This document shows positions 1-64,000 of a stretch of DNA of 64,000 nucleotides, in pieces. Both the position numbers and the translations under genes were made by a program. This DNA is from Neobacillus driksii (GTDB taxonomy: Bacteria > Bacillota > Bacilli > Bacillales > Cytobacillaceae). Under the pieces are notes generated by a model. The model saw only the letters and a program-made list of their open reading frames with translations. It ran no database searches and was not told the DNA's origin. The first letter of the stretch is position 1. Every line of letters begins with the position of its first letter. The DNA lies in assembly GCF_013409995.1 (NCBI RefSeq), contig NZ_JACCBX010000007.1, positions 248,001 through 312,000 on the forward strand, written 5' to 3'.

Positions 1-213
1 TCATTATATGTACGCACGATGCTTCACCAGTTTCTCTATTAATCAATAACGATAATATTATACTACGGTATCCGAAATTTCTATATAATACTTTTGAAAA
101 TTATTTAACAAAAAAATAGACTGGGTAGAGCAACAAATCATACTCAAGTCAGCCAAAATCCAGTATAATAAAAATTTGGCTTTGATAATTCATTTTTCCT
201 AGGAGTTTTTTAT

Positions 214-1584
214 ATGAATCAGACGTTTACATTAAAAGAAAAGACAAAACAAATTTTTATCATGATAATACCTATTTTAATCACTCAGCTCGGTATGTTT
301 TCGATGGTGTTTTTTAACAATATTATGTCGGGAAAATATAGCTCCTCAGACCTGGCCGCTGTTGCCATTGGTTCGTCAATTTGGAGCCCGATATTTACAG
401 GGATAAGCGGAATTCTGCTGGCGGTTTCTCCCATAGCAGCTCAACGCTTTGGGGAAAAGCGAGGCAAGGAAGTGGCTTCGGTTGTAAGACATGGACTCTA
501 CATTTCCGTTATGATTACGATTGTGGTCATTCTGCTTGGTGTATTCTTTTTAGATCCACTTTTAGATAAAATGAACCTTCCAAGTGACGTACAGGAAACT
601 GCCTTTGACTATTTGGTTGGTCTTAGCTACGGAATTCTTCCGCTTTTTATCTTTAACGTGCTTAGGTCATTTATCTATGCATTAGGAAAAACAAGGATAG
701 TAATGTATATCTTGCTTCTGTCTTTACCAATCAATTTCTTTCTGAATTTTGTGCTGATCTTTGGATATTGGGGTTTCCCGGAACTTGGCGGAGCAGGTGC
801 AGGATATGCCACCTCCATCACGGAATGGCTGATAACGGGAATGACAGTGTACATTGTAAAAACACAGGAACCATTTTCAGGCTTTGCTGTGTTTGAGAAT
901 TTGAAGAAATTCTCATTAGCAGAGTGTAAGGAAATACTGAAAATCGGTGTACCTATGGGACTATCAACGTTCTTTGAAACCAGTATGTTTGCTGTTGTAA
1001 CCATTCTATTAAGTAAATTTAATGTCACTACGATTGCAGCCTATCAATCAGCTTTAAACATCGTTTCTTTCCTATACATGATTCCGATAAGCATATCGAT
1101 GGCGCAAACGGTCCTAGTAAGTTATGAAGTAGGGGCACGAAGATATAAGGACGCAAAGAGTTACAGCTGGTTAGGTATTTATCTTGCTATCTTAATCGCT
1201 CTTATTACTGGGGTGTTGGTGGTTTTATTCCGTTACCAAGTGGCTGGATTTTACTCGAATGAAACTGAAGTCATTAACCTAACGGCGCATTTCTTAATTT
1301 TTGCGTTGTTCTTCCAAATCAGTGATGCCATCCAAGTAACGGCACAAGCTGCCTTACGGGGATATAAGGATGTTAATCTTGCCTTTGTCATGACGTTAAT
1401 CGCGTACTGGTTAATCTGCCTTCCAGTAGGCTACGTACTTGCAAACTATACAGGACTGGGTGCGACAGGATATTGGCTTGGTCTTACAGCAGGATTATTA
1501 GCGGCCGGAATCGCCTTATCATGGAGACTAATCTACATCCAAAAACGAAAATTCATCGACACACAAAAATTAGAAGTCGTATAA
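214..1584 (+). CDS. MATE family multidrug/Na+ antiporter
   Basis: Polytopic protein of 456 residues with about 12 hydrophobic segments in two similar halves, the usual MATE size and architecture. MATE proteins export cationic drugs or metabolites in exchange for Na+ or H+. Typical features include the early segment starting near IIPILITQLGMFSMVFFNNIMSG and the mid-protein GVPMGLSTFFETSMFAVVTI repeat of the second half. The ATG is preceded by taggag at good spacing. It stands alone, closed by a strong terminator at 1594-1633. The substrate cannot be told from sequence; the family call is secure. Confidence 0.92.
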   Translation: MNQTFTLKEKTKQIFIMIIPILITQLGMFSMVFFNNIMSGKYSSSDLAAVAIGSSIWSPIFTGISGILLAVSPIAAQRFGEKRGKEVASVVRHGLYISVMITIVVILLGVFFLDPLLDKMNLPSDVQETAFDYLVGLSYGILPLFIFNVLRSFIYALGKTRIVMYILLLSLPINFFLNFVLIFGYWGFPELGGAGAGYATSITEWLITGMTVYIVKTQEPFSGFAVFENLKKFSLAECKEILKIGVPMGLSTFFETSMFAVVTILLSKFNVTTIAAYQSALNIVSFLYMIPISISMAQTVLVSYEVGARRYKDAKSYSWLGIYLAILIALITGVLVVLFRYQVAGFYSNETEVINLTAHFLIFALFFQISDAIQVTAQAALRGYKDVNLAFVMTLIAYWLICLPVGYVLANYTGLGATGYWLGLTAGLLAAGIALSWRLIYIQKRKFIDTQKLEVV

Positions 1585-1593
1585 CATGCAGCC

Positions 1594-1633
1594 AAAAGTC
1601 CTCATCACTCTGGAAAGGTGATGGGGACTTTTC
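1594..1633 (+). terminator. Rho-independent terminator after the MATE gene
   Basis: AAAAGTCCTCATCAC pairs with GTGATGGGGACTTTT around a short loop, followed by a T-rich stretch. Confidence 0.85.
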
Positions 1634-1670
1634 TCAACCTACTGTCCGCCTGAGGTGGACAGTGTCCACG

Positions 1671-1706
1671 AGTGGTGACAGGCACCAAATGACGGCACCA
1701 AATGAC
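1671..1706 (+). repeat. GGTGACAGGCACC-type short repeat with partial second copy
   Basis: GGTGACAGGCACCAAATGAC is followed at once by a partial copy, GGCACCAAATGACAG. The same core GGTGACAGGCACC recurs at 60966-60978 beside a different gene. The core is a near palindrome (GGTG/CACC arms). It resembles short dispersed intergenic repeats that I recall from Bacillus genomes; function unknown. Confidence 0.6.
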
Positions 1707-1766
1707 AGTGTTGTCATCGTGATTATGTGATAATGTATTTATTCTTAAGGGAAGGAAGAGGTTAGG

Positions 1767-2624
1767 GTGACGAGGTATTTTGTTTTTGTTTATGGGACGC
1801 TTAGGAGGCATGAGCGAAATCATTATTTATTAAAGGATGCGGAGCTTGTTGCAGAGCAGGCTTGGACGGAGGGGAAGTTATTTGATACGGGTTTTGGCTA
1901 TCCCGCTCTCCAGGAGTCGGCTGCGGATGTGGTCTATGGTGAACTGTATCTCGTTACGGAGTACCAGCTTCATAGATTAGATGAGCTGGAAGGTTATAGT
2001 GTGAAGGCGCGAGATAACTTATATAATCGTAATATACAACTGATCTCTCATGATACTGGTATAACCAAAGCCTATATTTATACCATTGCAAAACACAATA
2101 GTCATATGTTGAAAACGCCGATCAAGAGTGGTGATTGGAAGGAATATCATCTACGTAAACAAGACCCAATCCTTTATTTTGCCTATGGAAGCTGCATGGA
2201 TCATGCACGATTTAAACTAGCAAAAGTGGACCAATATTTTCAAAAGGTGACAGGCGCCGGCATCCTAAACGGTTATACATTACGATACTCAGTAAAAATG
2301 CCTGATGGCGGTCGTGCTGACATTGTCGAGGAAGGCGGCGTGGTAGAAGGGAAGGTATATGAGATTCCCACCGATTGTGTTCCATACCTTTATAGGAGAG
2401 AAGGGGTAGGTTCACGCCTATATCGGACAACATTTGTGGATCTTTTCATAAATGGAAGCGTATACAAAGATGTGTTGACCTTTACCGTTGTCAATAAGGA
2501 AGCAGAAACAGCGCCGCCCGAACATTATTCTGATGAAATCATTAGAGGCGGGACAGGATTCTTAAGTGAAGCCTATCTTGAAAAATTGAAGAATCACATA
2601 AATATATTATGTAAACAAAGATAA
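1767..2624 (+). CDS. Two-domain gamma-glutamylcyclotransferase family protein (YkqA-like)
   Basis: A 285-residue protein with two AIG2/GGCT-like domains. The first opens with FVFVYGTLRRHERNHYLL, the YGTLR signature of the family. The second begins near residue 138 with LYFAYGSCMDHARF, a YGS variant. Members cleave or form gamma-glutamyl and pyroglutamyl linkages; the B. subtilis relative YkqA has the same tandem layout and no firmly assigned substrate. The start is GTG at 1767, with a purine-rich site (gaaggaagagg) just upstream. A terminator follows directly, so it is probably monocistronic. Confidence 0.85.
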   Translation: MTRYFVFVYGTLRRHERNHYLLKDAELVAEQAWTEGKLFDTGFGYPALQESAADVVYGELYLVTEYQLHRLDELEGYSVKARDNLYNRNIQLISHDTGITKAYIYTIAKHNSHMLKTPIKSGDWKEYHLRKQDPILYFAYGSCMDHARFKLAKVDQYFQKVTGAGILNGYTLRYSVKMPDGGRADIVEEGGVVEGKVYEIPTDCVPYLYRREGVGSRLYRTTFVDLFINGSVYKDVLTFTVVNKEAETAPPEHYSDEIIRGGTGFLSEAYLEKLKNHINILCKQR

Positions 2625-2629
2625 AACAA

Positions 2630-2664
2630 AAAATCTTACTCGATGAAAGGGTAAGATTTTTCTA
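2630..2664 (+). terminator. Terminator after the YkqA-like gene
   Basis: AAAATCTTAC pairs perfectly with GTAAGATTTT around an 11-nt loop, followed by T-rich sequence. Confidence 0.8.
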
Positions 2665-2933
2665 TTTCTCAGAGAAAAAGGCAAATATGTATTTTATGTG
2701 CATTTATGAATTTTCAGTTAACAGGCTAAAAAGTTCATTATAATGGCTAATAACGTGCTAAAAATAGAATTTTTTGGGGGTTAAAATAAATGTCGAACCA
2801 TGTCTTTGTAAATAAAAGCATTATTCAGGAATAAAAAATATTTATTATACGTTCAAATATAACGTTCGTCAATATGGTGAATTAGCGTTGAAAAGGTAGG
2901 TGTGAGTGACCTGAAAATTATTTGTAGATAACG

Positions 2934-2963
2934 TTTACTTTATATATTCTAGTAAAATATACT
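2934..2963 (+). promoter_or_regulatory. Candidate sigma-A promoter for the comK leader
   Basis: TTTACT at 2934-2939 and TATACT at 2958-2963 are separated by 18 nt. This would start an mRNA with about 175 nt of leader before comK. I see no clean AAAA-N5-TTTT ComK box here. The 300 bases before this (2665-2933) hold nothing that I can name. Confidence 0.45.
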
Positions 2964-2969
2964 ATTTTT

Positions 2970-3145
2970 GAGGAGGAATTTTGTGGAAATGTTAACGGAA
3001 ACGTGAAAAAGGATCACCCTCAGGTTATGATCTTAGCGGAACGAAACCCCAAGGGCAATGCAAGTTGAGTATACAACTTTATGGTTAGTATACTCTTATT
3101 CTTAAAATAATCAACTCTATTACAAGAAAAGAGGGTTATTAATTT
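2970..3145 (+). promoter_or_regulatory. Long structured 5' leader of comK with a tiny ORF
   Basis: A strong ribosome site (gaggagga, 2970-2977) precedes GTG at 2983, which opens a 7-codon ORF (MEMLTET) ending at 3006. Further on, GAGTATAC (3067-3074) pairs perfectly with GTATACTC (3088-3095). An alternative pairing, AGTTGA (3064-3069) with TCAACT (3111-3116), overlaps the first arm. The leader could be an attenuator or merely a relic of an upstream gene; no known riboswitch class was recognised. Confidence 0.4.
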
Positions 3146-3700
3146 ATGGACGTAAGAAGTAGACACCTAATTAATGAAAAGACGGTCTTACTAACTGGTG
3201 AGTACAATGATCGAGGAGAATTATGGTCAAGAGTGATTGAAGGGGAAGAAACTTTCCTCATTCGGAAAAGTCCAATAACGGTTATCGAGGAAACCTTATT
3301 ACACTTGGGATCCAATTTCCTTGGAGCCAGGCGCAGTGCAAAATATCTGCTAACGCCAACAAGGATGCACCCTATAAGTGTGAATCCGCAAATGGGCATT
3401 CTATTGTTTCCTACAAAGAATATAAAGTGTCATTGCAATATATGGTTTTCACTTATTCATGTTAAAACAATAAACCCTGTTGGAATCAATCAAATTGAAG
3501 TTCTAACGAGCTTTGGTCATACAATCTTAATCGATATGTCGGAAAGAGCCTTTAACAACAAGCGGCAAAAGGCAGTTCAGCTTCAAGAAGCCATTACCCA
3601 TAATCTAAATTGCCCCTTAAATTTCTATGTCGAACCAAAGAAGGGATTTTATATAAGTAAAAGTCCAAAAGAAAATAATTATTCCCTAGAGAAAAAATAA
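3146..3700 (+). CDS. comK: Competence transcription factor ComK
   Basis: A 184-residue protein matching the ComK family along its length (B. subtilis ComK is 192 residues). Recognisable segments are the central GSNFLGARRSAKYLLTPT block, the HPISVNPQMGILLFPT block (KPPIMVDPSNQIFLFPT in B. subtilis) and WFSLIHVKTI. ComK binds AT-rich paired boxes and activates DNA-uptake genes in competent cells. The ATG follows gaggg at good spacing. The C-terminal part is less conserved than the core. Many Bacillus species carry two ComK types, so competence cannot be assumed. Confidence 0.88.
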   Translation: MDVRSRHLINEKTVLLTGEYNDRGELWSRVIEGEETFLIRKSPITVIEETLLHLGSNFLGARRSAKYLLTPTRMHPISVNPQMGILLFPTKNIKCHCNIWFSLIHVKTINPVGINQIEVLTSFGHTILIDMSERAFNNKRQKAVQLQEAITHNLNCPLNFYVEPKKGFYISKSPKENNYSLEKK

Positions 3701-3702
3701 CG

Positions 3703-3740
3703 AAAGAGAGCTGCGTCCATTAACGGAGGCTGCTCTTTTT
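3703..3740 (+). terminator. Terminator after comK
   Basis: An imperfect stem from AAAGAGAGCTGCGTCC to GGAGGCTGCTCTTT is followed by TTTT. Confidence 0.65.
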
Positions 3741-3901
3741 AGGTGGAGGCGAATCCTTCGCTTTGTACCAAATAGTGGAATAGTTTAGATAAGAATAAAC
3801 AATGATAATATAGGAAGATTATTGTGTCTTTTTAACGGAATTTATCACATTAGGACACTCTCTTGAAACAACAAGTGAAGCCAGTAGGAGTGGTAACGTA
3901 C

Positions 3902-5440
3902 ATGAGACGTCCATTGTTTAAAAAAATAAAAACAAATCAATTAGAAATCAGTGAAGAGTTGTTACAAAGTGATGAAAGCGTCAAAAACGACTACATTTCT
4001 GGAAATCTCCTGCTTGATATACCTAAAATAAAGGAGCTTTACTCTTATCCGAAAAATATAGACTTTAAAGTGAGAGAATTCACGATTCATATGATGGGCA
4101 GGAAGGCCGTTTTATTTTTTATTCCATCTATGACTGAAACGAAGTTAATTGATGAGGAGATCATAAAGCCACTAATCTTAGCAGCCAAAGAAATTATTGA
4201 TATTCCTTCTGCAATAAGTATTAGTTCAATAAAAGAAGAGAAGTTGATATCCGCAGCTGTAAGTGAATTAAACACAGGCGCCACTTTGTTACTTGTGGAT
4301 GGCCTGAATGTGATATATGTGTTAAATACATCATCTTCAGCAGGGCGTAGTGTTGAGAAACCGCAAAATGAAACTACGTTATTAGGGCCAAAAGAATCTT
4401 TCGTGGAAAGAGCAGACCAAAATATTTCGCTGATTCGGAAAAAAATTCGCTCTGAAGATTTTACTGTTGAAAAAATGATCATTGGCGGTCGTTCCAAGAA
4501 TGAAGTCTATATCATTTACAACAAAGAATTAGCCGGTGAAAAAGTCTTAGCTGAAGTGAAATCAAGAATTGGGGCAGTCCAAAAAGATGCGGTCCAAAAT
4601 CTCGGTCTCCTGATTCAACATATAGAAGATCGATCCACCAGCTTATTTCCGACCATTTTACAAACGGAACGACCTGACAGAGCAGCCTCTTTTATCGAAG
4701 ATGGTCATGTTATTGTCGTGATGAACAACTCCCCGTTTGCGCTCGTAACACCAGCAACTTTTTGGTCCTTTTATCATTCTGCCGACGATCATTATTTAAG
4801 ATTTATATATGGTAACTTTACAAGGTTACTGCGGATGACAGCGATGTTTATTACCTTGTTTACACCTTCTATTTATATCGCAATAACAAATTATCACATT
4901 GAAATGCTGCCTGCGGATTTACTTTTAGCGATCGCTGGTGCACGTGAGATGGTCCCATTCCCAGCTATTTTAGAATTACTTATGATGGAAATGGCATTTG
5001 AATTAATACGGGAAGCAGGGATTCGAGTACCAACTCCGATTGGTCCAACCATTGGCATTGTTGGAGCATTAATTTTAGGTCAGGCTGCAGTTGAGGCAAA
5101 TGTGGTTAGTCCCATCGTGGTGATCGTTGTGGCGTTAACGGGGCTCTCGTCCTTTGCGATAAGTGATGTGAATTTAAATTATGCCATAAGGATAGCTCGA
5201 TTTGGCTTTCTTTTATCTGCTAGTTTATTTGGTATTTTTGGCATGGTGGGTATCTTTATGATCGGATTATTTTATTTATCGGTTGTTAAAACGTTTGGTG
5301 TCCCTTATTTGGCGCCATTGACACCGAAATACAAGTCTTCAAAAGATACATTATTTCGGAGAGTATTAAAGAATGAAAAATTTAGACCCGCCTTTGTAAA
5401 AACGAAGGATTTAACAAAAGAGCCTGTTCAAAATGAGTGA
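3902..5440 (+). CDS. GerA-type germinant receptor, A subunit (first operon)
   Basis: A-subunit of a spore inner-membrane germinant receptor, about 512 residues from ATG 3902. A soluble N-terminal half carries the family block LLGPKESFVERADQNISLIRKKI and the TERPDRAASFIEDGHV block. Five or more membrane spans follow, including the REAGIRVPTPIGPTIGIVGALILGQAAV signature. These receptors sense amino acids, sugars or nucleosides and trigger germination. I prefer ATG 3902 (AGGAG 11 nt upstream) over the in-frame TTG at 3863. It leads an A-B-C-D operon; the germinant is unknown. Confidence 0.92.
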   Translation: MRRPLFKKIKTNQLEISEELLQSDESVKNDYISGNLLLDIPKIKELYSYPKNIDFKVREFTIHMMGRKAVLFFIPSMTETKLIDEEIIKPLILAAKEIIDIPSAISISSIKEEKLISAAVSELNTGATLLLVDGLNVIYVLNTSSSAGRSVEKPQNETTLLGPKESFVERADQNISLIRKKIRSEDFTVEKMIIGGRSKNEVYIIYNKELAGEKVLAEVKSRIGAVQKDAVQNLGLLIQHIEDRSTSLFPTILQTERPDRAASFIEDGHVIVVMNNSPFALVTPATFWSFYHSADDHYLRFIYGNFTRLLRMTAMFITLFTPSIYIAITNYHIEMLPADLLLAIAGAREMVPFPAILELLMMEMAFELIREAGIRVPTPIGPTIGIVGALILGQAAVEANVVSPIVVIVVALTGLSSFAISDVNLNYAIRIARFGFLLSASLFGIFGMVGIFMIGLFYLSVVKTFGVPYLAPLTPKYKSSKDTLFRRVLKNEKFRPAFVKTKDLTKEPVQNE

Positions 5441-5454
5441 AAATAGGTGGTAGT

Positions 5455-6549
5455 TTGGTTAAGGTTGAGAAGGATTTAATAGGTATAAAGGAGTTTTTTT
5501 CCGTTATTGTTTTTATGATTAGTACAAAGGCGACAGATATGACGACAACAAAACTTTTCGAAGATACTTTTAATGCTGCCTGGATGGTTATCATTGGGTC
5601 CTTTGTCATCATTCTTCCTTCTATCATTGTTTTAAATCTTGTCCTAAAAAAACATCAAACGAAAAATCTCCTCGAAATCCTGCAATTAGCGATGGGGAGG
5701 CAAGTAGCCTTTGGAATTGGGTTCATTCTGTTTTTATTCTTGTTAGTTAATACATCAGTGGAAAGCAGGAGTTATGCAGACCAACTTATTACCATGAATT
5801 TTCCTAAAACTCCGTTATTCATCCTTTACTTTGCGTTTTTATTATTTTGTTTATGGGGGGCTAAAAAGGGATGGGAGTCTCTAGGTTCTGTGGCATGGAT
5901 GATCTTCCCTTACGTTACAATTGCTTTAGGAATATTGGTTTTTCTTCTTGCGAAAGATGCATATTTGAATCGGATATTTCCTTTGTTTGGATCGGGAAAA
6001 TGGGAGGTGGCGAAGGCAAGTTTTAACTATGTCACTATTTATGCAGAAGCATTTTACATCGCTATGTTGTATCCCTTTGTCAAAGATCATAAAACCTATA
6101 CAAGAGGGCTTTTTGGCTCGTTGGGGTATACTGTTCTGATGATGATGATCCTATATCTTTGCTACACGTTAGTTTTTGATTACCGGAGTGTTGGGAAAAT
6201 TACCTACCCTTTTAACGAAGCAACTAGACTAGTGACAATAGGAAGAGTCATCACCAATATAGAAACCTTTTTTTTAACTTTTTGGTTATTGGTGATTATT
6301 GTCAAGTTTGCTGTTTATTTATATTTGGTCAGTATGCTGTTTGGCTTCGTTTTTAATATAAAGGAGTTTGAGCATACACTAATACCGATAACGATACTGG
6401 TCCTGTTACTTGGAATGATTCCCACAAACCAAATAGATAATATCTTTATTTTTAAAGAAAAAATTATGATGTTCTCGAAGTACATTTTCTTACTCCTTCC
6501 TCCATTTCTTTGGCTAATCCTCAAAGTAAAGGCGGTAAGGAATGGATGA
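5455..6549 (+). CDS. GerB-type germinant receptor permease subunit (first operon)
   Basis: B-subunit of a GerA-type receptor, about 364 residues with ten hydrophobic spans, belonging to the APC-like endospore germination permease family. In other receptors the B subunit forms the germinant-binding membrane pocket. An in-frame GTG at 5437 overlaps the A-gene stop (gtga), but the only ribosome-site-like sequence (aggtgg, 5445-5450) sits before TTG 5455, so I use that start. The gene overlaps the next by ATGA, which implies translational coupling. Confidence 0.9.
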   Translation: MVKVEKDLIGIKEFFSVIVFMISTKATDMTTTKLFEDTFNAAWMVIIGSFVIILPSIIVLNLVLKKHQTKNLLEILQLAMGRQVAFGIGFILFLFLLVNTSVESRSYADQLITMNFPKTPLFILYFAFLLFCLWGAKKGWESLGSVAWMIFPYVTIALGILVFLLAKDAYLNRIFPLFGSGKWEVAKASFNYVTIYAEAFYIAMLYPFVKDHKTYTRGLFGSLGYTVLMMMILYLCYTLVFDYRSVGKITYPFNEATRLVTIGRVITNIETFFLTFWLLVIIVKFAVYLYLVSMLFGFVFNIKEFEHTLIPITILVLLLGMIPTNQIDNIFIFKEKIMMFSKYIFLLLPPFLWLILKVKAVRNG

Positions 6550-7808
6550 GAGCAATAAAATTGCTACTTTTATGTATGGGAATCGTCTGTTTGCTTGCTG
6601 GCTGCTGGGATCGTAAAGAATTAGAGCAGATGTCATATACCATTGCAATTGGATTAGATATACCTGATCATATCGATTTAAATGAGAAACAAGCAGTGGA
6701 TGTCACCTTCCAATTTGCTAATCCAAAACTTAATATTAAAGGAGCCCCAGGTCAAGAGGAAGATCCGGAGAGAAATATTGTTACCTTGACTGCACCAGAT
6801 TTTGTCACCGCGAAGAATATGGCAAACTCTTTTGTAACAAGACAAATATCGTTTAGTCACGCGAAAGTAATCGTGGTTTCGGAGGAACTCGCCCGAACGG
6901 ATCATTTTTATCGTTTTATTGGTTCTGCACTGAAGGAAAGAGAGGTCCGTAGAGAAACGAATATCATTGTAACAAACGAGAAGGCATCAGAGTTTATTAA
7001 GAAAAACAAACCGGAATCACAAATACGGGTACACAAGTTTTACCAGTTTATTATCGATCGATCGATTGAAACAGGTTTAGTACCAGAGTCAACGATTAAT
7101 CGGCTACTAGCGATTACAGATGGAGACGCAGACTTATTTTTAGCGATGAATGGCTCAGTTGGTAAAAAAAACAATGGTGATACTTTTAAAGAGGAAGACC
7201 AATATTTAGCTGGAAGTGTTCCGAAAAAAGGCGGGAATATGGTTCAGTTAATCGGTTCTGCGGTGTTTAAAGAAGGAAAAATGATTGGTAAATTAACAGG
7301 AGAAGAGACCCGAGGTGCTCTTCTACTTGATAATACATCGAGGATTGAAGATATGTATGTCAGTTATCAAGATCCATTGAACGAAAAATATATGGTAGCA
7401 TGCAGAGTTAAGAAAAAAACGGCCACCAAGGTAAAAGTTAAATTACGAAAGGGACCGCCATTAATTAATGTCACGGTACCTATTGAAATTGAAGTATTAT
7501 CTACCCCAAGTATGGAAAATTACGCTGAAGACTTAGCGAAACAGTCAATCTTAAAAAAGAAGATAGAAAGTGAGTTAAAAGAAAATTTAGTTGCACTAGT
7601 AAAAAGAACCCAAGAAGAATTCAAATCAGAACCTTTTTATTGGTCTTTATATGCTCGGCCGTTATTTAGTTCAACGAAAGAGTACGAGAAGTGGGACTGG
7701 ACCAATAAAAATTACCCTTTTGCAACGGTGAATATAAAGATAGATGTAGAAATTGTCGGATTCGGTAAGCAGATGAAAGAATCTGAAATGGAAAAGGTGA
7801 GGGATTAG
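6546..7808 (+). CDS. GerC-type germinant receptor lipoprotein (first operon)
   Basis: Ger(x)C family lipoprotein, about 420 residues. The signal peptide ends in a lipobox, LLAGCWDRKE, giving the typical lipid-modified cysteine followed by WDxxE. The protein would be anchored on the outer face of the spore inner membrane and completes the A-B-C receptor. Start ATG 6546 lies inside the ATGA overlap with the permease gene and follows taagg. The C-terminal part matches the family fold (WNxx-type end seen as WDWTNKNYPFATVNIKIDVEI). Confidence 0.92.
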   Translation: MRAIKLLLLCMGIVCLLAGCWDRKELEQMSYTIAIGLDIPDHIDLNEKQAVDVTFQFANPKLNIKGAPGQEEDPERNIVTLTAPDFVTAKNMANSFVTRQISFSHAKVIVVSEELARTDHFYRFIGSALKEREVRRETNIIVTNEKASEFIKKNKPESQIRVHKFYQFIIDRSIETGLVPESTINRLLAITDGDADLFLAMNGSVGKKNNGDTFKEEDQYLAGSVPKKGGNMVQLIGSAVFKEGKMIGKLTGEETRGALLLDNTSRIEDMYVSYQDPLNEKYMVACRVKKKTATKVKVKLRKGPPLINVTVPIEIEVLSTPSMENYAEDLAKQSILKKKIESELKENLVALVKRTQEEFKSEPFYWSLYARPLFSSTKEYEKWDWTNKNYPFATVNIKIDVEIVGFGKQMKESEMEKVRD

Positions 7809-7966
7809 TGAAGATCATTCTATGGATGGTAGTGCTATTTGGTGGACTTTATAGTTTCGCACATGCTTATTTCCTTCTTAAGGATAAAAATAAACTAGGT
7901 GCTTTCGGCATTATCTTAATTGGCTTGGTCATTTGCGTGTGTCCCTTTTTCATTAGATTAAAGTAA
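7808..7966 (+). CDS. Small two-span membrane protein, D gene of the first germination operon
   Basis: A 52-residue ORF with GTG start (7808) inside the TAGTG overlap with the preceding lipoprotein stop. It has two hydrophobic stretches (ILWMVVLFGGLYSFAHAYFLL and GAFGIILIGLVICVCPFF) separated by a charged loop KDKNKLG. Its place and topology match the D gene at the end of the second receptor operon at 12015. Small D proteins have been reported next to some GerA-type receptors and can modulate germination rate. No enzymatic motif is visible. Confidence 0.75.
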   Translation: MKIILWMVVLFGGLYSFAHAYFLLKDKNKLGAFGIILIGLVICVCPFFIRLK

Positions 7967-7967
7967 T

Positions 7968-8006
7968 ACAGGAAAATAGAGGTCTTTCTAGATTTCTGTT
8001 TTTTTA
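7968..8006 (+). terminator. Probable terminator between the two germination operons
   Basis: ACAGGAAAATAGA can pair with TCTAGATTTCTGT with bulges, followed by seven T residues. Confidence 0.6.
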
Positions 8007-8078
8007 TCTCAATAACCAATGGTCAAGGAGGAATAAAATTGGTGAACTGGTAAAAATTATTAGTTAGGAGGTGGGAGT

Positions 8079-9746
8079 GTGTCCTTTTTTCGAAAGAAGA
8101 AACGAACCGTTAAAAAACCACAATTATTAACTCCGAGTAAATTGGTTTCACAAAAGGAAAACACACCAACTTCTAGCTCATTAACGGAGACTGAGAAACA
8201 AATCAAAGATATTCTCGGTAATAACGAAGATTTAAAAATAAAACATTTTAAGATTTTTGGCCAATTCTCAGCAGCTTGCGTATATTTTTCTAGCTTAGTT
8301 GATAAAGATTCTCTTAATAAGGATATACTGAAGTCTCTCATGTATGAACCTGATCATTTAATGGGAAAGGAAAAACCACTTACCCAATTGATCGACATGA
8401 TCCTAACAGAAACGATTTATCATAGTGAGGCAAAGGTTGGAGATAGCATTGATCAATTAATTCAATTGATGCTTCGCGGTGAAACGGTGATTTTTATTGA
8501 TGGCATCAAGGAAGCCATTCATATTGGAACACGAAAAGTGGAAAAAAGAGCGATTGACCAGCCTCAAACCGAACAAGTCATTTTAGGACCAAGGGAGGGT
8601 TTCATTGAAAGCATCGCTACGAATATTGCCTTATTAAGATACAGACTTCCAACACCAGACTTCCAAGTAAAAACCATGAAAATCGGCCGGCTGACAAAAT
8701 CAACGGTGGCCATTTGTTACCTTAAAGGAATTGCAAATGAGACAGTGATCAAAGAAGTGGAAAAGAGGCTTTCGGAGATTGATATTGATGCCATCCTAGA
8801 TGTGGGATATCTAGAACAATTTATTGAAGATAATCCTTTCTCACCATTTCCTCAGACCCAATCCACAGAACGACCAGATAAAACCGTGGCAAATTTAATA
8901 GAGGGACGAGTGGCTATTCTAGTTGATGGCTCACCATTTTCTTTATTGGTACCGGTTGTTTTTAATCAATTTTACCAAACAACAGAGGATTATTCGTCAA
9001 GGTTCTTAATGGGAAGTTTTGTTAGACTGGCGCGGATATTGGCATTAGTGTTTTCACTTATTTTTCCGTCACTCTATGTATCCCTTATTTCCTTTAATCC
9101 TGAATTACTGCCGACAGAATTTGCAGTAGCTGTTGCTGGCGGCCGGGCAGGGGTTCCTTATCCAGCGGTAATTGAGGTTCTAATTATTGAAGTTTCTATG
9201 GAAATATTGCGTGAAGCGACGGTCCGGCTTCCCAAACAAGTAGGCGGAGCCTTATCCATTGTTGGGGTGCTGGTAATCGGACAGGCTGCTGTTGAAGCAG
9301 GTTTATCCAGCCCGATAACAGTAGTGGTTATTGCCTTAACAACAATTGGTTCGTTTGCCACACCCACCTATACAGCAGCGTTTGCGCTAAGGATGCTGAG
9401 ATTTCCTATCATGATTTTGGCTGGGATTTTCGGACTATACGGCGTGATGGTAGGTGTTATCTTTATTTTCAATCATATGCTCTCTTTAAAATCTTTTGGT
9501 GTCCCATATATGGCACCTGTTTCTCCCTCTGACTATGAAGGGATGAAAGATGTAGTGGTACGGAGTCCGTTATGGTGGATGCCGAAAAGACCGGACTTTC
9601 TTCATCCATCTAACCAATCTAGACTTTCAGAAAATGAAAATAAGATGTTAGAGCATAGCAAACTAGGAAATGATCAGCGGGAGGGAACAACTGATGGGGG
9701 ATCCGAAGGAAATAACAGCACTTCAAGCCACAACGATCTTAATTAG
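8079..9746 (+). CDS. GerA-type germinant receptor, A subunit (second operon)
   Basis: A second A-subunit, 555 residues, paralogous to the one at 3902. It has the same LGPREGFIESIATNIALLRYRL and TERPDKTVANLIEGRV blocks and the membrane signature REATVRLPKQVGGALSIVGVLVIGQAAV. The basic start SFFRKKKRTVKK and a Ser/Asn-rich C-terminal tail (about 45 residues) are not seen in the first copy. GTG 8079 follows gttaggaggtgggag. Its last 53 bases overlap the permease gene. The sequences have diverged enough to suggest a different germinant. Confidence 0.92.
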   Translation: MSFFRKKKRTVKKPQLLTPSKLVSQKENTPTSSSLTETEKQIKDILGNNEDLKIKHFKIFGQFSAACVYFSSLVDKDSLNKDILKSLMYEPDHLMGKEKPLTQLIDMILTETIYHSEAKVGDSIDQLIQLMLRGETVIFIDGIKEAIHIGTRKVEKRAIDQPQTEQVILGPREGFIESIATNIALLRYRLPTPDFQVKTMKIGRLTKSTVAICYLKGIANETVIKEVEKRLSEIDIDAILDVGYLEQFIEDNPFSPFPQTQSTERPDKTVANLIEGRVAILVDGSPFSLLVPVVFNQFYQTTEDYSSRFLMGSFVRLARILALVFSLIFPSLYVSLISFNPELLPTEFAVAVAGGRAGVPYPAVIEVLIIEVSMEILREATVRLPKQVGGALSIVGVLVIGQAAVEAGLSSPITVVVIALTTIGSFATPTYTAAFALRMLRFPIMILAGIFGLYGVMVGVIFIFNHMLSLKSFGVPYMAPVSPSDYEGMKDVVVRSPLWWMPKRPDFLHPSNQSRLSENENKMLEHSKLGNDQREGTTDGGSEGNNSTSSHNDLN

Positions 9747-10806
9747 TACGATTATTGGGGTAGGTGTTCTCCCATTGCCTTTGTTTGCTGTCAGAGCAGG
9801 GGAAACGAGTGCTCCATTCGTCACCCTGACTGGAGTTTTTTTGGCAGCTATTGGATTAATGATCCTAACTTATCTTGGGATTCGCCATCCTCATAAAACC
9901 ATTATTACTTATAGTCAAGATATCATTGGGAAATGGCTGGGGAAGATTTTTAGCATAGTTGTTATCTTCTTTTTTTTAATATTAAGTAGTCTGACAGCAC
10001 GAGAGTTCGGTGCTGTTGTGGTAACGGCAGTGCTAAGAGAAACACCCTTAGAAGTAACGGTTATTGTTATGCTTTTATTGGCAGCGATTAGCTGTCGGAA
10101 CAATATCAATGTTTTTGCCTATATCCACAATCTGTATGTCCCTATGATATTAGCACCCGTTTTAATTGTCGTTGCCTTTTCATTGAAGAATGCCAATCTC
10201 TTATATTTACGTCCAATTTTTTTAGGAAATGATCTTTGGAATATGGCTGGAGGGATGCTCACCGTTTCAGCGCTATTTCAGGGGTCCTTCATTATTACGA
10301 TGATTATTCCTGCCATGAAAACGCCCAAAAAAGCAATGAAGGCTAGTTTATGGGGAATCCTGATTTCAGGAGGACTATACTTATTAATTGTGATTGCTAC
10401 GGTGGCTATTTTTGGACCAGAAGAAATTAAACAAATCTTTTGGCCCACGTTAGAACTGGCTCGGACAACAGCAATTCCAGGTAATATCCTACAAAGGCTC
10501 GATATCATCTTTTTGGCGGTATGGGTTTTGGCTGTTTTTACTACCTTATTCTCAAGTTACTACTTTACCATCCATTCTATTAAAGAGCTTTTCAGACTGA
10601 AAGACCATAAAGTACTCTCTTATTTTATTCTGCCATTTGTGTTTTTTTTGGCGATGGCACCGCAAAACGTTTTACACATGTATGAGATTATCCAATTAAT
10701 TGGAAGAGCAGGTTTACTTATTACAATTATCTATCCTGCTTTCCTTTTACTAATCGATTTCCTCAGGAGCTGGAGGAGGAAAAAAAATGTGGCTAAACCA
10801 TCGTAA
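9694..10806 (+). CDS. GerB-type germinant receptor permease subunit (second operon)
   Basis: APC-like spore germination permease of about 370 residues with ten hydrophobic spans. The start region ITALQATTILISTIIGVGVLPLPLF is typical of GerB proteins. I chose ATG 9694 because gggaggg lies at proper spacing before it; the in-frame ATG at 9670 lacks a ribosome site. The gene begins inside the A gene and overlaps the following lipoprotein gene by 20 bases, so the three subunits are translationally coupled. Confidence 0.9.
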   Translation: MGDPKEITALQATTILISTIIGVGVLPLPLFAVRAGETSAPFVTLTGVFLAAIGLMILTYLGIRHPHKTIITYSQDIIGKWLGKIFSIVVIFFFLILSSLTAREFGAVVVTAVLRETPLEVTVIVMLLLAAISCRNNINVFAYIHNLYVPMILAPVLIVVAFSLKNANLLYLRPIFLGNDLWNMAGGMLTVSALFQGSFIITMIIPAMKTPKKAMKASLWGILISGGLYLLIVIATVAIFGPEEIKQIFWPTLELARTTAIPGNILQRLDIIFLAVWVLAVFTTLFSSYYFTIHSIKELFRLKDHKVLSYFILPFVFFLAMAPQNVLHMYEIIQLIGRAGLLITIIYPAFLLLIDFLRSWRRKKNVAKPS

Positions 10807-12004
10807 GTTAATAATTATTATGTTTTCTATTCTCATACCATTATTCCTATCTGGCTGCTGGGATAGTAGGGAAATCGAGAAAAGAGCAAATGTTTTGGCA
10901 ATTGGAGTTGATATAGCGAGTGAAGAGGATCGAAAAAAGGAAGATGAGATCTCTCATTTGAGCAAAGAATTTCCGACTCCTGATGAAGAGATGATTAAGG
11001 TTACTGCCCAAATTGCTGTCCCTGGAGAAATACCACTAGGTCCACAGCAGCCTGGTGGTTCTGCAAAGCCAGTATTGGTTGTAGAGGTGGTTGGCCATTC
11101 CTTTCAGGATGCGATGCTAAATCTGCAGCAGGAAGTTGCGAATGAATTGTTTTTAGGTCATTTACGGATAATTGTCTTTAGTGAGGATATAGCAAGATCA
11201 GGAACAAGCCGTTTTAATGATTTTCTAAGACGTAATCCCGAGATTCGCAGAACTGCCTCACTAGTGGTGTCAAAGGAACCAGCATCAAAATATATGAACA
11301 TAACCCCAGAGCTGGAACGTATTCCATCCCTATATTTAGCAGAACTGGTTGATAATTTAACGGCATTAGGAAAATTTCCACCCAGCTTCATTGGCCTTTT
11401 TTGGACCATTTACTCTAGTAAGGGCCAGGATCCTTACCTTCCATACTTAGAATTAAAAGGAAAGTCTGCCATACAACTAAACGGTCTAGCTTATTTTCAT
11501 GGTGATAAGATGGTCGGTAAGACAAATCCACTGGAAATAGGTGTTTTTATGTCCGTAAGGGGAATAGGCAGAGGCGGTTATGGTGCATTTGCCGAAGTAC
11601 CTGGCAAGGATGAATCCGTCTTAGTAAGGACAGTCAGCCGAAATACAAGAACGAAAGTCGGTATTAAAAATGGTAAACCGCATGTCTCAATTAAGATCCA
11701 GTATGAAAGTGAAATAGATGAAAAGGAAAGTGCAGCAATACAGCTATCGGATTCAGCTATATTGAAAAAAATTGAAAAAGCAACTTCTAAAGATGCCAAA
11801 AGGTCGATTGAAAAATTAATAGCTACAACGCAGAAAACAAAATCTGATATTTTTGGGTTTGGTGAACATTTTCGGGCCAAATTACCGCAATATTGGAACC
11901 GAAACGTAAAAACAAAAGAAAAGTGGGATGGAATTTACCAGAATCTTACTTTTGATGTAAAGGTTGATTCCCATATTCACCGAGTTGGCATGAAATCTAA
12001 ATAA
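10787..12004 (+). CDS. GerC-type germinant receptor lipoprotein (second operon)
   Basis: Ger(x)C family lipoprotein of 405 residues. The signal peptide ends in LFLSGCWDSREIEKRANVLAIGVD, with the lipobox Cys and the WDxRE stretch characteristic of the family. The C-terminal end (WNRNVKTKEKWDGIYQNLTFDVKVD) also matches. ATG 10787 follows ggaggagg at ideal spacing and lies within the end of the permease gene. It completes the second receptor; the D gene follows after 10 bases. Confidence 0.92.
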   Translation: MWLNHRKLIIIMFSILIPLFLSGCWDSREIEKRANVLAIGVDIASEEDRKKEDEISHLSKEFPTPDEEMIKVTAQIAVPGEIPLGPQQPGGSAKPVLVVEVVGHSFQDAMLNLQQEVANELFLGHLRIIVFSEDIARSGTSRFNDFLRRNPEIRRTASLVVSKEPASKYMNITPELERIPSLYLAELVDNLTALGKFPPSFIGLFWTIYSSKGQDPYLPYLELKGKSAIQLNGLAYFHGDKMVGKTNPLEIGVFMSVRGIGRGGYGAFAEVPGKDESVLVRTVSRNTRTKVGIKNGKPHVSIKIQYESEIDEKESAAIQLSDSAILKKIEKATSKDAKRSIEKLIATTQKTKSDIFGFGEHFRAKLPQYWNRNVKTKEKWDGIYQNLTFDVKVDSHIHRVGMKSK

Positions 12005-12014
12005 GGAGTTTTTT

Positions 12015-12215
12015 ATGTATATCGGATATTTAAATTATGTAATCGTACTCTGCTGGGTAACAGGGGGATTAATCCTACTTACCGATGTAAAAGCTTATAA
12101 AAATGCTTCGCTCAAAAAAGAACAGAAGGTGTCAAAATTTTTAGGATTGGTAAATATTTCAATTGGCTTTGGGTTAATTGCTGGAGATTTCATATTTTCA
12201 CATTTCATGTGGTGA
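12015..12215 (+). CDS. Small two-span membrane protein, D gene of the second germination operon
   Basis: A 66-residue protein with two hydrophobic helices (YLNYVIVLCWVTGGLILLTDV and FLGLVNISIGFGLIAGDFIF) flanking a Lys-rich loop. ATG 12015 follows aaggag. It sits where the first receptor operon has its own 52-residue D protein, has similar topology but little identity, and is followed by the operon terminator. It is probably an accessory subunit that tunes the receptor. Confidence 0.78.
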   Translation: MYIGYLNYVIVLCWVTGGLILLTDVKAYKNASLKKEQKVSKFLGLVNISIGFGLIAGDFIFSHFMW

Positions 12216-12223
12216 TTTGGTTT

Positions 12224-12253
12224 TTGGACTTCATTCTGAGGTCCAATTTTTTT
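12224..12253 (+). terminator. Terminator of the second germination operon
   Basis: TTGGAC (12224-12229) pairs with GTCCAA (12241-12246), followed by seven T residues. Confidence 0.8.
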
Positions 12254-12365
12254 ATGAATTTTGAGGGTAAATGTATCCGTTATCACCTTGATAAAATAAA
12301 GGTTTTTACGATACTTTATCCGGTTAAAGTAGTGAAATAATGTGTTAGATAACCTTCCAAAGTCA

Positions 12366-12382
12366 TGTAAATAAAGCTGTCA
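12366..12382 (+). promoter_or_regulatory. Weak candidate TnrA-like site upstream of nirB
   Basis: TGTAAATAAAGCTGTCA resembles the TnrA consensus TGTNA-N7-TNACA at about three mismatches, 50 bases upstream of nirB. TnrA controls nitrite assimilation in B. subtilis, so the location makes sense, but the match is imperfect. Confidence 0.25.
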
Positions 12383-12433
12383 TGATGTTATAAATAATTC
12401 AGATAATTCAAAACGAATAAGGAAGGTGTTCAC

Positions 12434-14842
12434 ATGATAAAACAAAAGCTAGTTCTCATAGGGAATGGAATGGCAGGAGTCAGAGCGATTGAAGAAGTGT
12501 TGAAAATAAACCCAGATGGATTTGAAGTTACAATTTTTGGTACAGAACCATATCCAAATTATAATCGAATTCAATTATCAAAGGTGTTGCAGGGTGGTAC
12601 TTCAGTGAGTGACATTACCTTAAATGACTGGGAATGGTATCAAGATAACATGATTCGCTTTTATCCAGGAGAGACAGTTACAGCCATTAATACAAAAACA
12701 AAAACGGTCAGTACTGATAAAGGGCGAACAGAATCCTATGATCAATTAATCATTGCTACTGGCTCCAACCCATTCATGCTTCCATTACCAGGCGCCGATA
12801 AGGAAGGAGTTAAGGCGTTTCGGAATATAAAAGACTGCGAAGAGATGATTGAATATTCGAAAAAACACAAAAAAGCGGCGGTCATTGGCGGAGGCCTGCT
12901 GGGATTGGAAGCGGCAAGAGGACTTCTTAACCTCGGAATGGAGGTAGATGTCATTCATATTTTCGATTACTTAATGGAGCGTCAGTTAGATCGAACCGCA
13001 GGGAAATTACTGCAAGCAGAACTAGAAAAACAGGGAATGAATTTTATTTTACAAAAAAATACTGCAGAAATTACCGGCAGAAAACATGTCACAGGACTAA
13101 AATTTTCGGATGGAAGCAGAATTAAAGCAGATTTGGTCGTGATGGCGGTCGGGATTAAACCCAATGTCGCGTTGGCACAAGAAGCGGGTATACCTGTTAA
13201 CCGAGGTATTCTTGTAAATGATTATTTAGAGACAGACATCCCAAATGTGTTTGCGGTAGGAGAATGTGCCGAGCACCGCGGAATTGCCTACGGATTAGTG
13301 GCTCCTCTATATCAGCAAGGACAAGTATTAGCGAAAAGACTCTGTGGCGTGCGAGATAATGGCTACCAAGGTTCTGTGTTATCAACCCAATTAAAGGTGT
13401 CTGGTGTCGATGTTTTCTCGGCAGGAAAAATAAACGAAGATGAGAGTACCAAAGTATATAAAATGTACGACGATTGGAATGGGACTTATAAGAAAGTACT
13501 CATTGAAGACGGAAAAATTGCAGGTGCTGTCCTGTTCGGTGATACAAAGGATGGAAATAAGTTATTCGACTTTATTAAAAAAGGGGCACTGATTGAGGAG
13601 TATTTAGAGTCATCTCAAAGTGCTAATTCTGAGGTTAATTTAGTAGCAAGCATGTCTGATGAGGAGATTATTTGCGGCTGTAATGGTGTCACAAAAGGAA
13701 GTATTGTCGAGGCAATTAAAGCAAATGGATTAACGACCGTTGATCAGGTGACAGGCTGTACGAACGCTTCCCGCTCATGTGGGGGCTGCAAATCTCTTGT
13801 TTCTGATTTACTTGCATGTACACTTGGAGAACACTATCAAGCGGACCAAAAGGAAGCAATTTGTGGCTGTACCACATTATCAAGGGATGAAGTCCTTGCG
13901 GAAATTCGTGAAAAAGGTCTCACTCATATTCGCGAAGTAATGAACGTGTTGGAGTGGGAGTCTGATGGCTGTTCAAAATGTAAACCAGCTTTAAATTATT
14001 ACTTAGGAATGATCAATCCACTGAAATATCAAGACGAGCACGAAGCCAGATATGTTAATGAAAGAATGCATGCGAATATCCAAAAGGATGGTACCTACTC
14101 CGTTGTTCCAAGAATGTATGGCGGCGTTACAACCTCCGAAGACCTAAGGAAAATTGCCGATGTTGCCGATAAATATAAGGTTGGCATGATAAAGGTTACG
14201 GGCGGTCAACGTATTGATTTACTCGGTGTATACAAAGAAGACCTGCCAAAGATTTGGGCAGAACTTGATATGCCATCTGGGTCAGCATATTCTAAAGGAC
14301 TTCGCACTGTAAAAACCTGTGTAGGTGAAAATTTCTGCCGGTTTGGAACGCAGGATTCAATTGGAATGGGAATCAGACTAGAAAGGAAGTTCGAAGGTCT
14401 AAACACTCCGCATAAAGTGAAAATGGCTGTGTCAGCCTGTCCCCGTAATTGTGCAGAAAGCGGAATTAAAGATGTAGGTGTGGTCGGTGTGGAAGGTGCT
14501 TGGGAAATGTATGTAGGCGGCAATGGCGGGACTCATCTACGTGAAGCGGATTTATTGTTTAAGTTCAAATCAGGTGATGAGTTGGTCGAGATGATTGGGG
14601 CATTCCTTCAATATTATCGCGAAAGTGCTAAATACCTAGAAAGGACTTCAGCATGGGTGGAGCGCTTAGGGATCGACCATATTAGAGAGGTGCTATCGGA
14701 TGAATTAATGGTCAAGGAATACAATAATCGAATCGATGAGGCACTGTCTGTGGTTCAAGATCCATGGAAAGAAGCGATTAATAATAAAAACCTTTTAAGA
14801 GACTTATATCAAAATGTAAAGGTACCTGTAGAAACGAAATAA
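12434..14842 (+). CDS. nirB: Nitrite reductase [NAD(P)H] large subunit
   Basis: An 802-residue siroheme enzyme that reduces nitrite to ammonium in the cytoplasm. In order: a Rossmann FAD/NAD domain (GNGMAGVRAIEE, then IGGGLLGLEAARGL), a BFD-like [2Fe-2S] domain near residues 415-470 (CGCNGVTKGS, CTNASRSCGGCK) with a second related Cys block, and a sulfite/nitrite reductase domain. The siroheme/[4Fe-4S] ligands are CVGENFC and CPRNC. The gene leads a nitrite assimilation cluster with the Rieske subunit, transporter and siroheme methyltransferase. It corresponds to B. subtilis nasD. Confidence 0.95.
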   Translation: MIKQKLVLIGNGMAGVRAIEEVLKINPDGFEVTIFGTEPYPNYNRIQLSKVLQGGTSVSDITLNDWEWYQDNMIRFYPGETVTAINTKTKTVSTDKGRTESYDQLIIATGSNPFMLPLPGADKEGVKAFRNIKDCEEMIEYSKKHKKAAVIGGGLLGLEAARGLLNLGMEVDVIHIFDYLMERQLDRTAGKLLQAELEKQGMNFILQKNTAEITGRKHVTGLKFSDGSRIKADLVVMAVGIKPNVALAQEAGIPVNRGILVNDYLETDIPNVFAVGECAEHRGIAYGLVAPLYQQGQVLAKRLCGVRDNGYQGSVLSTQLKVSGVDVFSAGKINEDESTKVYKMYDDWNGTYKKVLIEDGKIAGAVLFGDTKDGNKLFDFIKKGALIEEYLESSQSANSEVNLVASMSDEEIICGCNGVTKGSIVEAIKANGLTTVDQVTGCTNASRSCGGCKSLVSDLLACTLGEHYQADQKEAICGCTTLSRDEVLAEIREKGLTHIREVMNVLEWESDGCSKCKPALNYYLGMINPLKYQDEHEARYVNERMHANIQKDGTYSVVPRMYGGVTTSEDLRKIADVADKYKVGMIKVTGGQRIDLLGVYKEDLPKIWAELDMPSGSAYSKGLRTVKTCVGENFCRFGTQDSIGMGIRLERKFEGLNTPHKVKMAVSACPRNCAESGIKDVGVVGVEGAWEMYVGGNGGTHLREADLLFKFKSGDELVEMIGAFLQYYRESAKYLERTSAWVERLGIDHIREVLSDELMVKEYNNRIDEALSVVQDPWKEAINNKNLLRDLYQNVKVPVETK

Positions 14843-14857
14843 TGGGGAGTGGATCTT

Positions 14858-15181
14858 ATGGAAAAAACATTACGCAGCGTCTTCATCGGGGAAGTAGCAG
14901 AATTACCGCAAAAGTTGGGAAAAACAGTCATCGTTGGCAATAAGGAAATCGCCGTTTTTAAAACGGAAAATGGCGATATCCGAGCCATTGAGAACCGCTG
15001 TCCCCATAAAGGCGGCGTCCTTGCAGAAGGTATACTCAGTGGGGAATATGTATTTTGCCCCATGCATGATTGGAAAATAAGTGTTAAAGACGGCAATGTC
15101 CAGGCGCCAGATGTAGGTTGCGTTCAGACTTACCCAGTGGAGGTTAAGAGCGGTCAAGTCTATGTCTTAATCAGAGAATAG
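14858..15181 (+). CDS. nirD: Nitrite reductase small subunit (Rieske type)
   Basis: A 107-residue Rieske-like protein, partner of NirB in NAD(P)H nitrite reductase. The [2Fe-2S] ligands are visible as NRCPHKGG (C-x-H) and FCPMHDWK (C-x2-H), with normal spacing. Start ATG 14858 lies 8 nt after ggggag; a GTG at 14849 is in frame but is part of the ribosome site. It follows nirB after 15 bases and is surely co-transcribed. It corresponds to B. subtilis nasE. Confidence 0.93.
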
Positions 15182-15300
15182 ATGGGGATGTCGGTCTCGT
15201 TCGTTCAATAGGTTCATAGTGATCGAGTCAGGGCAGCGAACGTGGTTTCGGTCACTATGAAAAAATGAAACAAGTTCATAAAATTTTGGGGGTGAAAAAG

Positions 15301-16146
15301 ATGTCGAGAATAAGTCCAAATCAAGTAGTGGAAAGTATGATTCAAGCAGGAAAAGTAAAGGCAAAATTACCTGTTAAGGATCTGCTCATCAGGGGTGCAC
15401 TAGGTGGAGCCTTGCTCGGATTTGGCACGACATTGGCTTTTACAGCTGAGATCCAAACAGGACTAGGGATTGTCGGGGCATTACTTTTTCCTGCTGCATT
15501 TGTCATTATTATTCTCCTTGGATTGGAATTAGTTACAGGAAGTTTTGCTCTCATTCCCGTTGCAGTAATGGCGAAAAAAGCAACAGGAACCGAGATGTTA
15601 AAGAATTGGTTTTGGGTCATTGTTGGTCATGTAATTGGAACTGTTTTTTACGCCATTTTATATATAGTAGCTGTTACACAGCTCGGTCAGGTCACCAATC
15701 ATGCAGTTACTGCAAAGATCCTTGCAGTGGCGGAAACAAAAACGCTGGGGTACAAAAGTCTCGGTCCAGAAGGGTTGCTCGTCGTATTTGTAAAAGCGAT
15801 GCTCTGTAATTGGATGGTGACACTTGGTGTTGTAATGGCAATGACGACAAAGTCCGTAATTGGAAAAATTGCGGCAATGTGGCTGCCAATAGTAATTTTC
15901 TTTGCCCAAGGCTTTGAGCACGCAGTTGTCAATATGTTTGTCATCCCAGCAGGCATGATTCTTGGCGCAGATATTAGCATAGCTGATTGGTGGCTGTGGA
16001 ATCAAATACCTGTGCTAATTGGGAATTTAGTCAGTGGGGTTCTTTTTACCGGATTTGCGCTTTATTACACACACGGGAAACAAGAATCGAGAATGGTTTT
16101 GGAAATGCCCAGAACAAAAGCAGCTGTATCGAGTACACAGCGATAA
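15301..16146 (+). CDS. nirC: Formate/nitrite transporter family protein (NirC-like)
   Basis: About 281 residues with six membrane helices, the FNT pentameric channel family. The pattern GALGGALLGFGTTLAF and the GLELVTGSFALIP stretch (central NTGS-like loop) are typical. Between the reductase and siroheme methyltransferase genes it most likely moves nitrite. Start ATG 15301 follows tgggggtgaa; the longer ORF from 15265 has no ribosome site. About 120 bases separate it from nirD; no terminator is evident. Confidence 0.88.
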   Translation: MSRISPNQVVESMIQAGKVKAKLPVKDLLIRGALGGALLGFGTTLAFTAEIQTGLGIVGALLFPAAFVIIILLGLELVTGSFALIPVAVMAKKATGTEMLKNWFWVIVGHVIGTVFYAILYIVAVTQLGQVTNHAVTAKILAVAETKTLGYKSLGPEGLLVVFVKAMLCNWMVTLGVVMAMTTKSVIGKIAAMWLPIVIFFAQGFEHAVVNMFVIPAGMILGADISIADWWLWNQIPVLIGNLVSGVLFTGFALYYTHGKQESRMVLEMPRTKAAVSSTQR

Positions 16147-16161
16147 GAAGGAGCGATGGTT

Positions 16162-16935
16162 ATGGGGAAAGCGTATATTGTTGGAGCAGGCCCGGGTGAC
16201 CCGGAATTAATAACGGTAAAGGCATTAAGATGTATCCAGAATGCAGATGTTATTCTTTATGACCGTCTGGTTAATCCAGAACTGTTAAAGGAAGCAAATA
16301 GGGATTGCCAGCTGATTTATTGTGGGAAACAACCAAATTATCATACATTACAGCAAGAAACGATCAACCATCTGCTAGTCAAGTACACCAAACAAGGGAA
16401 AACCGTTGTCCGCTTAAAAGGCGGTGATCCCTTTGTATTTGGACGCGGAGCAGAGGAGGTCGAAGCTTTGGTGGCAAAGGGGCTTCAAGTTGAAGTGGTT
16501 CCAGGCATAACAGCAGGAATAGCCGCTCCAGCCTATGCTGGAATCCCCATTACACATCGAGAATTAGGAAGCTCTTTTGCTGTCGTCACGGGGCATAAGC
16601 CGAAGGGGGAGCCAACCGATATTAATTGGAAAAGTCTCGCAACTGCAGTTGACACACTGGCTATTTACATGGGAATAACCAACCTCTCGTATATATGCGA
16701 GGAATTAATGAAACATGGAAAAAATGAAAATACCCCTGTTGCGATCATTCAGCAAGGAACAACACTGGCACAGCGAACGGTTACAGGAACACTTAGCTCC
16801 ATTGTCAGCGTCGTTAAAAAAGAAGGTATTCAAAATCCTGCTATGGTAATTGTTGGAGAAGTTGTCACCTTCCGTGATAAAATAAGTTTACTAGAAGCAG
16901 AGGGGAAGGCTGAAAGCTATGCAACAATGGCTTAA
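16162..16935 (+). CDS. cobA: Uroporphyrinogen-III C-methyltransferase (first copy)
   Basis: SUMT methylates uroporphyrinogen III twice with SAM to make precorrin-2, the precursor of siroheme needed by NirB and CysI. Motifs: VGAGPGDPELITVKA at the N terminus and VRLKGGDPFVFGRG in the middle, with VVPGITAGIAAPAYAGIP following. Length about 257 is normal for a single-domain SUMT. ATG 16162 is 8 nt from aaggag; ATG 16156 is too close. It is paralogous to the copy at 21991 and equivalent to B. subtilis nasF. It overlaps the next gene by 17 bases. Confidence 0.93.
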   Translation: MGKAYIVGAGPGDPELITVKALRCIQNADVILYDRLVNPELLKEANRDCQLIYCGKQPNYHTLQQETINHLLVKYTKQGKTVVRLKGGDPFVFGRGAEEVEALVAKGLQVEVVPGITAGIAAPAYAGIPITHRELGSSFAVVTGHKPKGEPTDINWKSLATAVDTLAIYMGITNLSYICEELMKHGKNENTPVAIIQQGTTLAQRTVTGTLSSIVSVVKKEGIQNPAMVIVGEVVTFRDKISLLEAEGKAESYATMA

Positions 16936-17965
16936 AGAAGTCGCAAGAGGAAAAAGAGGGTCAAAAGATTTAGATTATCAACAAACAAAAGAAGTCGCTC
17001 AAACGATTATTAGCGGCAAGGCGACAGATGCCCAAATTGCAGCCTATCTGGTTGCACTCCGATTAAAAACGGAATCTCCGGAGGAATTGCTGGCGTTTGT
17101 GCATGCCTATCAGGATGTTACGAATAAATTTGAAGTGTCAAACCAGTCGATTATTGATCTAGCCAGTCCGTATAATGGAAGAAATTCCTTTACTGGGACT
17201 ATTCCTACTGCTATTTTGATGGCGGAATACGGGTTTCCAGTGTTTTTACATGGCAGTGATTCACTGCCGCCGAAATATGGAACAGCGCTCAAGGAAATTC
17301 TTTTACAATTAGGTCTAAATGTTTCTCAACCGCCGCAAAGATTGACAAAAACAATTCAAGAAGCAGGAATTGCTTTTGCAAACACAGAAGAATATTGCCC
17401 TAGTTTAGGAAAACTCCGGAGGATTCGCAAAGAGTTGGGGGTAAGAACTCTTTTTAATACAGTAGAGAAGTTATTAAATCTAGCCAATGCAGAATCACTG
17501 ATGATGGGAGCTTATCACCGGACAGCGATTAACAAAATTGCACCCATTTTTAAAGAACTTTCCTTTAAAAATGTTTATGTGGTTCAAGGGATGGAAGGTT
17601 CTGAGGATTTGCCTGTTCACCGCAATAGCTTTATTTATAAAATAACAGACAATAATATCGAATCATCGATTGTAAAACCAGAGGAATATGGGCTGTTGGT
17701 GCAGGAGTTTGATAAAGATGCCAAGCTATCTGCACGAGAACAGTCTGACATTACGCTTGCGATTCTCAGCGGGGATCAATCCAAATCATTACAGCCCTTT
17801 TACAATCAGGTACTTTTTAATACCGGCATTCGCTATTACCTGTTTGGTGTAGTCAATGATATCGGAGAAGGTATAGAGGTAGCTAAACAACAACTAAATG
17901 AACAACGTGGTTTAAGGCAATTAGAAAAATGGAAGGTAAGTCAGCCTGAGAATAGTACTTCGTAA
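16919..17965 (+). CDS. Anthranilate phosphoribosyltransferase-like protein (TrpD family)
   Basis: A 348-residue protein of the TrpD/nucleoside phosphorylase fold, with an N-terminal helical domain (GKATDAQIAAYLVALRLKTESPEELLAF) and an alpha/beta domain. The classic TrpD glycine-rich loop appears altered (DLASPYNGRNSFTGTIPTAIL instead of a GTGGD-type loop). It starts inside the SUMT gene. Linkage to nitrite and siroheme genes and absence of tryptophan genes argue against a simple TrpD role. I suspect a related TrpD2-like protein of unknown reaction. Confidence 0.72.
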   Translation: MQQWLKEVARGKRGSKDLDYQQTKEVAQTIISGKATDAQIAAYLVALRLKTESPEELLAFVHAYQDVTNKFEVSNQSIIDLASPYNGRNSFTGTIPTAILMAEYGFPVFLHGSDSLPPKYGTALKEILLQLGLNVSQPPQRLTKTIQEAGIAFANTEEYCPSLGKLRRIRKELGVRTLFNTVEKLLNLANAESLMMGAYHRTAINKIAPIFKELSFKNVYVVQGMEGSEDLPVHRNSFIYKITDNNIESSIVKPEEYGLLVQEFDKDAKLSAREQSDITLAILSGDQSKSLQPFYNQVLFNTGIRYYLFGVVNDIGEGIEVAKQQLNEQRGLRQLEKWKVSQPENSTS

Positions 17966-17966
17966 T

Positions 17967-18010
17967 ATAAGCGTTCTGGACGAATATCTGTCTAGGACGC
18001 TTATTTTTTA
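17967..18010 (+). terminator. Terminator of the nitrite assimilation cluster
   Basis: ATAAGCGT (17967-17974) pairs with ACGCTTAT (17997-18004), followed by a T run. Confidence 0.8.
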
Positions 18011-18112
18011 TAAGGCTAAAAATGTAGACAAATTAATTTTTCTTAATTTTGTATTTTTTCATTTACATAAAACCTATTGGTATGGTAGGATTAATTTCAT
18101 CAATTACAAATA

Positions 18113-18210
18113 CTTATCAAGAGAGGCTGAGGGACTGGTCCTATGAAGCCCGGCAACCTGCTGTGCAAGGTGCTAATTCCAGCAAAATGATCTTCATTTT
18201 GGGAGATAAG
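18113..18210 (+). ncRNA. SAM-I (S-box) riboswitch aptamer upstream of cysH
   Basis: The hallmark CTTATC...AGAGAGGCTGAGGGACTGG and ATGAAGCCCGGCAACC segments are present, and P1 closes as CTTATC (18113-18118) with GATAAG (18205-18210). SAM binding would favour the downstream terminator at 18231-18258 and shut off sulfate assimilation. B. subtilis has an S-box at the same place, before its cysH operon. Confidence 0.96.
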
Positions 18211-18230
18211 GCGTTTAACTTTCGTGAGAT

Positions 18231-18258
18231 GCCTTTCCTTTTCGGGAAAGGCTTTTTT
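18231..18258 (+). terminator. Riboswitch-controlled terminator of the SAM-I leader
   Basis: GCCTTTCC (18231-18238) pairs with GGAAAGGC (18245-18252), followed by six T residues, 20 bases after the S-box aptamer. Confidence 0.9.
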
Positions 18259-18282
18259 GATAAACAGAGGAGGTTTATAGTA

Positions 18283-18999
18283 ATGACTATAACGGTAACA
18301 TATGAAAACTGGAATGAGATATCCGATCAATTCTCTATTGAGGATAAAACAAAGGGAGCAAAATCGGTATTGGAGTGGGCATACAACTCTTATCCAGAAG
18401 ACCAAATTGTCTATGCATCCAGTTTTGGTGCTGAAGCGATTGTGTTAATCGACCTCATCCAACAGGTCAAGCCAGACGCGCATATTGTTTTCTTAGATAC
18501 TGGCTTACACTTTCCGGAAACATATGAGGTTATTAACAAAATCGAAGAGCGTTTTCCTTCATTAAGGATTGAACGAAAACTGCCAAAGCTAACATTAGAT
18601 GAGCAACGCGAGCAATATGGGTCAGCACTATGGAAGAGGGAGCCTAATCAATGCTGTAATATCCGTAAAGTCATTCCATTAAGGGAAACACTGACGGCTA
18701 AACAAGCGTGGATTTCAGGGCTGCGCCGAGAACAATCACCCACTAGAGCTAACACTCAATTTTTAAATAAAGATGATAAGTTTCAAAACATTAAAATCTG
18801 TCCGCTTATTCACTGGACATGGGACGAAGTTTGGGCCTATATCAAGGAAAAAGATCTCCCTTACAATCCTTTACATGATCAAAATTATCCTAGTATCGGC
18901 TGTTTTCCTTGTACACAGCCTGTTACGGAAGATGGTGATTCACGTGCAGGACGCTGGGTGGGAAGCGGCAAGACGGAGTGTGGCTTACACACATCCTAA
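18283..18999 (+). CDS. cysH: Phosphoadenylyl/adenylyl-sulfate reductase
   Basis: A 238-residue thioredoxin- or glutathione-dependent reductase giving sulfite from APS or PAPS. It carries paired cysteines QCCNIRK and CFPCTQP, which ligate a [4Fe-4S] cluster, the mark of the APS-reducing type, plus the C-terminal KTECGLH catalytic Cys. The P-loop-like [14 protein letters not shown] starts the domain. ATG 18283 follows agaggagg; the longer ORF upstream runs through the riboswitch and is not real. First gene of an S-box operon. Confidence 0.95.
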
Positions 19000-19014
19000 A
19001 AGGGGGCTTTTAGT

Positions 19015-20073
19015 TTGCTCACAGTTATAGCAGTAATAATAGGTTTATTTTTTGCAGTCAATATTGGTGCTAGCGGTGCCGCTGCTTCGATGGGGATTTC
19101 TTATGGAGCGGGTGTAGTAAAGAAAAGGCTGGCATTGTTAATGTGCGGTGTTACCGTATTCTTTGGCGCATGGCTAGGAGGCGGCGAAGTAGTCAAAACC
19201 ATTGGCAGCGGAATAGTTCCGAACAGCACGTTTACCGTACCTATTGCTCTTATCGTGTTAGCTTCAGCAGCACTATCGTTATTCTTGGCGAATATATTTG
19301 GGATACCACTTTCCACAAGTGAAGTAGCAGTTGGGTCAGTGGTAGGGGCCGGTATTGTTTATCAATCTGTGTTTGTTAGCAATCTAGCATGGATTATGGT
19401 CTTTTGGCTGCTTACTCCTTTCGCAGCATTTGTGATTGCCATCCTAGCTGCGAAGCTATTAAAAATTAAAACATTGAAACGATGGATGGAGGCGCCGAAA
19501 GCCATTCCTATCCTATCCGTACTTGTCGTATGTATGGGGTTATTTGAAGCTTTCTCAGCGGGAATGAACAATGTCGCCAATGCGGTTGGACCACTAGTCG
19601 GGGCGGACATCATGTCGACAAGTTCTGGGATTTTCTGGGGCGGACTTTTTGTCGCCGCTGGTGCCATTCTGTTAGGTCATCGTGTTCTCGAAACAAATGG
19701 TAAAAAAATAACCAAACTTCGATTGGAAGAGGGCTGTGTCATTTCTGGAACTGGAGCAGCAATAGTTACTGTAGCCTCTGTCTTCGGTATTCCTGTACCA
19801 CTGACACAAATCACGACATCGTCAATAATTGGCATCGGCTTTGCCAAGCATGGCAAGTCTGTCTTAAAAAAGGGTATAGTGGTTCAGCTACTTACGGTTT
19901 GGATTGTGTCACCTGTTTTATCCATGGTGCTTTCTTATACACTTATCCAATTGCTGATTGAACATAACTTTTATCCGATTGTAGCAATGGCAGGCGTTTT
20001 AATCTCCGTATTTGGAGTGTCGTCATTGATGAAAAGGTCAAATCAACCAGTCATAGAAACGGCAGAAAAGTAG
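19015..20073 (+). CDS. cysP: Sulfate permease of the PiT family (CysP-like)
   Basis: A 352-residue membrane protein with duplicated PiT signatures (FFAVNIGASGAAASMGISYGAG and SAGMNNVANAVGPLV). B. subtilis CysP, second gene of its cysH operon, is a PiT-type sulfate transporter, and this gene sits in the same place. TTG 19015 follows aaaaggggg. It imports sulfate for the downstream sat and cysC products. Confidence 0.88.
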   Translation: MLTVIAVIIGLFFAVNIGASGAAASMGISYGAGVVKKRLALLMCGVTVFFGAWLGGGEVVKTIGSGIVPNSTFTVPIALIVLASAALSLFLANIFGIPLSTSEVAVGSVVGAGIVYQSVFVSNLAWIMVFWLLTPFAAFVIAILAAKLLKIKTLKRWMEAPKAIPILSVLVVCMGLFEAFSAGMNNVANAVGPLVGADIMSTSSGIFWGGLFVAAGAILLGHRVLETNGKKITKLRLEEGCVISGTGAAIVTVASVFGIPVPLTQITTSSIIGIGFAKHGKSVLKKGIVVQLLTVWIVSPVLSMVLSYTLIQLLIEHNFYPIVAMAGVLISVFGVSSLMKRSNQPVIETAEK

Positions 20074-20195
20074 TTTGATAGCTTCACTAAAACATTTTGA
20101 TTTCAACGATAAATTCTTTATCGCTGATATAAATCTCTAATTTAGAGGCTTTTTATAAAAAAAACGTAAATTCAATGAAGAAAGGTTTGATTCTG

Positions 20196-21347
20196 TTGTC
20201 ATTTTTACCAGCACCTCATGGAGGTAAACTAATCCAAGCATTTGATCCAAACTATGATGTTACATCTATCGAAAAAGACCTAGAAATCGACGCTATTGCC
20301 TTAAGTGACCTTGAGTTGATCGGTGTTGGGTTATTTAGTCCCTTAACCGGTTTCCTTGGAAAAGCAGATTATGAAAATGTTGTAGAGAACATGCGCCTTA
20401 GTGACAATACGATTTGGTCAATTCCTGTTACACTTCCAGTTTCTTATGAAACAGCAGCAACACTTGAAGTTGGGGAGAAAATCAAGCTAGTTTACAATAA
20501 AGAGGTATATGGAGTTATTACTGTTTCAGAGTGGTATGAACCGAATTTAGACAAGGAAGCCGTAGAGGTCTATAGAACACTTGAAACTGCTCATCCAGGA
20601 GTAAAGCGTCTGTATGAAAGAGGACCTGTCTATGTGGCTGGTGAAGTAGTGTTAGTTAAAAAGCCGGAAAAAGGAATCTTTGGCGACGTTTGGTTTGAGC
20701 CGAAAGAAACACGTGCATTGTTTGAAGAAAAAGGCTGGAAAACAGTTGTCGGTTTCCAAACAAGAAATCCTATTCACCGTGCACATGAGTACATTCAAAA
20801 AGCAGCACTTGAAACTGTTGATGGACTTTTCGTGAATCCACTTGTTGGCGAAACAAAGTCTGACGATATCCCAGCGGATGTTCGTCTAAAAAGCTATCGT
20901 GTCCTTCTTGAAAACTATTACCCAGCGGAACGTGTACAGCTTGGTGTCTACCCAGCGGCAATGAGATATGCAGGACCAAGAGAAGCGATTTTCCATGCAA
21001 TTGCCCGTAAAAACTTTGGCTGCACGCATTTTATCGTTGGCCGTGACCACGCAGGTGTAGGTAATTATTATGGTACGTACGATGCTCAATTAATTTTTAA
21101 TGAATTCCCTGAAGGGGAACTTGGTATTAAACCATTATTCTTTGAACATAGCTTCTATTGCACAAAGTGTGAAGGAATGGCTTCTGATAAAACTTGCCCG
21201 CATAGCAATGAAGACAGAGTGATCCTTTCTGGAACAAAGGTAAGAGAATTGCTTCGCGCAGGCCAGCTTCCACCATCCACTTTCAGCCGTAAAGAGGTTG
21301 TCGAAGTGTTGATTGAAGGAATGAAAGAAGAAAAGGCGACGGTCTAA
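20196..21347 (+). CDS. sat: Sulfate adenylyltransferase (ATP sulfurylase)
   Basis: Catalyses ATP plus sulfate to APS and pyrophosphate. It carries the [11 protein letters not shown] nucleotidyl-transfer motif (HxxH) and [15 protein letters not shown] 20196 gives [10 protein letters not shown], which aligns with the usual short N terminus of Bacillus Sat proteins, and aagaaagg lies upstream; ATG 20175 has no ribosome site and would add seven residues. Length about 383 is normal. A small perfect hairpin (CGATAAA/TTTATCG) lies in the gap before it. Confidence 0.94.
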
Positions 21348-21360
21348 GGAGGAGAAACAA

Positions 21361-21960
21361 ATGACAAAAGCAACGAATATCACTTGGCATGCAAGTACCG
21401 TTTCAAAATCCGACCGTCATGCTCAAAATGGTCATGGAAGCTGTGTACTATGGTTTACAGGACTTTCTGGTTCTGGTAAATCCACGATTGCAAACGCCGT
21501 ATCAAGCGCATTGTACCGTCAGGGTATTAATGAATATGTTTTAGATGGTGATAATATCCGCCATGGATTAAATAAAGACCTTGGTTTTTCAGACCATGAT
21601 CGGACAGAGAATATCAGAAGAATTGGCGAAGTTGCCAAATTGTTTGTAGATAGCGGTGCCGTTGTAACGACGGCATTTATCTCGCCATTCCGTTCCGACC
21701 GCGACCAAGTTCGGGAGATTTTCCAAGAAGGCGAGTTTATCGAAGTTTTTGTTGACTGTCCAATTGAAGAATGTGAAAAGCGTGATCCAAAGCAGCTTTA
21801 TGCAAAGGCTCGCCGCGGGGAAATAAAGGATTTCACGGGGATCGATTCCCCTTATGAAGCACCGGAATTTCCGGAAATTACAGTTCGTTCTGACCTTTTA
21901 ACAGTGGAAGAGGCAGTGAATCAAATTTTAAGTTACCTCCAAGAAAAGAACATTCTCTAA
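21361..21960 (+). CDS. cysC: Adenylyl-sulfate kinase
   Basis: A 199-residue APS kinase that phosphorylates APS to PAPS. The P-loop GLSGSGKST and the [33 protein letters not shown] stretch are diagnostic. ATG 21361 follows aaggaggag 13 bases after sat. Its presence next to a CysH with APS-reductase cysteines means the cell can in principle use both nucleotides, as in B. subtilis. Confidence 0.95.
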
Positions 21961-21990
21961 CATGAGTCGCTAAGAAAGGATGGCTGATCA

Positions 21991-22767
21991 ATGGTTGGCA
22001 AGGTTTATTTAGTAGGTGCGGGTCCTGGAGATCCAGATTTAATTACAGTAAAAGGATTACGCTGCCTCAAGCAAGCTGATGTCATCCTCTATGATCGGCT
22101 GGTAAATCCTGAACTTTTGGAGAATGCAAAAGAGGGAGCACAACTTGTCTATTGCGGCAAGCTTCCACATTATCATACAATGAAACAGGAAACCATTAAT
22201 CGTTTCCTAGTGAAATATGCCAAAAAGGGGTATCAGGTTGTTCGCTTAAAAGGAGGAGACCCTTTTGTTTTCGGACGTGGCGGCGAAGAAGCGGAGGAAT
22301 GTGCGAAGCATAATATTCCGTTTGAAATCGTTCCAGGTATTACAGCTGGAATTGCTGCTTCTGCATATGCAGGAATTCCTGTTACCCATCGTTCCTTGAG
22401 TAAAAGCTTCGCATTTATTACCGGACATCAGGCTGGTGATGCCTGTGCCGAACATCAGTGGGAACATTTGGCGAAGGGTGTAGATACGATCTGTGTGTAT
22501 ATGGGTATAGCCCATCTTCCGATGATAACCAAACACTTAATCGTAAACGGTAAATCACCACAGACTCCAATTGCTCTGATTCATTGGGGGACATTACGTG
22601 ACCAGAGGATTGTGGTAGGAACACTTGAAAATATTGAAGAAGTGGTGGAAAGAGAGCAAATTACCAATCCGAGTATGATCGTAATTGGCGAGGTTGTTAG
22701 TTTGCACAAAAAATTAAATTGGTTCCAAGAAGAAATTGTACCAAATATTCCAGTAGCTAACCGGTAA
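21991..22767 (+). CDS. Uroporphyrinogen-III C-methyltransferase (second copy, YlnD-like)
   Basis: A 258-residue SUMT paralogue of the protein at 16162, with VGAGPGDPDLITVKG, VRLKGGDPFVFGRGGEE and VPGITAGIAASAYAGIP. In the cysH operon of B. subtilis the same position is held by ylnD. It provides precorrin-2 for the siroheme of sulfite reductase under SAM-riboswitch control, while the other copy follows nitrite control. ATG 21991 lies after gaaaggatgg. Confidence 0.92.
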   Translation: MVGKVYLVGAGPGDPDLITVKGLRCLKQADVILYDRLVNPELLENAKEGAQLVYCGKLPHYHTMKQETINRFLVKYAKKGYQVVRLKGGDPFVFGRGGEEAEECAKHNIPFEIVPGITAGIAASAYAGIPVTHRSLSKSFAFITGHQAGDACAEHQWEHLAKGVDTICVYMGIAHLPMITKHLIVNGKSPQTPIALIHWGTLRDQRIVVGTLENIEEVVEREQITNPSMIVIGEVVSLHKKLNWFQEEIVPNIPVANR

Positions 22768-22788
22768 CAACTGAAGGGAGCACATTGT

Positions 22789-23538
22789 ATGAAAGCAATT
22801 CTTTATATCGGCCACGGTACGCGCTCAAAAAAAGGTGCGGTCGAAATTAAAGCCTTTATTAACAAGGTTAAGGAGCGAATTGATGTACCAATTCAGGAAG
22901 TCAGTTTCCTTGAGTTGACAGAGCCGCTGATTGAAGAAGGCTTTGAAACATGTGTTGAACAAGGTGCAACGGAAATCGATGTCGTTCCTCTGTTTCTTTT
23001 GGCAGCGGGACACATAAAACGGGATATCCCTGAAGCCTTGTCACCTTTAATGGCTAAATATCCTACTATTCCGGTCAAAATAAAGAATCCATTTGGCGTG
23101 CAGGAAGTTATTTTGGATGCGGTCGCTGAGTTAATTAAGGATTCAGCAGGTGAAGTGCTTCCCGCTGACAGGTTATTGATTGTCGGTGTGGGCAGCAGTG
23201 ACCCTGATGTTCATGTGAACTTTGCTAAGATTGCAGATGGCATCGGGGGGCGGCTTGGACCTGAAAAGGTAACTGTTTGCTATTTTGCAGCCACTGAACC
23301 GAAGCTGAGTGAGGGATTAGAGACGATATCGGAAGGAGCTAAAGGCCGAGTAATTGTCGCTCCTTATATGCTATTTACCGGTCTCCTTCTTGCAGAATTG
23401 AACAAAATCGTGCGATCTCGTCAAAAAGAAGGTCAAGAGATTCTTTGTACTCCAGCTTTAAGCAACCATACCGTAATAGAAGATATTGTAATCGAACGTG
23501 CGGTTGGTGAGCAGAAACAAAAGAATTTAGGTAACTAA
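22789..23538 (+). CDS. sirB: Sirohydrochlorin ferrochelatase (SirB/YlnE-like)
   Basis: A 249-residue CbiX/SirB family chelatase that inserts Fe2+ into sirohydrochlorin. It has the N-terminal metal-binding ILYIGHGTRSKKGAVEIKAF and AAGHIKRDIPEAL segments, and a second, related half starting near LIVGVGSSDPDVHVNF. ATG 22789 follows gaaggga. In B. subtilis ylnF (precorrin-2 dehydrogenase) comes next; here only 90 bases without a gene lie before cysJ. Confidence 0.9.
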   Translation: MKAILYIGHGTRSKKGAVEIKAFINKVKERIDVPIQEVSFLELTEPLIEEGFETCVEQGATEIDVVPLFLLAAGHIKRDIPEALSPLMAKYPTIPVKIKNPFGVQEVILDAVAELIKDSAGEVLPADRLLIVGVGSSDPDVHVNFAKIADGIGGRLGPEKVTVCYFAATEPKLSEGLETISEGAKGRVIVAPYMLFTGLLLAELNKIVRSRQKEGQEILCTPALSNHTVIEDIVIERAVGEQKQKNLGN

Positions 23539-23645
23539 AACATATAAATAGAGAACTGGGTCATTAAAAAGACTAATTTAAATCTAACAGCCTCTAAAAA
23601 ATTACTGTATGATAAAGTTTATATTCCATAGTGAGGTGGATAACG

Positions 23646-25451
23646 TTGCAACTTCAGGTAATGAACAGTCCGTTTAATCAGGAGCAGGCGGAACTCCTAA
23701 ATCGTCTCTTACCTACTTTTACTGAATCTCAAAAAGTTTGGTTGAGTGGGTATCTTGCGGGTGCAGCATCTGCGCCATTGGCTTCAGTCCTCGGGGTGCC
23801 AAGCCAGCAGGGAACTACAGAGGGGACAGCTTCAAAAGAAGTGACCATTCTTTACGGATCACAAACAGGTAATGCACGAGGCTTAGCAAAAAAGGCAAGC
23901 ACGACACTTGAAGGAAAAGGATTCCAAGTAACTGTTTCCGCCATGAGTGATTTTAAGCCAAACAATATTAAGAAAGTAAAAAATCTACTTATTATCGTAA
24001 GTACCCACGGAGAAGGCGATCCACCGGATAATGCCCTGACATTCCATGAGTTTCTACATGGCAAAAGAGCTCCGAAGCTTGAAGACTTAAACTTTTCAGT
24101 GTTATCGCTTGGAGATAGCTCATATGAATTCTTCTGTCAAACAGGTAAACAATTTGATGCTCGACTAGAGGAACTGGGTGGAACCAGACTTTATCCACGT
24201 TTCGACTGTGATCTTGATTACGATGAACCAGCAGCAGAATGGCTGGAAGGAGTCATCAGCAGCCTTGGTGAAGCAAAGGGTGGAATTCCTGCACTAACTC
24301 AGGGTACGGCAACTCAAACAGTTGAATCGACCTTTTCAAGAACCAACCCATTCAGAGCAGAAGTGCTTGATAATCTCAACTTAAACGGCCGCGGATCAAA
24401 TAAAGAAACACGCCATCTCGAGTTATCGCTAGAAGGGTCTGGCCTTAGTTTCGAACCAGGGGATGCGCTTGGAATCTATCCAGAAAATGATTCTGAACTA
24501 GTTGACCTTCTTCTAGAAGAATTAAAATGGAGCCCAGAAGAAAGTGTAACTATTAATAAACAAGGCGAAGTTCTTTCGTTAAAAGACGCGCTGACAACAT
24601 ATTATGAGATTACAACATTAACAAAACCGCTTCTTGAAAAAGCAGCAAAACTTACCGCAAACAATGAACTACAGGAACTTCTAAATGATAGTGAAAAAGT
24701 AAAATCCTTTCTTGAAGGACATGATTTACTTGATGTAGTTCGTGAGTTTGGACCAGTAAATAGCTCTCCTCAAGAGTTTGTTTCAATACTTAGGAAAATG
24801 CCTGCACGCTTATATTCAATTGCAAGCAGCTTAAATGCAAATCCAGATGAAGTTCATTTAACAATAGGTGCTGTCCGTTACAATGCTCATGGTCGTGACC
24901 GCAAAGGTGTCTGCTCCATTTTTACAGCAGAACGATTACAGCCAGGAGACACGGTACCAGTCTACATTCAACATAACGAAAACTTTAAGCTCCCGGCGAA
25001 TCCTGTTACACCAATCATTATGGTAGGACCAGGTACAGGTGTAGCACCATTCCGCTCCTTTATGCAAGAGCGCGAGGAAACTGGAGCAGAAGGTAAGTCT
25101 TGGATGTTCTTCGGAGACCAGCATTTCGTGACAGATTTCCTTTATCAAACAGAGTGGCAAAAATGGTTGAAAGACGGTGTATTAACTAGGATGGATGTTG
25201 CTTTTTCACGTGATACAGCTGAAAAAGTTTATGTTCAGCACCGTATGCTTGAACAAAGCAAAGAATTGTTCCAATGGCTTCAAGAGGGTGCTCACGTATA
25301 CATTTGCGGTGATGAGAAACATATGGCACATGACGTCCATCAAACACTTATTGGAATAATCGAAAAAGAAGGAAGCTTGAGCCGAGAAGAGGCAGAAGCC
25401 TACTTAGCAGATATGCAGCAGCAAAAACGATACCAGCGCGATGTATATTGA
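23646..25451 (+). CDS. cysJ: Sulfite reductase [NADPH] flavoprotein alpha subunit
   Basis: Diflavin reductase of about 601 residues passing electrons from NADPH through FAD and FMN to CysI. In order: flavodoxin domain (ILYGSQTGNARGLAKK, LSLGDSSYEFF), FAD-binding domain (ARLYSIASS) and NADPH-binding domain (VGPGTGVAPFRSFMQ). TTG 23646 follows gaggtgg and gives MQLQVMNSPFNQEQ, matching the known N terminus of Bacillus CysJ. The C-terminal aromatic shield ends in YQRDVY, as expected. Confidence 0.95.
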   Translation: MQLQVMNSPFNQEQAELLNRLLPTFTESQKVWLSGYLAGAASAPLASVLGVPSQQGTTEGTASKEVTILYGSQTGNARGLAKKASTTLEGKGFQVTVSAMSDFKPNNIKKVKNLLIIVSTHGEGDPPDNALTFHEFLHGKRAPKLEDLNFSVLSLGDSSYEFFCQTGKQFDARLEELGGTRLYPRFDCDLDYDEPAAEWLEGVISSLGEAKGGIPALTQGTATQTVESTFSRTNPFRAEVLDNLNLNGRGSNKETRHLELSLEGSGLSFEPGDALGIYPENDSELVDLLLEELKWSPEESVTINKQGEVLSLKDALTTYYEITTLTKPLLEKAAKLTANNELQELLNDSEKVKSFLEGHDLLDVVREFGPVNSSPQEFVSILRKMPARLYSIASSLNANPDEVHLTIGAVRYNAHGRDRKGVCSIFTAERLQPGDTVPVYIQHNENFKLPANPVTPIIMVGPGTGVAPFRSFMQEREETGAEGKSWMFFGDQHFVTDFLYQTEWQKWLKDGVLTRMDVAFSRDTAEKVYVQHRMLEQSKELFQWLQEGAHVYICGDEKHMAHDVHQTLIGIIEKEGSLSREEAEAYLADMQQQKRYQRDVY

Positions 25452-25479
25452 TACAGTAGTGGAAGGAGATTTTTCTTAA

Positions 25480-27195
25480 ATGGTGAAGCAAAAATTAAAG
25501 GCACCTGAAGGCGCGCCAAGTGATGTAGAGCGTATAAAAAGAGAAAGTAACTTTTTACGCGGAACACTAAAGGAAGTAATGCTCGACCGAATCAGTGCAG
25601 GAATTCCAGACGATGATAACCGCCTAATGAAGCACCATGGCAGCTACTTGCAGGATGACCGTGACCTCCGCAACGAGCGACAAAAGCAAAAGTTAGAGCC
25701 TGCTTACCAGTTTATGCTTCGTGTTCGTATGCCTGGTGGTGTAGCAACTCCAGAGCAGTGGCTTGTCATGGATGACTTAGCTGAAAAATATGGCAATGGT
25801 ACCTTAAAGTTAACTACTCGTGAAACATTTCAAATGCATGGCATCTTAAAATGGAATATGAAAAGCACTATTCAGGAAATTCATGCTGCTCTTCTAGACA
25901 CCATTGCCGCTTGCGGTGATGTAAACCGTAATGTGATGTGTGCATCTAATCCTTATCAGTCTGAGGTTCACTCAGAAGTGTATGAATGGTCGAAAAAATT
26001 AAGTAATGACCTATTGCCACGGACAAGAGCTTATCATGAAATTTGGCTTGATGAGGAAAAAGTCGCTGGAACACCGGAAGTAGAAGAAGAACCAATGTAC
26101 GGACCGCTTTACCTGCCGCGTAAATTTAAAATCGGTATTGCAGTACCGCCATCAAATGATATTGACGTTTTCTCACAGGACCTAGGTTTAATTGCGATTG
26201 TTGAAAACGAAAGGCTTGTCGGCTTTAACGTAGCAATTGGCGGCGGAATGGGAATGACTCACGGAGACAAAGAGACCTACCCGCAGCTTGCCAAGGTAAT
26301 AGGCTTCGTTAAACCAGAACAAATCTACGATGTGGCAGAAAAAGTGATTACGATTCAACGTGATTACGGAAACCGTTCAGAACGTAAAAACGCTCGTTTC
26401 AAGTATACTGTCGACCGTTTAGGACTTGAAACAGTAAAGGAAGAACTAGAAGAACGCCTAGGCTGGAGTCTTGGTGAAGCAAGACCTTATCATTTTGATA
26501 ACAATGGCGATCGTTATGGCTGGGTAAAGGGCATTGGCGGAAAATGGCATTTAACATTGTTCGTTGAAGGTGGACGTGTCGCAGATTTTGATGATTATAA
26601 GCTAAAGACAGGCTTACGGGAAATTGCCAAGATACATACAGGTGATATCCGTCTGACATCCAATCAAAATATAATCATTGCCAATGTATCAGCACAGAAA
26701 AAGAAGAAGATTAATGAATTGATTGAACAATATGGTCTAACAGATGGTGAGCATTATTCAGCGCTCCGTCGCAGCTCGATTGCCTGTGTTGCCCTGCCGA
26801 CATGCGGTTTAGCAATGGCAGAAGCAGAACGTTATTTGCCACGTCTTATCGACAAAATCGAAGATATTGTGGATGAGAACGGTCTTCGAGATAAAGAGAT
26901 AACCATTCGGATGACAGGATGTCCGAACGGCTGTGCACGTCATGCACTCGGAGAAATAGGCTTTATCGGTAAGGCACCAGGCAAATACAATATGTACTTA
27001 GGAGCAGCCCATGATGGCAGCCGCTTAAGTAAAATGTACCGAGAAAACATTGGTGAAGAAGAAATTTTAAGTGAGTTGCGTGTGGTTCTTTCCCGATATG
27101 CGAAAGAACGCAACCAAGACGAGCACTTCGGTGATTTCGTTATTCGTGCAGGAATCGTCCAAGCTACGACAGATGGCACAAATTTTCATGCGTAA
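25480..27195 (+). CDS. cysI: Sulfite reductase [NADPH] hemoprotein beta subunit
   Basis: A 571-residue siroheme/[4Fe-4S] enzyme that reduces sulfite to sulfide. Cluster ligands are CVALPTC (C-x5-C) and CPNGC (C-x3-C) in the C-terminal half, and the ferredoxin-like repeat and MHGILKW/RETFQ substrate-binding segments are present. ATG 25480 lies 11 nt after ggaaggag. It is 28 bases downstream of cysJ and ends the sulfate-assimilation run with a strong terminator. Confidence 0.96.
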
Positions 27196-27203
27196 TATCG
27201 GAA

Positions 27204-27231
27204 AAGAGACAGAAATCCTGTCTCTTTTTTT
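27204..27231 (+). terminator. Terminator after cysI
   Basis: AAGAGACAG (27204-27212) pairs with CTGTCTCTT (27218-27226), followed by T residues. Confidence 0.9.
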
Positions 27232-27266
27232 GTGCTGTGTCCGAGGAAAATGATGATTTTAGAACT

Positions 27267-27397
27267 TGTTGATTTGTGCGGAGGGAGCGAGACTCCTGCA
27301 GGAGGACGGGACAGGGGAGACCCCGCAGGCGCTTTAGCGCCGAGGAGGCTTCCCGAACCGCCTGCGGAAAGCGAAGCGCCTGGAGCACAAATCAACA
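27267..27397. repeat. Structured GC-rich intergenic repeat with 12-bp terminal inverted repeats
   Basis: The element begins with GTTGATTTGTGC (27268-27279) and ends with its perfect reverse complement GCACAAATCAAC (27385-27396); one more T-A pair extends it. The inside is far richer in G+C than its surroundings and holds further hairpins (TCCTGCAGGA; CGGG...CCCG; GGCGC-TTTA-GCGCC). Short ORFs across it on both strands look spurious. I recall very similar elements in many copies in Bacillaceae genomes; it could be a non-autonomous mobile element or a structured RNA. Confidence 0.8.
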
Positions 27398-27580
27398 GAC
27401 TTATTGAACGCGGCCTTTCGTAAAAATATTCAGAAATTTTAAATATCGTCTAGTTTTGTCATAATTTAACTTGTTTTAGCGAAATGATTTAATAGATTTA
27501 AATACATGCTATAATACTTTCCATGACTAACATATAAAAGCAACTAGATAATTAATATTGTTTAGAGGTGTGTTTTTGTT

Positions 27581-27856
27581 ATGAGTATAGTAGATTTAGA
27601 AGAAGCAATAAATGAGAAAAGGGCTAAAATGATAGAATTAGGTATGGAAAAAGGACTGTCTTGTGAGGAAACAATAGTATGCAGCCAAGAGCTTGACAAA
27701 TTGCTTAATGACCATAGAAAATTAACAGCGAGGCAGGGCCGATTTAAAGCTACCTCATTTCAAGAAGATCTTTTAACCTTTATTTTTCACTTTCAAAGAT
27801 TGATAATGAGACCTGATAGACTGTTGCTTCCTTACAAAAGTAATAGATTCTCTTAA
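27581..27856 (+). CDS. Spo0E-like aspartyl-phosphate phosphatase family protein
   Basis: A small helical protein carrying the Spo0E family signature SQELDKLLN (SQELD motif) near residues 50-58, preceded by the typical LEEAINEKRAKMIELGMEKGLS helix. Family members dephosphorylate Spo0A-P and delay sporulation. At 91 residues it is longer than the minimal 50-60-residue members, with an extra C-terminal tail of no recognised domain. The start lies after agaggtg; a terminator follows. Confidence 0.82.
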   Translation: MSIVDLEEAINEKRAKMIELGMEKGLSCEETIVCSQELDKLLNDHRKLTARQGRFKATSFQEDLLTFIFHFQRLIMRPDRLLLPYKSNRFS

Positions 27857-27886
27857 GTTCATATGTATGCCTTAGTAGGTAATTTT

Positions 27887-27921
27887 AGACCCACCCATTT
27901 AAAAAGATGGGTCTTTTTTTT
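27887..27921. terminator. Terminator between the Spo0E-like gene and the convergent gene
   Basis: AGACCCA (27887-27893) pairs with TGGGTCT (27908-27914), followed by a T run on the plus strand. Confidence 0.78.
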
Positions 27922-27932
27922 GATTATTATGT

Positions 27933-28118
27933 TTAGGTTCGCTGAATCGTAGAAGTTGAAAAACTTTTTACCATTTTTTGCAGGTTTCTATGCGCTTCTC
28001 TTAGTTTGATTGTTTCTTCAATAATTCTTTGAATGCCTTCAATGTCTCTATCAGATGCATTTAAAAGTGTCTTTGGTACTCCTTCAGCAATTTGTTGTAG
28101 GGTAATATCTTGGCTCAT
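27933..28118 (-). CDS. Small hypothetical protein
   Basis: A 61-residue helical protein starting MSQDITLQQIAEGVPKTLL, with a good ribosome site (gaaaggtgg) before its ATG at 28118; a GTG four codons upstream is less likely. No known domain is recognised. The alternating charged/hydrophobic pattern (IEGIQRIIEETIKLREAHRNLQKM) suggests a single amphipathic helix or coiled coil. It converges on the Spo0E-like gene. The stretch from 28119 to 28380 holds no other gene that I can support. Confidence 0.55.
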   Translation of the reverse strand: MSQDITLQQIAEGVPKTLLNASDRDIEGIQRIIEETIKLREAHRNLQKMVKSFSTSTIQRT

Positions 28119-28389
28119 AGCTATGACCACCTTTCAACTTATTCAATAGACTATTTTTTTTCGTCTACTCTAATAGTTTGAGGTAGAAGAGTGTTTCTCC
28201 TGCCATGACTATAAAAAACTTGTCTACATGAATCACCAGAATCTATTAGAAAAAGCAATGTTCTAGCAAATAACGACGGGAATCCATTAGGGTTGTTAGA
28301 CCTTTGTAGAAAAATATTTAAAGAAAATTCAGTTAATATATATAGAACTGATACTGGAATAAATAAATAGCATAATGAAAGAATAATAG

Positions 28390-28417
28390 TTGACTTAACA
28401 ACTGTTTGTAATATAAT
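28390..28417 (+). promoter_or_regulatory. Sigma-A promoter of the sulfonate-type ABC operon, with dyad over the -35 box
   Basis: TTGACT (28390-28395) and TATAAT (28412-28417) are spaced 16 nt. The -35 is embedded in a dyad, AGTTG-N6-CAACT (28389-28404), a possible operator. Confidence 0.65.
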
Positions 28418-28463
28418 AAAACCAATGGTTTTACTGGGGATTTAAAAAAGAGGTGAAATATAG

Positions 28464-29306
28464 ATGTACTTAACGATAGAAAAGATTCAAAAGAGTTTTG
28501 TAAATGATAGAAAAGAAAACGTAAAAGTACTTGATGGAATAAATTTGAATGTTAAAAAAGGAAGTTTTGTTTCAATTGTTGGACCATCTGGATGTGGGAA
28601 GTCTACATTGCTCTACCTTGTGGCGGGACTTGATAAAGCAGATAGCGGCGAAATTCGCGTTAATGGAGACTTGGTAACGAAACCTGGTCGTGAAAGAGTG
28701 GTAGTGTTCCAAGAAGCAGGTTTATTTCCTTGGCTGACTGTCTTAGAAAATGTAACCTATGGGCTAAATTTAAAAAAAATGCCAAAGGAAGAGGCAAAAG
28801 CGAAGGCTCTTGATGTATTAAAAATGGTTCACCTCAGTAAGTATGTAAATTCCTATCCACACGAATTATCTGGCGGCATGAAGCAAAGGGTTTCCATCGC
28901 TAGAGCATTAGTGATGGAGCCTGACATCCTGTTAATGGATGAGCCTTTTTCAGCATTAGATGAACAAACGAGAATGGTACTTCATAAAGAGCTGCTTGAT
29001 ATTTGGAGAAAGACCAAAGTTACCATCTTTTTTATCACCCACAATATTAGAGAAGCGGTCCTTCTTTCAGAAGAAGTCGTGGTTTTTGCCACACGTCCCG
29101 GAAGGATCAAGGAAATTATTCCTGTTCCAACCATGAAGGATGGGGTTACACCTGATAGTGTGACGTTAAATACTGAACAACGAATCTTGTCTATATTGCA
29201 AGAAGAAATTGAAAAAGTTTTGAAGGAGGAAATCGGTGATGACTACAGCTTTAAGACGGATCATCTTCATCGCGGCGATAGCGGTGATATGGGAAGTCAC
29301 ATCTAG
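28464..29306 (+). CDS. ABC transporter ATP-binding protein, nitrate/sulfonate/taurine type
   Basis: A 280-residue ABC ATPase of the SsuB/TauB class. Walker A is GPSGCGKST, the signature is LSGGMKQR, Walker B is ILLMDEP, and the H-loop is FFITHN. A C-terminal extension (VLKEEIGDDYSFKTD...) is common in Bacillus relatives and here overlaps the permease gene by about 68 bases. The ATG follows agaggtg. With the next two genes it forms a complete importer; a sulfur-containing organic substrate is likely given the family and nearby cys genes. Confidence 0.9.
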   Translation: MYLTIEKIQKSFVNDRKENVKVLDGINLNVKKGSFVSIVGPSGCGKSTLLYLVAGLDKADSGEIRVNGDLVTKPGRERVVVFQEAGLFPWLTVLENVTYGLNLKKMPKEEAKAKALDVLKMVHLSKYVNSYPHELSGGMKQRVSIARALVMEPDILLMDEPFSALDEQTRMVLHKELLDIWRKTKVTIFFITHNIREAVLLSEEVVVFATRPGRIKEIIPVPTMKDGVTPDSVTLNTEQRILSILQEEIEKVLKEEIGDDYSFKTDHLHRGDSGDMGSHI

Positions 29307-30000
29307 ATTTTCCAGCCTTCCGGATTTTATGTTTCCCAGCCTGAGTCAGGTTTTGGAAACACTTTTCAACGGCTTAATGAGTGGTCAAATTACGCTGGCA
29401 ATCGGTAAAAGTATGGGGCGTATCCTCCTTGGGTTTACGATAGCCATAGTTGTGGGATTAATATTAGGGTACTTCATTTGGCGATATAAACTGGTCGAAG
29501 ACACATTGGGATTTGTCGTAACGGCGCTTCAATCAATTCCAAGTATTGTTTGGTTCCCACTAGCGATTATCTGGTTTGGTTTAAATGATTTTTCGATTCT
29601 TTTTATTGTTACAATCGGAGCAACGTGGACCATGACGGTTAACGCAACGAGCGGTTTCAAGAATGTCCCTCAGCTTTATCAGCGGGTGGCAAAGGTCTAT
29701 GGTTCCAGTGGTTTTCATTTCCTTCGAACTGTTATCCTTCCAGCATCTGTACCGCAAATCATTTCAGGGCTGCGGATTGCATGGGCATTTTCATGGCGCG
29801 CCTTAATGGCAGGTGAACTGCTTGGCGGCGGCGGAGGACTTGGACAGCTGCTTGAAATGGGTCGTTCTCTCGGTCAAATGGATTTAGTTATCTCTGTCAT
29901 GATTATCATTGCCATCATCGGGACTATTGTCGATAATGTTGTTTTTTCCAGACTTGAACGTAATGTAGAAATAAAATGGGGTATTCGAAAAAGAGTTTAA
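29239..30000 (+). CDS. ABC transporter permease, nitrate/sulfonate/taurine type
   Basis: A permease of about 253 residues with six hydrophobic spans and the EAA-like cytoplasmic loop (AKVYGSSGFHFLRTVILPASVPQIISGLRIAWAFSWRALMAGE) typical of SsuC/TauC. The start is ATG 29239 or GTG 29236; aaggagg lies 7-10 nt upstream. Starting inside the ATPase gene suggests translational coupling. Confidence 0.9.
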   Translation: MTTALRRIIFIAAIAVIWEVTSRFSSLPDFMFPSLSQVLETLFNGLMSGQITLAIGKSMGRILLGFTIAIVVGLILGYFIWRYKLVEDTLGFVVTALQSIPSIVWFPLAIIWFGLNDFSILFIVTIGATWTMTVNATSGFKNVPQLYQRVAKVYGSSGFHFLRTVILPASVPQIISGLRIAWAFSWRALMAGELLGGGGGLGQLLEMGRSLGQMDLVISVMIIIAIIGTIVDNVVFSRLERNVEIKWGIRKRV

Positions 30001-30026
30001 TAAAAAAATAGCCAGGAGAGAAAAAA

Positions 30027-31034
30027 ATGTTAAAAAAATCGATGCTTTATCTATTTATCACGATCTTATTTATTGGACTTTTAAGCGGCTGTGCCCAATC
30101 ATCCAACGAAGGTGAAGGCAAAAGCAATAGCGGAGAGGCGAAAACGGTTAAGATTGGTTATTTTCCGAACCTAACTCATATCGCAACAATTGTCGCACTT
30201 GAAAAAGGCTATTTTGAGGAAGCTTTCGGTAAAGATGTAAAAATTGAAACAAAAACGGTTGCAAATGGCGGATTATTTATGGAAGCTATGGCGACTAAGG
30301 CAATAGATGTTGGTACAGTAGGTCCAGGGCCATTACTTAACTTCTATGTAAAAAACAAAGAATACCACCTCATCTCAGGTGCGGTAAATGGTGGAGCGGT
30401 TCTAGTGGCTGCAGAAGGCAGCGGAGTTGAAAAATTAGAAGATTTAGATGGAAAAAAAGTAGCGATTCCGGTTATTGGAAGCACGCAGGATGTAATGTTA
30501 CGTAAAGCATTAAAAGACGCAGATTTAAAAGCGAAAACAAGCGGCGGTACAGTTGATTTATTTGCAGCAGCTCCTGCTGACACAGCATCTCTTTTCATCC
30601 AAAAACAAGTTGACGCAGCTGCTACACAAGAGCCTTGGGGATATGTACTTGAAAACCAAGCAAATGGTAAACTCCTTTTAGACTGGGACAAATTTGCATG
30701 GGGTAAGGAATCTACCAATACAGTCGTTGCTGCTAGAGCAGACTTTTTGGAAAACAAAGACTTAGCAAAGCAATATTTAGACGCTCATAAAAAAGCGGTG
30801 AAATTTATTCAGGACAATCCTGAAGAGAGCAAAGAAGTTGTCATGAAGCACTTAAAAAATCTTACAGGTAAAGAGTTAAATAAAGATGAAGTAGACGCAG
30901 CATTCTCACGTTTAGCTGTCACAACAGACGTTAACGAAAAAGTCATTCAGGAAATGGCAGATATCAGCAAAGAAGCTGGATATATTCCAAGCAGTGACAT
31001 TAAAGGTTTAATCGACTTATCATTATTGAAGTAA
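30027..31034 (+). CDS. ABC transporter substrate-binding lipoprotein, SsuA/NMT1-like
   Basis: A 335-residue lipoprotein; the signal peptide ends LLSGCAQSS with the lipid-modified Cys. The mature domain (IGYFPNLTHIATIVALEKGYF, TKAIDVGTVGPGP) is typical of SsuA/NrtA-like binding proteins for sulfonates, nitrate or similar anions. ATG 30027 follows caggagag. No SsuD monooxygenase gene is next to it, so the exact ligand is open. A terminator follows. Confidence 0.88.
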   Translation: MLKKSMLYLFITILFIGLLSGCAQSSNEGEGKSNSGEAKTVKIGYFPNLTHIATIVALEKGYFEEAFGKDVKIETKTVANGGLFMEAMATKAIDVGTVGPGPLLNFYVKNKEYHLISGAVNGGAVLVAAEGSGVEKLEDLDGKKVAIPVIGSTQDVMLRKALKDADLKAKTSGGTVDLFAAAPADTASLFIQKQVDAAATQEPWGYVLENQANGKLLLDWDKFAWGKESTNTVVAARADFLENKDLAKQYLDAHKKAVKFIQDNPEESKEVVMKHLKNLTGKELNKDEVDAAFSRLAVTTDVNEKVIQEMADISKEAGYIPSSDIKGLIDLSLLK

Positions 31035-31040
31035 TAATGG

Positions 31041-31081
31041 AAGGTTTTGGACTCAGGTTATGGGTTCAAAACCTTTTTTTA
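31041..31081 (+). terminator. Terminator of the ABC importer operon
   Basis: AAGGTTTTGGAC pairs with GGTTCAAAACCTT (one bulge) around a loop, followed by seven T residues. Confidence 0.85.
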
Positions 31082-31126
31082 AGGTAAAATAAGGGTGGCA
31101 ATACATAGAGGAAAGGGATGGTAGAA

Positions 31127-31552
31127 ATGAAATCAACAATTACATGGACAGGGGATATGTCTTTCACTGGAACGACACCTTCAGGACACGAATTAAGAAT
31201 GGACGCTGCACCAGAAGTTGGTGGTCAAAATAGTGGACCTAGACCGACAGAGCTACTCCTTTATTCGCTTGCAGGCTGCACAGGAATTGACATCGTGATG
31301 ATTTTGAAGAAAATGCGTTTAGAGTTAACTGGTTTTTCCATGGAAGTAGAGGGAACACGTGCGGATACAGAACCGAAGAAATTTACCGACTTTCATATTC
31401 ACTATTCAGTAGAAGGGGACCTGCCAGAAGAAAAGGTAGTCCGCGCCATCCAATTGTCAAAAGACAAATACTGCTCCGTGTCCCATTCATTAAGTGCAAA
31501 CATAGTCGCAAGCTATTCGATTAACGGAGTCAAAAGTAATCAAGTCTTATAG
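31127..31552 (+). CDS. OsmC family peroxiredoxin-like protein
   Basis: A 141-residue OsmC-fold protein. It has the first catalytic Cys in LLYSLAGCTGIDIV and the second in KDKYCSVSHSL, the two-Cys arrangement used to reduce organic hydroperoxides or handle reactive sulfur species. ATG 31127 is better spaced to aaaggg than ATG 31118. Its position after a sulfur-compound importer fits a role in thiol stress, but this is inference. Confidence 0.85.
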   Translation: MKSTITWTGDMSFTGTTPSGHELRMDAAPEVGGQNSGPRPTELLLYSLAGCTGIDIVMILKKMRLELTGFSMEVEGTRADTEPKKFTDFHIHYSVEGDLPEEKVVRAIQLSKDKYCSVSHSLSANIVASYSINGVKSNQVL

Positions 31553-31598
31553 GTTTTTAATATTAGTTATTTCAAGAAGCACGAATCAGGATAATAAT

Positions 31599-31708
31599 GG
31601 ACCTCATAAAGAGTTTATGAGGTCCAAATTAATGATAAAAAGAAAAAGTGGACCTCATAAAGTGTTCATGAAGCTCATATCAAGGATAAAAAAGAAAAAG
31701 TGGTACTC
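31599..31708 (+). repeat. Two tandem copies of a 51-bp repeat plus a partial third
   Basis: Units begin GGACCTCATAAAG at 31599 and 31650, each ending in an A-rich GATAAAAA...GAAAAAGT stretch, and a partial copy (GGTACTCATGA) starts at 31702. Unit 1 contains a perfect 12-bp hairpin, GGACCTCATAAA/TTTATGAGGTCC (31599-31625); unit 2 has lost part of the pairing. Confidence 0.65.
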
Positions 31709-31714
31709 ATGAAA

Positions 31715-31743
31715 AAAGGATTCAGCTTTTTGCTGAATCCTTT
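31715..31743. terminator. Bidirectional terminator at the end of the J-domain gene
   Basis: AAAGGATTCAGC (31715-31726) pairs perfectly with GCTGAATCCTTT (31732-31743). The minus-strand gene's stop codon lies within this hairpin. Confidence 0.85.
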
Positions 31744-32252
31744 ACCTTTTCATAATGTTCATAAAACACTTTAAATAGCCGTTCATCTCCGCCTCGGTCA
31801 GGGTGAAGGGCTTTTAATAATTTTTTGTATTCTTTCCTAACAACATCCATATCTGCACCAGGATCTAATCCTAATATCGAGGTTAGGGTCAACGGCGGAG
31901 TATCGGTAAGCTCATATTCTGCTTTTAGCATTCTTTTTAAGGATCGATTTTTTGCTTGTTCGATCCGAATTGTCGTTTTTAACTGGTCAATTTCTTCTTT
32001 CAATTTTTGATTGTCACGAAACGTTTTTTCCCAATTGAGAAAATCTACTCCGAACTGCTTGGTTTTGTTCTCTATCTTTTTTTCCAAAATAAAAGACGCT
32101 AAATCAACGGGAGTTATGGAGTATTCGAGATTTAGGTGCTTTGTTCTTCTGGCTTTAATTTTCCCATCGAGAATCCAACGAATGACAACCTGTTCACTAT
32201 CCGTAATCCCCTCAGCTCGAAGCTGTTCTGTAACCTCTTTGACATTTAACAT
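31722..32252 (-). CDS. HTH-coiled coil-J-domain protein
   Basis: A 176-residue protein with three parts. Residues 1-55 resemble a MerR/excisionase-type winged helix (VKEVTEQLRAEGITDSEQVVIRWILDGKI). Residues 60-105 are charged and helical, likely coiled coil. Residues 120-172 form a C-terminal J-domain with the HPDRGG motif, which in DnaJ stimulates Hsp70 ATPase. J-domains are usually N-terminal, so this order is unusual. It would tether DnaK to a DNA or protein site. It is alone; its stop codon lies inside the terminator stem. Confidence 0.78.
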   Translation of the reverse strand: MLNVKEVTEQLRAEGITDSEQVVIRWILDGKIKARRTKHLNLEYSITPVDLASFILEKKIENKTKQFGVDFLNWEKTFRDNQKLKEEIDQLKTTIRIEQAKNRSLKRMLKAEYELTDTPPLTLTSILGLDPGADMDVVRKEYKKLLKALHPDRGGDERLFKVFYEHYEKVKDSAKS

Positions 32253-32359
32253 GAAATCAACTCATTCTACATTCGTCTAGTAACTACTAAACTAATGTAT
32301 CACATGGAAAATGTTACAGGTTTACAAGACTATTTAATTTTTGTTGCAAAAAGTTTTCA

Positions 32360-32860
32360 TTAACGATTATCGACTTTTTCCGGATAAAGGTCATGGTTCA
32401 TTAAACGGAAAGTGGCCATTTCTTCGAACTTGGTACCTGGCTTGCCATAGTTGCACCATGGATCAATAGAAATACCGCCACGTGGCGTGAACTTACCCCA
32501 AACCTCAATATAGCGGGGATCCAAAAGTTTAATTAAATCGTTCATAATAATATTAACGCAATCCTCATGGAAATCACCATGGTTTCTGAAGCTGAATAAA
32601 TAAAGTTTTAGAGATTTACTCTCAACTATCTTTTTATCTGGAATGTATGAGATATACATCGTTGCAAAATCGGGCTGATGGGTAAGCGGACAAAGACTAG
32701 TGAATTCCGGGCAATTAAATTTTACGAAATAATCACGCTCTGGGTGAAGATTATCGACTGCCTCCAAAACCTCAGGTGCATATTCAAATGAGTATTGTGT
32801 ATTTTGATTTCCTAGTAGTGTTAAATCTTTTAATCCTTCTTCGTGGCTGCGGCCTGACAT
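32360..32860 (-). CDS. queF: NADPH-dependent 7-cyano-7-deazaguanine reductase
   Basis: A 166-residue unimodular QueF that reduces preQ0 to preQ1 in queuosine synthesis. Motifs: catalytic Cys region [15 protein letters not shown], and the QueF signature [21 protein letters not shown]. The length is normal for the B. subtilis type. The ATG at 32860 follows tggaggttttttt. It is transcribed divergently from queCDE and has its own preQ1 riboswitch at 32981-33017. Confidence 0.96.
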
Positions 32861-32928
32861 AAAAAAACCTCCAAGTCAAAATGTATATTCAGAAAGCCCA
32901 AGCAATCATTCTATTACAAACTAGTTGG

Positions 32929-32965
32929 ATAAAAACAAAAAGCCATGTCCGCATATGGACATGGC
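32929..32965 (-). terminator. PreQ1-controlled terminator upstream of queF
   Basis: Reading on the minus strand, GCCATGTCC pairs with GGACATGGC (32942-32965), followed by a T-rich tail (forward 32929-32941 is A-rich). It lies between the preQ1 aptamer and queF. Confidence 0.85.
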
Positions 32966-32980
32966 ATAGAGTCATGAATC

Positions 32981-33017
32981 CATAGTTTTTTATAGAGGGT
33001 ATCAGCTATGAACCTCT
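32981..33017 (-). ncRNA. PreQ1-I riboswitch controlling queF
   Basis: On the minus strand the sequence reads AGAGGTTCATAGCTG then ACCCTCTATAAAAAACTA, the consensus of the class I preQ1 aptamer: P1 stem (AGAGGT/CCTCT) and an A-rich tail that forms the H-type pseudoknot. A terminator follows, so preQ1 should lower queF transcription. Confidence 0.9.
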
Positions 33018-33048
33018 CCCGTATAAGTACGGGTATTATCTTCTCCAT

Positions 33049-33077
33049 ATGATAAAGGACACTCAGCCAAACGTCAA
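33049..33077 (-). promoter_or_regulatory. Sigma-A promoter of queF
   Basis: On the minus strand TTGACG (33077-33072) and TATCAT (33054-33049) are exactly 17 nt apart, 30 bases before the preQ1 aptamer. Confidence 0.75.
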
Positions 33078-33139
33078 TTGAAAAATATTGGACAATAAAT
33101 AATCCCAATATTTAAAAGATTAATCTTTTACTTTTATTA

Positions 33140-33148
33140 TGGTATCAT
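33140..33148 (+). promoter_or_regulatory. Extended -10 promoter for queCDE
   Basis: TGGTATCAT is an extended -10 (TGn plus TATCAT) located 16 bases before the preQ1 aptamer; no good -35 is visible. Confidence 0.5.
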
Positions 33149-33163
33149 ACTAACAGAAAACAA

Positions 33164-33198
33164 CAGAGGTTCTAGCACCCCTCGTTAAAAAAACTAAG
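33164..33198 (+). ncRNA. PreQ1-I riboswitch controlling queCDE
   Basis: AGAGGTTCTAGC then ACCCCTCGTT and AAAAAAACTAA match the class I preQ1 aptamer closely. The A-rich tail runs straight into the terminator stem at 33198, the usual transcriptional design. Confidence 0.95.
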
Positions 33199-33240
33199 AA
33201 GAAGCAGTACTTCTATCTTGGGGTACTGCTTCTTCTATTT
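33198..33240 (+). terminator. PreQ1-controlled terminator upstream of queC
   Basis: GAAGAAGCAGTAC (33198-33210) pairs perfectly with GTACTGCTTCTTC (33223-33235), followed by TATTTT. Confidence 0.9.
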
Positions 33241-33260
33241 TGGAAGGAGTTTCATTACTC

Positions 33261-33917
33261 ATGTTAAAAGATGAAAAAGCCATTGTCGTATTTAGCGGCG
33301 GGCAGGACAGTACTACTTGTTTATTTTGGGCATTACAACAATTTAAAGAGGTGGAAGCCGTCACTTTCGACTACAATCAACGGCATAGTTTAGAAATTGA
33401 ATGTGCCAAAAATATAGCTAATGAACTAGGTGTAAAACACCATATTTTAGATATGTCTTTATTAAATCAGCTTGCACCGAATGCATTAACACGCTCAGAT
33501 ATTGAAGTGAAAGAAGGAGGAGAAGGTGAACTGCCTTCAACGTTTGTTCCAGGAAGAAATCTATTGTTCCTTACCTTTGCAGGAGTATTAGCCCGTCAGG
33601 TTGGTGCCAAGCATTTAGTCACAGGTGTTTGTGAAACAGATTTCAGCGGCTACCCAGATTGCCGCGATATTTTTATTAAATCATTAAATGTAACCTTAAA
33701 TCTTTCCATGGATGATAACTTTGTAATCCACACCCCATTAATGTGGCTGAATAAAGCGGAAACATGGGCATTAGCGGATGAATTAGATGCATTTAATTTT
33801 GTACGTGAGAAAACATTAACCTGCTATAATGGTGTTATTTCTGACGGCTGCGGCGAATGTCCGGCATGTGTGTTAAGAAAACGCGGACTTGATGACTTTC
33901 TAAGTGGGAGGTTTTAA
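33261..33917 (+). CDS. queC: 7-cyano-7-deazaguanine synthase
   Basis: A 218-residue ATP-dependent enzyme converting CDG to preQ0. The PP-loop is [11 protein letters not shown]; the C-terminal zinc site is [13 protein letters not shown] with an upstream Cys (ISDGC). ATG 33261 lies after ggaaggag with an 11-nt gap; the longer ORF start is part of the leader. It is the first gene of queCDE under the preQ1 riboswitch. Confidence 0.96.
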
Positions 33918-33920
33918 GAG

Positions 33921-34400
33921 ATGTACGGCTTTAGAATCGTCGATAAATTGCAAAAAATAGATGAGGATATCCAGCGAAAAGAACTCAAGTATCATAATAA
34001 GCGCGTATTAGTCAGCAAGGAATTTACTTTTGATGCGTCCCATCACCTGCACTGCTATGAAGGTAAATGCAAGAATCTTCACGGACATACCTATAAAGTG
34101 GTCTTTGGGATTAGCGGCTATGTAGATGACAGAGGATTAATGATGGATTTTGGCGATATCAAGGAGATATGGAAAAATGAAATTGAAATTCACCTTGATC
34201 ACCGTTATTTAAACGAAACCCTTCCTCCTATGAATACTACTGCCGAAAATATCGTCGTCTGGATTTATGAAAAAATGCAAGAATCATTAGCTAAAGAGGA
34301 AAACAAGGATCATTATATTGGAGCTAGAGTAGAATTTGTCCGTCTTTTTGAAACGCCTACCAGCTATGCAGAAGCGAGAAGGGAGTGGATGGAGGAATGA
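33921..34400 (+). CDS. queD: 6-carboxy-5,6,7,8-tetrahydropterin synthase
   Basis: A 159-residue PTPS-fold enzyme making CPH4 from dihydroneopterin triphosphate. Zinc His residues appear in FDASHHLHCYEGKCKNLHGHTYKV, with the catalytic Cys in the same block (GKCKNLHGH). The DHRYLNE and glutamate-rich C-terminal regions fit QueD. It follows queC after 3 bases and overlaps queE by ATGA. Confidence 0.95.
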   Translation: MYGFRIVDKLQKIDEDIQRKELKYHNKRVLVSKEFTFDASHHLHCYEGKCKNLHGHTYKVVFGISGYVDDRGLMMDFGDIKEIWKNEIEIHLDHRYLNETLPPMNTTAENIVVWIYEKMQESLAKEENKDHYIGARVEFVRLFETPTSYAEARREWMEE

Positions 34401-35125
34401 ACAGAATTCCCGTATTAGAGATTTTTGGCCCAACGATTCAAGGAGAAGGAATGGTCGTTGGACAAAAAACAATGTTTGTTCGAACAGCCGGCTGCGATTA
34501 CTCCTGCAGCTGGTGTGATTCAGCCTTCACGTGGGATGGCAGCGCCAAAGATGATATTAGGCAGATGACTGCAGAAGAAATTTGGACAGAATTAAAAGCC
34601 CTTGGCGGGGACAATTTCTCATTTGTTACCATCTCAGGGGGGAATCCTGCACTTTTAAAAAATCTAGATTCACTGATTGATTTATTAACAGAAAATGAGA
34701 TTAAGATTGGAATTGAAACACAGGGAAGCAGATGGCAGGATTGGTTTTTAAAAATTGATGAACTAACTATCTCGCCAAAACCTCCAAGCTCGAACATGGA
34801 AACAAATTTTGAAATATTAGATTCAATTTTTATAAATTTAGATGAAAACCAGTTTGAGAATAATGTTAGTTTAAAAGTCGTTATTTTCGATGAAACTGAT
34901 CTCGAATATGCAAGAATGGTCCATAAGCGTTATGAAGGCATACCTTTTTATTTGCAGGTAGGGAATGACGATATTATGAATGGTAATAATCAAGAACTAA
35001 TCCAAAAGCTGCTTAATAAATATGAGTGGCTCGTCAATCGGGTAGTCGAAGACAGTCAGCTAAACAATGTCAGAGTACTGCCTCAACTACATGCCCTGCT
35101 TTGGGGTAATAAGCGCGGTGTATAA
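34397..35125 (+). CDS. queE: 7-carboxy-7-deazaguanine synthase (radical SAM)
   Basis: A 242-residue radical SAM enzyme that contracts CPH4 to CDG. The cluster motif is AGCDYSCSWCD (C-x3-C-x2-C), followed by SGGNPAL, the SAM-binding GGE-like motif. ATG 34397 overlaps the queD stop and follows atggagga; the longer frame is inside queD. It ends the queCDE operon, with a strong bidirectional terminator. Confidence 0.95.
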   Translation: MNRIPVLEIFGPTIQGEGMVVGQKTMFVRTAGCDYSCSWCDSAFTWDGSAKDDIRQMTAEEIWTELKALGGDNFSFVTISGGNPALLKNLDSLIDLLTENEIKIGIETQGSRWQDWFLKIDELTISPKPPSSNMETNFEILDSIFINLDENQFENNVSLKVVIFDETDLEYARMVHKRYEGIPFYLQVGNDDIMNGNNQELIQKLLNKYEWLVNRVVEDSQLNNVRVLPQLHALLWGNKRGV

Positions 35126-35128
35126 TCG

Positions 35129-35162
35129 AAAAGCCCACCTAATTGATTAGGTGGGCTTTTCC
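35129..35162. terminator. Bidirectional terminator between queE and the AbrB-family gene
   Basis: AAAAGCCCACCTAA pairs perfectly with TTAGGTGGGCTTTT around TTGA, with T or A tracts on both sides. The minus-strand stop codon is inside the stem. Confidence 0.9.
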
Positions 35163-36263
35163 TCTTTTTTTAACAAATTCTTTTTAAAAATCCATCTTAG
35201 CAATGGAGGTACAGCAAAAAAGATAAATAGAAGCCGGAATAATTGAAAGCCCGCCACCATGGATAAATCCGCTTGGACTTCATGTGCGAGAATAGCCATT
35301 TGATCTGCACCTCCAGGAGTTAAACTTAAAAAGCTTGTCGAAGGTGTGATATCGTAAAAATGGACAAGAAGCATGCTCATCCCTAATGATTCCAAAACCA
35401 TTACAATTCCGCTAACGATCGCCAGTGAGAGGATTTTTGTTTTATTCTCAAGCTTTTCTGGTTTTAACATTAAGCCAATGTAGCTCCCAATCATGAATTG
35501 AGATAAATCTAATAGGATGGTTGGCAGTTCCGGACCGTGGAAACCAGAAATGGTCAAGATACCAGTTCCAACAATTGGTCCTAATAAAAATGGTGTAGGG
35601 AAATTCAGCTTTTCCTATGAAAGCAAAAATCACACATATTACCACAAATAGAAGGATGTTAGGAAAAAACAATCCAGTGTTTTCAGCAAGGTCAAGAGTG
35701 GGTTTACCTGAAAGATGATCAAATATTGGGCTACTAATTAAAAAAGGAACCGAGAAAATAATGATAATTACACGTGTTACTTGTAGAAAAGTAACAACAG
35801 TCAGATCAATCCCCTTTGCCTCTTCTGCAAAAGTAATCATTTGAGAAAGTCCTCCTGGAATACTGCCAGTGAGGACGGTAGGGTAACCAATACCTGAAAG
35901 CTTAGAAACAAAAAAAGCAATCCCAGAACAAAAGGCTATAAGAATGATGGTTAATAAAAGCATTAAGGGCAGTTTTCCAAAAATTTGGATCAAAGCCGTT
36001 TTTGTAAGTGATAATCCTATCGAATACCCTAATAGCACCAAGCCTGCGTCCCGAATCTGTCTTGGCCACAATCCTTGAAATCCTCTTGATTTGGAAGAAA
36101 TCAAAACAGCTGTCATCGGCCCGAGCATCCAAGGAATAGGGATTCCTAAAAGCGAAAAGAAAATACCTCCAAGAGAGGCAATAAACAGTGTTATGTAAAA
36201 GCGATTTATTTTCTTATTAAGACTTATCAAAAACATCCCCGCTAACTTCTTTTTATTTATCAT
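35147..36263 (-). pseudogene. AbrB-family membrane protein, broken by a one-base frameshift
   Basis: Two overlapping reading frames together encode one protein of the AbrB permease-like family (about 370 residues, paired multi-span halves with GSIPGGLSQMITFAEEAKGID and TPGGADQMAILAHEVQADLS). The N-terminal frame runs well to FIGKAEFP and then turns to nonsense; the C-terminal frame picks up at TISGFHGPELP. Deleting one C from the run at 35598-35600 (GGG on the plus strand) restores a continuous reading, GKAEFPTPFLLGPIVGTG. The start is uncertain (several candidates near 36233-36263). Confidence 0.8.
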
Positions 36264-36446
36264 ATCAAAAATTGGCTAAACCGTAGACCATTAATAAAAA
36301 TACAGTTTATTATCTTTTATTAAGTTAAGATGAAGTTTAATTTAAGAGTAGGTAAAGATGCTAAAAATCGACACACACCCACCCAGGAAAAGTTTACAAT
36401 CGGATAGGTAACTTAGGAGCATTAAAAAAACTGGAGGTGACATGGT

Positions 36447-36647
36447 ATGAAGAACATTCTTCGAACCGCAGTCCAGCAAAGAAGGCAATTTCTTATAGAT
36501 AAATTGCTTAAAGTCGGTGTGTTTAAAAAAGAAGATCGACATCTGTATGAATGGACCTTAAGTGACTTAGAGGAAGAGTACAAATATATTGAAACCAGCA
36601 GCCTTGCAAAAGGAAAGATGGACCAAGATAACCAACTACAACAGTAA
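36447..36647 (+). CDS. fbpA: Fur-regulated basic protein A family
   Basis: A 66-residue basic protein matching FbpA: RTAVQQRRQFLIDKLLKVGVFKKEDRHLYEWTLSDLEEEYK. In B. subtilis FbpA/B/C are small iron-sparing proteins made under Fur derepression, thought to aid the small RNA FsrA. The ATG follows actggaggtgac. I could not find a convincing Fur box in the 180 bases upstream. Confidence 0.82.
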   Translation: MKNILRTAVQQRRQFLIDKLLKVGVFKKEDRHLYEWTLSDLEEEYKYIETSSLAKGKMDQDNQLQQ

Positions 36648-36674
36648 AGTCATAAATACTTAGGTAAACACAAG

Positions 36675-36702
36675 AAAGGCCGGTTACATGACCGGCCTTT
36701 TA
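36675..36702. terminator. Bidirectional terminator between fbpA and the DUF3231 gene
   Basis: AAAGGCCGGT pairs perfectly with ACCGGCCTTT around TACATG. Confidence 0.88.
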
Positions 36703-36711
36703 CATACAATT

Positions 36712-37722
36712 TCACTTTTTTTCGGTCCCTAACTCACCACGATCTGCAGCCATCGGCGGTTGTTCCATCCATTTATGATTGATCATGATATTAGCGCCAT
36801 CCTCTGAATACAATTGAATTTCTAACGATAATCTGTTATACATGACCCCCAAATCCAGCCGGGGACTTTGAGCGACACCAGTACCGTAATAACCGATACT
36901 TAATCCAATCAACCCGCTCGTAAAAAACATCATCAATTTATCAGAAAATGTATAGGATGTACTTGTTGTTACTTCTGCAGCTAAGCTAGCCGGAACGGGG
37001 AGATTACATTCCGCCAACTTTTTCCCAAACAATTTTATATGTTTCTTACCAATGTCAATCCCTCTTAGAAAAAATTGAATAACTTCCTTGTCCTTCGCCA
37101 CCTGGCTAAATCCAATTAGAGTGGCTTCACCTAGAATATTTCGCTGAACGTTTGCATATAGATTGCCTACTTCTGCGACGATTAATGGTCTTTTTTCACC
37201 GATTGCATCCCAAAGAAAGGCCTGTTTATTGACAAATTCCACCTTCTCCATTGGTAAATGTGGCGACCTTACATACAGGCCTTTCTCCAATAATAGATCC
37301 TTTGAAACTTTGTACAATTGCATCGTTTCAGAAAGACATTCTATGTAATAATCTGTAATGTCGGATCGTACCGCTGATGCCACGCTGGCTGAATATGTGG
37401 TAAGACCAATCTTTGACATTTGGTGGATAAATTGAAGAACATAGCTGTCTGAATATAACTTCGGAGCGGCTAAATCAACATCCTCATTTACATTAAAACC
37501 ATAAGGGACAGGATAATCCTCTTCATTAAAAAAGACCGTTAGTTTTTCAATATGTTTTTTAGATAATTGTAATGCAAATTCAATAATAGGTTTTATTTCT
37601 GGGTCTTCCACCTTTTCCAAAAAAAATGTAAGAACACAAGCGCTGCCGCTGTCATTCATGTATTGAGACCAAAGCTGAGCAAGTTCTGCAGATGTAATCA
37701 TTACTTTCTTGTCTACTTCCAT
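36712..37722 (-). CDS. DUF3231 family protein (intact copy 1)
   Basis: A 336-residue protein with two repeated helical halves (each about 165 residues, with ITSAELAQLWSQYMNDS... and FLWDAIGEKRPLIVAEVGNLY...). Each ends in a helix pattern like a ferritin-type bundle. Function unknown; DUF3231 proteins are common and often multicopy in Bacillus. The hallmark C-terminal EDGANIMINHKWMEQPPMAADR is shared with the copies at 51754 and 52843. The ATG follows aattggaggtt. It lies alone on the minus strand. Confidence 0.85.
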   Translation of the reverse strand: MEVDKKVMITSAELAQLWSQYMNDSGSACVLTFFLEKVEDPEIKPIIEFALQLSKKHIEKLTVFFNEEDYPVPYGFNVNEDVDLAAPKLYSDSYVLQFIHQMSKIGLTTYSASVASAVRSDITDYYIECLSETMQLYKVSKDLLLEKGLYVRSPHLPMEKVEFVNKQAFLWDAIGEKRPLIVAEVGNLYANVQRNILGEATLIGFSQVAKDKEVIQFFLRGIDIGKKHIKLFGKKLAECNLPVPASLAAEVTTSTSYTFSDKLMMFFTSGLIGLSIGYYGTGVAQSPRLDLGVMYNRLSLEIQLYSEDGANIMINHKWMEQPPMAADRGELGTEKK

Positions 37723-37824
37723 TATATAACCTCCAATTAGCGGATACCTATTTCCATCATTTCCTTTAATAATAAAAATATGTATAGTAATTTACTTAAT
37801 CCTACTCATTGATCGGGCTCTATT

Positions 37825-37857
37825 GTTAGGGTTTGTTTAAGGTTTCCTTTATAAAAT
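37825..37857 (+). promoter_or_regulatory. CiaR-type operator/promoter of the DUF4353 lipoprotein gene
   Basis: GGTTTGTTTAAGGTTT (37830-37845) is identical to 16 bases of the VTC operon promoter at 44244-44260. It contains one perfect TTTAAG half-site (37836-37841) and a degenerate partner GTTAGG 11 bases upstream. A -10-like TAAAAT lies at 37852-37857, 10 bases after the half-site. Confidence 0.55.
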
Positions 37858-37891
37858 GAATCCATGGTCATGAGATACCAAAACCCCGGAT

Positions 37892-39900
37892 TTGTTAGAA
37901 ATGAAAAAAGGAGACAATAGGATGAAGAAAAAATCAATGTTATTAAAAGCAGGTTCAATCATTTTATGCTCAACACTTTTGTTTTCCTGCAGTAAAGCTA
38001 CAGATTCCACGAACGAATCTAGTACAATTGCAGCTGTAAATACGGAGGAGTTAAGTACAATTGGAGATAAAGAGGTTAGTGCAGTTATAGGTGAAACTAT
38101 TTCCTATAGCGATGACGATTTTTACACGGATTGGGAAAATGAAAATCCAACTTATATTGAATTAAATGGAGCTAGTGCTAGCTTTAATGAGCAGTGTTCG
38201 TAACGAATAATGTTGTTACCCTAAGGGCTGCAGGAGTATATGTTATTAGCGGTAATCTAGATGACGGTCAAATCATTGTTGATGCAGAAGATAAGGGAAC
38301 TGTTAAGCTCGTATTAAATGGTGCCTCAATAAACAGTAGCAATCAAGCTCCGATTTATGTGAAAAATGCAGGAAAAACCGTTGTATCTCTTCCGGAAGGT
38401 ACGGATAATACGCTATCGGATGGAACCGAATATGTGCTAGAGGATTCATCTGATAAGCCGAATGCAGCCCTTTATAGTAAGGACAACCTAACGATTAATG
38501 GTACTTGTAAACTAACGGTCCATGGAAATTACAATAATGGAATAACGAGTAAAGACGAATTAAGAATCACAGGCGGTACCATTGAGATTGATTCAGTAGA
38601 TGATGGATTAATGGGCCGAGATGTGGTGGGAGTTAAGGAAGGAACGATTACCATTGAGGCCGGCGGAGATGGAATCAAGTCTTCAAATAATAAAGATTCG
38701 TCGAAAGGAAATATAGCCCTTGAGGGTTGTAGGTATGATATCACAGCAAGTAGTGATGGAATCCAAGCTGAAAGCTCTTTATTAATTGCTGATGGAGACT
38801 ATACCATTTCTTCTGGTGGCGGCAGCCCAGAAACGGTAGCAACGAAAGGATATGATATGAGACCGACTGGTAATGAAACCACAACGGCAACCACTCCAGT
38901 AACAGAAACTGAAAGTGCAAAAGGATTAAAAGCAACGGTAGATGTGGCTATCGGTGGGGGACGCTTTAAGATTGATTCTTCTGATGATGCGATACACAGC
39001 AACAATAGCGTCACCATTGCAGGCGGTGAAATGACGATGGCATCAGGAGATGATGGTATACATGGAGATACAGCTGTTCTTACAAAAGGTGGAAAAATAA
39101 ACATTACCAAAAGCTATGAAGGAATTGAGAGTAAAGTCATAAGTATAGCCGATGGTGAAATTGACGTTACTCCAAGCGACGATGGGATCAATGTTGGCGG
39201 CGGAATTGACGGTTCAGGTATGGACTTCCAATCCACTGAAACGGATGACAATTTATTATCGATTTCAGGTGGAACTGTTACCGTTAACTCAGCAGGTGAT
39301 GGACTCGATTCCAATGGTTCAATCCAAATGACTGCTGGTACGGTTTTAGTTAATGGTCCGACAGACAATGGCAATGGTTCACTTGATTACGATCAAAGTT
39401 TTGAAATGGCGGGTGGTTTCTTGATTGCTGCAGGTAGTGCAGGGGTGTTACAGGCTACTTCAGAACAATCAATCCAGAATGCTATGGTTATGACCTATCC
39501 TGAAACACAAGCAGCAGGTACACTCCTTCATCTTGGAGACAGCGATGGAAACACAGTAGCAACGTTTGCACCGGAGAAAGATTATCAAGCAGTATTTATC
39601 AGCTCACCAAACCTCGAAAAGGATAAGGATTATACGCTTTATTCAGGGGGAACATCAACAGGTAAAGAGGCAGATGGTCTTTACAGTGATGGAGATTACA
39701 CTGGCGGTACCAAAGTAGTAGAATTTATGATTTTGGACTCTGTAACGTGGCTTAATGAATCCGGTGTGACAACCGGCAGCAGCGGCGGTCCTGGAGGCGG
39801 AGGCATGAGAGGCGGTGGTCAAAGACCTGATCGTGGACAAACACCTCCTACAGGAGAAGCGCCAGATGGCAGCCAGACACCACCAACCACTAATCAATAA
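37892..39900 (+). pseudogene. Carbohydrate-binding (DUF4353) lipoprotein, frameshifted
   Basis: The first frame gives a lipoprotein signal (STLLFSCSKATDS) and an N-terminal domain ending at a stop at 38201-38203. The second frame (from about 38194) continues with the DUF4353 beta-helix-like repeats: VYVISGNLDDGQIIV, DDGLMGRDVV, GDGIKSSNNKDSSKG, SDDAIHSNNSV, DDGIHGDTA. A one-base deletion near 38191-38194 explains the break. The C terminus is Gly/Pro/Thr rich (GGPGGGGMRGGGQRPD). Intact, it would be a secreted lipid-anchored polysaccharide-associated protein of about 665 residues. Confidence 0.78.
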
Positions 39901-39918
39901 CATAAGGTAACGAAAAAA

Positions 39919-39955
39919 GATCATGCCAATAATAATTGGTATGCTCTTTTTTTTA
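39919..39955 (+). terminator. Terminator after the DUF4353 gene
   Basis: CATGCCAAT pairs with ATTGGTATG around AATA, followed by eight T residues. Confidence 0.8.
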
Positions 39956-40085
39956 TTGATAATGATATTTTAGTCCTACCAGAATGTAAGGCTTATTTCT
40001 CATTAACTTTCATAAATTTCGTTTTAAAATAGAGCAATATGTAAAAAGATAAATGCAGTTAGTAGAATTAAAGGTGGTCAAAGAC

Positions 40086-42185
40086 GTGGGACGAATGGAA
40101 CAAAGACAGCAAAGAAAGGCGTCTAAACAACGGGATTGGAGCCAGTTTTTAAATAAGAGTTTAGTTAAGAAATTGATTATAGCAGGAATCATAGTTGCCT
40201 TATGTGGTTTACTTGTCGTCAATATCTTTATCTGGACGAGTGATGTTAGTAAATTAAATAAGCCGGCACCACTGCCAACGATTATTTACGATCAAAATGG
40301 CGAGATAGCCAGCAAAATTTCCAACTCGAGTTTTGAAGGTGTAGGAATTAAGCAAATCCCGGAAGAAGTGATACATGCAGTGGTCGCTACCGAGGATCAA
40401 CGTTTTTACAAGCATGGTGGAATCAATTATTTTGCGATTATGAAGGCTTTTGTCAAAAATATGTTAAGTGGAGATATTGTTGCAGGCGGTAGTACCGTTA
40501 CACAGCAGTTGGCTAAGAATGCATTTTTGACTCATGAACGAACCTATACTCGAAAGATAAAGGAACTCATCATTACAAAAAAGATTGAACGAACCTACTC
40601 AAAAGACGAAATTATGGAGAGATACTTAAATCAAATCTATTTCGGTGAGGGTGCATGGGGAATCCAAAGAGCTGCGAAAACGTACTTTGGGAAAGAAGCA
40701 AGTGAACTAACCTTAAGTGAATCTGCCATGCTCGCTGGTTTAATTAAAGCACCCTCTATCCTATCACCATTTAAGAATATGGAAAAATCTATAGAGCGAC
40801 GAAATCTTGTTTTATCTTTGATGGAACAGGAAGGATATATTAGTGCATCTGATGTTAAAAAGGCTAAAGAACAGCCGGTGGTGTTAAAAGAGGAAGAAGT
40901 AGAAGACGAGTATGATGGAAAATACCCTTATTATGTGGACCACATTATTGAAGAAGCAATGACGAAATATAAGCTCACAAAAAACGAAGTTCTTTCAGGT
41001 GGACTTCATATTTTTACAGAGTTAAATCCAACCATCCAGAAGGCGACAGAAGAAGTTTATCAGAATGATAATCTATTTCCAGCTAGTCAAAGCGATCAAC
41101 TTCTTCAAAGCGGTGCGATTTTTATTGCTCCTGAAAGTGGAGGAATTCAAGCGCTTGTTGGTGGAAGAGGCGAACATACTTTACTTGGCTTTAACAGGGC
41201 TACACATTTAGTGAGACAGCCTGGATCAACGATGAAACCTCTGGCAGTATATACACCCGCATTAGAACAAGGCTACGAAGTCTTTGATTTATTACAAGAC
41301 AGTCCACTTAATATTGAAGGTTACCAGCCAAAGAATTTTGATAAACAATATCGTGGCGAGGTAACGATGTATGATGCTGTCGTGAATTCGTACAATGTTC
41401 CTCCGGTTTGGTTATTAAATGAAATAGGTCTGGAACAGGGGACAAAATCAGTAGTGCGTTTCGGTATTCCTTTACAAGAAGAAGATCGTTCTCTTGGAAT
41501 TGCACTTGGTGGAATGCATGAGGGAACATCGCCTTTATTGATGGCCCAAGCATACACAGCATTTGCAAATGATGGAACAATGGCAGAGGCACACTCCATT
41601 CAAAAAATAGAAGATGCTGATGGAAAGGTAATTGCGAAATGGAAGAACAAGTCTACGAAAGTAACAGATCCTGAAATCGCACAAAAAATCACCTACATGC
41701 TAAAAGGTGTCGTACAAGAGGGTACTGGGAAGAAGGCTTTTATGGATGGCATTGATATCGCTGGTAAAACAGGGTCCACCCAGCTGCCTTTTGCTAACGA
41801 AGCGGGTACAAAGGATCATTGGTTTGTTGGTTATACGCCTAACATAGTTGGAGCTGTATGGCTTGGGTATGATCAGACGGATGAAACTCACTACTTAGGT
41901 ACATCAAGCAGTGGAACCACACCTGTTATTTTTAAAGAAATTTTATCGAAAGCAAAATCAGAGCTTTCAGATGAGAAATTTGCACTATCAGGTATTGAGA
42001 AAAAATACAAAAATGAAATGAAAAAGATAAAAGAAGAAAAGGAAAAAGCAAGGAAAGAGCAGGAAAAGGAAAAAGAAAAGCAAGAGAAAAATAATGGAAA
42101 GGGAAAGGGAAATAAGGAAAAGAACAAGGGGAAAAAAGATAAAGATGAAGAAGATGAAAATGAAGAAGATGAAGAAGATGAATAA
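40086..42185 (+). CDS. PBP1A-family bifunctional penicillin-binding protein
   Basis: About 699 residues. After one membrane anchor (LIIAGIIVALCGLLVVNIFIW) comes a glycosyltransferase 51 domain (VVATEDQRFYKHGG, GGSTVTQQLAKN, ERTYSKDEIMERYLNQIYFG) and a transpeptidase domain with SxxK in RQPGSTMKPL, SYN in VVNSYNVPP and KTGST. It polymerises and cross-links peptidoglycan. GTG 40086 lies after aaggtgg; an in-frame ATG at 40053 has no site. The last 60 residues are almost only K, E, D, N and G, ending in a strongly acidic stretch. Confidence 0.92.
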   Translation: MGRMEQRQQRKASKQRDWSQFLNKSLVKKLIIAGIIVALCGLLVVNIFIWTSDVSKLNKPAPLPTIIYDQNGEIASKISNSSFEGVGIKQIPEEVIHAVVATEDQRFYKHGGINYFAIMKAFVKNMLSGDIVAGGSTVTQQLAKNAFLTHERTYTRKIKELIITKKIERTYSKDEIMERYLNQIYFGEGAWGIQRAAKTYFGKEASELTLSESAMLAGLIKAPSILSPFKNMEKSIERRNLVLSLMEQEGYISASDVKKAKEQPVVLKEEEVEDEYDGKYPYYVDHIIEEAMTKYKLTKNEVLSGGLHIFTELNPTIQKATEEVYQNDNLFPASQSDQLLQSGAIFIAPESGGIQALVGGRGEHTLLGFNRATHLVRQPGSTMKPLAVYTPALEQGYEVFDLLQDSPLNIEGYQPKNFDKQYRGEVTMYDAVVNSYNVPPVWLLNEIGLEQGTKSVVRFGIPLQEEDRSLGIALGGMHEGTSPLLMAQAYTAFANDGTMAEAHSIQKIEDADGKVIAKWKNKSTKVTDPEIAQKITYMLKGVVQEGTGKKAFMDGIDIAGKTGSTQLPFANEAGTKDHWFVGYTPNIVGAVWLGYDQTDETHYLGTSSSGTTPVIFKEILSKAKSELSDEKFALSGIEKKYKNEMKKIKEEKEKARKEQEKEKEKQEKNNGKGKGNKEKNKGKKDKDEEDENEEDEEDE

Positions 42186-42263
42186 AGGTTAATTAGTGGT
42201 TTAAAAGGCTATGCGAGAGTAGTTCCTCGATTGCGGTGTAACATCATCTGTATTTATAAGTTG

Positions 42264-42297
42264 AAAGACCAAATCACATCCGATTTGGTCTTTTTTA
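42264..42297 (+). terminator. Terminator after the penicillin-binding protein gene
   Basis: AAAGACCAAATC pairs with GATTTGGTCTT around ACATCC, followed by a T run. Confidence 0.88.
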
Positions 42298-42312
42298 TTA
42301 CCTTTTGAAAGG

Positions 42313-42588
42313 TTAGGAATTAAACCTTTGCCCCGGGTAAAATACCTCGTTGATTTCCCAAGACTCAACGATCCTGTGGGCCATGTTAGGATCATATCCC
42401 ATACCCATAAGGTAGGTAATAGCTGCAACCTCTCGTAATGCATGGGCATAAGAAGTGTGTTTTGCTTCATGTAATCCATATTGCACAAAAGGCTCGACAG
42501 TTCTTAATACCGTGTGTTTATTTGGGTTTGGGTTATATTGCTGAGTTTGATTAAAGTGATAAGGATTGTATTGGTAAGGGTTATACAA
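42313..42588 (-). CDS. Small hypothetical protein with Tyr/Asn/Pro-rich start
   Basis: A 91-residue ORF with a TTG start at 42588 preceded by tctagggag. The N terminus is low complexity (MYNPYQYNPYHFNQTQQYNPNPN), like spore coat or surface proteins; the rest (VLRTVEPFVQYGLHEAKHTSYAHALREVAAITYLMGMGYDPNMAHRIVESWEINEVFYPGQ) looks like a folded helical domain. No function is assigned. It converges with the PBP gene. Confidence 0.62.
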   Translation of the reverse strand: MYNPYQYNPYHFNQTQQYNPNPNKHTVLRTVEPFVQYGLHEAKHTSYAHALREVAAITYLMGMGYDPNMAHRIVESWEINEVFYPGQRFNS

Positions 42589-42773
42589 ATTACAGTCATC
42601 TCCCTAGATAAATAATTTGGAAAGTCATCATTAGTCTATGTAAGTTTTATCATGTGTGAAACGGATGGAAAAAAATTAATAATAGTCACGATAAATAATT
42701 AAAATCAAACGCTCAGAGCTATAATTCTCTAGTCGTTTGATTTTGCTCATTCTATTTTTTGTTTTAATAATCA

Positions 42774-43463
42774 TTAAGCAGTAAAGTTGCCGTCATAGCT
42801 TAACATAATCACTGATTTAACATCTTCTATACTTGAAATATGATTAATAAAATCTAGGTCATGATCTTTGACTCTTATTTCATAGGTTATTTCAAAATCG
42901 CTGCCTGGCATCGCAGACTTTGATTTAAGAGAATTCTTTAGGGCATGTCCAGAAATAACATGTTCAAGTGATTTTTCAATCGAAGTGCTGCTGTATCTCA
43001 CAACTAATAAATAAGGGTTTTCAATCTTTATCTTGTTAATAAAGACAAGTAAGACGGCTCCAATCAAAATGGATCCAATAATAGCAAGAGGGACAAATCC
43101 AGCTCCACACAAAATTCCTGCCACGATCGCCCAAAAGATATATACGATGTCCATAGGGTCTTTAATAGGTGTTCGGAAACGGATAATCGATAAAGCCCCT
43201 ACCATCCCGAGTGATAACAATGCATTAGAAAAGAATCCCATGATGATTAGGGCCGTTGCCATTGCCATTGCCATGATAATTAACGAAATATTAAAAGTGT
43301 GAGAATAGATAACACCCGTGAAAGTTTTCTTGTAGACGTAATAAATAAGCAAACCTAGTCCAAAAGCGGCCAACAATCCAATCAATGAATCTACTATCGA
43401 AAAACTACTTGTTTTTTCTAAAAAACTTGATTTGAAAATATCCTTGAAATTTAAACTTTCCAT
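42774..43463 (-). CDS. DUF4956 membrane protein
   Basis: About 229 residues: an N-terminal amphipathic part, four membrane spans and a soluble C-terminal domain. The conserved stretch MVGALSIIRFRTPIKDP is the family hallmark. ATG 43463 follows ggaggatttacaa. DUF4956 genes very often sit beside a VTC polyphosphate polymerase gene, as here, where it starts 27 bases downstream of the VTC stop. It may help pass or anchor polyphosphate at the membrane, but no activity is proved. Confidence 0.85.
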   Translation of the reverse strand: MESLNFKDIFKSSFLEKTSSFSIVDSLIGLLAAFGLGLLIYYVYKKTFTGVIYSHTFNISLIIMAMAMATALIIMGFFSNALLSLGMVGALSIIRFRTPIKDPMDIVYIFWAIVAGILCGAGFVPLAIIGSILIGAVLLVFINKIKIENPYLLVVRYSSTSIEKSLEHVISGHALKNSLKSKSAMPGSDFEITYEIRVKDHDLDFINHISSIEDVKSVIMLSYDGNFTA

Positions 43464-43489
43464 TTGTAAATCCTCCATTTATGTGTGAA

Positions 43490-44179
43490 TTAACCAAACA
43501 TTCTGCTGTATTGATATTTTGAATAGCCGCCTTTTCGTCGATCGATAACTTGAAGTAATTGTTTGATCACTTCAGGTAAATATTCATCAAATTTCACTTC
43601 AAGAACCACGACATTCGGAGTAGTCTCAACCATGGCTAAATCTGGGTTTAAAAGATCGTTATTGCGAAAACTCGTTTTTATGCAGCTATCAAATGTGACC
43701 CGGACGTTGCCATATTCATAAATGAACACTTCACGTTGATAGTCGACAACCGTCATCGGTTTTAATTGATAGAGTTTCATTTGGACGTATAGGTCCTTAA
43801 CGAGAGGTCTTGTGTCATGTTCCATCCATTCAATGTCACCAAATTGAATCCGTTCATATTCCTCTGCCGTTAAACGGCATTTTTGTTTAAAGGTTAAATT
43901 ATCACGTTTGCTCTTTTTTTCAAGATTAAGATAATCCATGTTGTAATCATATAACCTGACTCTAAACTTATCTCGATCAAGTAAACCTTCTTTTTTCTGC
44001 GACAAAACCTTATTATCAAAGTTATCGAAGTAGACACTTCAAATTAAGTATTTTCCATTGTTTTTCGCATGAGGGTCCGATTTCATAAAATGCTTTAATT
44101 TATGTCGAAGCAGATAGCAATCCAATGAAGTCACTTCATGCTTTAATTCTCTCCTGCCCTTCACTCCATTTAAGCTCAT
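43490..44179 (-). pseudogene. VTC-domain polyphosphate polymerase with in-frame TGA
   Basis: Reading one frame from ATG 44179 gives a full VTC-domain start (RRELKHEV...KSDPHAKNNGKYLI, stop, SVYFDNFDN), then the remaining domain with LLDRDKFRVRLYD, KQKCRLTAEEY and VVVLEVKFDEYLP. VTC enzymes make polyphosphate from ATP. The only break is a TGA at codon 47 (44041-44039), where family members have Arg (YLIRSVYFD); CGA to TGA is a single transition. The downstream part could start again at TTG 44005, but would lack the first conserved strands. Confidence 0.82.
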
Positions 44180-44227
44180 CGCCTTCAACTTTTCTCTCTC
44201 CAATCTGTTAACAACTTCTTGAAACCT

Positions 44228-44260
44228 ATTATGTTAGGTAAACCTTAAACAAACCTTAAA
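44228..44260 (-). promoter_or_regulatory. CiaR-type operator and -10 box of the VTC/DUF4956 operon
   Basis: On the minus strand TTTAAG-GTTTG-TTTAAG (44260-44244) is an exact TTTAAG-N5-TTTAAG direct repeat. A -10-like CATAAT (44233-44228) follows after exactly 10 bases, the geometry used by CiaR-activated promoters in Streptococcus. Sixteen of its bases recur upstream of the DUF4353 lipoprotein gene. Confidence 0.7.
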
Positions 44261-44346
44261 TGTTATAAAGAAAGAGAAAAAATACATACAATGATTTCAA
44301 ATGGTAATAATTAGATAGTATTATTTCTAGCAATGGAGGGCTAAAA

Positions 44347-45942
44347 GTGGAAGAAAATCAAGACAAGAAGGGTACTGGTGAAAGTTCTGATTCCTTAACC
44401 AATCGCCAGGGCCATCCTGTAACAGATAACCAAAATATCAGAACGGTTGGCAATCGTGGACCATCCACGCTTGAAAATTATGATTTCATTGAAAAAATTT
44501 CTCATTTTGACCGTGAAAGAGTGCCAGAACGGGTGGTTCATGCACGAGGAGCGGGTGCGCATGGATATTTTGAAGCCTATGGAAAAGTAGGAGATGAACC
44601 AATTGCAAAATACACAAGAGCAAAGCTATTCCAAGAGGCAGGAAAGCGTACACCGCTGTTTGTTCGTTTTTCTACAGTGGCAGGCGCAATGGAATCACCG
44701 GAAACAGCGCGAGATCCGCGGGGGTTTGCCGTTAAATTTTACACTGAGGATGGCAACTGGGATCTTGTTGGGAATAACTTAAAAATATTCTTTATCCGCG
44801 ATGCAATGAAATTTCCTGATATGATTCATGCGTTTAAGACCGACCCGGTTTCAAATTTAAGTAACCCTGAGCGGATGTTTGATTTTCTTTCACGTACACC
44901 AGAAGCTACACATATGGTTACTTTCTTATTCTCTCCTTGGGGAATTCCGGCGAATTATCGCCAAATGCAGGGATCAGGTGTAAATACATACAAATGGGTG
45001 AACAAGGATGGAGAGGCTGTTCTCATCAAATACCACTGGGAACCGTTAAAACAGGGTATTAAAAATCTGACTCAAAAGGAAGCTGAACAAATTCAAGCTA
45101 AAAATATCAGCCATGCTACCCAAGATTTATATGAGGCAATTAAGCGTGGTGATTACCCTGAGTGGGAGCTTTGCGTTCAGATTATGAGTGATGACTACCA
45201 TGCTGAGCTGGATTTTGATCCATTAGATGATACAAAATTATGGCCAACAGATAAGTTCCCATTCTTAAAAGTCGGTAAAATGGTATTAAATAAAAATCCG
45301 GAAAATTATTTTAATGAAGTAGAGCAGGCTGCCTTTGGTACAGGAGTCTTGGTGGATGGATTGGATTTTTCCGATGATAAAATGCTTCAAGGCAGAACAT
45401 TTTCCTATTCAGATACACAGCGATATCGCGTAGGAACAAACTATTTACAGCTTCCTATTAATGCACCTAAAAAGCGGGTGGCAACCAACCAGCGGGGCGG
45501 GCAAATGTCCTATCACGTAGATTTGGCACCAGGTCAAAGTCCGCACACCAATTATGAGCCTTCCGTTATTGGAGGTTTAAAAGAAGCTGAACAGGTAGGG
45601 AAAGTTCATGAACCACACTATAATGACAAATTGGTTCGTGAAAAAATTGACCGCACCAATGATTTTGGACAAGCTGGTGAAACATATAGGAGTTTTGAGA
45701 AATGGGAGAGAGATGAGCTCATCAGCAATCTTGTCGACGCACTCAAAGTATGTAGACCAGAAATCCAGGATAAAATGATCGAGTATTTTACGAATGCAGA
45801 CGAGGATTATGGAAGACGTGTCAAAGAAGGCGTAGCAAATGCAATGGAAATGAGAAACGATACCACACATACAAGCAGTGCTGAAGCAGATGAGGCGACA
45901 GATAAGGTAAAACAAATGGGACATGAAGCAGATCCATATTAA
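44347..45942 (+). CDS. Catalase (KatX-like monofunctional heme catalase)
   Basis: A 531-residue clade 3-type catalase. Catalytic His is in [12 protein letters not shown], the Asn in NWDLVGNN, and the proximal heme Tyr in [17 protein letters not shown]. The N-terminal [31 protein letters not shown] closely resembles B. subtilis KatX, the spore catalase that protects germinating spores from peroxide. GTG 44347 follows tggaggg. The C-terminal 30 residues are unordered and Thr/Ala/Glu rich. Confidence 0.93.
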
Positions 45943-45952
45943 AAATAGAAAG

Positions 45953-45982
45953 GCCGAACTCTTTCTGAGTTCGGCTATTCTT
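45953..45982. terminator. Terminator after the catalase gene
   Basis: GCCGAACTC pairs perfectly with GAGTTCGGC around TTTCT, followed by TATTCTT; it probably serves the convergent kinase fragment too. Confidence 0.85.
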
Positions 45983-45993
45983 ACATTGTTTAT

Positions 45994-46885
45994 TTACATG
46001 GGTAGTTTTATTTTAAATGTCGTGCCTCCATTTTCATTGGAGCTGACTTTAATACTGCCATCATGAGCTGAAACAATCCATTTGGCAATAGAAAGACCTA
46101 ACCCTATTCCGCCTGATTCTCTGGTCCGTGCTTTGTCTTCACGGTAAAAACGATCAAAGATAAAGGGAATATTTTTTTCTTTGATTCCGATCCCCGTGTC
46201 ACTGATTTCCAGTATAACTTTATGGTCTTCCTCATATGTTTTCACACCAATACTGTCATGTTCGGAAGTGTATTTTAATGCATTGTCGAGCAAAATGACA
46301 AGCAGCTGATGAAGACGGGTTTCATCTGCATTGATTGTATGGGTGCTGTTTAAGTTTAACCAGAAATGCTTTTCCTGTGATTCAGCGATTTCGATATAAG
46401 GTGAACATACTCTTTTAACAAAACTGTCAACATGAACCACTTTTTTCTCCAGCTGAGTTTCAGAAGAGTCGGCCCTTGCTAACGTCAACAAGTCAGTTGT
46501 CAGCTTCGATAGTCTCCTAGTTTCAGATAGGCTTAAGGCAATATTTTCAAATTTGTTCGCTATTTTTTCATGAGGTGTGGTCAGCATTAACTCTAATTTG
46601 TTTTGAATAATGGTTAATGGCGTTCTTAACTCATGGGAGGCATTTTCAACAAACTCGGCTTGCTTGTTCCAGGACTGAATAGTCGGTTTCATCATCTTTT
46701 TTGATAAATAATAGCTGGCAGAAATCGATAGTAATATAAAGAATGATGATGAGTTTACTGAAATTATTTAAGATATTCTGCTCCGCGTCAATATTAATCA
46801 GCAGCTGAGTACAGACAACTTCATCTCATCGTCATCATTGGTATCTTCAAATAAAATATTTGGAATAATTGCAAAATGTTTTAAT
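45994..46885 (-). pseudogene. Decayed CiaH-like sensor histidine kinase
   Basis: The C-terminal kinase core is intact from about 46695: HELRTPLT (H box), LLDNALKYT (N box), ISDTGIGI (G1) and GGIGLGLSIAKWIV (G2). Upstream the frame continues through a membrane helix (FFILLSISASYYLSKK) but hits TAA. The extracellular piece (LINIDAEQNILNNFSKLII; IIPNILFEDTNDDDE) lies in other frames, with shifts near 46735-46745 and 46815-46832. The first membrane helix, the true start and any response regulator gene are missing; a VOC gene on the other strand begins at 46963. Confidence 0.75.
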
Positions 46886-46962
46886 GTAGGGAATAGAAGG
46901 AATTTATCAAGATGTGGCGAAAAATGTATATTATAAAACTTTTTTTGAAAGGGAGTTTTTGT

Positions 46963-47328
46963 ATGTATCGTTTTAAAGCCATTGATCACATTCAACTTGC
47001 TGCTCCAAAAGGTTGTGAAGATACTGCCAGGAAGTTTTTTATAGATATTCTAGGATTTGAGGAAATGGAGAAGCCAGAAGAATTGAAAAAGCGCGGCGGC
47101 GTTTGGTTTCGAAATGGCAGTACACAAATACATATTGGTGTTGAGGAACCATTTGCACCAGCAAAAAAAGCGCATCCTGCCTTTGAGGTGGAAAATCTTG
47201 AAGCGTTAAAAAAACATTTACTAGTTAACGGAGTAGAAGTGATGGATGACAATAACCTTCCGGGGGCCAATCGTTTTTATACAGCTGACCCCTTTGGCAA
47301 TCGTATAGAAATACTTGAGTGGATCTAA
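46963..47328 (+). CDS. VOC/glyoxalase superfamily protein
   Basis: A 121-residue single VOC domain: FKAIDHIQLAAPKG with His near the start, VWFRNGSTQIHIGVEE in the middle and ADPFGNRIEILEW at the end, giving His/His/Glu metal ligands. Such proteins include glyoxalases, dioxygenases and thiol transferases; the substrate is unknown. ATG 46963 follows gaaagggag; the longer ORF overlaps the kinase remnant. Confidence 0.82.
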   Translation: MYRFKAIDHIQLAAPKGCEDTARKFFIDILGFEEMEKPEELKKRGGVWFRNGSTQIHIGVEEPFAPAKKAHPAFEVENLEALKKHLLVNGVEVMDDNNLPGANRFYTADPFGNRIEILEWI

Positions 47329-47352
47329 TCTTTCATTGGGGGAGGGACAATA

Positions 47353-48381
47353 ATGAGTTTAAAAGATAAAACCATTGAAGAATTAGAAGAGATTGAAGAA
47401 GAGCTGAATGAGCAGGAAGAGGATCATGGCTTTTCTAATTATTCTATGAAAATTGAAGTGTACAAGGAAATGTACCGAAAACTCTCCCAGCTTGTCCGGA
47501 GCCGCAATGAGGATGTTCAAAGTTCGCTAGATTATGTAAAAAGGAAATTGATTTACTGTCTCATTCATTATGGAACGTATTTGAAGACCGAATATCAAAA
47601 AGATGATTACTTGGCAACTCGCTGCTTGGAGGAAGCGTTAAAGTATGATAAAACCAATCCATTGGCAGCCTATCGACTAGGTTTCTTGTCTTATAAATTT
47701 AATGATTATACAAAAGCGATTCAATATTTTCAAAATGCATTAGATAATGACCATTACCATAAACAGCATCTCTATCATTTAAATGAACAGCAGCAGTTAA
47801 ATGCCCATTTGTACTTAACCAATTGTGCGTTGCATATTGCCAAGGAAACGTATGAAAAAATGAATCAATTACCACAAGCGAAGACGCAGAAAATACCGAA
47901 ACAGGAGTTATCTCCATTGTTTAGCAGTTTAATAGAAAATGAACAATATTTAATGCGCCATGCGTTTTATAAGGTAAATAAAGAGGGAAGAACGACTTGT
48001 TCTAAAGCAGAATGTGAGAAACTAATTGCCAGTCCGCCGCATGACACCCTGCTGGTTTATTTTAGTGATCGGACAATTATGGCTTTTTTTAACGGGAAGG
48101 AAGCTTCACTTACTCAGGATCAAGGAAATATGCTGAGTTACTTTCTATTGAATAGTTCAGAAGATGTGCCAGCCACAAGGCATGATTTCTCGGTCGTGGA
48201 TACCATTATTCCCAACACGTATATCACCAATGTAAGCAGACTACGCAGGAAATTAGTACAGCAAGGAATTCCATCCATGATTTTAACCAAAAGGTATCAA
48301 AATGAAACGGGCTACTATTATGATGGATCCTATCCATTTTATATCATGTATCGGTCAGACGAAGAAATTGAATATCGGTAA
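47353..48381 (+). CDS. TPR protein with C-terminal winged-helix-like domain
   Basis: A 342-residue protein. The N terminus is acidic and helical (TIEELEEIEEELNEQEED). Residues 80-150 carry TPR-like repeats (YLATRCLEEALKYDKTNPLAAYRLGFLSYKFNDYTKAIQYFQNAL). From about 225 on, the pattern fits an OmpR/SARP-type winged helix: SLTQDQGNMLSYFLLNSSEDVPATR, then YITNVSRLRRKLVQQGI and NETGYYYDG. I infer a TPR-sensing DNA-binding regulator. ATG follows tgggggaggg. Confidence 0.6.
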   Translation: MSLKDKTIEELEEIEEELNEQEEDHGFSNYSMKIEVYKEMYRKLSQLVRSRNEDVQSSLDYVKRKLIYCLIHYGTYLKTEYQKDDYLATRCLEEALKYDKTNPLAAYRLGFLSYKFNDYTKAIQYFQNALDNDHYHKQHLYHLNEQQQLNAHLYLTNCALHIAKETYEKMNQLPQAKTQKIPKQELSPLFSSLIENEQYLMRHAFYKVNKEGRTTCSKAECEKLIASPPHDTLLVYFSDRTIMAFFNGKEASLTQDQGNMLSYFLLNSSEDVPATRHDFSVVDTIIPNTYITNVSRLRRKLVQQGIPSMILTKRYQNETGYYYDGSYPFYIMYRSDEEIEYR

Positions 48382-48510
48382 AGAGGCGGTGACATGGGGT
48401 CATCGTCTTTTTAGTTTGACTTGAAAATATATTTTGAATATTCATGTCTGAAATGAATATTAATGAGGTAGGTATTTTAACTTGAAGACCTTCAAAATGG
48501 AGGGGATCCT

Positions 48511-48978
48511 TTGAAAATTGAATACCAACATTCTTTTGGTTTGCCGAGAAAGGTTGTCTGGAAGTACATTAAGGATGAAAAAGTTCTTGGTAATACAATT
48601 CCAAACTGCAGGACATTTGTAAAAAGCAGAAATGGGGTATATCAAGCTGAAATCGACATTAACATAGGACCATTAAAAGATGTATTTACACTCGAGGTTA
48701 AGCTGGAAAAAGAACAGGCACCGTCTTATTATCATCTGCTTTTGAAAGGAAAAGGTAATTTAGGAGAAATCAGTGGCAATGCTGATTTATTTTTCAAAGA
48801 CCAACAAGGAAGCACACAGCTTACTATTCACGCAGACGTAAAAGTCACTGGGATCCTGTCTGGTACAGCAGAGCGAGTCATAAGTGGAGGAGCAAACAAG
48901 GGAATAGAGAAATTTTTTCTGAGTGTGGAAAAAGAAATAAAGAAAAACCTTTATCTTTTGCGAAAAGGTCGAAAATGA
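48511..48978 (+). CDS. SRPBCC family protein, CoxG-like
   Basis: A 155-residue START/SRPBCC-fold protein resembling carbon monoxide dehydrogenase subunit G (CoxG): YQHSFGLPRKVVWKYIKDEKVLGNTIPNC at the start and VTGILSGTAERVISGGANKGIEKFFLSVEKEI at the end. No CO dehydrogenase genes are nearby, as usual in Bacillus, so it is probably a lipid or hydrophobic ligand-binding protein. TTG 48511 follows ggagggg. Confidence 0.8.
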   Translation: MKIEYQHSFGLPRKVVWKYIKDEKVLGNTIPNCRTFVKSRNGVYQAEIDINIGPLKDVFTLEVKLEKEQAPSYYHLLLKGKGNLGEISGNADLFFKDQQGSTQLTIHADVKVTGILSGTAERVISGGANKGIEKFFLSVEKEIKKNLYLLRKGRK

Positions 48979-49012
48979 GAAGCAGCAACGTTATTAAACG
49001 TTGCTGCTTCTC
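48977..49012. terminator. Bidirectional terminator after the SRPBCC gene
   Basis: A perfect 16-bp stem, GAGAAGCAGCAACGTT with AACGTTGCTGCTTCTC, around a 4-nt loop. Confidence 0.88.
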
Positions 49013-49021
49013 ATTCATGAT

Positions 49022-49405
49022 CTATTCATGCTCTGGGTAATTAGCTAATTCTTTAATTCCTTCAATCCAATCTTTGAAATTCGCATACTTGTTTGCGTCG
49101 AAACCAAAGTGCTCTTTAATTAAAGTGATGGATTCTAGTTCATTTTCATGAACAATTCCGTCTGAATAAACCAGGCGAAGGATTTCAGTTAGAACAATAT
49201 GTTTGGAGCGTTCTTCTTTAAAAACCTTAAGAATATCATCTATTGCTAAGCCTTTGATTTTATAATCCTCAAGATCCATTTCCTTTTGATACTTCGCGAT
49301 AACTGGGTTTTCAAATACCGAGAATTTCCCATCAACAGTGGCCATTAAATAGGCTAACTCAAGAAACGCTTCTTTCTCCTCTTGTTGAAGCTTTGTCAAA
49401 AACAT
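49022..49405 (-). CDS. TerB-like domain protein
   Basis: About 127 residues, all helical, with a tellurite-resistance TerB-like pattern: EEKEAFLELAYLMATVDGKFSVFE (acidic EF-like loop), then EILRLVYSDGIVHENELESITLIKEHFGFD, a second copy of the D-G motif. Such domains are metal-linked scaffolds of unclear role. ATG 49405 follows aaaaaggag; the upstream extension in the longer frame has no ribosome site. Confidence 0.7.
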   Translation of the reverse strand: MFLTKLQQEEKEAFLELAYLMATVDGKFSVFENPVIAKYQKEMDLEDYKIKGLAIDDILKVFKEERSKHIVLTEILRLVYSDGIVHENELESITLIKEHFGFDANKYANFKDWIEGIKELANYPEHE

Positions 49406-49560
49406 TATGTGTAGCTCCTTTTTCAATAAATGAATTATGTTATTAGACATCTTACCAAGTTTAAATACCATTTGTCTATTCTTTAAATGGTGGAAAAAGG
49501 AAAATTTCAGTAATGAAGCGAATAAAATATAGATTGGGCAAAAAAGGAGGTAGTAATGTT

Positions 49561-49743
49561 TTGGAGATATTTCTTCCTATGTTTGTAACATCGCTACTTG
49601 GAGTCTTGTTGTTTATTAATTTTGTATATTTTAGTAAAAACACAAAAGAAGAAAAAAGTACTCATAATCAAACGATCTTGGGTTCGATTCTAACCTTCTT
49701 TTTTATTTTTTCTTTTATGTATTTCATTCTAAGTTTGCATTAA
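49561..49743 (+). CDS. Small two-span membrane protein
   Basis: A 60-residue ORF with TTG 49561, 10 nt after aaaaggagg. Two hydrophobic helices (FLPMFVTSLLGVLLFINFVYF and ILGSILTFFFIFSFMYFILSL) are separated by a charged loop, SKNTKEEKSTHNQT. Unrecognised family. The next gene is a second small membrane protein 42 bases on. Confidence 0.5.
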   Translation: MEIFLPMFVTSLLGVLLFINFVYFSKNTKEEKSTHNQTILGSILTFFFIFSFMYFILSLH

Positions 49744-49785
49744 ACTTATATCTAAAATAAAAAAATCATGAGGGGCTGTGCTGTT

Positions 49786-50007
49786 TTGGCGAAAACAGTT
49801 ATTTTAGGTTTAATATCATTCTTTCTGATTAGTTTCTTGCTGCTTTCAATTGGCTATAAGTTTCAGATCAAATGGTTAATTTTTAAGTATTATGAAGAAA
49901 CTCCAACAGGTTTCTCGACGGGTGGTTCTGTCATCCCTTTTATCATCGCGATTATTGTCACTTTTTTTATTGGAGAGTCTTATCAAAAGAGACAAAACAG
50001 TAAATAG
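49786..50007 (+). CDS. Small two-span membrane protein
   Basis: A 73-residue ORF from TTG 49786, 10 nt after gagggg; an upstream ATG (49768) is in frame but has no site. Two spans (VILGLISFFLISFLLLSIGYKF and VIPFIIAIIVTFFIGESY) enclose IKWLIFKYYEETPTGFSTGG. Unrecognised. Together with the previous gene it may form a small membrane pair. Confidence 0.5.
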   Translation: MAKTVILGLISFFLISFLLLSIGYKFQIKWLIFKYYEETPTGFSTGGSVIPFIIAIIVTFFIGESYQKRQNSK

Positions 50008-50080
50008 TCTAGACTTTTGTAACGATATTGATTAGGAGGCTATGGTCCTAGATAAGAATTAGTATCAAGGGGATGTTTTT

Positions 50081-50254
50081 TTGCTGGAAACACAACGATG
50101 TGTATTGTTCCTACAGTACATAGGACTTCATAAATACAAAATCTTTGAAGACCCATTTCTTATCACCTCTCTTTACACTTATATGAAGTTAAGAGAGGAT
50201 TTGAAACGGCCAAGTATCTGTTTTTTATACTTTGAATGGACAATGTTTCAGTGA
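50081..50254 (+). CDS. Possible small protein (57 residues)
   Basis: TTG 50081, spaced 8 from aagggg, opens an ORF reading LETQRCVLFLQYIGLHKYKIFEDP and then a Leu/Tyr/Lys-rich part ending in WTMFQ. No known domain is recognised. It fills most of an otherwise empty 290-base stretch. It may be a remnant rather than a working gene. Confidence 0.3.
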   Translation: MLETQRCVLFLQYIGLHKYKIFEDPFLITSLYTYMKLREDLKRPSICFLYFEWTMFQ

Positions 50255-50300
50255 GATTGTCGAATATAGACATTCTTGATATAAGGAGGGAGAAAATAGA

Positions 50301-50714
50301 ATGGAAAACAAATTATTAAGGATTGGAACCACTTATTTACCTGTGAAAGATGTTGAGTTATCTTCACAATGGTATGTAAACAATCTAGGTGCAGAGCTAA
50401 GCTATAGAGATGAAGACAAAGCAATAATTAACCTTGCCAACCAAAGTTTCTTCTTGGTAAAGGCAAAGGAAAATCAAAGTGCCAACTTCTATAATATATA
50501 TGGTGAAGAGTGTTTTTCTCTCACATTTGAAGTGAATGGATTATACTCTCTAGAAACCATTTATCGAGAATTTAAAGAAAAAGAAATAAAAGTGGAAGAA
50601 ATAGAGAACAGAGGACATAGCGGCAGAAACTTTGTTTTCTATGATCTAGATGGAAATAAATTTGATGTGTGGAGTGAACTGAGTCCAAATTTTAAAGAAA
50701 AGTTTCTAACTTAA
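50301..50714 (+). CDS. VOC family protein
   Basis: A 137-residue VOC domain: IGTTYLPVKDVELSSQWYVNNLGAEL, a central FSLTFEVN strand and FYDLDGNKFDVWSEL at the end, the usual DxxGNxxxxW terminal glyoxalase-like motif. The first metal His is replaced (TTYLPV), so the metal site may be incomplete. The ATG follows aaggaggg. Substrate unknown. Confidence 0.75.
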   Translation: MENKLLRIGTTYLPVKDVELSSQWYVNNLGAELSYRDEDKAIINLANQSFFLVKAKENQSANFYNIYGEECFSLTFEVNGLYSLETIYREFKEKEIKVEEIENRGHSGRNFVFYDLDGNKFDVWSELSPNFKEKFLT

Positions 50715-50757
50715 TAGTTTGTTGATCATTGAGGTTTACATTAAAAGGAGTGGACAC

Positions 50758-51417
50758 ATGATTAGGGAACATACTTTACATATTTTAAATGGACAGGCTA
50801 TGTTTGATTATTTTAAAAAAACGCATTTCCTCATAGATGAAATAATGGTTCCTTTTAATGAAGCGATGTGTTTTGGGTACATATCAGATGAGCTATTCAC
50901 ACAGGATTTTGTCGAAAAACGTGCCAGTGTTCATCATGTTACCACGGAACAATATACTGAAATTACATTGAATCCGTTAGAGCCACTCTTTAGTAAAGAT
51001 TTTACTCACATAGAACTGTGGTTTGACGAGGATATGTTTTGTCAAATCAATATACTCACGATTCTTGCTTGGCTCGACAAAAACGGTCACAGTAAACCCA
51101 TTAACCTTCATATTGTTGGGGATAAGTTTCAACCTATCGAAAGCTACACGCTATTAGCAACAGGTTATTATGAACTTTTTAAACAGGTAATGATACATAA
51201 AACGTTACCTGACTCAATCAATCTAGCTCCTTTAAAGAAGGGCGTTGAGTTATATTTATCATATCTTCAAGAGGATAGTGACCTAATAACATATATTAAA
51301 AATCACGAAAATATGTCGGAGAAAGAACTTGTATATCACCTTTTAGTAAATTTTAAAAAGTATGGATTGGGTGATGTACAATATTTAGAAATTATTAAGG
51401 CACAACGGTCTTTGTGA
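50758..51417 (+). CDS. DUF1835-like hypothetical protein
   Basis: A 219-residue soluble protein. The start, THTL-like HILNGQAMFDYFKKTHFLIDEIMVPFNEAMCFGYI, resembles the DUF1835 N-terminal pattern (HIVNGDS..., then an E-A-x-x-x-G segment), and the middle has HIELWFDEDMFCQINILTILAWL. No activity is known. ATG 50758 follows aaaaggag. Confidence 0.6.
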   Translation: MIREHTLHILNGQAMFDYFKKTHFLIDEIMVPFNEAMCFGYISDELFTQDFVEKRASVHHVTTEQYTEITLNPLEPLFSKDFTHIELWFDEDMFCQINILTILAWLDKNGHSKPINLHIVGDKFQPIESYTLLATGYYELFKQVMIHKTLPDSINLAPLKKGVELYLSYLQEDSDLITYIKNHENMSEKELVYHLLVNFKKYGLGDVQYLEIIKAQRSL

Positions 51418-51440
51418 AATTTCTTAATTAGTGAAGCGAG

Positions 51441-51472
51441 CGTCTCCATGCAAAGCAGAGACGTTTTTCTTT
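51441..51472 (+). terminator. Terminator after the DUF1835-like gene
   Basis: CGTCTC pairs with GAGACG around an 11-nt loop, followed by T-rich sequence. Confidence 0.7.
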
Positions 51473-51508
51473 TGCCTGTACAAGGAATCAATATTTAGTC
51501 AAAATCTC

Positions 51509-51686
51509 TTGCCTATTCAACTAACTATTTCATTATTAATCATGTTTGTAGCTTATCTAGTTAAGGTGTCAATTTATCCGGGAAATTTTGCTGCTTTTAC
51601 ATTATAAACGCCCAATTTCAGCTTTAATTTTCTCCATTCCTATCATTATATTCTTTGTCATTTTTTTAAAAGTACCGATTTATTAA
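51509..51686 (+). pseudogene. Possible remnant of a small membrane protein
   Basis: Two joined frames read hydrophobic stretches: LPIQLTISLLIMFVAYLVKVSIYPG in one, and LLHYKRPISALIFSIPIIIFFVIFLKV in the next, ending at 51686. A single-base shift near 51590 would join them. The second helix vaguely recalls TctB-type proteins. The rest of the 330-base gap to 51754 holds nothing else that I can see. Confidence 0.25.
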
Positions 51687-51753
51687 CAGAAATGAGAATA
51701 TATTACGGAATCTAGAAAAAACTAAAGGTAAAATAAGGATAAGGGGAATATAC

Positions 51754-52791
51754 ATGGATTTAATGAAGCCGATTAACATTAGTTCAGATAAATTAGCACC
51801 AGAAAATCCTTTTACGGCTGTCGAAATGGGAAAGCTATGGGCTACCTATGTAGGGAATAGTATGTCTAATAAGATCCTGCAGTATTTTCTAAAGCATGTT
51901 GAAGAAGAGGATATCAAGACTCTGATAGAAAATGGTCTTTCTCTTACTGTTGACTTCATGCAAACCATTGAGAAATTTTTTAAAAGGGAAGACTTCCCAA
52001 TTCCTGTAGGATTTACAGATGAGGACGTAAATCTTGGTGCCCCTCGCTTATTCGAAGACCAATTTTATGTACATTATTTGAAGTATGCAGCAAAAGCGGG
52101 ACTTAGTTTATATGCGATTGCCATTCCTTTGGTCATGAGAGAAGACGTACGAGAATTTTTCATTCATTGTAATGATACGACCACGATATTGTTGGGGCAA
52201 CTCAACAACGTGTTGATTGAAAAAGGATATATCTTGAAACCGGCAGCGATCCCAGTACCGAAAAAAGTCGACTTTATTAAGAAGGAAAACTATTTGAACG
52301 GCTTTTTCGGCGATATAAGAGAATTACATGCACTCGAAATCACGCATCTATATGATAATATTGAAAACAACATCACGAGTAAAGCTCTTTTAATAGGCTT
52401 TAGCCAAGTGGCAAAAAGGGAAAAAGTGAGACAATTTCTTGTAAGAGGGAAAGCAATTACTGACCGGGAAGTTCAGCAGTTTCAGGATAAACTCCACAAG
52501 GCAAATTTACCGTTTCCTTCCCAAATTGATCATCTAGTTACGGAGTCGACTTTTTCACCTTTTTCTGATCGAATCATGGTGTTCCACAAAGTAGATATGT
52601 TTTCGATTAAAATTCGTTCTTTCGCAAACTCATTGTCTTTGAATGGAAGAAAAGATATTGGGTTAATGTATATGAAGGCACTTTCGGAGGTTGCTTTATT
52701 TGTGGAGGACGGGGCAAATATTTTGATTGAAAATGGATGGATGGAACAGCCTCCAAAAGCCATTGATCGCGATGAACTGTCTTCTAATTAA
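51754..52791 (+). CDS. DUF3231 family protein (intact copy 2)
   Basis: A 345-residue protein with the same two-half layout as the copy at 36712, including NPFTAVEMGKLWATYVGNS, GFTDEDVNLGAPRLF, GFSQVAKREKVRQFLVRGK and EDGANILIENGWMEQPPKAIDR. Function unknown. The ATG follows aagggg. It is followed after 51 bases by a third, interrupted copy on the same strand, so the pair looks like a tandem duplication that has diverged. Confidence 0.85.
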   Translation: MDLMKPINISSDKLAPENPFTAVEMGKLWATYVGNSMSNKILQYFLKHVEEEDIKTLIENGLSLTVDFMQTIEKFFKREDFPIPVGFTDEDVNLGAPRLFEDQFYVHYLKYAAKAGLSLYAIAIPLVMREDVREFFIHCNDTTTILLGQLNNVLIEKGYILKPAAIPVPKKVDFIKKENYLNGFFGDIRELHALEITHLYDNIENNITSKALLIGFSQVAKREKVRQFLVRGKAITDREVQQFQDKLHKANLPFPSQIDHLVTESTFSPFSDRIMVFHKVDMFSIKIRSFANSLSLNGRKDIGLMYMKALSEVALFVEDGANILIENGWMEQPPKAIDRDELSSN

Positions 52792-52842
52792 TCTTCTTAC
52801 TTAGTGACCATGGAGAATTTTTTAATGTAAAGGGAGAATGAG

Positions 52843-53880
52843 ATGGAACCAACCCGAATATCTTTAACCGCTCCAGAGGTTTCCAGTTTATGGACTCAAT
52901 TTATGTTTGATACTATGTCGATCGGTTTTATTAAGTATGCACTTGAACACATAAAAGACGAAGATATTATTGAAATTTACAAACATTCATTAGAGCTTTC
53001 CGAAGGACATGCTCAAAATGTGAGGGAGTTCTTTGTAGGAGAAGGTGTACCCATCCCACAAGGATTTACACACGAGGATGTGAATATACATGCTCCCCGC
53101 TTGTTTCAGGATCCATTTTATCTGTATTATATGTATATAATGACCCTGCAAGGGCTGACAGGGTATTCCTTATCTCTCAGTACCTCCATACGCGCAGATC
53201 TTCGTAAATACTACATAACATGTAACACGGAAACGATGTTGCTTTTTGAAAAATTCATCGATAGTTTGCTGACGAAAGGGCTATTTTCAAGACCAGCTGT
53301 CCTGACGCCTTCTGAAGCAATCGATTTTGTTAAACATCAAAGTTTTTTAACGGGATGGTTTGGCGAGCGGCGTCCGTTAACGGGGATTGAAATAGGAGAT
53401 ATTACTTTTAATATGAATAAAATGCATATGCATGTGGCATTAAAGGTTGGTTTTAGCCAAGTAGCGGCTTCGAAGAAAGTTCGGCAGTATATCAATTGAG
53501 GAATGGAAATTTCTACTAAACATATTGCTGCATTTGAAAAAATCTTTCGTGAGGAAAAGCTGAATTCTCCTGTGTCCTGGCAATCCCATGTGACCAGCTC
53601 GACGACTTCACCCTTTTCAGATAAGTGGATGATGTATCAAGTCCAACTGTCGTCACAGATTGCTATTGCCTTTTATGGGACGGCATTGAGCGTCACATCG
53701 AGAGCTGATATTGCTGAAAAATATATGGCGATGATTGCTGAATTGATTCGATTTGCAGAAGATGGTGTGAATCTCATGATTGAAAATGGCTGGATGGAAG
53801 AACCGCCGAAAGCCAGTGACCGTAGAACATTATCAAAAGGAAGAAAAGAAGGTATTGAAAATAATATACAGGAAAAGTAA
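52843..53880 (+). pseudogene. DUF3231 family protein (copy 3) with in-frame TGA
   Basis: A continuous frame encodes the full DUF3231 layout (APEVSSLWTQFMFDTMS, GFTHEDVNIHAPRLF, GFSQVAASKKVRQYI ... GMEISTKHIAAF, EDGVNLMIENGWMEEPPKASDR) but contains TGA at 53497-53499 (codon 219). The paralogue at 51754 has Arg here (LVRGK), so a CGA to TGA transition is the simplest cause. Without readthrough, only the first two-thirds is made. ATG 52843 follows aaagggag. Confidence 0.82.
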
Positions 53881-53892
53881 ATTAGGTAAGGA

Positions 53893-53921
53893 GGGTAGAT
53901 TCCAAATCTATCCTTTTTTAT
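53893..53921 (+). terminator. Terminator after the third DUF3231 copy
   Basis: GGGTAGATT pairs with AATCTATCC around CCA, followed by six T residues. Confidence 0.8.
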
Positions 53922-53944
53922 ATGAATAAGAAGGTGGTAGAGGG

Positions 53945-54364
53945 ATGATAAAAGGGTTAAATCATTTTTTATTTTCTGTGACCGATTTGGAAAAATCAAT
54001 TGAATTTTACCAAAATGTGTTTGAGGCGAAGTTGTTGGTTAAGGGGAGGAGCACGGCTTATTTTGATCTTAACGGGATATGGCTGGCGCTTAATGCTGAA
54101 AGAGATATACCTCGAAACGAAATAAGTCAATCTTATACTCATATTGCTTTTTCAATTGAGGAAGAAGACTTTGAGCGAATGTATGAGAAATTAGAGAAAT
54201 TGGGTATCAACATACTAACTGGCCGCTCAAGAGATAGTAAAGATAAAAATTCTATTTACTTCACAGATCCAGACGGTCATAAATTTGAATTCCATACAGG
54301 GACATTGGAAGACAGAATGAATTATTATAAAAAAGAGAAAACACACATGGAGTTTTATCAATAA
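53945..54364 (+). CDS. fosB: Metallothiol transferase FosB
   Basis: A 139-residue VOC-fold enzyme that adds bacillithiol or cysteine to fosfomycin. Metal ligands His7, His66 and Glu115 are all at the canonical positions ([25 protein letters not shown]), and the chain matches FosB along its length ([36 protein letters not shown]). It is chromosomal, as in many Bacillus. ATG 53945 follows aagaaggtggtagagg. Confidence 0.92.
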
Positions 54365-54397
54365 GCGTTTTTCCATATAACGCTAGATTTTTATTTT
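54364..54397 (+). terminator. Terminator after fosB
   Basis: AGCGTT pairs with AACGCT around a 9-nt loop, followed by T-rich sequence; the stem starts just after the fosB stop. Confidence 0.7.
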
Positions 54398-54471
54398 ATT
54401 ATTTAGAATAATACAATTATAATAGTTTTATGTACCTAGGGGGATTAGAATAGTTAAATGGGAGAGTAATT

Positions 54472-55215
54472 ATGAAGCGTTTTGCAGTTTTAACAGATAT
54501 ACATGGAAACGCACCTGCTTTAAAAGCGGTACTAGAGGAAATTGACGAAAGAAGTGATGTAGACCATATCTATTGTTTAGGAGATATGCTTGGAATTGGC
54601 CCTGATTCCAATGAGGTACTGGGTATGCTTTTTGCCAGAAAGGACGTTTCGATGATTACAGGGAATCATGATGAAGCGATTTTAGCCTTGGCCAAGGGAG
54701 AGGAATATCCGCAGAGTCATATTCATGTTAAAGAACATCATCAATGGCTACTAGATAGACTAGACCAGTCTTTTATACCGAAATTAGAGCAGCTGCCCAG
54801 GCTTCTGAATGTCTCTATCGATCGTTATTCCATCCTAATGATTCACTACCAGATTGAAAATAGCAAACTAGATGTCCAGATAAGCAGGGACCATTTTTCT
54901 TCAATTGTCGAACCTAGTACGGAAAACATGGAGACATTATTCTATGATAAAAAGGCTGATTTGATTTGTTTCGGTCATCACCATCCGCTTCATTATTTTA
55001 CAGGGAAACATACAGTATACCTTAATCCAGGATCACTGGGTTGTAATCATAAATCACGTGCTCCTTATGCAATCGTAACGGTGAAAAATAATGATGTTGA
55101 AGTGAATTTGAAAGAATCCGTCTACGATAAAACTGCCTTTTTAAAATCATATCACACCCTGCAAGTCCCTGAGAGTGAATTTATTTTAAAAGTGTTCCAT
55201 GGAAATCAACTATAG
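54472..55215 (+). CDS. Metallophosphoesterase family protein
   Basis: A 247-residue calcineurin-like phosphoesterase. The metal motifs are all visible: TDIHGN, CLGDMLGIGPD, TGNHDEAI, IHYQ and FGHHHPL. It belongs to the YfcE/MJ0936-type class with a cyclic nucleotide or small phosphodiester substrate; the true substrate is unknown. ATG follows ggagagtaatt. The next gene begins 13 bases downstream of the stop. Confidence 0.87.
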   Translation: MKRFAVLTDIHGNAPALKAVLEEIDERSDVDHIYCLGDMLGIGPDSNEVLGMLFARKDVSMITGNHDEAILALAKGEEYPQSHIHVKEHHQWLLDRLDQSFIPKLEQLPRLLNVSIDRYSILMIHYQIENSKLDVQISRDHFSSIVEPSTENMETLFYDKKADLICFGHHHPLHYFTGKHTVYLNPGSLGCNHKSRAPYAIVTVKNNDVEVNLKESVYDKTAFLKSYHTLQVPESEFILKVFHGNQL

Positions 55216-55228
55216 AGGTGATTATTTT

Positions 55229-55891
55229 TTGCGAACAGATTATGAGAATTGGGAGCCATTAACGGTTTCGAACATAGTTGCACTCTTTACTGATCTTCCT
55301 ATTACCTGGTGTTTGGCAGGGGGATGGGCATTAGATTTACATTTAGGTAAACAGAGCAGGGAACATAGTGATATCGATGTAATTATTCTTCGAGACGAAC
55401 AAGTATCCGCGTATGATTTTTTAAGCAGGGAATGGAAATTATATAAAGCTCAGGACGGCGTTCTTATGCCTTGGGTTCAGGGAGAGTTCTTAACTGACAC
55501 GACCGATGTTTGGGTTAGTAAAAATCAAGATTCACCATGGGCTTTTCAGGTAATGTTAGTAGATGCTTTCGAAAACCAATGGATTTATCGAGGAGAAAAG
55601 TCAATCAAAAAGCCATTGAACGAAATAATAGCAAGGACAAATAAGTGGACTCCCTATCTAAGACCAGAAATCCAACTTCTATATAAGGGAGGTTCATCAA
55701 AGGTTCGAGAAAAAGATTTCTTTGACCTTCAAACCATGCTTCCAATTCTGTCAACACAAGAAAAAGAATGGCTAACATTATCTTTACAGCAACAATTTCC
55801 AGAAGGACATCCTTGGATTGATTTAATCCAAAAACAAATCCCATCTAAAACACTATATAACTACGCTAAAAGGAGCATTAAGGAATGCTGA
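55229..55891 (+). CDS. Aminoglycoside adenylyltransferase-like nucleotidyltransferase
   Basis: About 220 residues. The N-terminal block WCLAGGWALDLHLGKQSREHSDIDVIILRD is the GGW...DxD nucleotidyltransferase motif of the ANT(2'')-like class. The remainder (ARTNKWTPYLRPEIQLLYKGGSSKVREKDFFDLQTMLPIL) matches this family's C-terminal helices. Whether it acts on antibiotics or metabolites is unknown. TTG 55229 follows agaggtg; the ATG at 55199 lies inside the phosphoesterase gene. Confidence 0.72.
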   Translation: MRTDYENWEPLTVSNIVALFTDLPITWCLAGGWALDLHLGKQSREHSDIDVIILRDEQVSAYDFLSREWKLYKAQDGVLMPWVQGEFLTDTTDVWVSKNQDSPWAFQVMLVDAFENQWIYRGEKSIKKPLNEIIARTNKWTPYLRPEIQLLYKGGSSKVREKDFFDLQTMLPILSTQEKEWLTLSLQQQFPEGHPWIDLIQKQIPSKTLYNYAKRSIKEC

Positions 55892-56712
55892 CGAAAGAAG
55901 AATTGAAAAATATAAAAGTGCTTCAGCAAATTTGTGAGGAAGAAGGACAGCTTCAGTTGAAGCTTAATTTTGATATGCTTGAAAGCAGGTCAGGAAAGCG
56001 TAAGGAAGACTTCTTCCGGTATGAAGATGGCAAGCTTGTTGGTTTCCTTGGAAGCTATTATTTCGGTAATAAGGTAGAAATTTGTGGAATGGTGCACCCG
56101 GATTACCGAAGGAGAGGAATCTTTTCAAGGCTGCTTGAAGAGGCACTTGAGGAAGCAAAGAAACATGAGGCTAGAACCATTTTATTAAATGCTCCAAGCG
56201 AATCTCAATCGGCAAAGGAGTTTTTAAAGGTTATCCCTTGCGAATTATCTATGGTAGAGTATCAAATGAAATGGCAGAAAACGGAGTTGCATGAAAATCA
56301 CACGATTACGGTAAGACCGTCTATTTCGGTAGAGGATACTGAAGCGGAAATTCAACTTGATGTAAAATGCTTTGGGTTAAATGAAAAAGAAGCACGCCAG
56401 TATAAGCAAGAAAATAAAGACCTTAAAACCGATTTAAGATTAATTATTGAAACAGATGGAAAAATTGCAGGGAAAATGCGACTCTCCGAAATGAATGGTG
56501 AAGCCTGGATTTTTGGATTTGCTGTTTTTCCAGAACTCCAGGGAAAAGGGATCGGCAGAAAAGCATTATCGAATGTGGTAAAAATGGAAGTCGAAAAAGG
56601 ATTTTCTATTTTTCTAGAAGTTGAGGCTAAAAATGCCCATGCGTTAAGGCTCTATGAATCATGTGGATTTAGAAGCTATCATTCACAAGAATACTACAAA
56701 ATGAATCTATAA
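55885..56712 (+). CDS. GNAT family N-acetyltransferase with tandem domains
   Basis: A 275-residue protein with two GNAT folds: the first with VEICGMVHPDYRRRGIFSRLLEEALEEA (acetyl-CoA pyrophosphate loop, RRxGI), the second with FAVFPELQGKGIGRKALSNVVKMEV (QGKGIG) and the typical NAHALRLYESCGF end. The substrate cannot be inferred. ATG 55885 overlaps the end of the nucleotidyltransferase gene. Confidence 0.88.
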   Translation: MLTKEELKNIKVLQQICEEEGQLQLKLNFDMLESRSGKRKEDFFRYEDGKLVGFLGSYYFGNKVEICGMVHPDYRRRGIFSRLLEEALEEAKKHEARTILLNAPSESQSAKEFLKVIPCELSMVEYQMKWQKTELHENHTITVRPSISVEDTEAEIQLDVKCFGLNEKEARQYKQENKDLKTDLRLIIETDGKIAGKMRLSEMNGEAWIFGFAVFPELQGKGIGRKALSNVVKMEVEKGFSIFLEVEAKNAHALRLYESCGFRSYHSQEYYKMNL

Positions 56713-56791
56713 AAGTGAGGGGTTTTTTAAACCCTCTCAGACAATTTTTACTATTATATTATTTAATTTCCAGTATTTAATAGGAGACATT

Positions 56792-56805
56792 TGTAACCGT
56801 TTACA
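56792..56805 (+). promoter_or_regulatory. Candidate CcpA catabolite-response element (cre)
   Basis: TGTAACCGTTTACA fits the cre consensus TGWAANCGNTNWCA at every position and is a perfect-looking dyad, 40 bases upstream of the small gene at 56845. Confidence 0.55.
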
Positions 56806-56844
56806 TTATAATAATAGTAAGAACTAGGGGAGGGGAAACAAACC

Positions 56845-56976
56845 ATGGAACTTTTATTCGAACAATGTGAACATAACAAGTCTGAAGAACCTTGTGAAGA
56901 GTGTGCCCCAAATAAAGATAATGATGAAAACATGGATCTATATGAGTATGATTATTATAAAAGGATATGGTTTTAG
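56845..56976 (+). CDS. Small acidic Cys-containing protein
   Basis: A 43-residue ORF with a strong ribosome site (ggggagggg) before ATG. It contains QCEHNKSEEPCEECAPN, three Cys in a possible metal-binding layout, then an acidic/Tyr-rich tail (DLYEYDYYKRIWF). Not recognised. A cre-like site lies upstream and a terminator follows. Very short but likely real because of the ribosome site and spacing. Confidence 0.5.
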   Translation: MELLFEQCEHNKSEEPCEECAPNKDNDENMDLYEYDYYKRIWF

Positions 56977-57023
56977 GTTTTACAATTACTAGTTAATAAA
57001 ATTTGATAGATTAATCTAACAGG

Positions 57024-57050
57024 AGCTGTCTCATGACGGCTTTTCTTTTT
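57024..57050 (+). terminator. Terminator after the small acidic protein
   Basis: AGCTGTC pairs with GACGGCT (one G-U) around TCAT, followed by T-rich sequence. Confidence 0.65.
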
Positions 57051-57155
57051 GCCAAAAAGTTAGATTTAATGGTTGGCATTGGGATTGGAAGAAAGTTGAA
57101 ACGAAAGTATCCTTTTCACCGTCTAATAATAAAAAGCCATTAGGTTGGTGAAAGA

Positions 57156-57329
57156 ATGAAAAAGGATAAGGGTTGGTTCGATTTAAAGCAAAGACAAATC
57201 CAGAGAACCTATAGGGAAAAGGTAAAATAAGATCATGATCATGCGTTTTTTTTATTGTTTGTTGGCTGTTTTATAAGTGGTTCAGTCCTGTTAGCAATAG
57301 CTTCATTTATTTATAAATCCTTTCGTTAG
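57156..57329 (+). pseudogene. Small membrane protein with in-frame TAA
   Basis: From ATG 57156 the frame reads MKKDKGWFDLKQRQIQRTYREKVK, stops at TAA (57228-57230), and then continues without shift as DHDHAFFLLFVGCFISGSVLLAIASFIYKSFR to TAG at 57327. Together they look like a 57-residue protein with a basic cytoplasmic part and one membrane helix. One base change (for example AAA or GAA to TAA) explains the break. The first half alone is a 24-residue peptide. Confidence 0.5.
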
Positions 57330-57390
57330 TGTGAAGACAGAGGTGGATCGAATGAACAATTTGTGTTTACAGAAAAGTCAATATACAAGA

Positions 57391-57423
57391 AATGACGTGT
57401 ATAAAGCACACGTCATTTTTTTT
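57391..57423. terminator. Bidirectional terminator before the DUF2383 gene end
   Basis: AATGACGTGT pairs with ACACGTCATT, followed by eight T residues. Confidence 0.82.
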
Positions 57424-57433
57424 CGATTCAAAA

Positions 57434-57862
57434 CTAGTGTAGTAAATGTTGCAGCTGTTCGATTTGTTTACGGCTTGTGTCAATGACTTCTTCGGCAAGC
57501 TGCTTGCTTACAGGGTCGAGGTCACCCCTGACGAGTTCCTCAGAATATTGAACTCCATAATGATCTAAGCCTTTCAAGGCGTCATCAATTATTTCTTTTG
57601 AATCATCTGGAAGCATGGCTTTGTGCAAAAAACTATGCATGGTACCAGAGAAGCCTTCATCGTCAGCTGGGACACCGCCAAGATTTTGAATCCGCTCAGC
57701 AAGTTTTTGAGCGTTCAGTTTTACCTCTTGCTGCATACATTGAAAGACCCTTTTTAATTCATCATCTTCAGCCTTTTGGATATAGTGTTCAAAAGACCGA
57801 ATCCCCATATATGTTCCCCTTAATAGAGTATTTAACTCCTCTATAATTACTTCATTCGACAT
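57434..57862 (-). CDS. DUF2383 ferritin-like protein
   Basis: A 142-residue four-helix-bundle protein of the DUF2383/PA2169 type: NEVIIEELNTLLRGTYMGIRSFEHYI, DDELKRVFQCMQQEVKLNAQKLAERIQNLGG and a last helix ending in KQIEQLQHLLH. In Bacillus such proteins are often spore associated; no activity is known. The ATG at 57862 follows aaaggatgtgcggg; the longer frame start is less likely. Confidence 0.8.
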   Translation of the reverse strand: MSNEVIIEELNTLLRGTYMGIRSFEHYIQKAEDDELKRVFQCMQQEVKLNAQKLAERIQNLGGVPADDEGFSGTMHSFLHKAMLPDDSKEIIDDALKGLDHYGVQYSEELVRGDLDPVSKQLAEEVIDTSRKQIEQLQHLLH

Positions 57863-58017
57863 GCCCGCACATCCTTTCATTCTATTTTGTTACCATGACA
57901 GGTGTTTTTATTCGAGAATTGTATACAACTCATTCATAATTTAGGAAAAAAGATTTTTATTACGGAACTGATGAGTGGATTGCTACGTCTAAGTTTTTGG
58001 AAAGAGGGGGGGTATGA

Positions 58018-58140
58018 ATGCTTGTGAAAAAGAAAGAAACAACTTCATCACCAATAGAAATCCATGTGTTAACAAAAGAAGATCAACTACGTTGGCTGAT
58101 GGAAGAGTATGGGATATGGTGGTTGATCCATATGAGCTGA
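58018..58140 (+). CDS. Small hypothetical protein (40 residues)
   Basis: ATG 58018 follows a very strong ribosome site (gagggggggt). The peptide reads LVKKKETTSSPIEIHV, then LTKEDQLRWLMEEYGIWWLIHM, a basic start and a Trp-rich amphipathic end. Unrecognised. A terminator follows, supporting expression. Confidence 0.45.
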   Translation: MLVKKKETTSSPIEIHVLTKEDQLRWLMEEYGIWWLIHMS

Positions 58141-58184
58141 CTATTTATGGTCAAGATAAGAAAATCATCAACCGGTGAAATACA

Positions 58185-58221
58185 AAAAGGTGCAAATCTC
58201 AAAAGATTAGCACCTTTTTTT
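58185..58221 (+). terminator. Terminator after the 40-residue ORF
   Basis: AAAGGTGC and GCACCTTT pair with an inner AATCT/AGATT stem, followed by a T run. Confidence 0.8.
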
Positions 58222-58277
58222 GTTTGAAATTTATTTAGCATGGTATTTAAACGTTTTTTCTCTGTTTTTTTATGGGA

Positions 58278-58889
58278 TTACAGTTTAAATACATGTTGGC
58301 CAATTACATGTGTGGTGGCTCTTGAATCAAGCCAACGGCTGGTAGCAATAGTAGGATTGTAAAAAAATAATGCCCCTTGAACTAATTGCCTTTGATTAGA
58401 AAGGGCTGCCTTTACCGCTTTAATAGATTCTTCATCCGCTGGCTTATTAATTTGACGATTTTGTACTGGTTGGAATTGACCAGGGGCATAAATGACTTCC
58501 TTAATAGTGTCAGGAAATTGGGGACTTTCGACTCTGTTAAGAACTACACAAGCGACGGCAATCTTCCCCTCTAAGGGTTCCGTTTGGGCCTCAGCCCTAA
58601 CTAATCGTGCAAGTAAATCTATTTCTTGGTTTGATAGACTTAGGTTCACAGGTTCTTCTATTTTTGGATCATTAGACCTAATCGTTTTATTTGTATTGAT
58701 CTCTTGACCAGGATAAATGAGATTTAAATTGGAAATTTGGGGATTCTCATCAGCTAATTCCTGAAGGGTTAAATGATGTTCTCTAGCAATACTTGACATC
58801 GTGTCTCCAGGCTTAACTGAATAAGCAAATGCGGGGGAAGCAAAAAGTAGTGAAACGGCTAGTGTTAAGAATGTGATTATTTTTTTCAT
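58278..58889 (-). CDS. LysM-containing cell wall hydrolase, CwlJ/SleB type
   Basis: About 203 residues: a signal peptide (ITFLTLAVSLLFASPAFA), one LysM peptidoglycan-binding repeat (YSVKPGDTMSSIAREHHLTLQELADENPQI) and a hydrolase_2 domain with catalytic Glu in LVRAEAQTEPLEGKIAVACVVLNRV. Family members digest spore cortex during germination; B. subtilis YkvT has a related layout. ATG 58889 follows ttggagga. It acts outside the membrane. Confidence 0.9.
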   Translation of the reverse strand: MKKIITFLTLAVSLLFASPAFAYSVKPGDTMSSIAREHHLTLQELADENPQISNLNLIYPGQEINTNKTIRSNDPKIEEPVNLSLSNQEIDLLARLVRAEAQTEPLEGKIAVACVVLNRVESPQFPDTIKEVIYAPGQFQPVQNRQINKPADEESIKAVKAALSNQRQLVQGALFFYNPTIATSRWLDSRATTHVIGQHVFKL

Positions 58890-59159
58890 CAATCTAGTCC
58901 TCCAAGTTGGTTTTAATGTATTTAAATCTATTACTATGAATTGAAAAAATAGAATAGTATTACAGTTAAGTTACATAGAGAAGACAATTTGAAGTCTATG
59001 AGAATGGTGGAAGTATATTCCAAATTAGTAGAATTGGCGAACCGTCTTAAACGTAGGGGAAGAGATAAACATGAAGTGGAAATTTGAATTCATGTGGTGA
59101 ATCATTTTATCAGATGTGATACATGATAAATTTAGAATTATTAAAAAAAGCATATAAGT

Positions 59160-59187
59160 TTGTTTCTTCTATTTCTATTGTTACTAT
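59160..59187 (+). promoter_or_regulatory. Sigma-A-like promoter of the LLM oxidoreductase gene
   Basis: TTGTTT (59160-59165) and TACTAT (59182-59187) are 16 nt apart, 38 bases before the gene. The other 270 bases back to 58890 hold nothing else that I can support. Confidence 0.4.
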
Positions 59188-59225
59188 AGAAATACACCTT
59201 TAAAAAGAAAGGACTAATAAATAAA

Positions 59226-60227
59226 ATGGGAACTTTTAATATACCTGTATCCGTCTTAAATCTAGCTCCAATCCGCGAAGGACGGACATCTCAGCAAGCA
59301 ATTGAGGAAATGGTGGATCTTGCGCAAGCTACAGAGGCAATGGGCTATAAGCGCTATTGGATTGCTGAACACCATAACTCCCCAACACTTGTAAGTTCGG
59401 CCACAGCCATATTAATCAAACATACATTGGAGCATACCAAAACAATCAAGGTAGGTTCTGGTGGAATTATGCTGCCAAACCATTCGCCGCTAGTCGTAGC
59501 AGAACAGTTCGGAACAATGGCAACCATTTATCCAAATCGAGTGGAACTTGGGCTTGGTCGTGCACCTGGAACAGATATGATGACTGCCAGTGCGCTGCGC
59601 CGCTCAAAAAATGACTCCGTATATACGTTTCCAGATGATGTTCAGGCACTGCTGACTTATTTTGGACCAGAAGAGCACCAAGGTTATGTTAAAGCCTATC
59701 CAGGTGTGGATACCAATGTTCCAATTTATATTCTAGGGTCGTCCACAGACTCCGCTTATTTAGCGGCAAGCCTAGGTCTGCCATACGTATTTGCATCACA
59801 CTTTGCACCAAAATTCATGGGTGAGGCAATTAAGATTTATCGTGAGCGATTCCAGCCTTCTGAGTACCTAGACAAACCATATATGATGGTGTGTTTAAAT
59901 GTCATCGGCGCGGAAACGGATGAAGAGGCAAAAATCCAACAAACCACGATGCACCAGTTTTTCCTAAATGTTGTTCGGGGGTCACGTAATCCGTTGCAGC
60001 CACCAGTTGAAAGTATGGATGGAATTTGGACTCCAATGGAAGAAGAAATGGCAAAGTCCATGTCAAGTGTTACCTTAATCGGAAGCAAAGAAACCATCCG
60101 CCAGCAGCTGACAAGCTTCCAAGACTACTATGCAGTTGATGAAATTATGGCAGTGTCGTATATTTATGATGTTGAGAAGCAAAAACGTTCTTACGAACTA
60201 TTTAAAGCAGTGGTGGATGGGAAGTAA
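59226..60227 (+). CDS. LLM class flavin-dependent oxidoreductase
   Basis: A 333-residue bacterial luciferase-like monooxygenase. The start [44 protein letters not shown] and the LGRAPGTD phosphate-binding motif place it in the MsnO8/YceB-type LLM subgroup. It uses reduced FMN and O2; substrate unknown. The ATG follows gaaaggacta. Its distance from the sulfonate importer gives no support for an SsuD role. Confidence 0.88.
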
Positions 60228-60304
60228 TTCTTCACCTTCTAGCCATGATTGAGTTGCCGAATACTTGGTTATTAGAATTTGGGGCATAATTAAGGTAGAT
60301 AGAA

Positions 60305-60337
60305 AAAGATGACGTGAAACTAACGTCATCTTTTTTT
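60305..60337 (+). terminator. Terminator after the LLM oxidoreductase gene
   Basis: AAAGATGACGT pairs perfectly with ACGTCATCTTT around GAAACTA, followed by T residues. Confidence 0.88.
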
Positions 60338-60447
60338 GTGATCTTCGTATTTCGTAAAATAACAATGATTGGGCTTATGTAACCTAAATTAGTCACGCAC
60401 CTATCCTTTCCCTCATAGGATGGATTATCACAAGCGGGGTGATTTGG

Positions 60448-60945
60448 GTGAATAATTGGTTGAAAGCCGGTATTTTACTATATCTTTCGCTGCTGTTTTT
60501 TGGGAGTTTTATAGCAATAGGGATCGTATGGACTGGAGCACTTGATGAATCACTGCCATTTATTGGTGACATAAAAATCTTTTTGTATTACTTCTTCGCT
60601 GGATCCATTGGAGGCTCACTGCGACATTTATATATGTTCTGTTCTCACTACATGAAAGATGAATTAAATGACTATAGGGAATGGATTATGTACATCTTTT
60701 ATCCGATATTTGCAACAGGTACCGCAATAGTAGCAGTCACTTTAATCCAAAGCGGAATCTTTCTAATCGAATTCGTCGACTTCGATGAAACCCCTTATGC
60801 GCAAATAAGCTTCGCCTTTTTCGTAGGATTTGGATTCAACCGCTTCGTAAACAAACTAAACGCCGTATCAAAAGATATCTTCAAAACCAATCAGCAGCAA
60901 ACAAAAGAAATAGAACCAAAAACCAAACAGCCAGAGTCCGAATAG
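60448..60945 (+). CDS. Four-span membrane protein of unknown function
   Basis: About 165 residues with four hydrophobic helices (KAGILLYLSLLFFGSFIAIGIVW, IKIFLYYFFAGSIGGSLRHLY, WIMYIFYPIFATGTAIVAVTLI, ISFAFFVGFGFNRFV) and a polar C-terminal tail. No known family is recognised. GTG 60448 is spaced 7 from aagcgggg. Its stop codon lies inside the terminator hairpin. Confidence 0.6.
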   Translation: MNNWLKAGILLYLSLLFFGSFIAIGIVWTGALDESLPFIGDIKIFLYYFFAGSIGGSLRHLYMFCSHYMKDELNDYREWIMYIFYPIFATGTAIVAVTLIQSGIFLIEFVDFDETPYAQISFAFFVGFGFNRFVNKLNAVSKDIFKTNQQQTKEIEPKTKQPESE

Positions 60946-60965
60946 GACTCTGGCTGTTTGGTTTT
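60923..60965. terminator. Bidirectional terminator after the four-span protein
   Basis: A 17-bp stem: CCAAACAGCCAGAGTCC pairs with GGACTCTGGCTGTTTGG around a 5-nt loop that contains the gene's stop. Confidence 0.88.
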
Positions 60966-60978
60966 GGTGACAGGCACC
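60966..60978 (+). repeat. GGTGACAGGCACC short repeat (second site)
   Basis: The core GGTGACAGGCACC is identical to the one at 1671-1706, in a different intergenic region. It directly follows a terminator stem. Confidence 0.55.
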
Positions 60979-60998
60979 ATTTATACATTTTTACTCGA

Positions 60999-62423
60999 TT
61001 ATGCTGCTTTTTTTGTATGGCGGCGATTTTTGTGCTGCTTTGCTACTGGGCCGTAGAAGAAGATACCGCTTGCGAGCAGGGCGACTCCGAATAGGAAGGT
61101 TTTGATGTCTGCTGTTCCGGCGTAGATGACCCAGATGGAGTAGGTGGTTGCGAGTGTTCCGATGATACCATCTATTATTTTTTGTTTTGGTTGTTTTGCA
61201 TAGGTTTCACCTGTAAGGACAAGTTTCAGCTGGAATGCTGATGCGATTAGATACGGAACCAAATACGATAAGGTAGCAATGTATATTACGAAATCAAATG
61301 CTGCTGAGATTGAGTTCGAAATGGTTGAGAAGATAAATAACTGACCCAATGAATTCGTGATAATCATTGAGAATACTGGAAGGTTCTTTTTATTTTCCTT
61401 TAAGAAAGAAGGTAAGAACAGTCCTTGTTTTGCCGCTTGGTATGGTACTTCCGCACTTAACATTACCCAGCCAATAGTTGAACCGAATAAGCTGATCAAT
61501 CCAATTCCCGCTAAAACTTTGCCTGCGTTTGGTCCTAAGATTGACACGATTGCATCAATTAATGGCTTTTCAGAAGCGATTAAGGCACCCTGACTTAAAA
61601 CACCCATTACAAGTGTACTAACACCAATATAAATGGCTAGGGCGATGAACAATCCTAGGATTGTTGCTCTCTTAACGTCAACCTGCCTTTTTGCACGGCT
61701 AGCAAATACGACTGCAGACTCAACTCCTATAAATGCCCAAAGAGTGGCAACAGCGGCATTGCTTACTTGACCGACTAGACCAATGGCTTGGCCGCCTTCA
61801 TCCAACCGGGGTTCAACCATCGGTAATATATTTGAAGTTTCAAAGGCAAACAGTGCGACGATAATAAAGATAAAGAATCCGGCTATTTTAGAAGCAGTCA
61901 CAGCAAAATTTAATTTACCAGCATTTTCGAGTCCTCTTAAGATAATAAGATGAGTCCCCCATAGTAAAGCGGTACATACTGTAAAGGTTAATGCATTCCC
62001 AACTTTTAATGTAAAGGAGCCAATGGTAAATAGCGGTGCAGTGCTTGTTAAGATAGGGAAGAAGGTTGATAGATAACTAGCAAAGGTTGTAATAATCGCA
62101 ATATTTCCAACTAAGTTTCCGATCCAGTAACCCCATGAAGCCATAAATCCAGATAAAACCGATAATGGAGAATCCTTTTTGAAGAGCTCTTTCGCATAAA
62201 TTTGTGGGCCGCCTGAGAGATTGGGTTTTCTTATCCCTAAATTACCGAACACGAGAGCTGTCACTAGTACACCAGCTCCAGTGAATAACCACGCAAGAAT
62301 AACTCCAGCAGGACTCGCTGCTTCAGATAATGAACGTGGGAGCATAAAAATACCCGAGCCCACCATATTTCCAACTACTAATGCAGTTAAGATTAGTAAT
62401 CCTAGTTTATTTTGTTTTCCCAT
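60999..62423 (-). CDS. APC family basic amino acid transporter, lysine-riboswitch controlled
   Basis: A 474-residue transporter with 12-13 spans of the basic amino acid/polyamine antiporter (APA) group: LLILTALVVGNMVGSGIFMLPRSL at the start, GVESAVVFASRAKRQVDVKRATILG in the middle. The lysine riboswitch in its leader points to lysine uptake or exchange; B. subtilis yvsH, also with an L-box, is a good match in size and control. ATG 62423 follows gaagggatatt. Confidence 0.9.
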   Translation of the reverse strand: MGKQNKLGLLILTALVVGNMVGSGIFMLPRSLSEAASPAGVILAWLFTGAGVLVTALVFGNLGIRKPNLSGGPQIYAKELFKKDSPLSVLSGFMASWGYWIGNLVGNIAIITTFASYLSTFFPILTSTAPLFTIGSFTLKVGNALTFTVCTALLWGTHLIILRGLENAGKLNFAVTASKIAGFFIFIIVALFAFETSNILPMVEPRLDEGGQAIGLVGQVSNAAVATLWAFIGVESAVVFASRAKRQVDVKRATILGLFIALAIYIGVSTLVMGVLSQGALIASEKPLIDAIVSILGPNAGKVLAGIGLISLFGSTIGWVMLSAEVPYQAAKQGLFLPSFLKENKKNLPVFSMIITNSLGQLFIFSTISNSISAAFDFVIYIATLSYLVPYLIASAFQLKLVLTGETYAKQPKQKIIDGIIGTLATTYSIWVIYAGTADIKTFLFGVALLASGIFFYGPVAKQHKNRRHTKKAA

Positions 62424-62484
62424 AATAATAATATCCCTTCCTTCGTGTCCCTCATATTATGGATAGAGGCTATCCGATAGGTAT

Positions 62485-62520
62485 ATAAAAAAACACACCG
62501 TTATCTTGGATACGGTGTGT
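62485..62520 (-). terminator. Lysine-riboswitch terminator
   Basis: On the minus strand ACACACCGT pairs with ACGGTGTGT (62493-62520), followed by a T run (A-rich on the forward strand). Confidence 0.88.
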
Positions 62521-62559
62521 TCCTAAAAACCGCATCAGATTAATGGATAGTTCAACATA

Positions 62560-62735
62560 GCCATAAAAAAGCTATGACAGTCCTGCACCTATTAAATGCA
62601 GTCCCAGCTGCTATAGACAGAGACCTATAGCGCTTCGGCAAAATTCCCTTTCGGTTTGACCTCATAGAGCTTCTCTGGCTCTCTGTCAATCTACTATTGA
62701 ATTTCGCGACCTCTACCTCATCACGCTGATGAGGA
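62560..62735 (-). ncRNA. Lysine (L-box) riboswitch
   Basis: On the minus strand the conserved blocks appear in order: GAGGTAGAGGTCGCG at the 5' side, AATAGTAGATTGACAGAGAGCC, TGCCGAAG, AGCTGGGACTGC and GGACTGTCA at the 3' side. This is the lysine aptamer, followed by the terminator at 62485-62520 before the transporter. Exact P1 limits are approximate. Confidence 0.93.
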
Positions 62736-62930
62736 CAATATTAAATTTAAGTAAATGCTTTTTTAGAATAAGGAATATCTATAATTTTGTCAATGATTTA
62801 TAAAGATGTTTTAGATTCTAGCATTTGATAAATTTAAGTAATAATCCTGTATGCAATACAACGGTCTTTTTTATGACAGAAAACATAAAATTTTAAAGGT
62901 ACTTGAATAAGTTTGAGAGGAGAGGCAGTC

Positions 62931-63596
62931 ATGTGGAATCTACAAGGGTATCAAAATGGACCATTTAACCTATACAGTTACTATGTCGGCTATAATCCAC
63001 CAACTTCAGTAAATCCATATCCTCGGTTTCCCATTATTCACAATCAAGCATTTTTAAGTCCTTTTACGTATGTGGTTGGTGATGTAACCATTCAAACTAA
63101 TACCTTCATCGGACCATTTGTAAGTATCAGAGCTGATGAGGGAACTCCTTTTTATATTGGGAGCAATAGTAATCTTCAAGACGGCGTGATTCTACACGGC
63201 CTAAAAAATAAGTATTTTGAAAAGGACGATAAAAGGTATTCTATTTATATCGGGAACAGGGTTTCTGTTGCGCATGGTGCCCTGGTACATGGACCATGCC
63301 GAGTGGATGACGACGTATTTATCGGCTTTAAGGCAATCGTTTATAATGCTATTATTGGGAAGGGAAGCTTTATTTCCTCTGGAGCAGTGGTTACCAATGG
63401 AGTAGAGCTGAAACCAAACAGCTTTGTACCGCCTGGAGCTAACATTGATACCCAGGAAAAGGCGAATTCATTAGCAGCGGTCCCGAAAACAGAAGAGGAA
63501 TTTGCAAAAGAGGTCCAGCGAGTGAATCAGGAATTTCCTGCGGCTTATTCATTGTATTTTGGAAAAAATAAATGTACATGCGGCTTAGCATGTTAA
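62931..63596 (+). CDS. Gamma-class carbonic anhydrase family protein
   Basis: About 221 residues with left-handed beta-helix hexapeptide repeats. Metal His appear as DGVILHG and VAHGALVHG (H-x4-H spacing), and the Arg of FVSIRADEGTP and Asp motifs match the Cam-type gamma carbonic anhydrase. The C-terminal helix carries a CTCGLAC tail, an unusual triple Cys. The N-terminal 25 residues are Tyr/Asn/Pro rich. ATG 62931 follows gagaggagagg. Confidence 0.87.
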   Translation: MWNLQGYQNGPFNLYSYYVGYNPPTSVNPYPRFPIIHNQAFLSPFTYVVGDVTIQTNTFIGPFVSIRADEGTPFYIGSNSNLQDGVILHGLKNKYFEKDDKRYSIYIGNRVSVAHGALVHGPCRVDDDVFIGFKAIVYNAIIGKGSFISSGAVVTNGVELKPNSFVPPGANIDTQEKANSLAAVPKTEEEFAKEVQRVNQEFPAAYSLYFGKNKCTCGLAC

Positions 63597-63686
63597 TAGA
63601 CGGAATATAATCCTGCAAATCTGTGCAGGATTAGTCGGATGTGTTCATTTCGATTCTGCTATTCTTTTAATGAGAGGAGGTCATTC

Positions 63687-64000
63687 ATGGATTCGCTAAG
63701 AAGATTGAACGAAGCAATAGGATATATTGAAGAAAACATGCTGGGCGATATTGATTATAAAGCAGTGGCTAGACTCGCTTATTGCTCGGAATATCATTTT
63801 CAAAGAATGTTTTCTTATCTAGCTGGTGTATCACTGTCTGAGTATATACGACGGAGACGCCTTTCACTTGCAGCTTTTGAATTGATGAACAGTAAAGCAA
63901 GGATAGTGGACATAGCCATTAAATATGGATATAACTCACCAGACTCCTTTACAAGAGCTTTTCAGAACCTGCATGGAATTACACCCTCGGAAGCAAGAAA
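63687..64000 (+). CDS. AraC family transcriptional regulator (partial, cut by window end)
   Basis: The first 104 codons from ATG 63687 (after gagaggagg) encode a complete N-terminal AraC DNA-binding domain: [60 protein letters not shown], then [28 protein letters not shown]. No stop occurs before the edge. An N-terminal HTH implies a C-terminal effector domain, as in GyrI-like/Rob-type regulators. Confidence 0.9.

Follow-up and report, generated by a model that had tools for sequence, protein, structure and literature searches.

A probable relic of a CiaR-like two-component circuit at a VTC-DUF4956 operon and a DUF4353 lipoprotein gene in Neobacillus driksii

In streptococci, the operator of the response regulator CiaR was described as NTTAAG-N5-TTTAAG, CiaR-controlled RNA genes were searched with a distance of ten bases to TATAAT, and the recognition helix of CiaR was given as VVEVYVSKVRKKL (available excerpts of PMC3091779). 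In Bacillus anthracis, the OmpR-class pair BAS0540-BAS0541 has been called the closest CiaRH homologue of that species and was reported to bind in vitro to sites of the NTTAAG-N5-TTTAAG type (excerpts of PMC4938410). The targets named there are its own gene, ftsA, a CAAX protease gene, yflT and an efflux gene; compared by description, VTC, DUF4956 and DUF4353 are not among the named targets in these excerpts (30 genes in all; PMC4938410). A polyphosphate polymerase adjoining DUF4956 is known from another context, as CotH, a polyphosphate polymerase, DUF4956 and DUF4832 form a Pel-linked accessory set in streptococci and clostridia, and the excerpted text mentions neither DUF4353 nor a two-component pair in connection with it (PMC7112168). 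Among the matches listed from the open-licence PMC literature, none linked a CiaR-like pair to VTC, DUF4956 or DUF4353, and none described the trigger or the product of VTC-DUF4956 operons. An OmpR-class regulator acting on an 11-base direct repeat is a known mode of control; the VTC/DUF4353 circuit did not appear in the literature covered.

The DNA analysed here, called the window, is a stretch of 64,000 nucleotides from the 6.5 Mb genome of Neobacillus driksii. Operators were scored with a 22-base matrix built from 22 VTC sites (20 sites with a linked regulator plus the sites of loci L053 and L054), and a score of at least 15 was taken as an operator call. The relevant features are the following.

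37825..37846, plus strand: operator 2 (DUF4353 promoter), GTTAGGGTTTGTTTAAGGTTTC, left half one base from the TTAAGG form, matrix score 27.4
37852..37857, plus strand: -10 hexamer TAAAAT of the DUF4353 promoter, ten bases past TTTAAG
37892..39900, plus strand: DUF4353/Cthe_2159 lipoprotein gene with a frameshift, in two frames (37892-38203 and 38194-39900)
42774..43478, minus strand: DUF4956 membrane protein gene, open frame, directly after VTC on the same strand
43490..44188, minus strand: VTC-domain gene (predicted Vtc4-like triphosphate-tunnel fold), with an in-frame TGA at 44039-44041
44228..44233, minus strand: -10 hexamer CATAAT of the VTC promoter, ten bases past the second TTTAAG
44239..44260, minus strand: operator 1 (VTC promoter), direct repeat TTTAAGGTTTG TTTAAGGTT with an 11-base period
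44347..45942, plus strand: catalase gene between the kinase remnant and VTC, found also in L038 and partly in L177, absent from L037
45994..46859, minus strand: histidine kinase remnant, aligning to residues 145-432 of 433
46857..46859, no strand: deletion junction, where about 1.15 kb of L038 (1441-2588) is missing

Both repeats that the initial annotation had reported were found again. The minus strand from 44260 to 44228 reads TTTAAGGTTTGTTTAAGGTTTACCTAACATAAT, in which TTTAAG-N5-TTTAAG (44244-44260) is followed at exactly ten bases by CATAAT; the site has no mismatch to NTTAAG-N5-TTTAAG, reaches a matrix score of 35.6 (maximum 37.4) and shares an identical 19-base core with most sites of relatives. 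Sixteen bases, GGTTTGTTTAAGGTTT, occur in two perfect copies in the window, at 44240-44255 on the minus strand and at 37830-37845 on the plus strand, the latter upstream of the DUF4353/Cthe_2159 lipoprotein gene and with TAAAAT ten bases past TTTAAG. Here the left half is altered to GTTAGG, so that operator 2 fits the full pattern less well.

From the comparison of sequences across related genomes it is highly probable that these sites belong to a CiaR-like two-component circuit with a narrow predicted regulon, VTC-DUF4956 and DUF4353, which persists in the window's genome as a relic. The two repeats would be operators of a dedicated CiaR-like pair adjoining the VTC-DUF4956 operon in several Bacillales families, and a sensor-regulator pair of related soil bacteria very probably works this operator. 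A membrane-bound histidine kinase, in which about 130 residues lie between two hydrophobic segments, would phosphorylate an OmpR-class response regulator, whose dimer would sit on the 11-base direct repeat TTTAAGGTTTGTTTAAGGTT directly upstream of the -10 box, overlapping the -35 region. The regulator would thereby switch on a Vtc4-like polymerase, the DUF4956 membrane protein and a secreted beta-helix lipoprotein of the DUF4353/Cthe_2159 type. We infer regulator binding, a polymer and a signal, and activation rather than repression is expected by analogy with the CiaR case. In the window's genome, deletion of the regulator gene and the kinase N-terminus, together with the stop in VTC and the frameshift in DUF4353, would have left the operators orphaned.

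The arrangement resembles streptococcal CiaRH in the 11-base direct repeat, in the -10 box ten bases past the second TTTAAG and in 8 to 10 of 13 recognition-helix positions; it differs in that the conserved sequence extends to TTTAAGGTTTG-TTTAAGGTT, that VTC-DUF4956 and DUF4353, which lie close to the regulator genes, are the predicted targets, and that other taxa are concerned (CiaRH after excerpts of PMC3091779). The likeness concerns the DNA-reading helix and the operator geometry.

The intact locus was seen in relatives. A search with DUF4956 led to 33 named loci spanning Neobacillus, Cytobacillus, Robertmurraya, Metabacillus, Schinkia, Sporosarcina, Planomicrobium, Brevibacillus and others, and intact copies of the VTC, DUF4353, regulator and kinase genes are present among the relatives. 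The linked CiaRH-like pair, for which a search had been proposed, is there: the regulator occurs in 23 of the 33 loci (L037 and 22 others that are 74-95% identical to it; in L059 as a 180-residue frame), and all 23 carry NTTAAG-N5-NTTAAG upstream of VTC. The usual order is DUF4353, transcribed leftwards from its operator, then rightwards the regulator, the kinase, a second operator, VTC and DUF4956. This linkage supports the earlier proposal that one CiaR-type regulator of the OmpR class once controlled both VTC-DUF4956 and DUF4353, and the words "once controlled" are apt because an ortholog of the regulator was not found in the window's genome, where the best matches reach 37-38% identity and none lies at E<=1e-65. 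Four of the ten regulator-less loci keep the repeat at VTC (L051, L053, L054 and L066); L053 and L054 start near the operator, and in the corresponding genomes, G187 and G189, a different contig carries the regulator. No repeat was found at VTC in the regulator-less loci L045, L056, L068 and L069.

Across the order, the regulator was found in 8 of 397 genomes, belonging to eight families. In five of the seven regions outside the family of the window, the arrangement is complete and each of the two target genes has its operator (L203, L204, L206, L207 and L208); L205 starts at a contig edge, leaving only regulator and kinase visible, and in L209 the operator lies divergent from the regulator, with no VTC within 16 kb. 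CotH genes, which had been suggested as a further member, follow DUF4956 in Brevibacillus (L062, L064 and L068), Clostridium (L066), Bacillus dakarensis (L056) and an archaeal record (L069). As far as Brevibacillus, Clostridium and B. dakarensis are concerned, this is as in the Pel-linked set (excerpts of PMC7112168). At the operator-bearing loci of the window's genus (g1) no CotH match was found, and CotH was rejected as a member of the circuit there. As a separate observation, a further VTC-DUF4956-DUF4353 set was seen in Neobacillus jeddahensis (L143, L045); the regulator pair near it is another one (about 41% and 28% identity), and such an operator is lacking.

The association between operator and regulator was quantified in three ways. 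Among VTC promoters whose stretch also contains the regulator, all 30 score at least 15 (minimum 18.3), 20 of these 30 having trained the matrix; the ten untrained ones range from 18.3 to 37.4. Intact VTC operons of relatives lacking the repeat, which the initial annotation had named as a point against a shared regulator, were thus not what was seen among linked promoters; the opposite was. Among the other 26 of the 56 distinct VTC promoters, nine score at least 15, namely the window, L053 and L054 (both training sites, counted among the 26), L051 (genome G139), L066 and four loci of g20. The sites at these four g20 loci are weaker variants of the operator, and the fifth g20 VTC promoter scores 8.5.

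For DUF4353 the test is independent of the matrix, as no DUF4353 site was used in training. In 30 loci (one further copy, in G190, is unscored), all 20 promoters from regulator-bearing genomes (17 genomes) score at least 25, compared with four of ten elsewhere at 15 or more, two of the four being those of the window's genome and of its close relative G121. Second DUF4353 copies elsewhere in G186, G187 and G188 (L237-L239) also have the operator.

Within the family, the regulator is present in 18 of 193 genomes with at least 396 bits, clearly apart from the next class at no more than 243 bits and 44-49% identity. VTC occurs in 17 of these 18 genomes and so does DUF4353. Exact operators, TTAAGGTT-N3-TTAAGGTT, are present in 33 of the 193 genomes: in 17 of the 18 regulator genomes versus 16 of the 175 others, and in 22 of the 33 genomes with VTC versus 11 of the 160 without. 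A manual tally placed 38 of the 46 exact copies in regulator genomes at VTC or DUF4353. In one genome, G182, the regulator is present but VTC, DUF4353 and an exact operator are all missing.

The regulator itself, examined in the relative L043 (Cytobacillus praedii), has Response_reg and Trans_reg_C domains and belongs to the OmpR/PhoB class, and in each of three kinases inspected some 130 residues separate two hydrophobic segments. Over the 23 named loci, the recognition helix is mostly VVEVYASKLRKNL or VVEVYASNLRKNL and agrees with that of CiaR at ten of 13 positions in 11 loci, at nine in 11 and at eight in one, the ortholog L044 of genome G008. The 16 OmpR-type regulators found in the window's own genome match the CiaR helix at three to eight positions, fifteen of them at six or fewer and L072 at eight. 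Since L044 and L072 are equal in this respect, the helix separates the groups incompletely. In structure databases the regulator matches PDB entries 4s04 and 8jo2, which are PmrA/BasR and, like the regulator, of the OmpR class. PmrA/BasR reads TTAAG-type half-sites. An assignment to PmrA was rejected, as the NCBIfam PmrA model gives 155-165 bits against a cut-off of 330.

The window's VTC gene has a VTC Pfam match. The model of an intact VTC relative (pLDDT 84) matches yeast Vtc4 in Foldseek with an E-value of about 1e-11; by sequence, the single protein had no match in the PDB and a profile gave only a weak one to Vtc4 (E 0.083). With this Vtc4-like modelled fold, polyphosphate is the likely product. 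The DUF4956 model is of modest confidence (pLDDT 73, pTM 0.54), and its fold search returned no match below 0.001; a weak fold match to the C-terminal domain of MgtC and a weak NCBIfam MgtC match are hints only. The window's DUF4353 protein matches PF14262 (2.8e-97), and an intact relative matches Cthe_2159 (4peu) by sequence. Cthe_2159 is described as a carbohydrate- or chitin-binding protein (in the excerpts available), and a lipobox-like stretch at the DUF4353 N-terminus suggests secretion.

In the window's genome the locus is decayed. The kinase about 2 kb from VTC, which had been taken for one of the right type, is indeed the cognate kinase, but it is a truncated remnant and not an intact partner: its longest open reading frame has 233 amino acids (45994-46695) with HisKA and HATPase domains and no strongly hydrophobic segment. 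The roughly 1.15 kb missing relative to L038 take in the entire response-regulator gene along with the N-terminal part of the kinase. In G121 (L177) homology ends at the same base, 46857, and the deletion therefore probably took place in an ancestor common to both genomes. G121 has lost more, in window coordinates the kinase from 46287 to 46857 and the stretch 43103-45243, which covers VTC and its operator as well as portions of DUF4956 and of the catalase gene. The catalase gene is a lineage-specific insertion and is not counted as part of the circuit. With the stop in VTC and the frameshift in DUF4353, both window operators are most likely orphaned relics. Side observations at other loci are of a similar kind. 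In L177 of G121 (1834-2918) the regulator is also gone, DUF4353 and its operator are retained, and the locus appears to be eroding stepwise. In the other two of the ten regulator-less loci, L065 (Bacillus sp. NTK034) and L067 (Rossellomorea arthrocnemi), only a DUF4956 fragment is left, L065 having DUF4353 tail fragments as well, so that the locus seems to decay repeatedly.

It might alternatively be supposed that another OmpR-class regulator has taken over and that the window operators are still read as working switches. The 19-base core of the VTC operator is unchanged though the regulator is lost, good operators persist at both VTC and DUF4353 in G139, where the regulator group is absent at E<=1e-65 except for a 48% paralog, and L072 has as many CiaR helix residues as the true ortholog L044. 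Together with the weaker g20 variants, the operators of G139 indicate that another regulator may read such sites. However, the genes behind the window operators carry a stop and a frameshift, a half-site of the DUF4353 operator is changed, and G121 is without the VTC gene and its operator. Moreover, none of the 16 OmpR-type regulators found in the genome has the helix start VVEVY or VIEVY, L072 is without NTTAAG-N5-NTTAAG in its 3.7 kb locus, and the unchanged core may simply reflect a recent deletion. A takeover is thus considered unlikely.

Less probable still, the 11-base repeats might be sites of the paralogous regulator of the 44-49% group, with the linked regulator acting elsewhere. This paralog is present in G139 and in four of the five g20 VTC genomes, and in four of 12 loci scanned NTTAAG-N5-NTTAAG lies near it, accompanied by a -10-like box that is similarly spaced. 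Those nearby sites, however, are of the TTAAGGAA/TTAAGAA type, the paralog's helix IVEVFMHHLRKKL agrees with CiaR at only seven of 13 positions, and by a manual tally 11 of 49 paralog genomes have the exact TTAAGGTT repeat (two of them also with the linked regulator) versus 17 of 18 linked-regulator genomes. The paralogous regulator is seen in L128, L129, L131 and L136 with TTAAGGAA/TTAAGAA-type repeats and -10-like boxes nearby, and is a possible reader of the g20 variant sites. Elsewhere, L082, L084, L105 and L107 have a different OmpR-class regulator beside two or three TTAAGG-type half-sites; in three of these (L082, L084 and L107, not L105) one frame downstream belongs to a shared cluster that includes an ABC-transporter ATPase (L092). 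With this ABC-transporter-linked regulator beside TTAAGGTT triplets and with the sites near the paralog, the half-site is not exclusive to the circuit. Accordingly, further exact TTAAGGTT repeats are not claimed as targets: those of L082, L084, L105 and L107 lie beside the different response regulator, and those of L086, L089 and L097 adjoin genes without a Pfam match.

The significance of the repeat depends on how much of it is considered. The bare pair TTTAAG-N5-TTTAAG occurs in six exact copies in the 6.5 Mb genome versus five for the reversed control and is therefore not significant alone; with up to two mismatches, the window has 21 matches versus 20 expected, and the bare pair was dropped as a genome-wide marker. 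The longer sequence TTAAGGTTTGTTTAAGGTT (19 bases) has exactly two sites in the genome with no more than one mismatch, which are the VTC and DUF4353 promoters. One further site has two mismatches and three have three (six sites in total at up to three); the reversed control gave five matches at up to three mismatches, a figure without a breakdown by mismatch number. Across the 193 family genomes, TTAAGGTT-N3-TTAAGGTT gave 65 matches versus three for the reversed control (summed by hand). The pattern conserved at 90% in the 30 linked VTC promoters is TTTAAGGTTT.TTTAAGGTT........ATAAT, in which 18 of the first 19 bases are conserved at this level and the distance to ATAAT is fixed while the eight bases between vary. 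At the fixed offset of ten bases past the second TTTAAG, the 30 linked promoters and the window have NATAAT in 29 of 31 cases and TATACT in two. Random scatter, the other point raised against the repeat, thus applies to the undiagnostic hexamer pair and not to the longer operator. That the repeat is a mere AT-rich promoter (a -35-like element plus -10), similar by chance or shared DNA ancestry, is hardly credible and strongly disfavoured: the chance frequency of the bare pair in genome and window would suit it, but the excess over the control, the association with the regulator across genomes, the conserved pattern at a fixed distance around variable bases and the same operator at the non-homologous VTC and DUF4353 promoters all stand against it.

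Returning to the CiaR-like circuit, a wider and more doubtful reading can tentatively be drawn. A self-contained two-component module of several Bacillales families might serve mainly or solely to switch on the Vtc4-like polymerase, DUF4956 and the beta-helix lipoprotein. Its output would then be an exported polyanion made under regulation, possibly polyphosphate, together with a dedicated protein that binds it at the cell surface. In Neobacillus the module might be eroding, the regulator first and then the enzyme, with operators outliving their regulator. VTC-DUF4956 operons occur in many bacteria, and a dedicated sensor with a sharply defined operator offers an experimental handle on them. 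With so few predicted target genes, the same experiments could address the signal, the polymer and what the DUF4353 lipoprotein does. If the circuit is as proposed, CiaR-type DNA reading would serve an envelope-polymer locus outside streptococci, and the locus would be a worked example of a regulon eroding outward from its regulator.

Two other sites were noted in addition. In L108 (G186), positions 1498-1532 show the full operator with the -10 geometry, possibly belonging to an untranslated RNA or a relic; the site is not claimed as a target, as no convincing gene follows until a permease-like frame (judged from its translation) 0.6 kb on. In L165 (G180), TTTAAG-N5-TTTAAG stands without mismatch 58 bases upstream of a distant VTC-DUF4956 copy (33% and 29% identity); the site scores 9.2 and has no linked regulator, and judging from it CiaR-type control of VTC may be older or may have arisen repeatedly.
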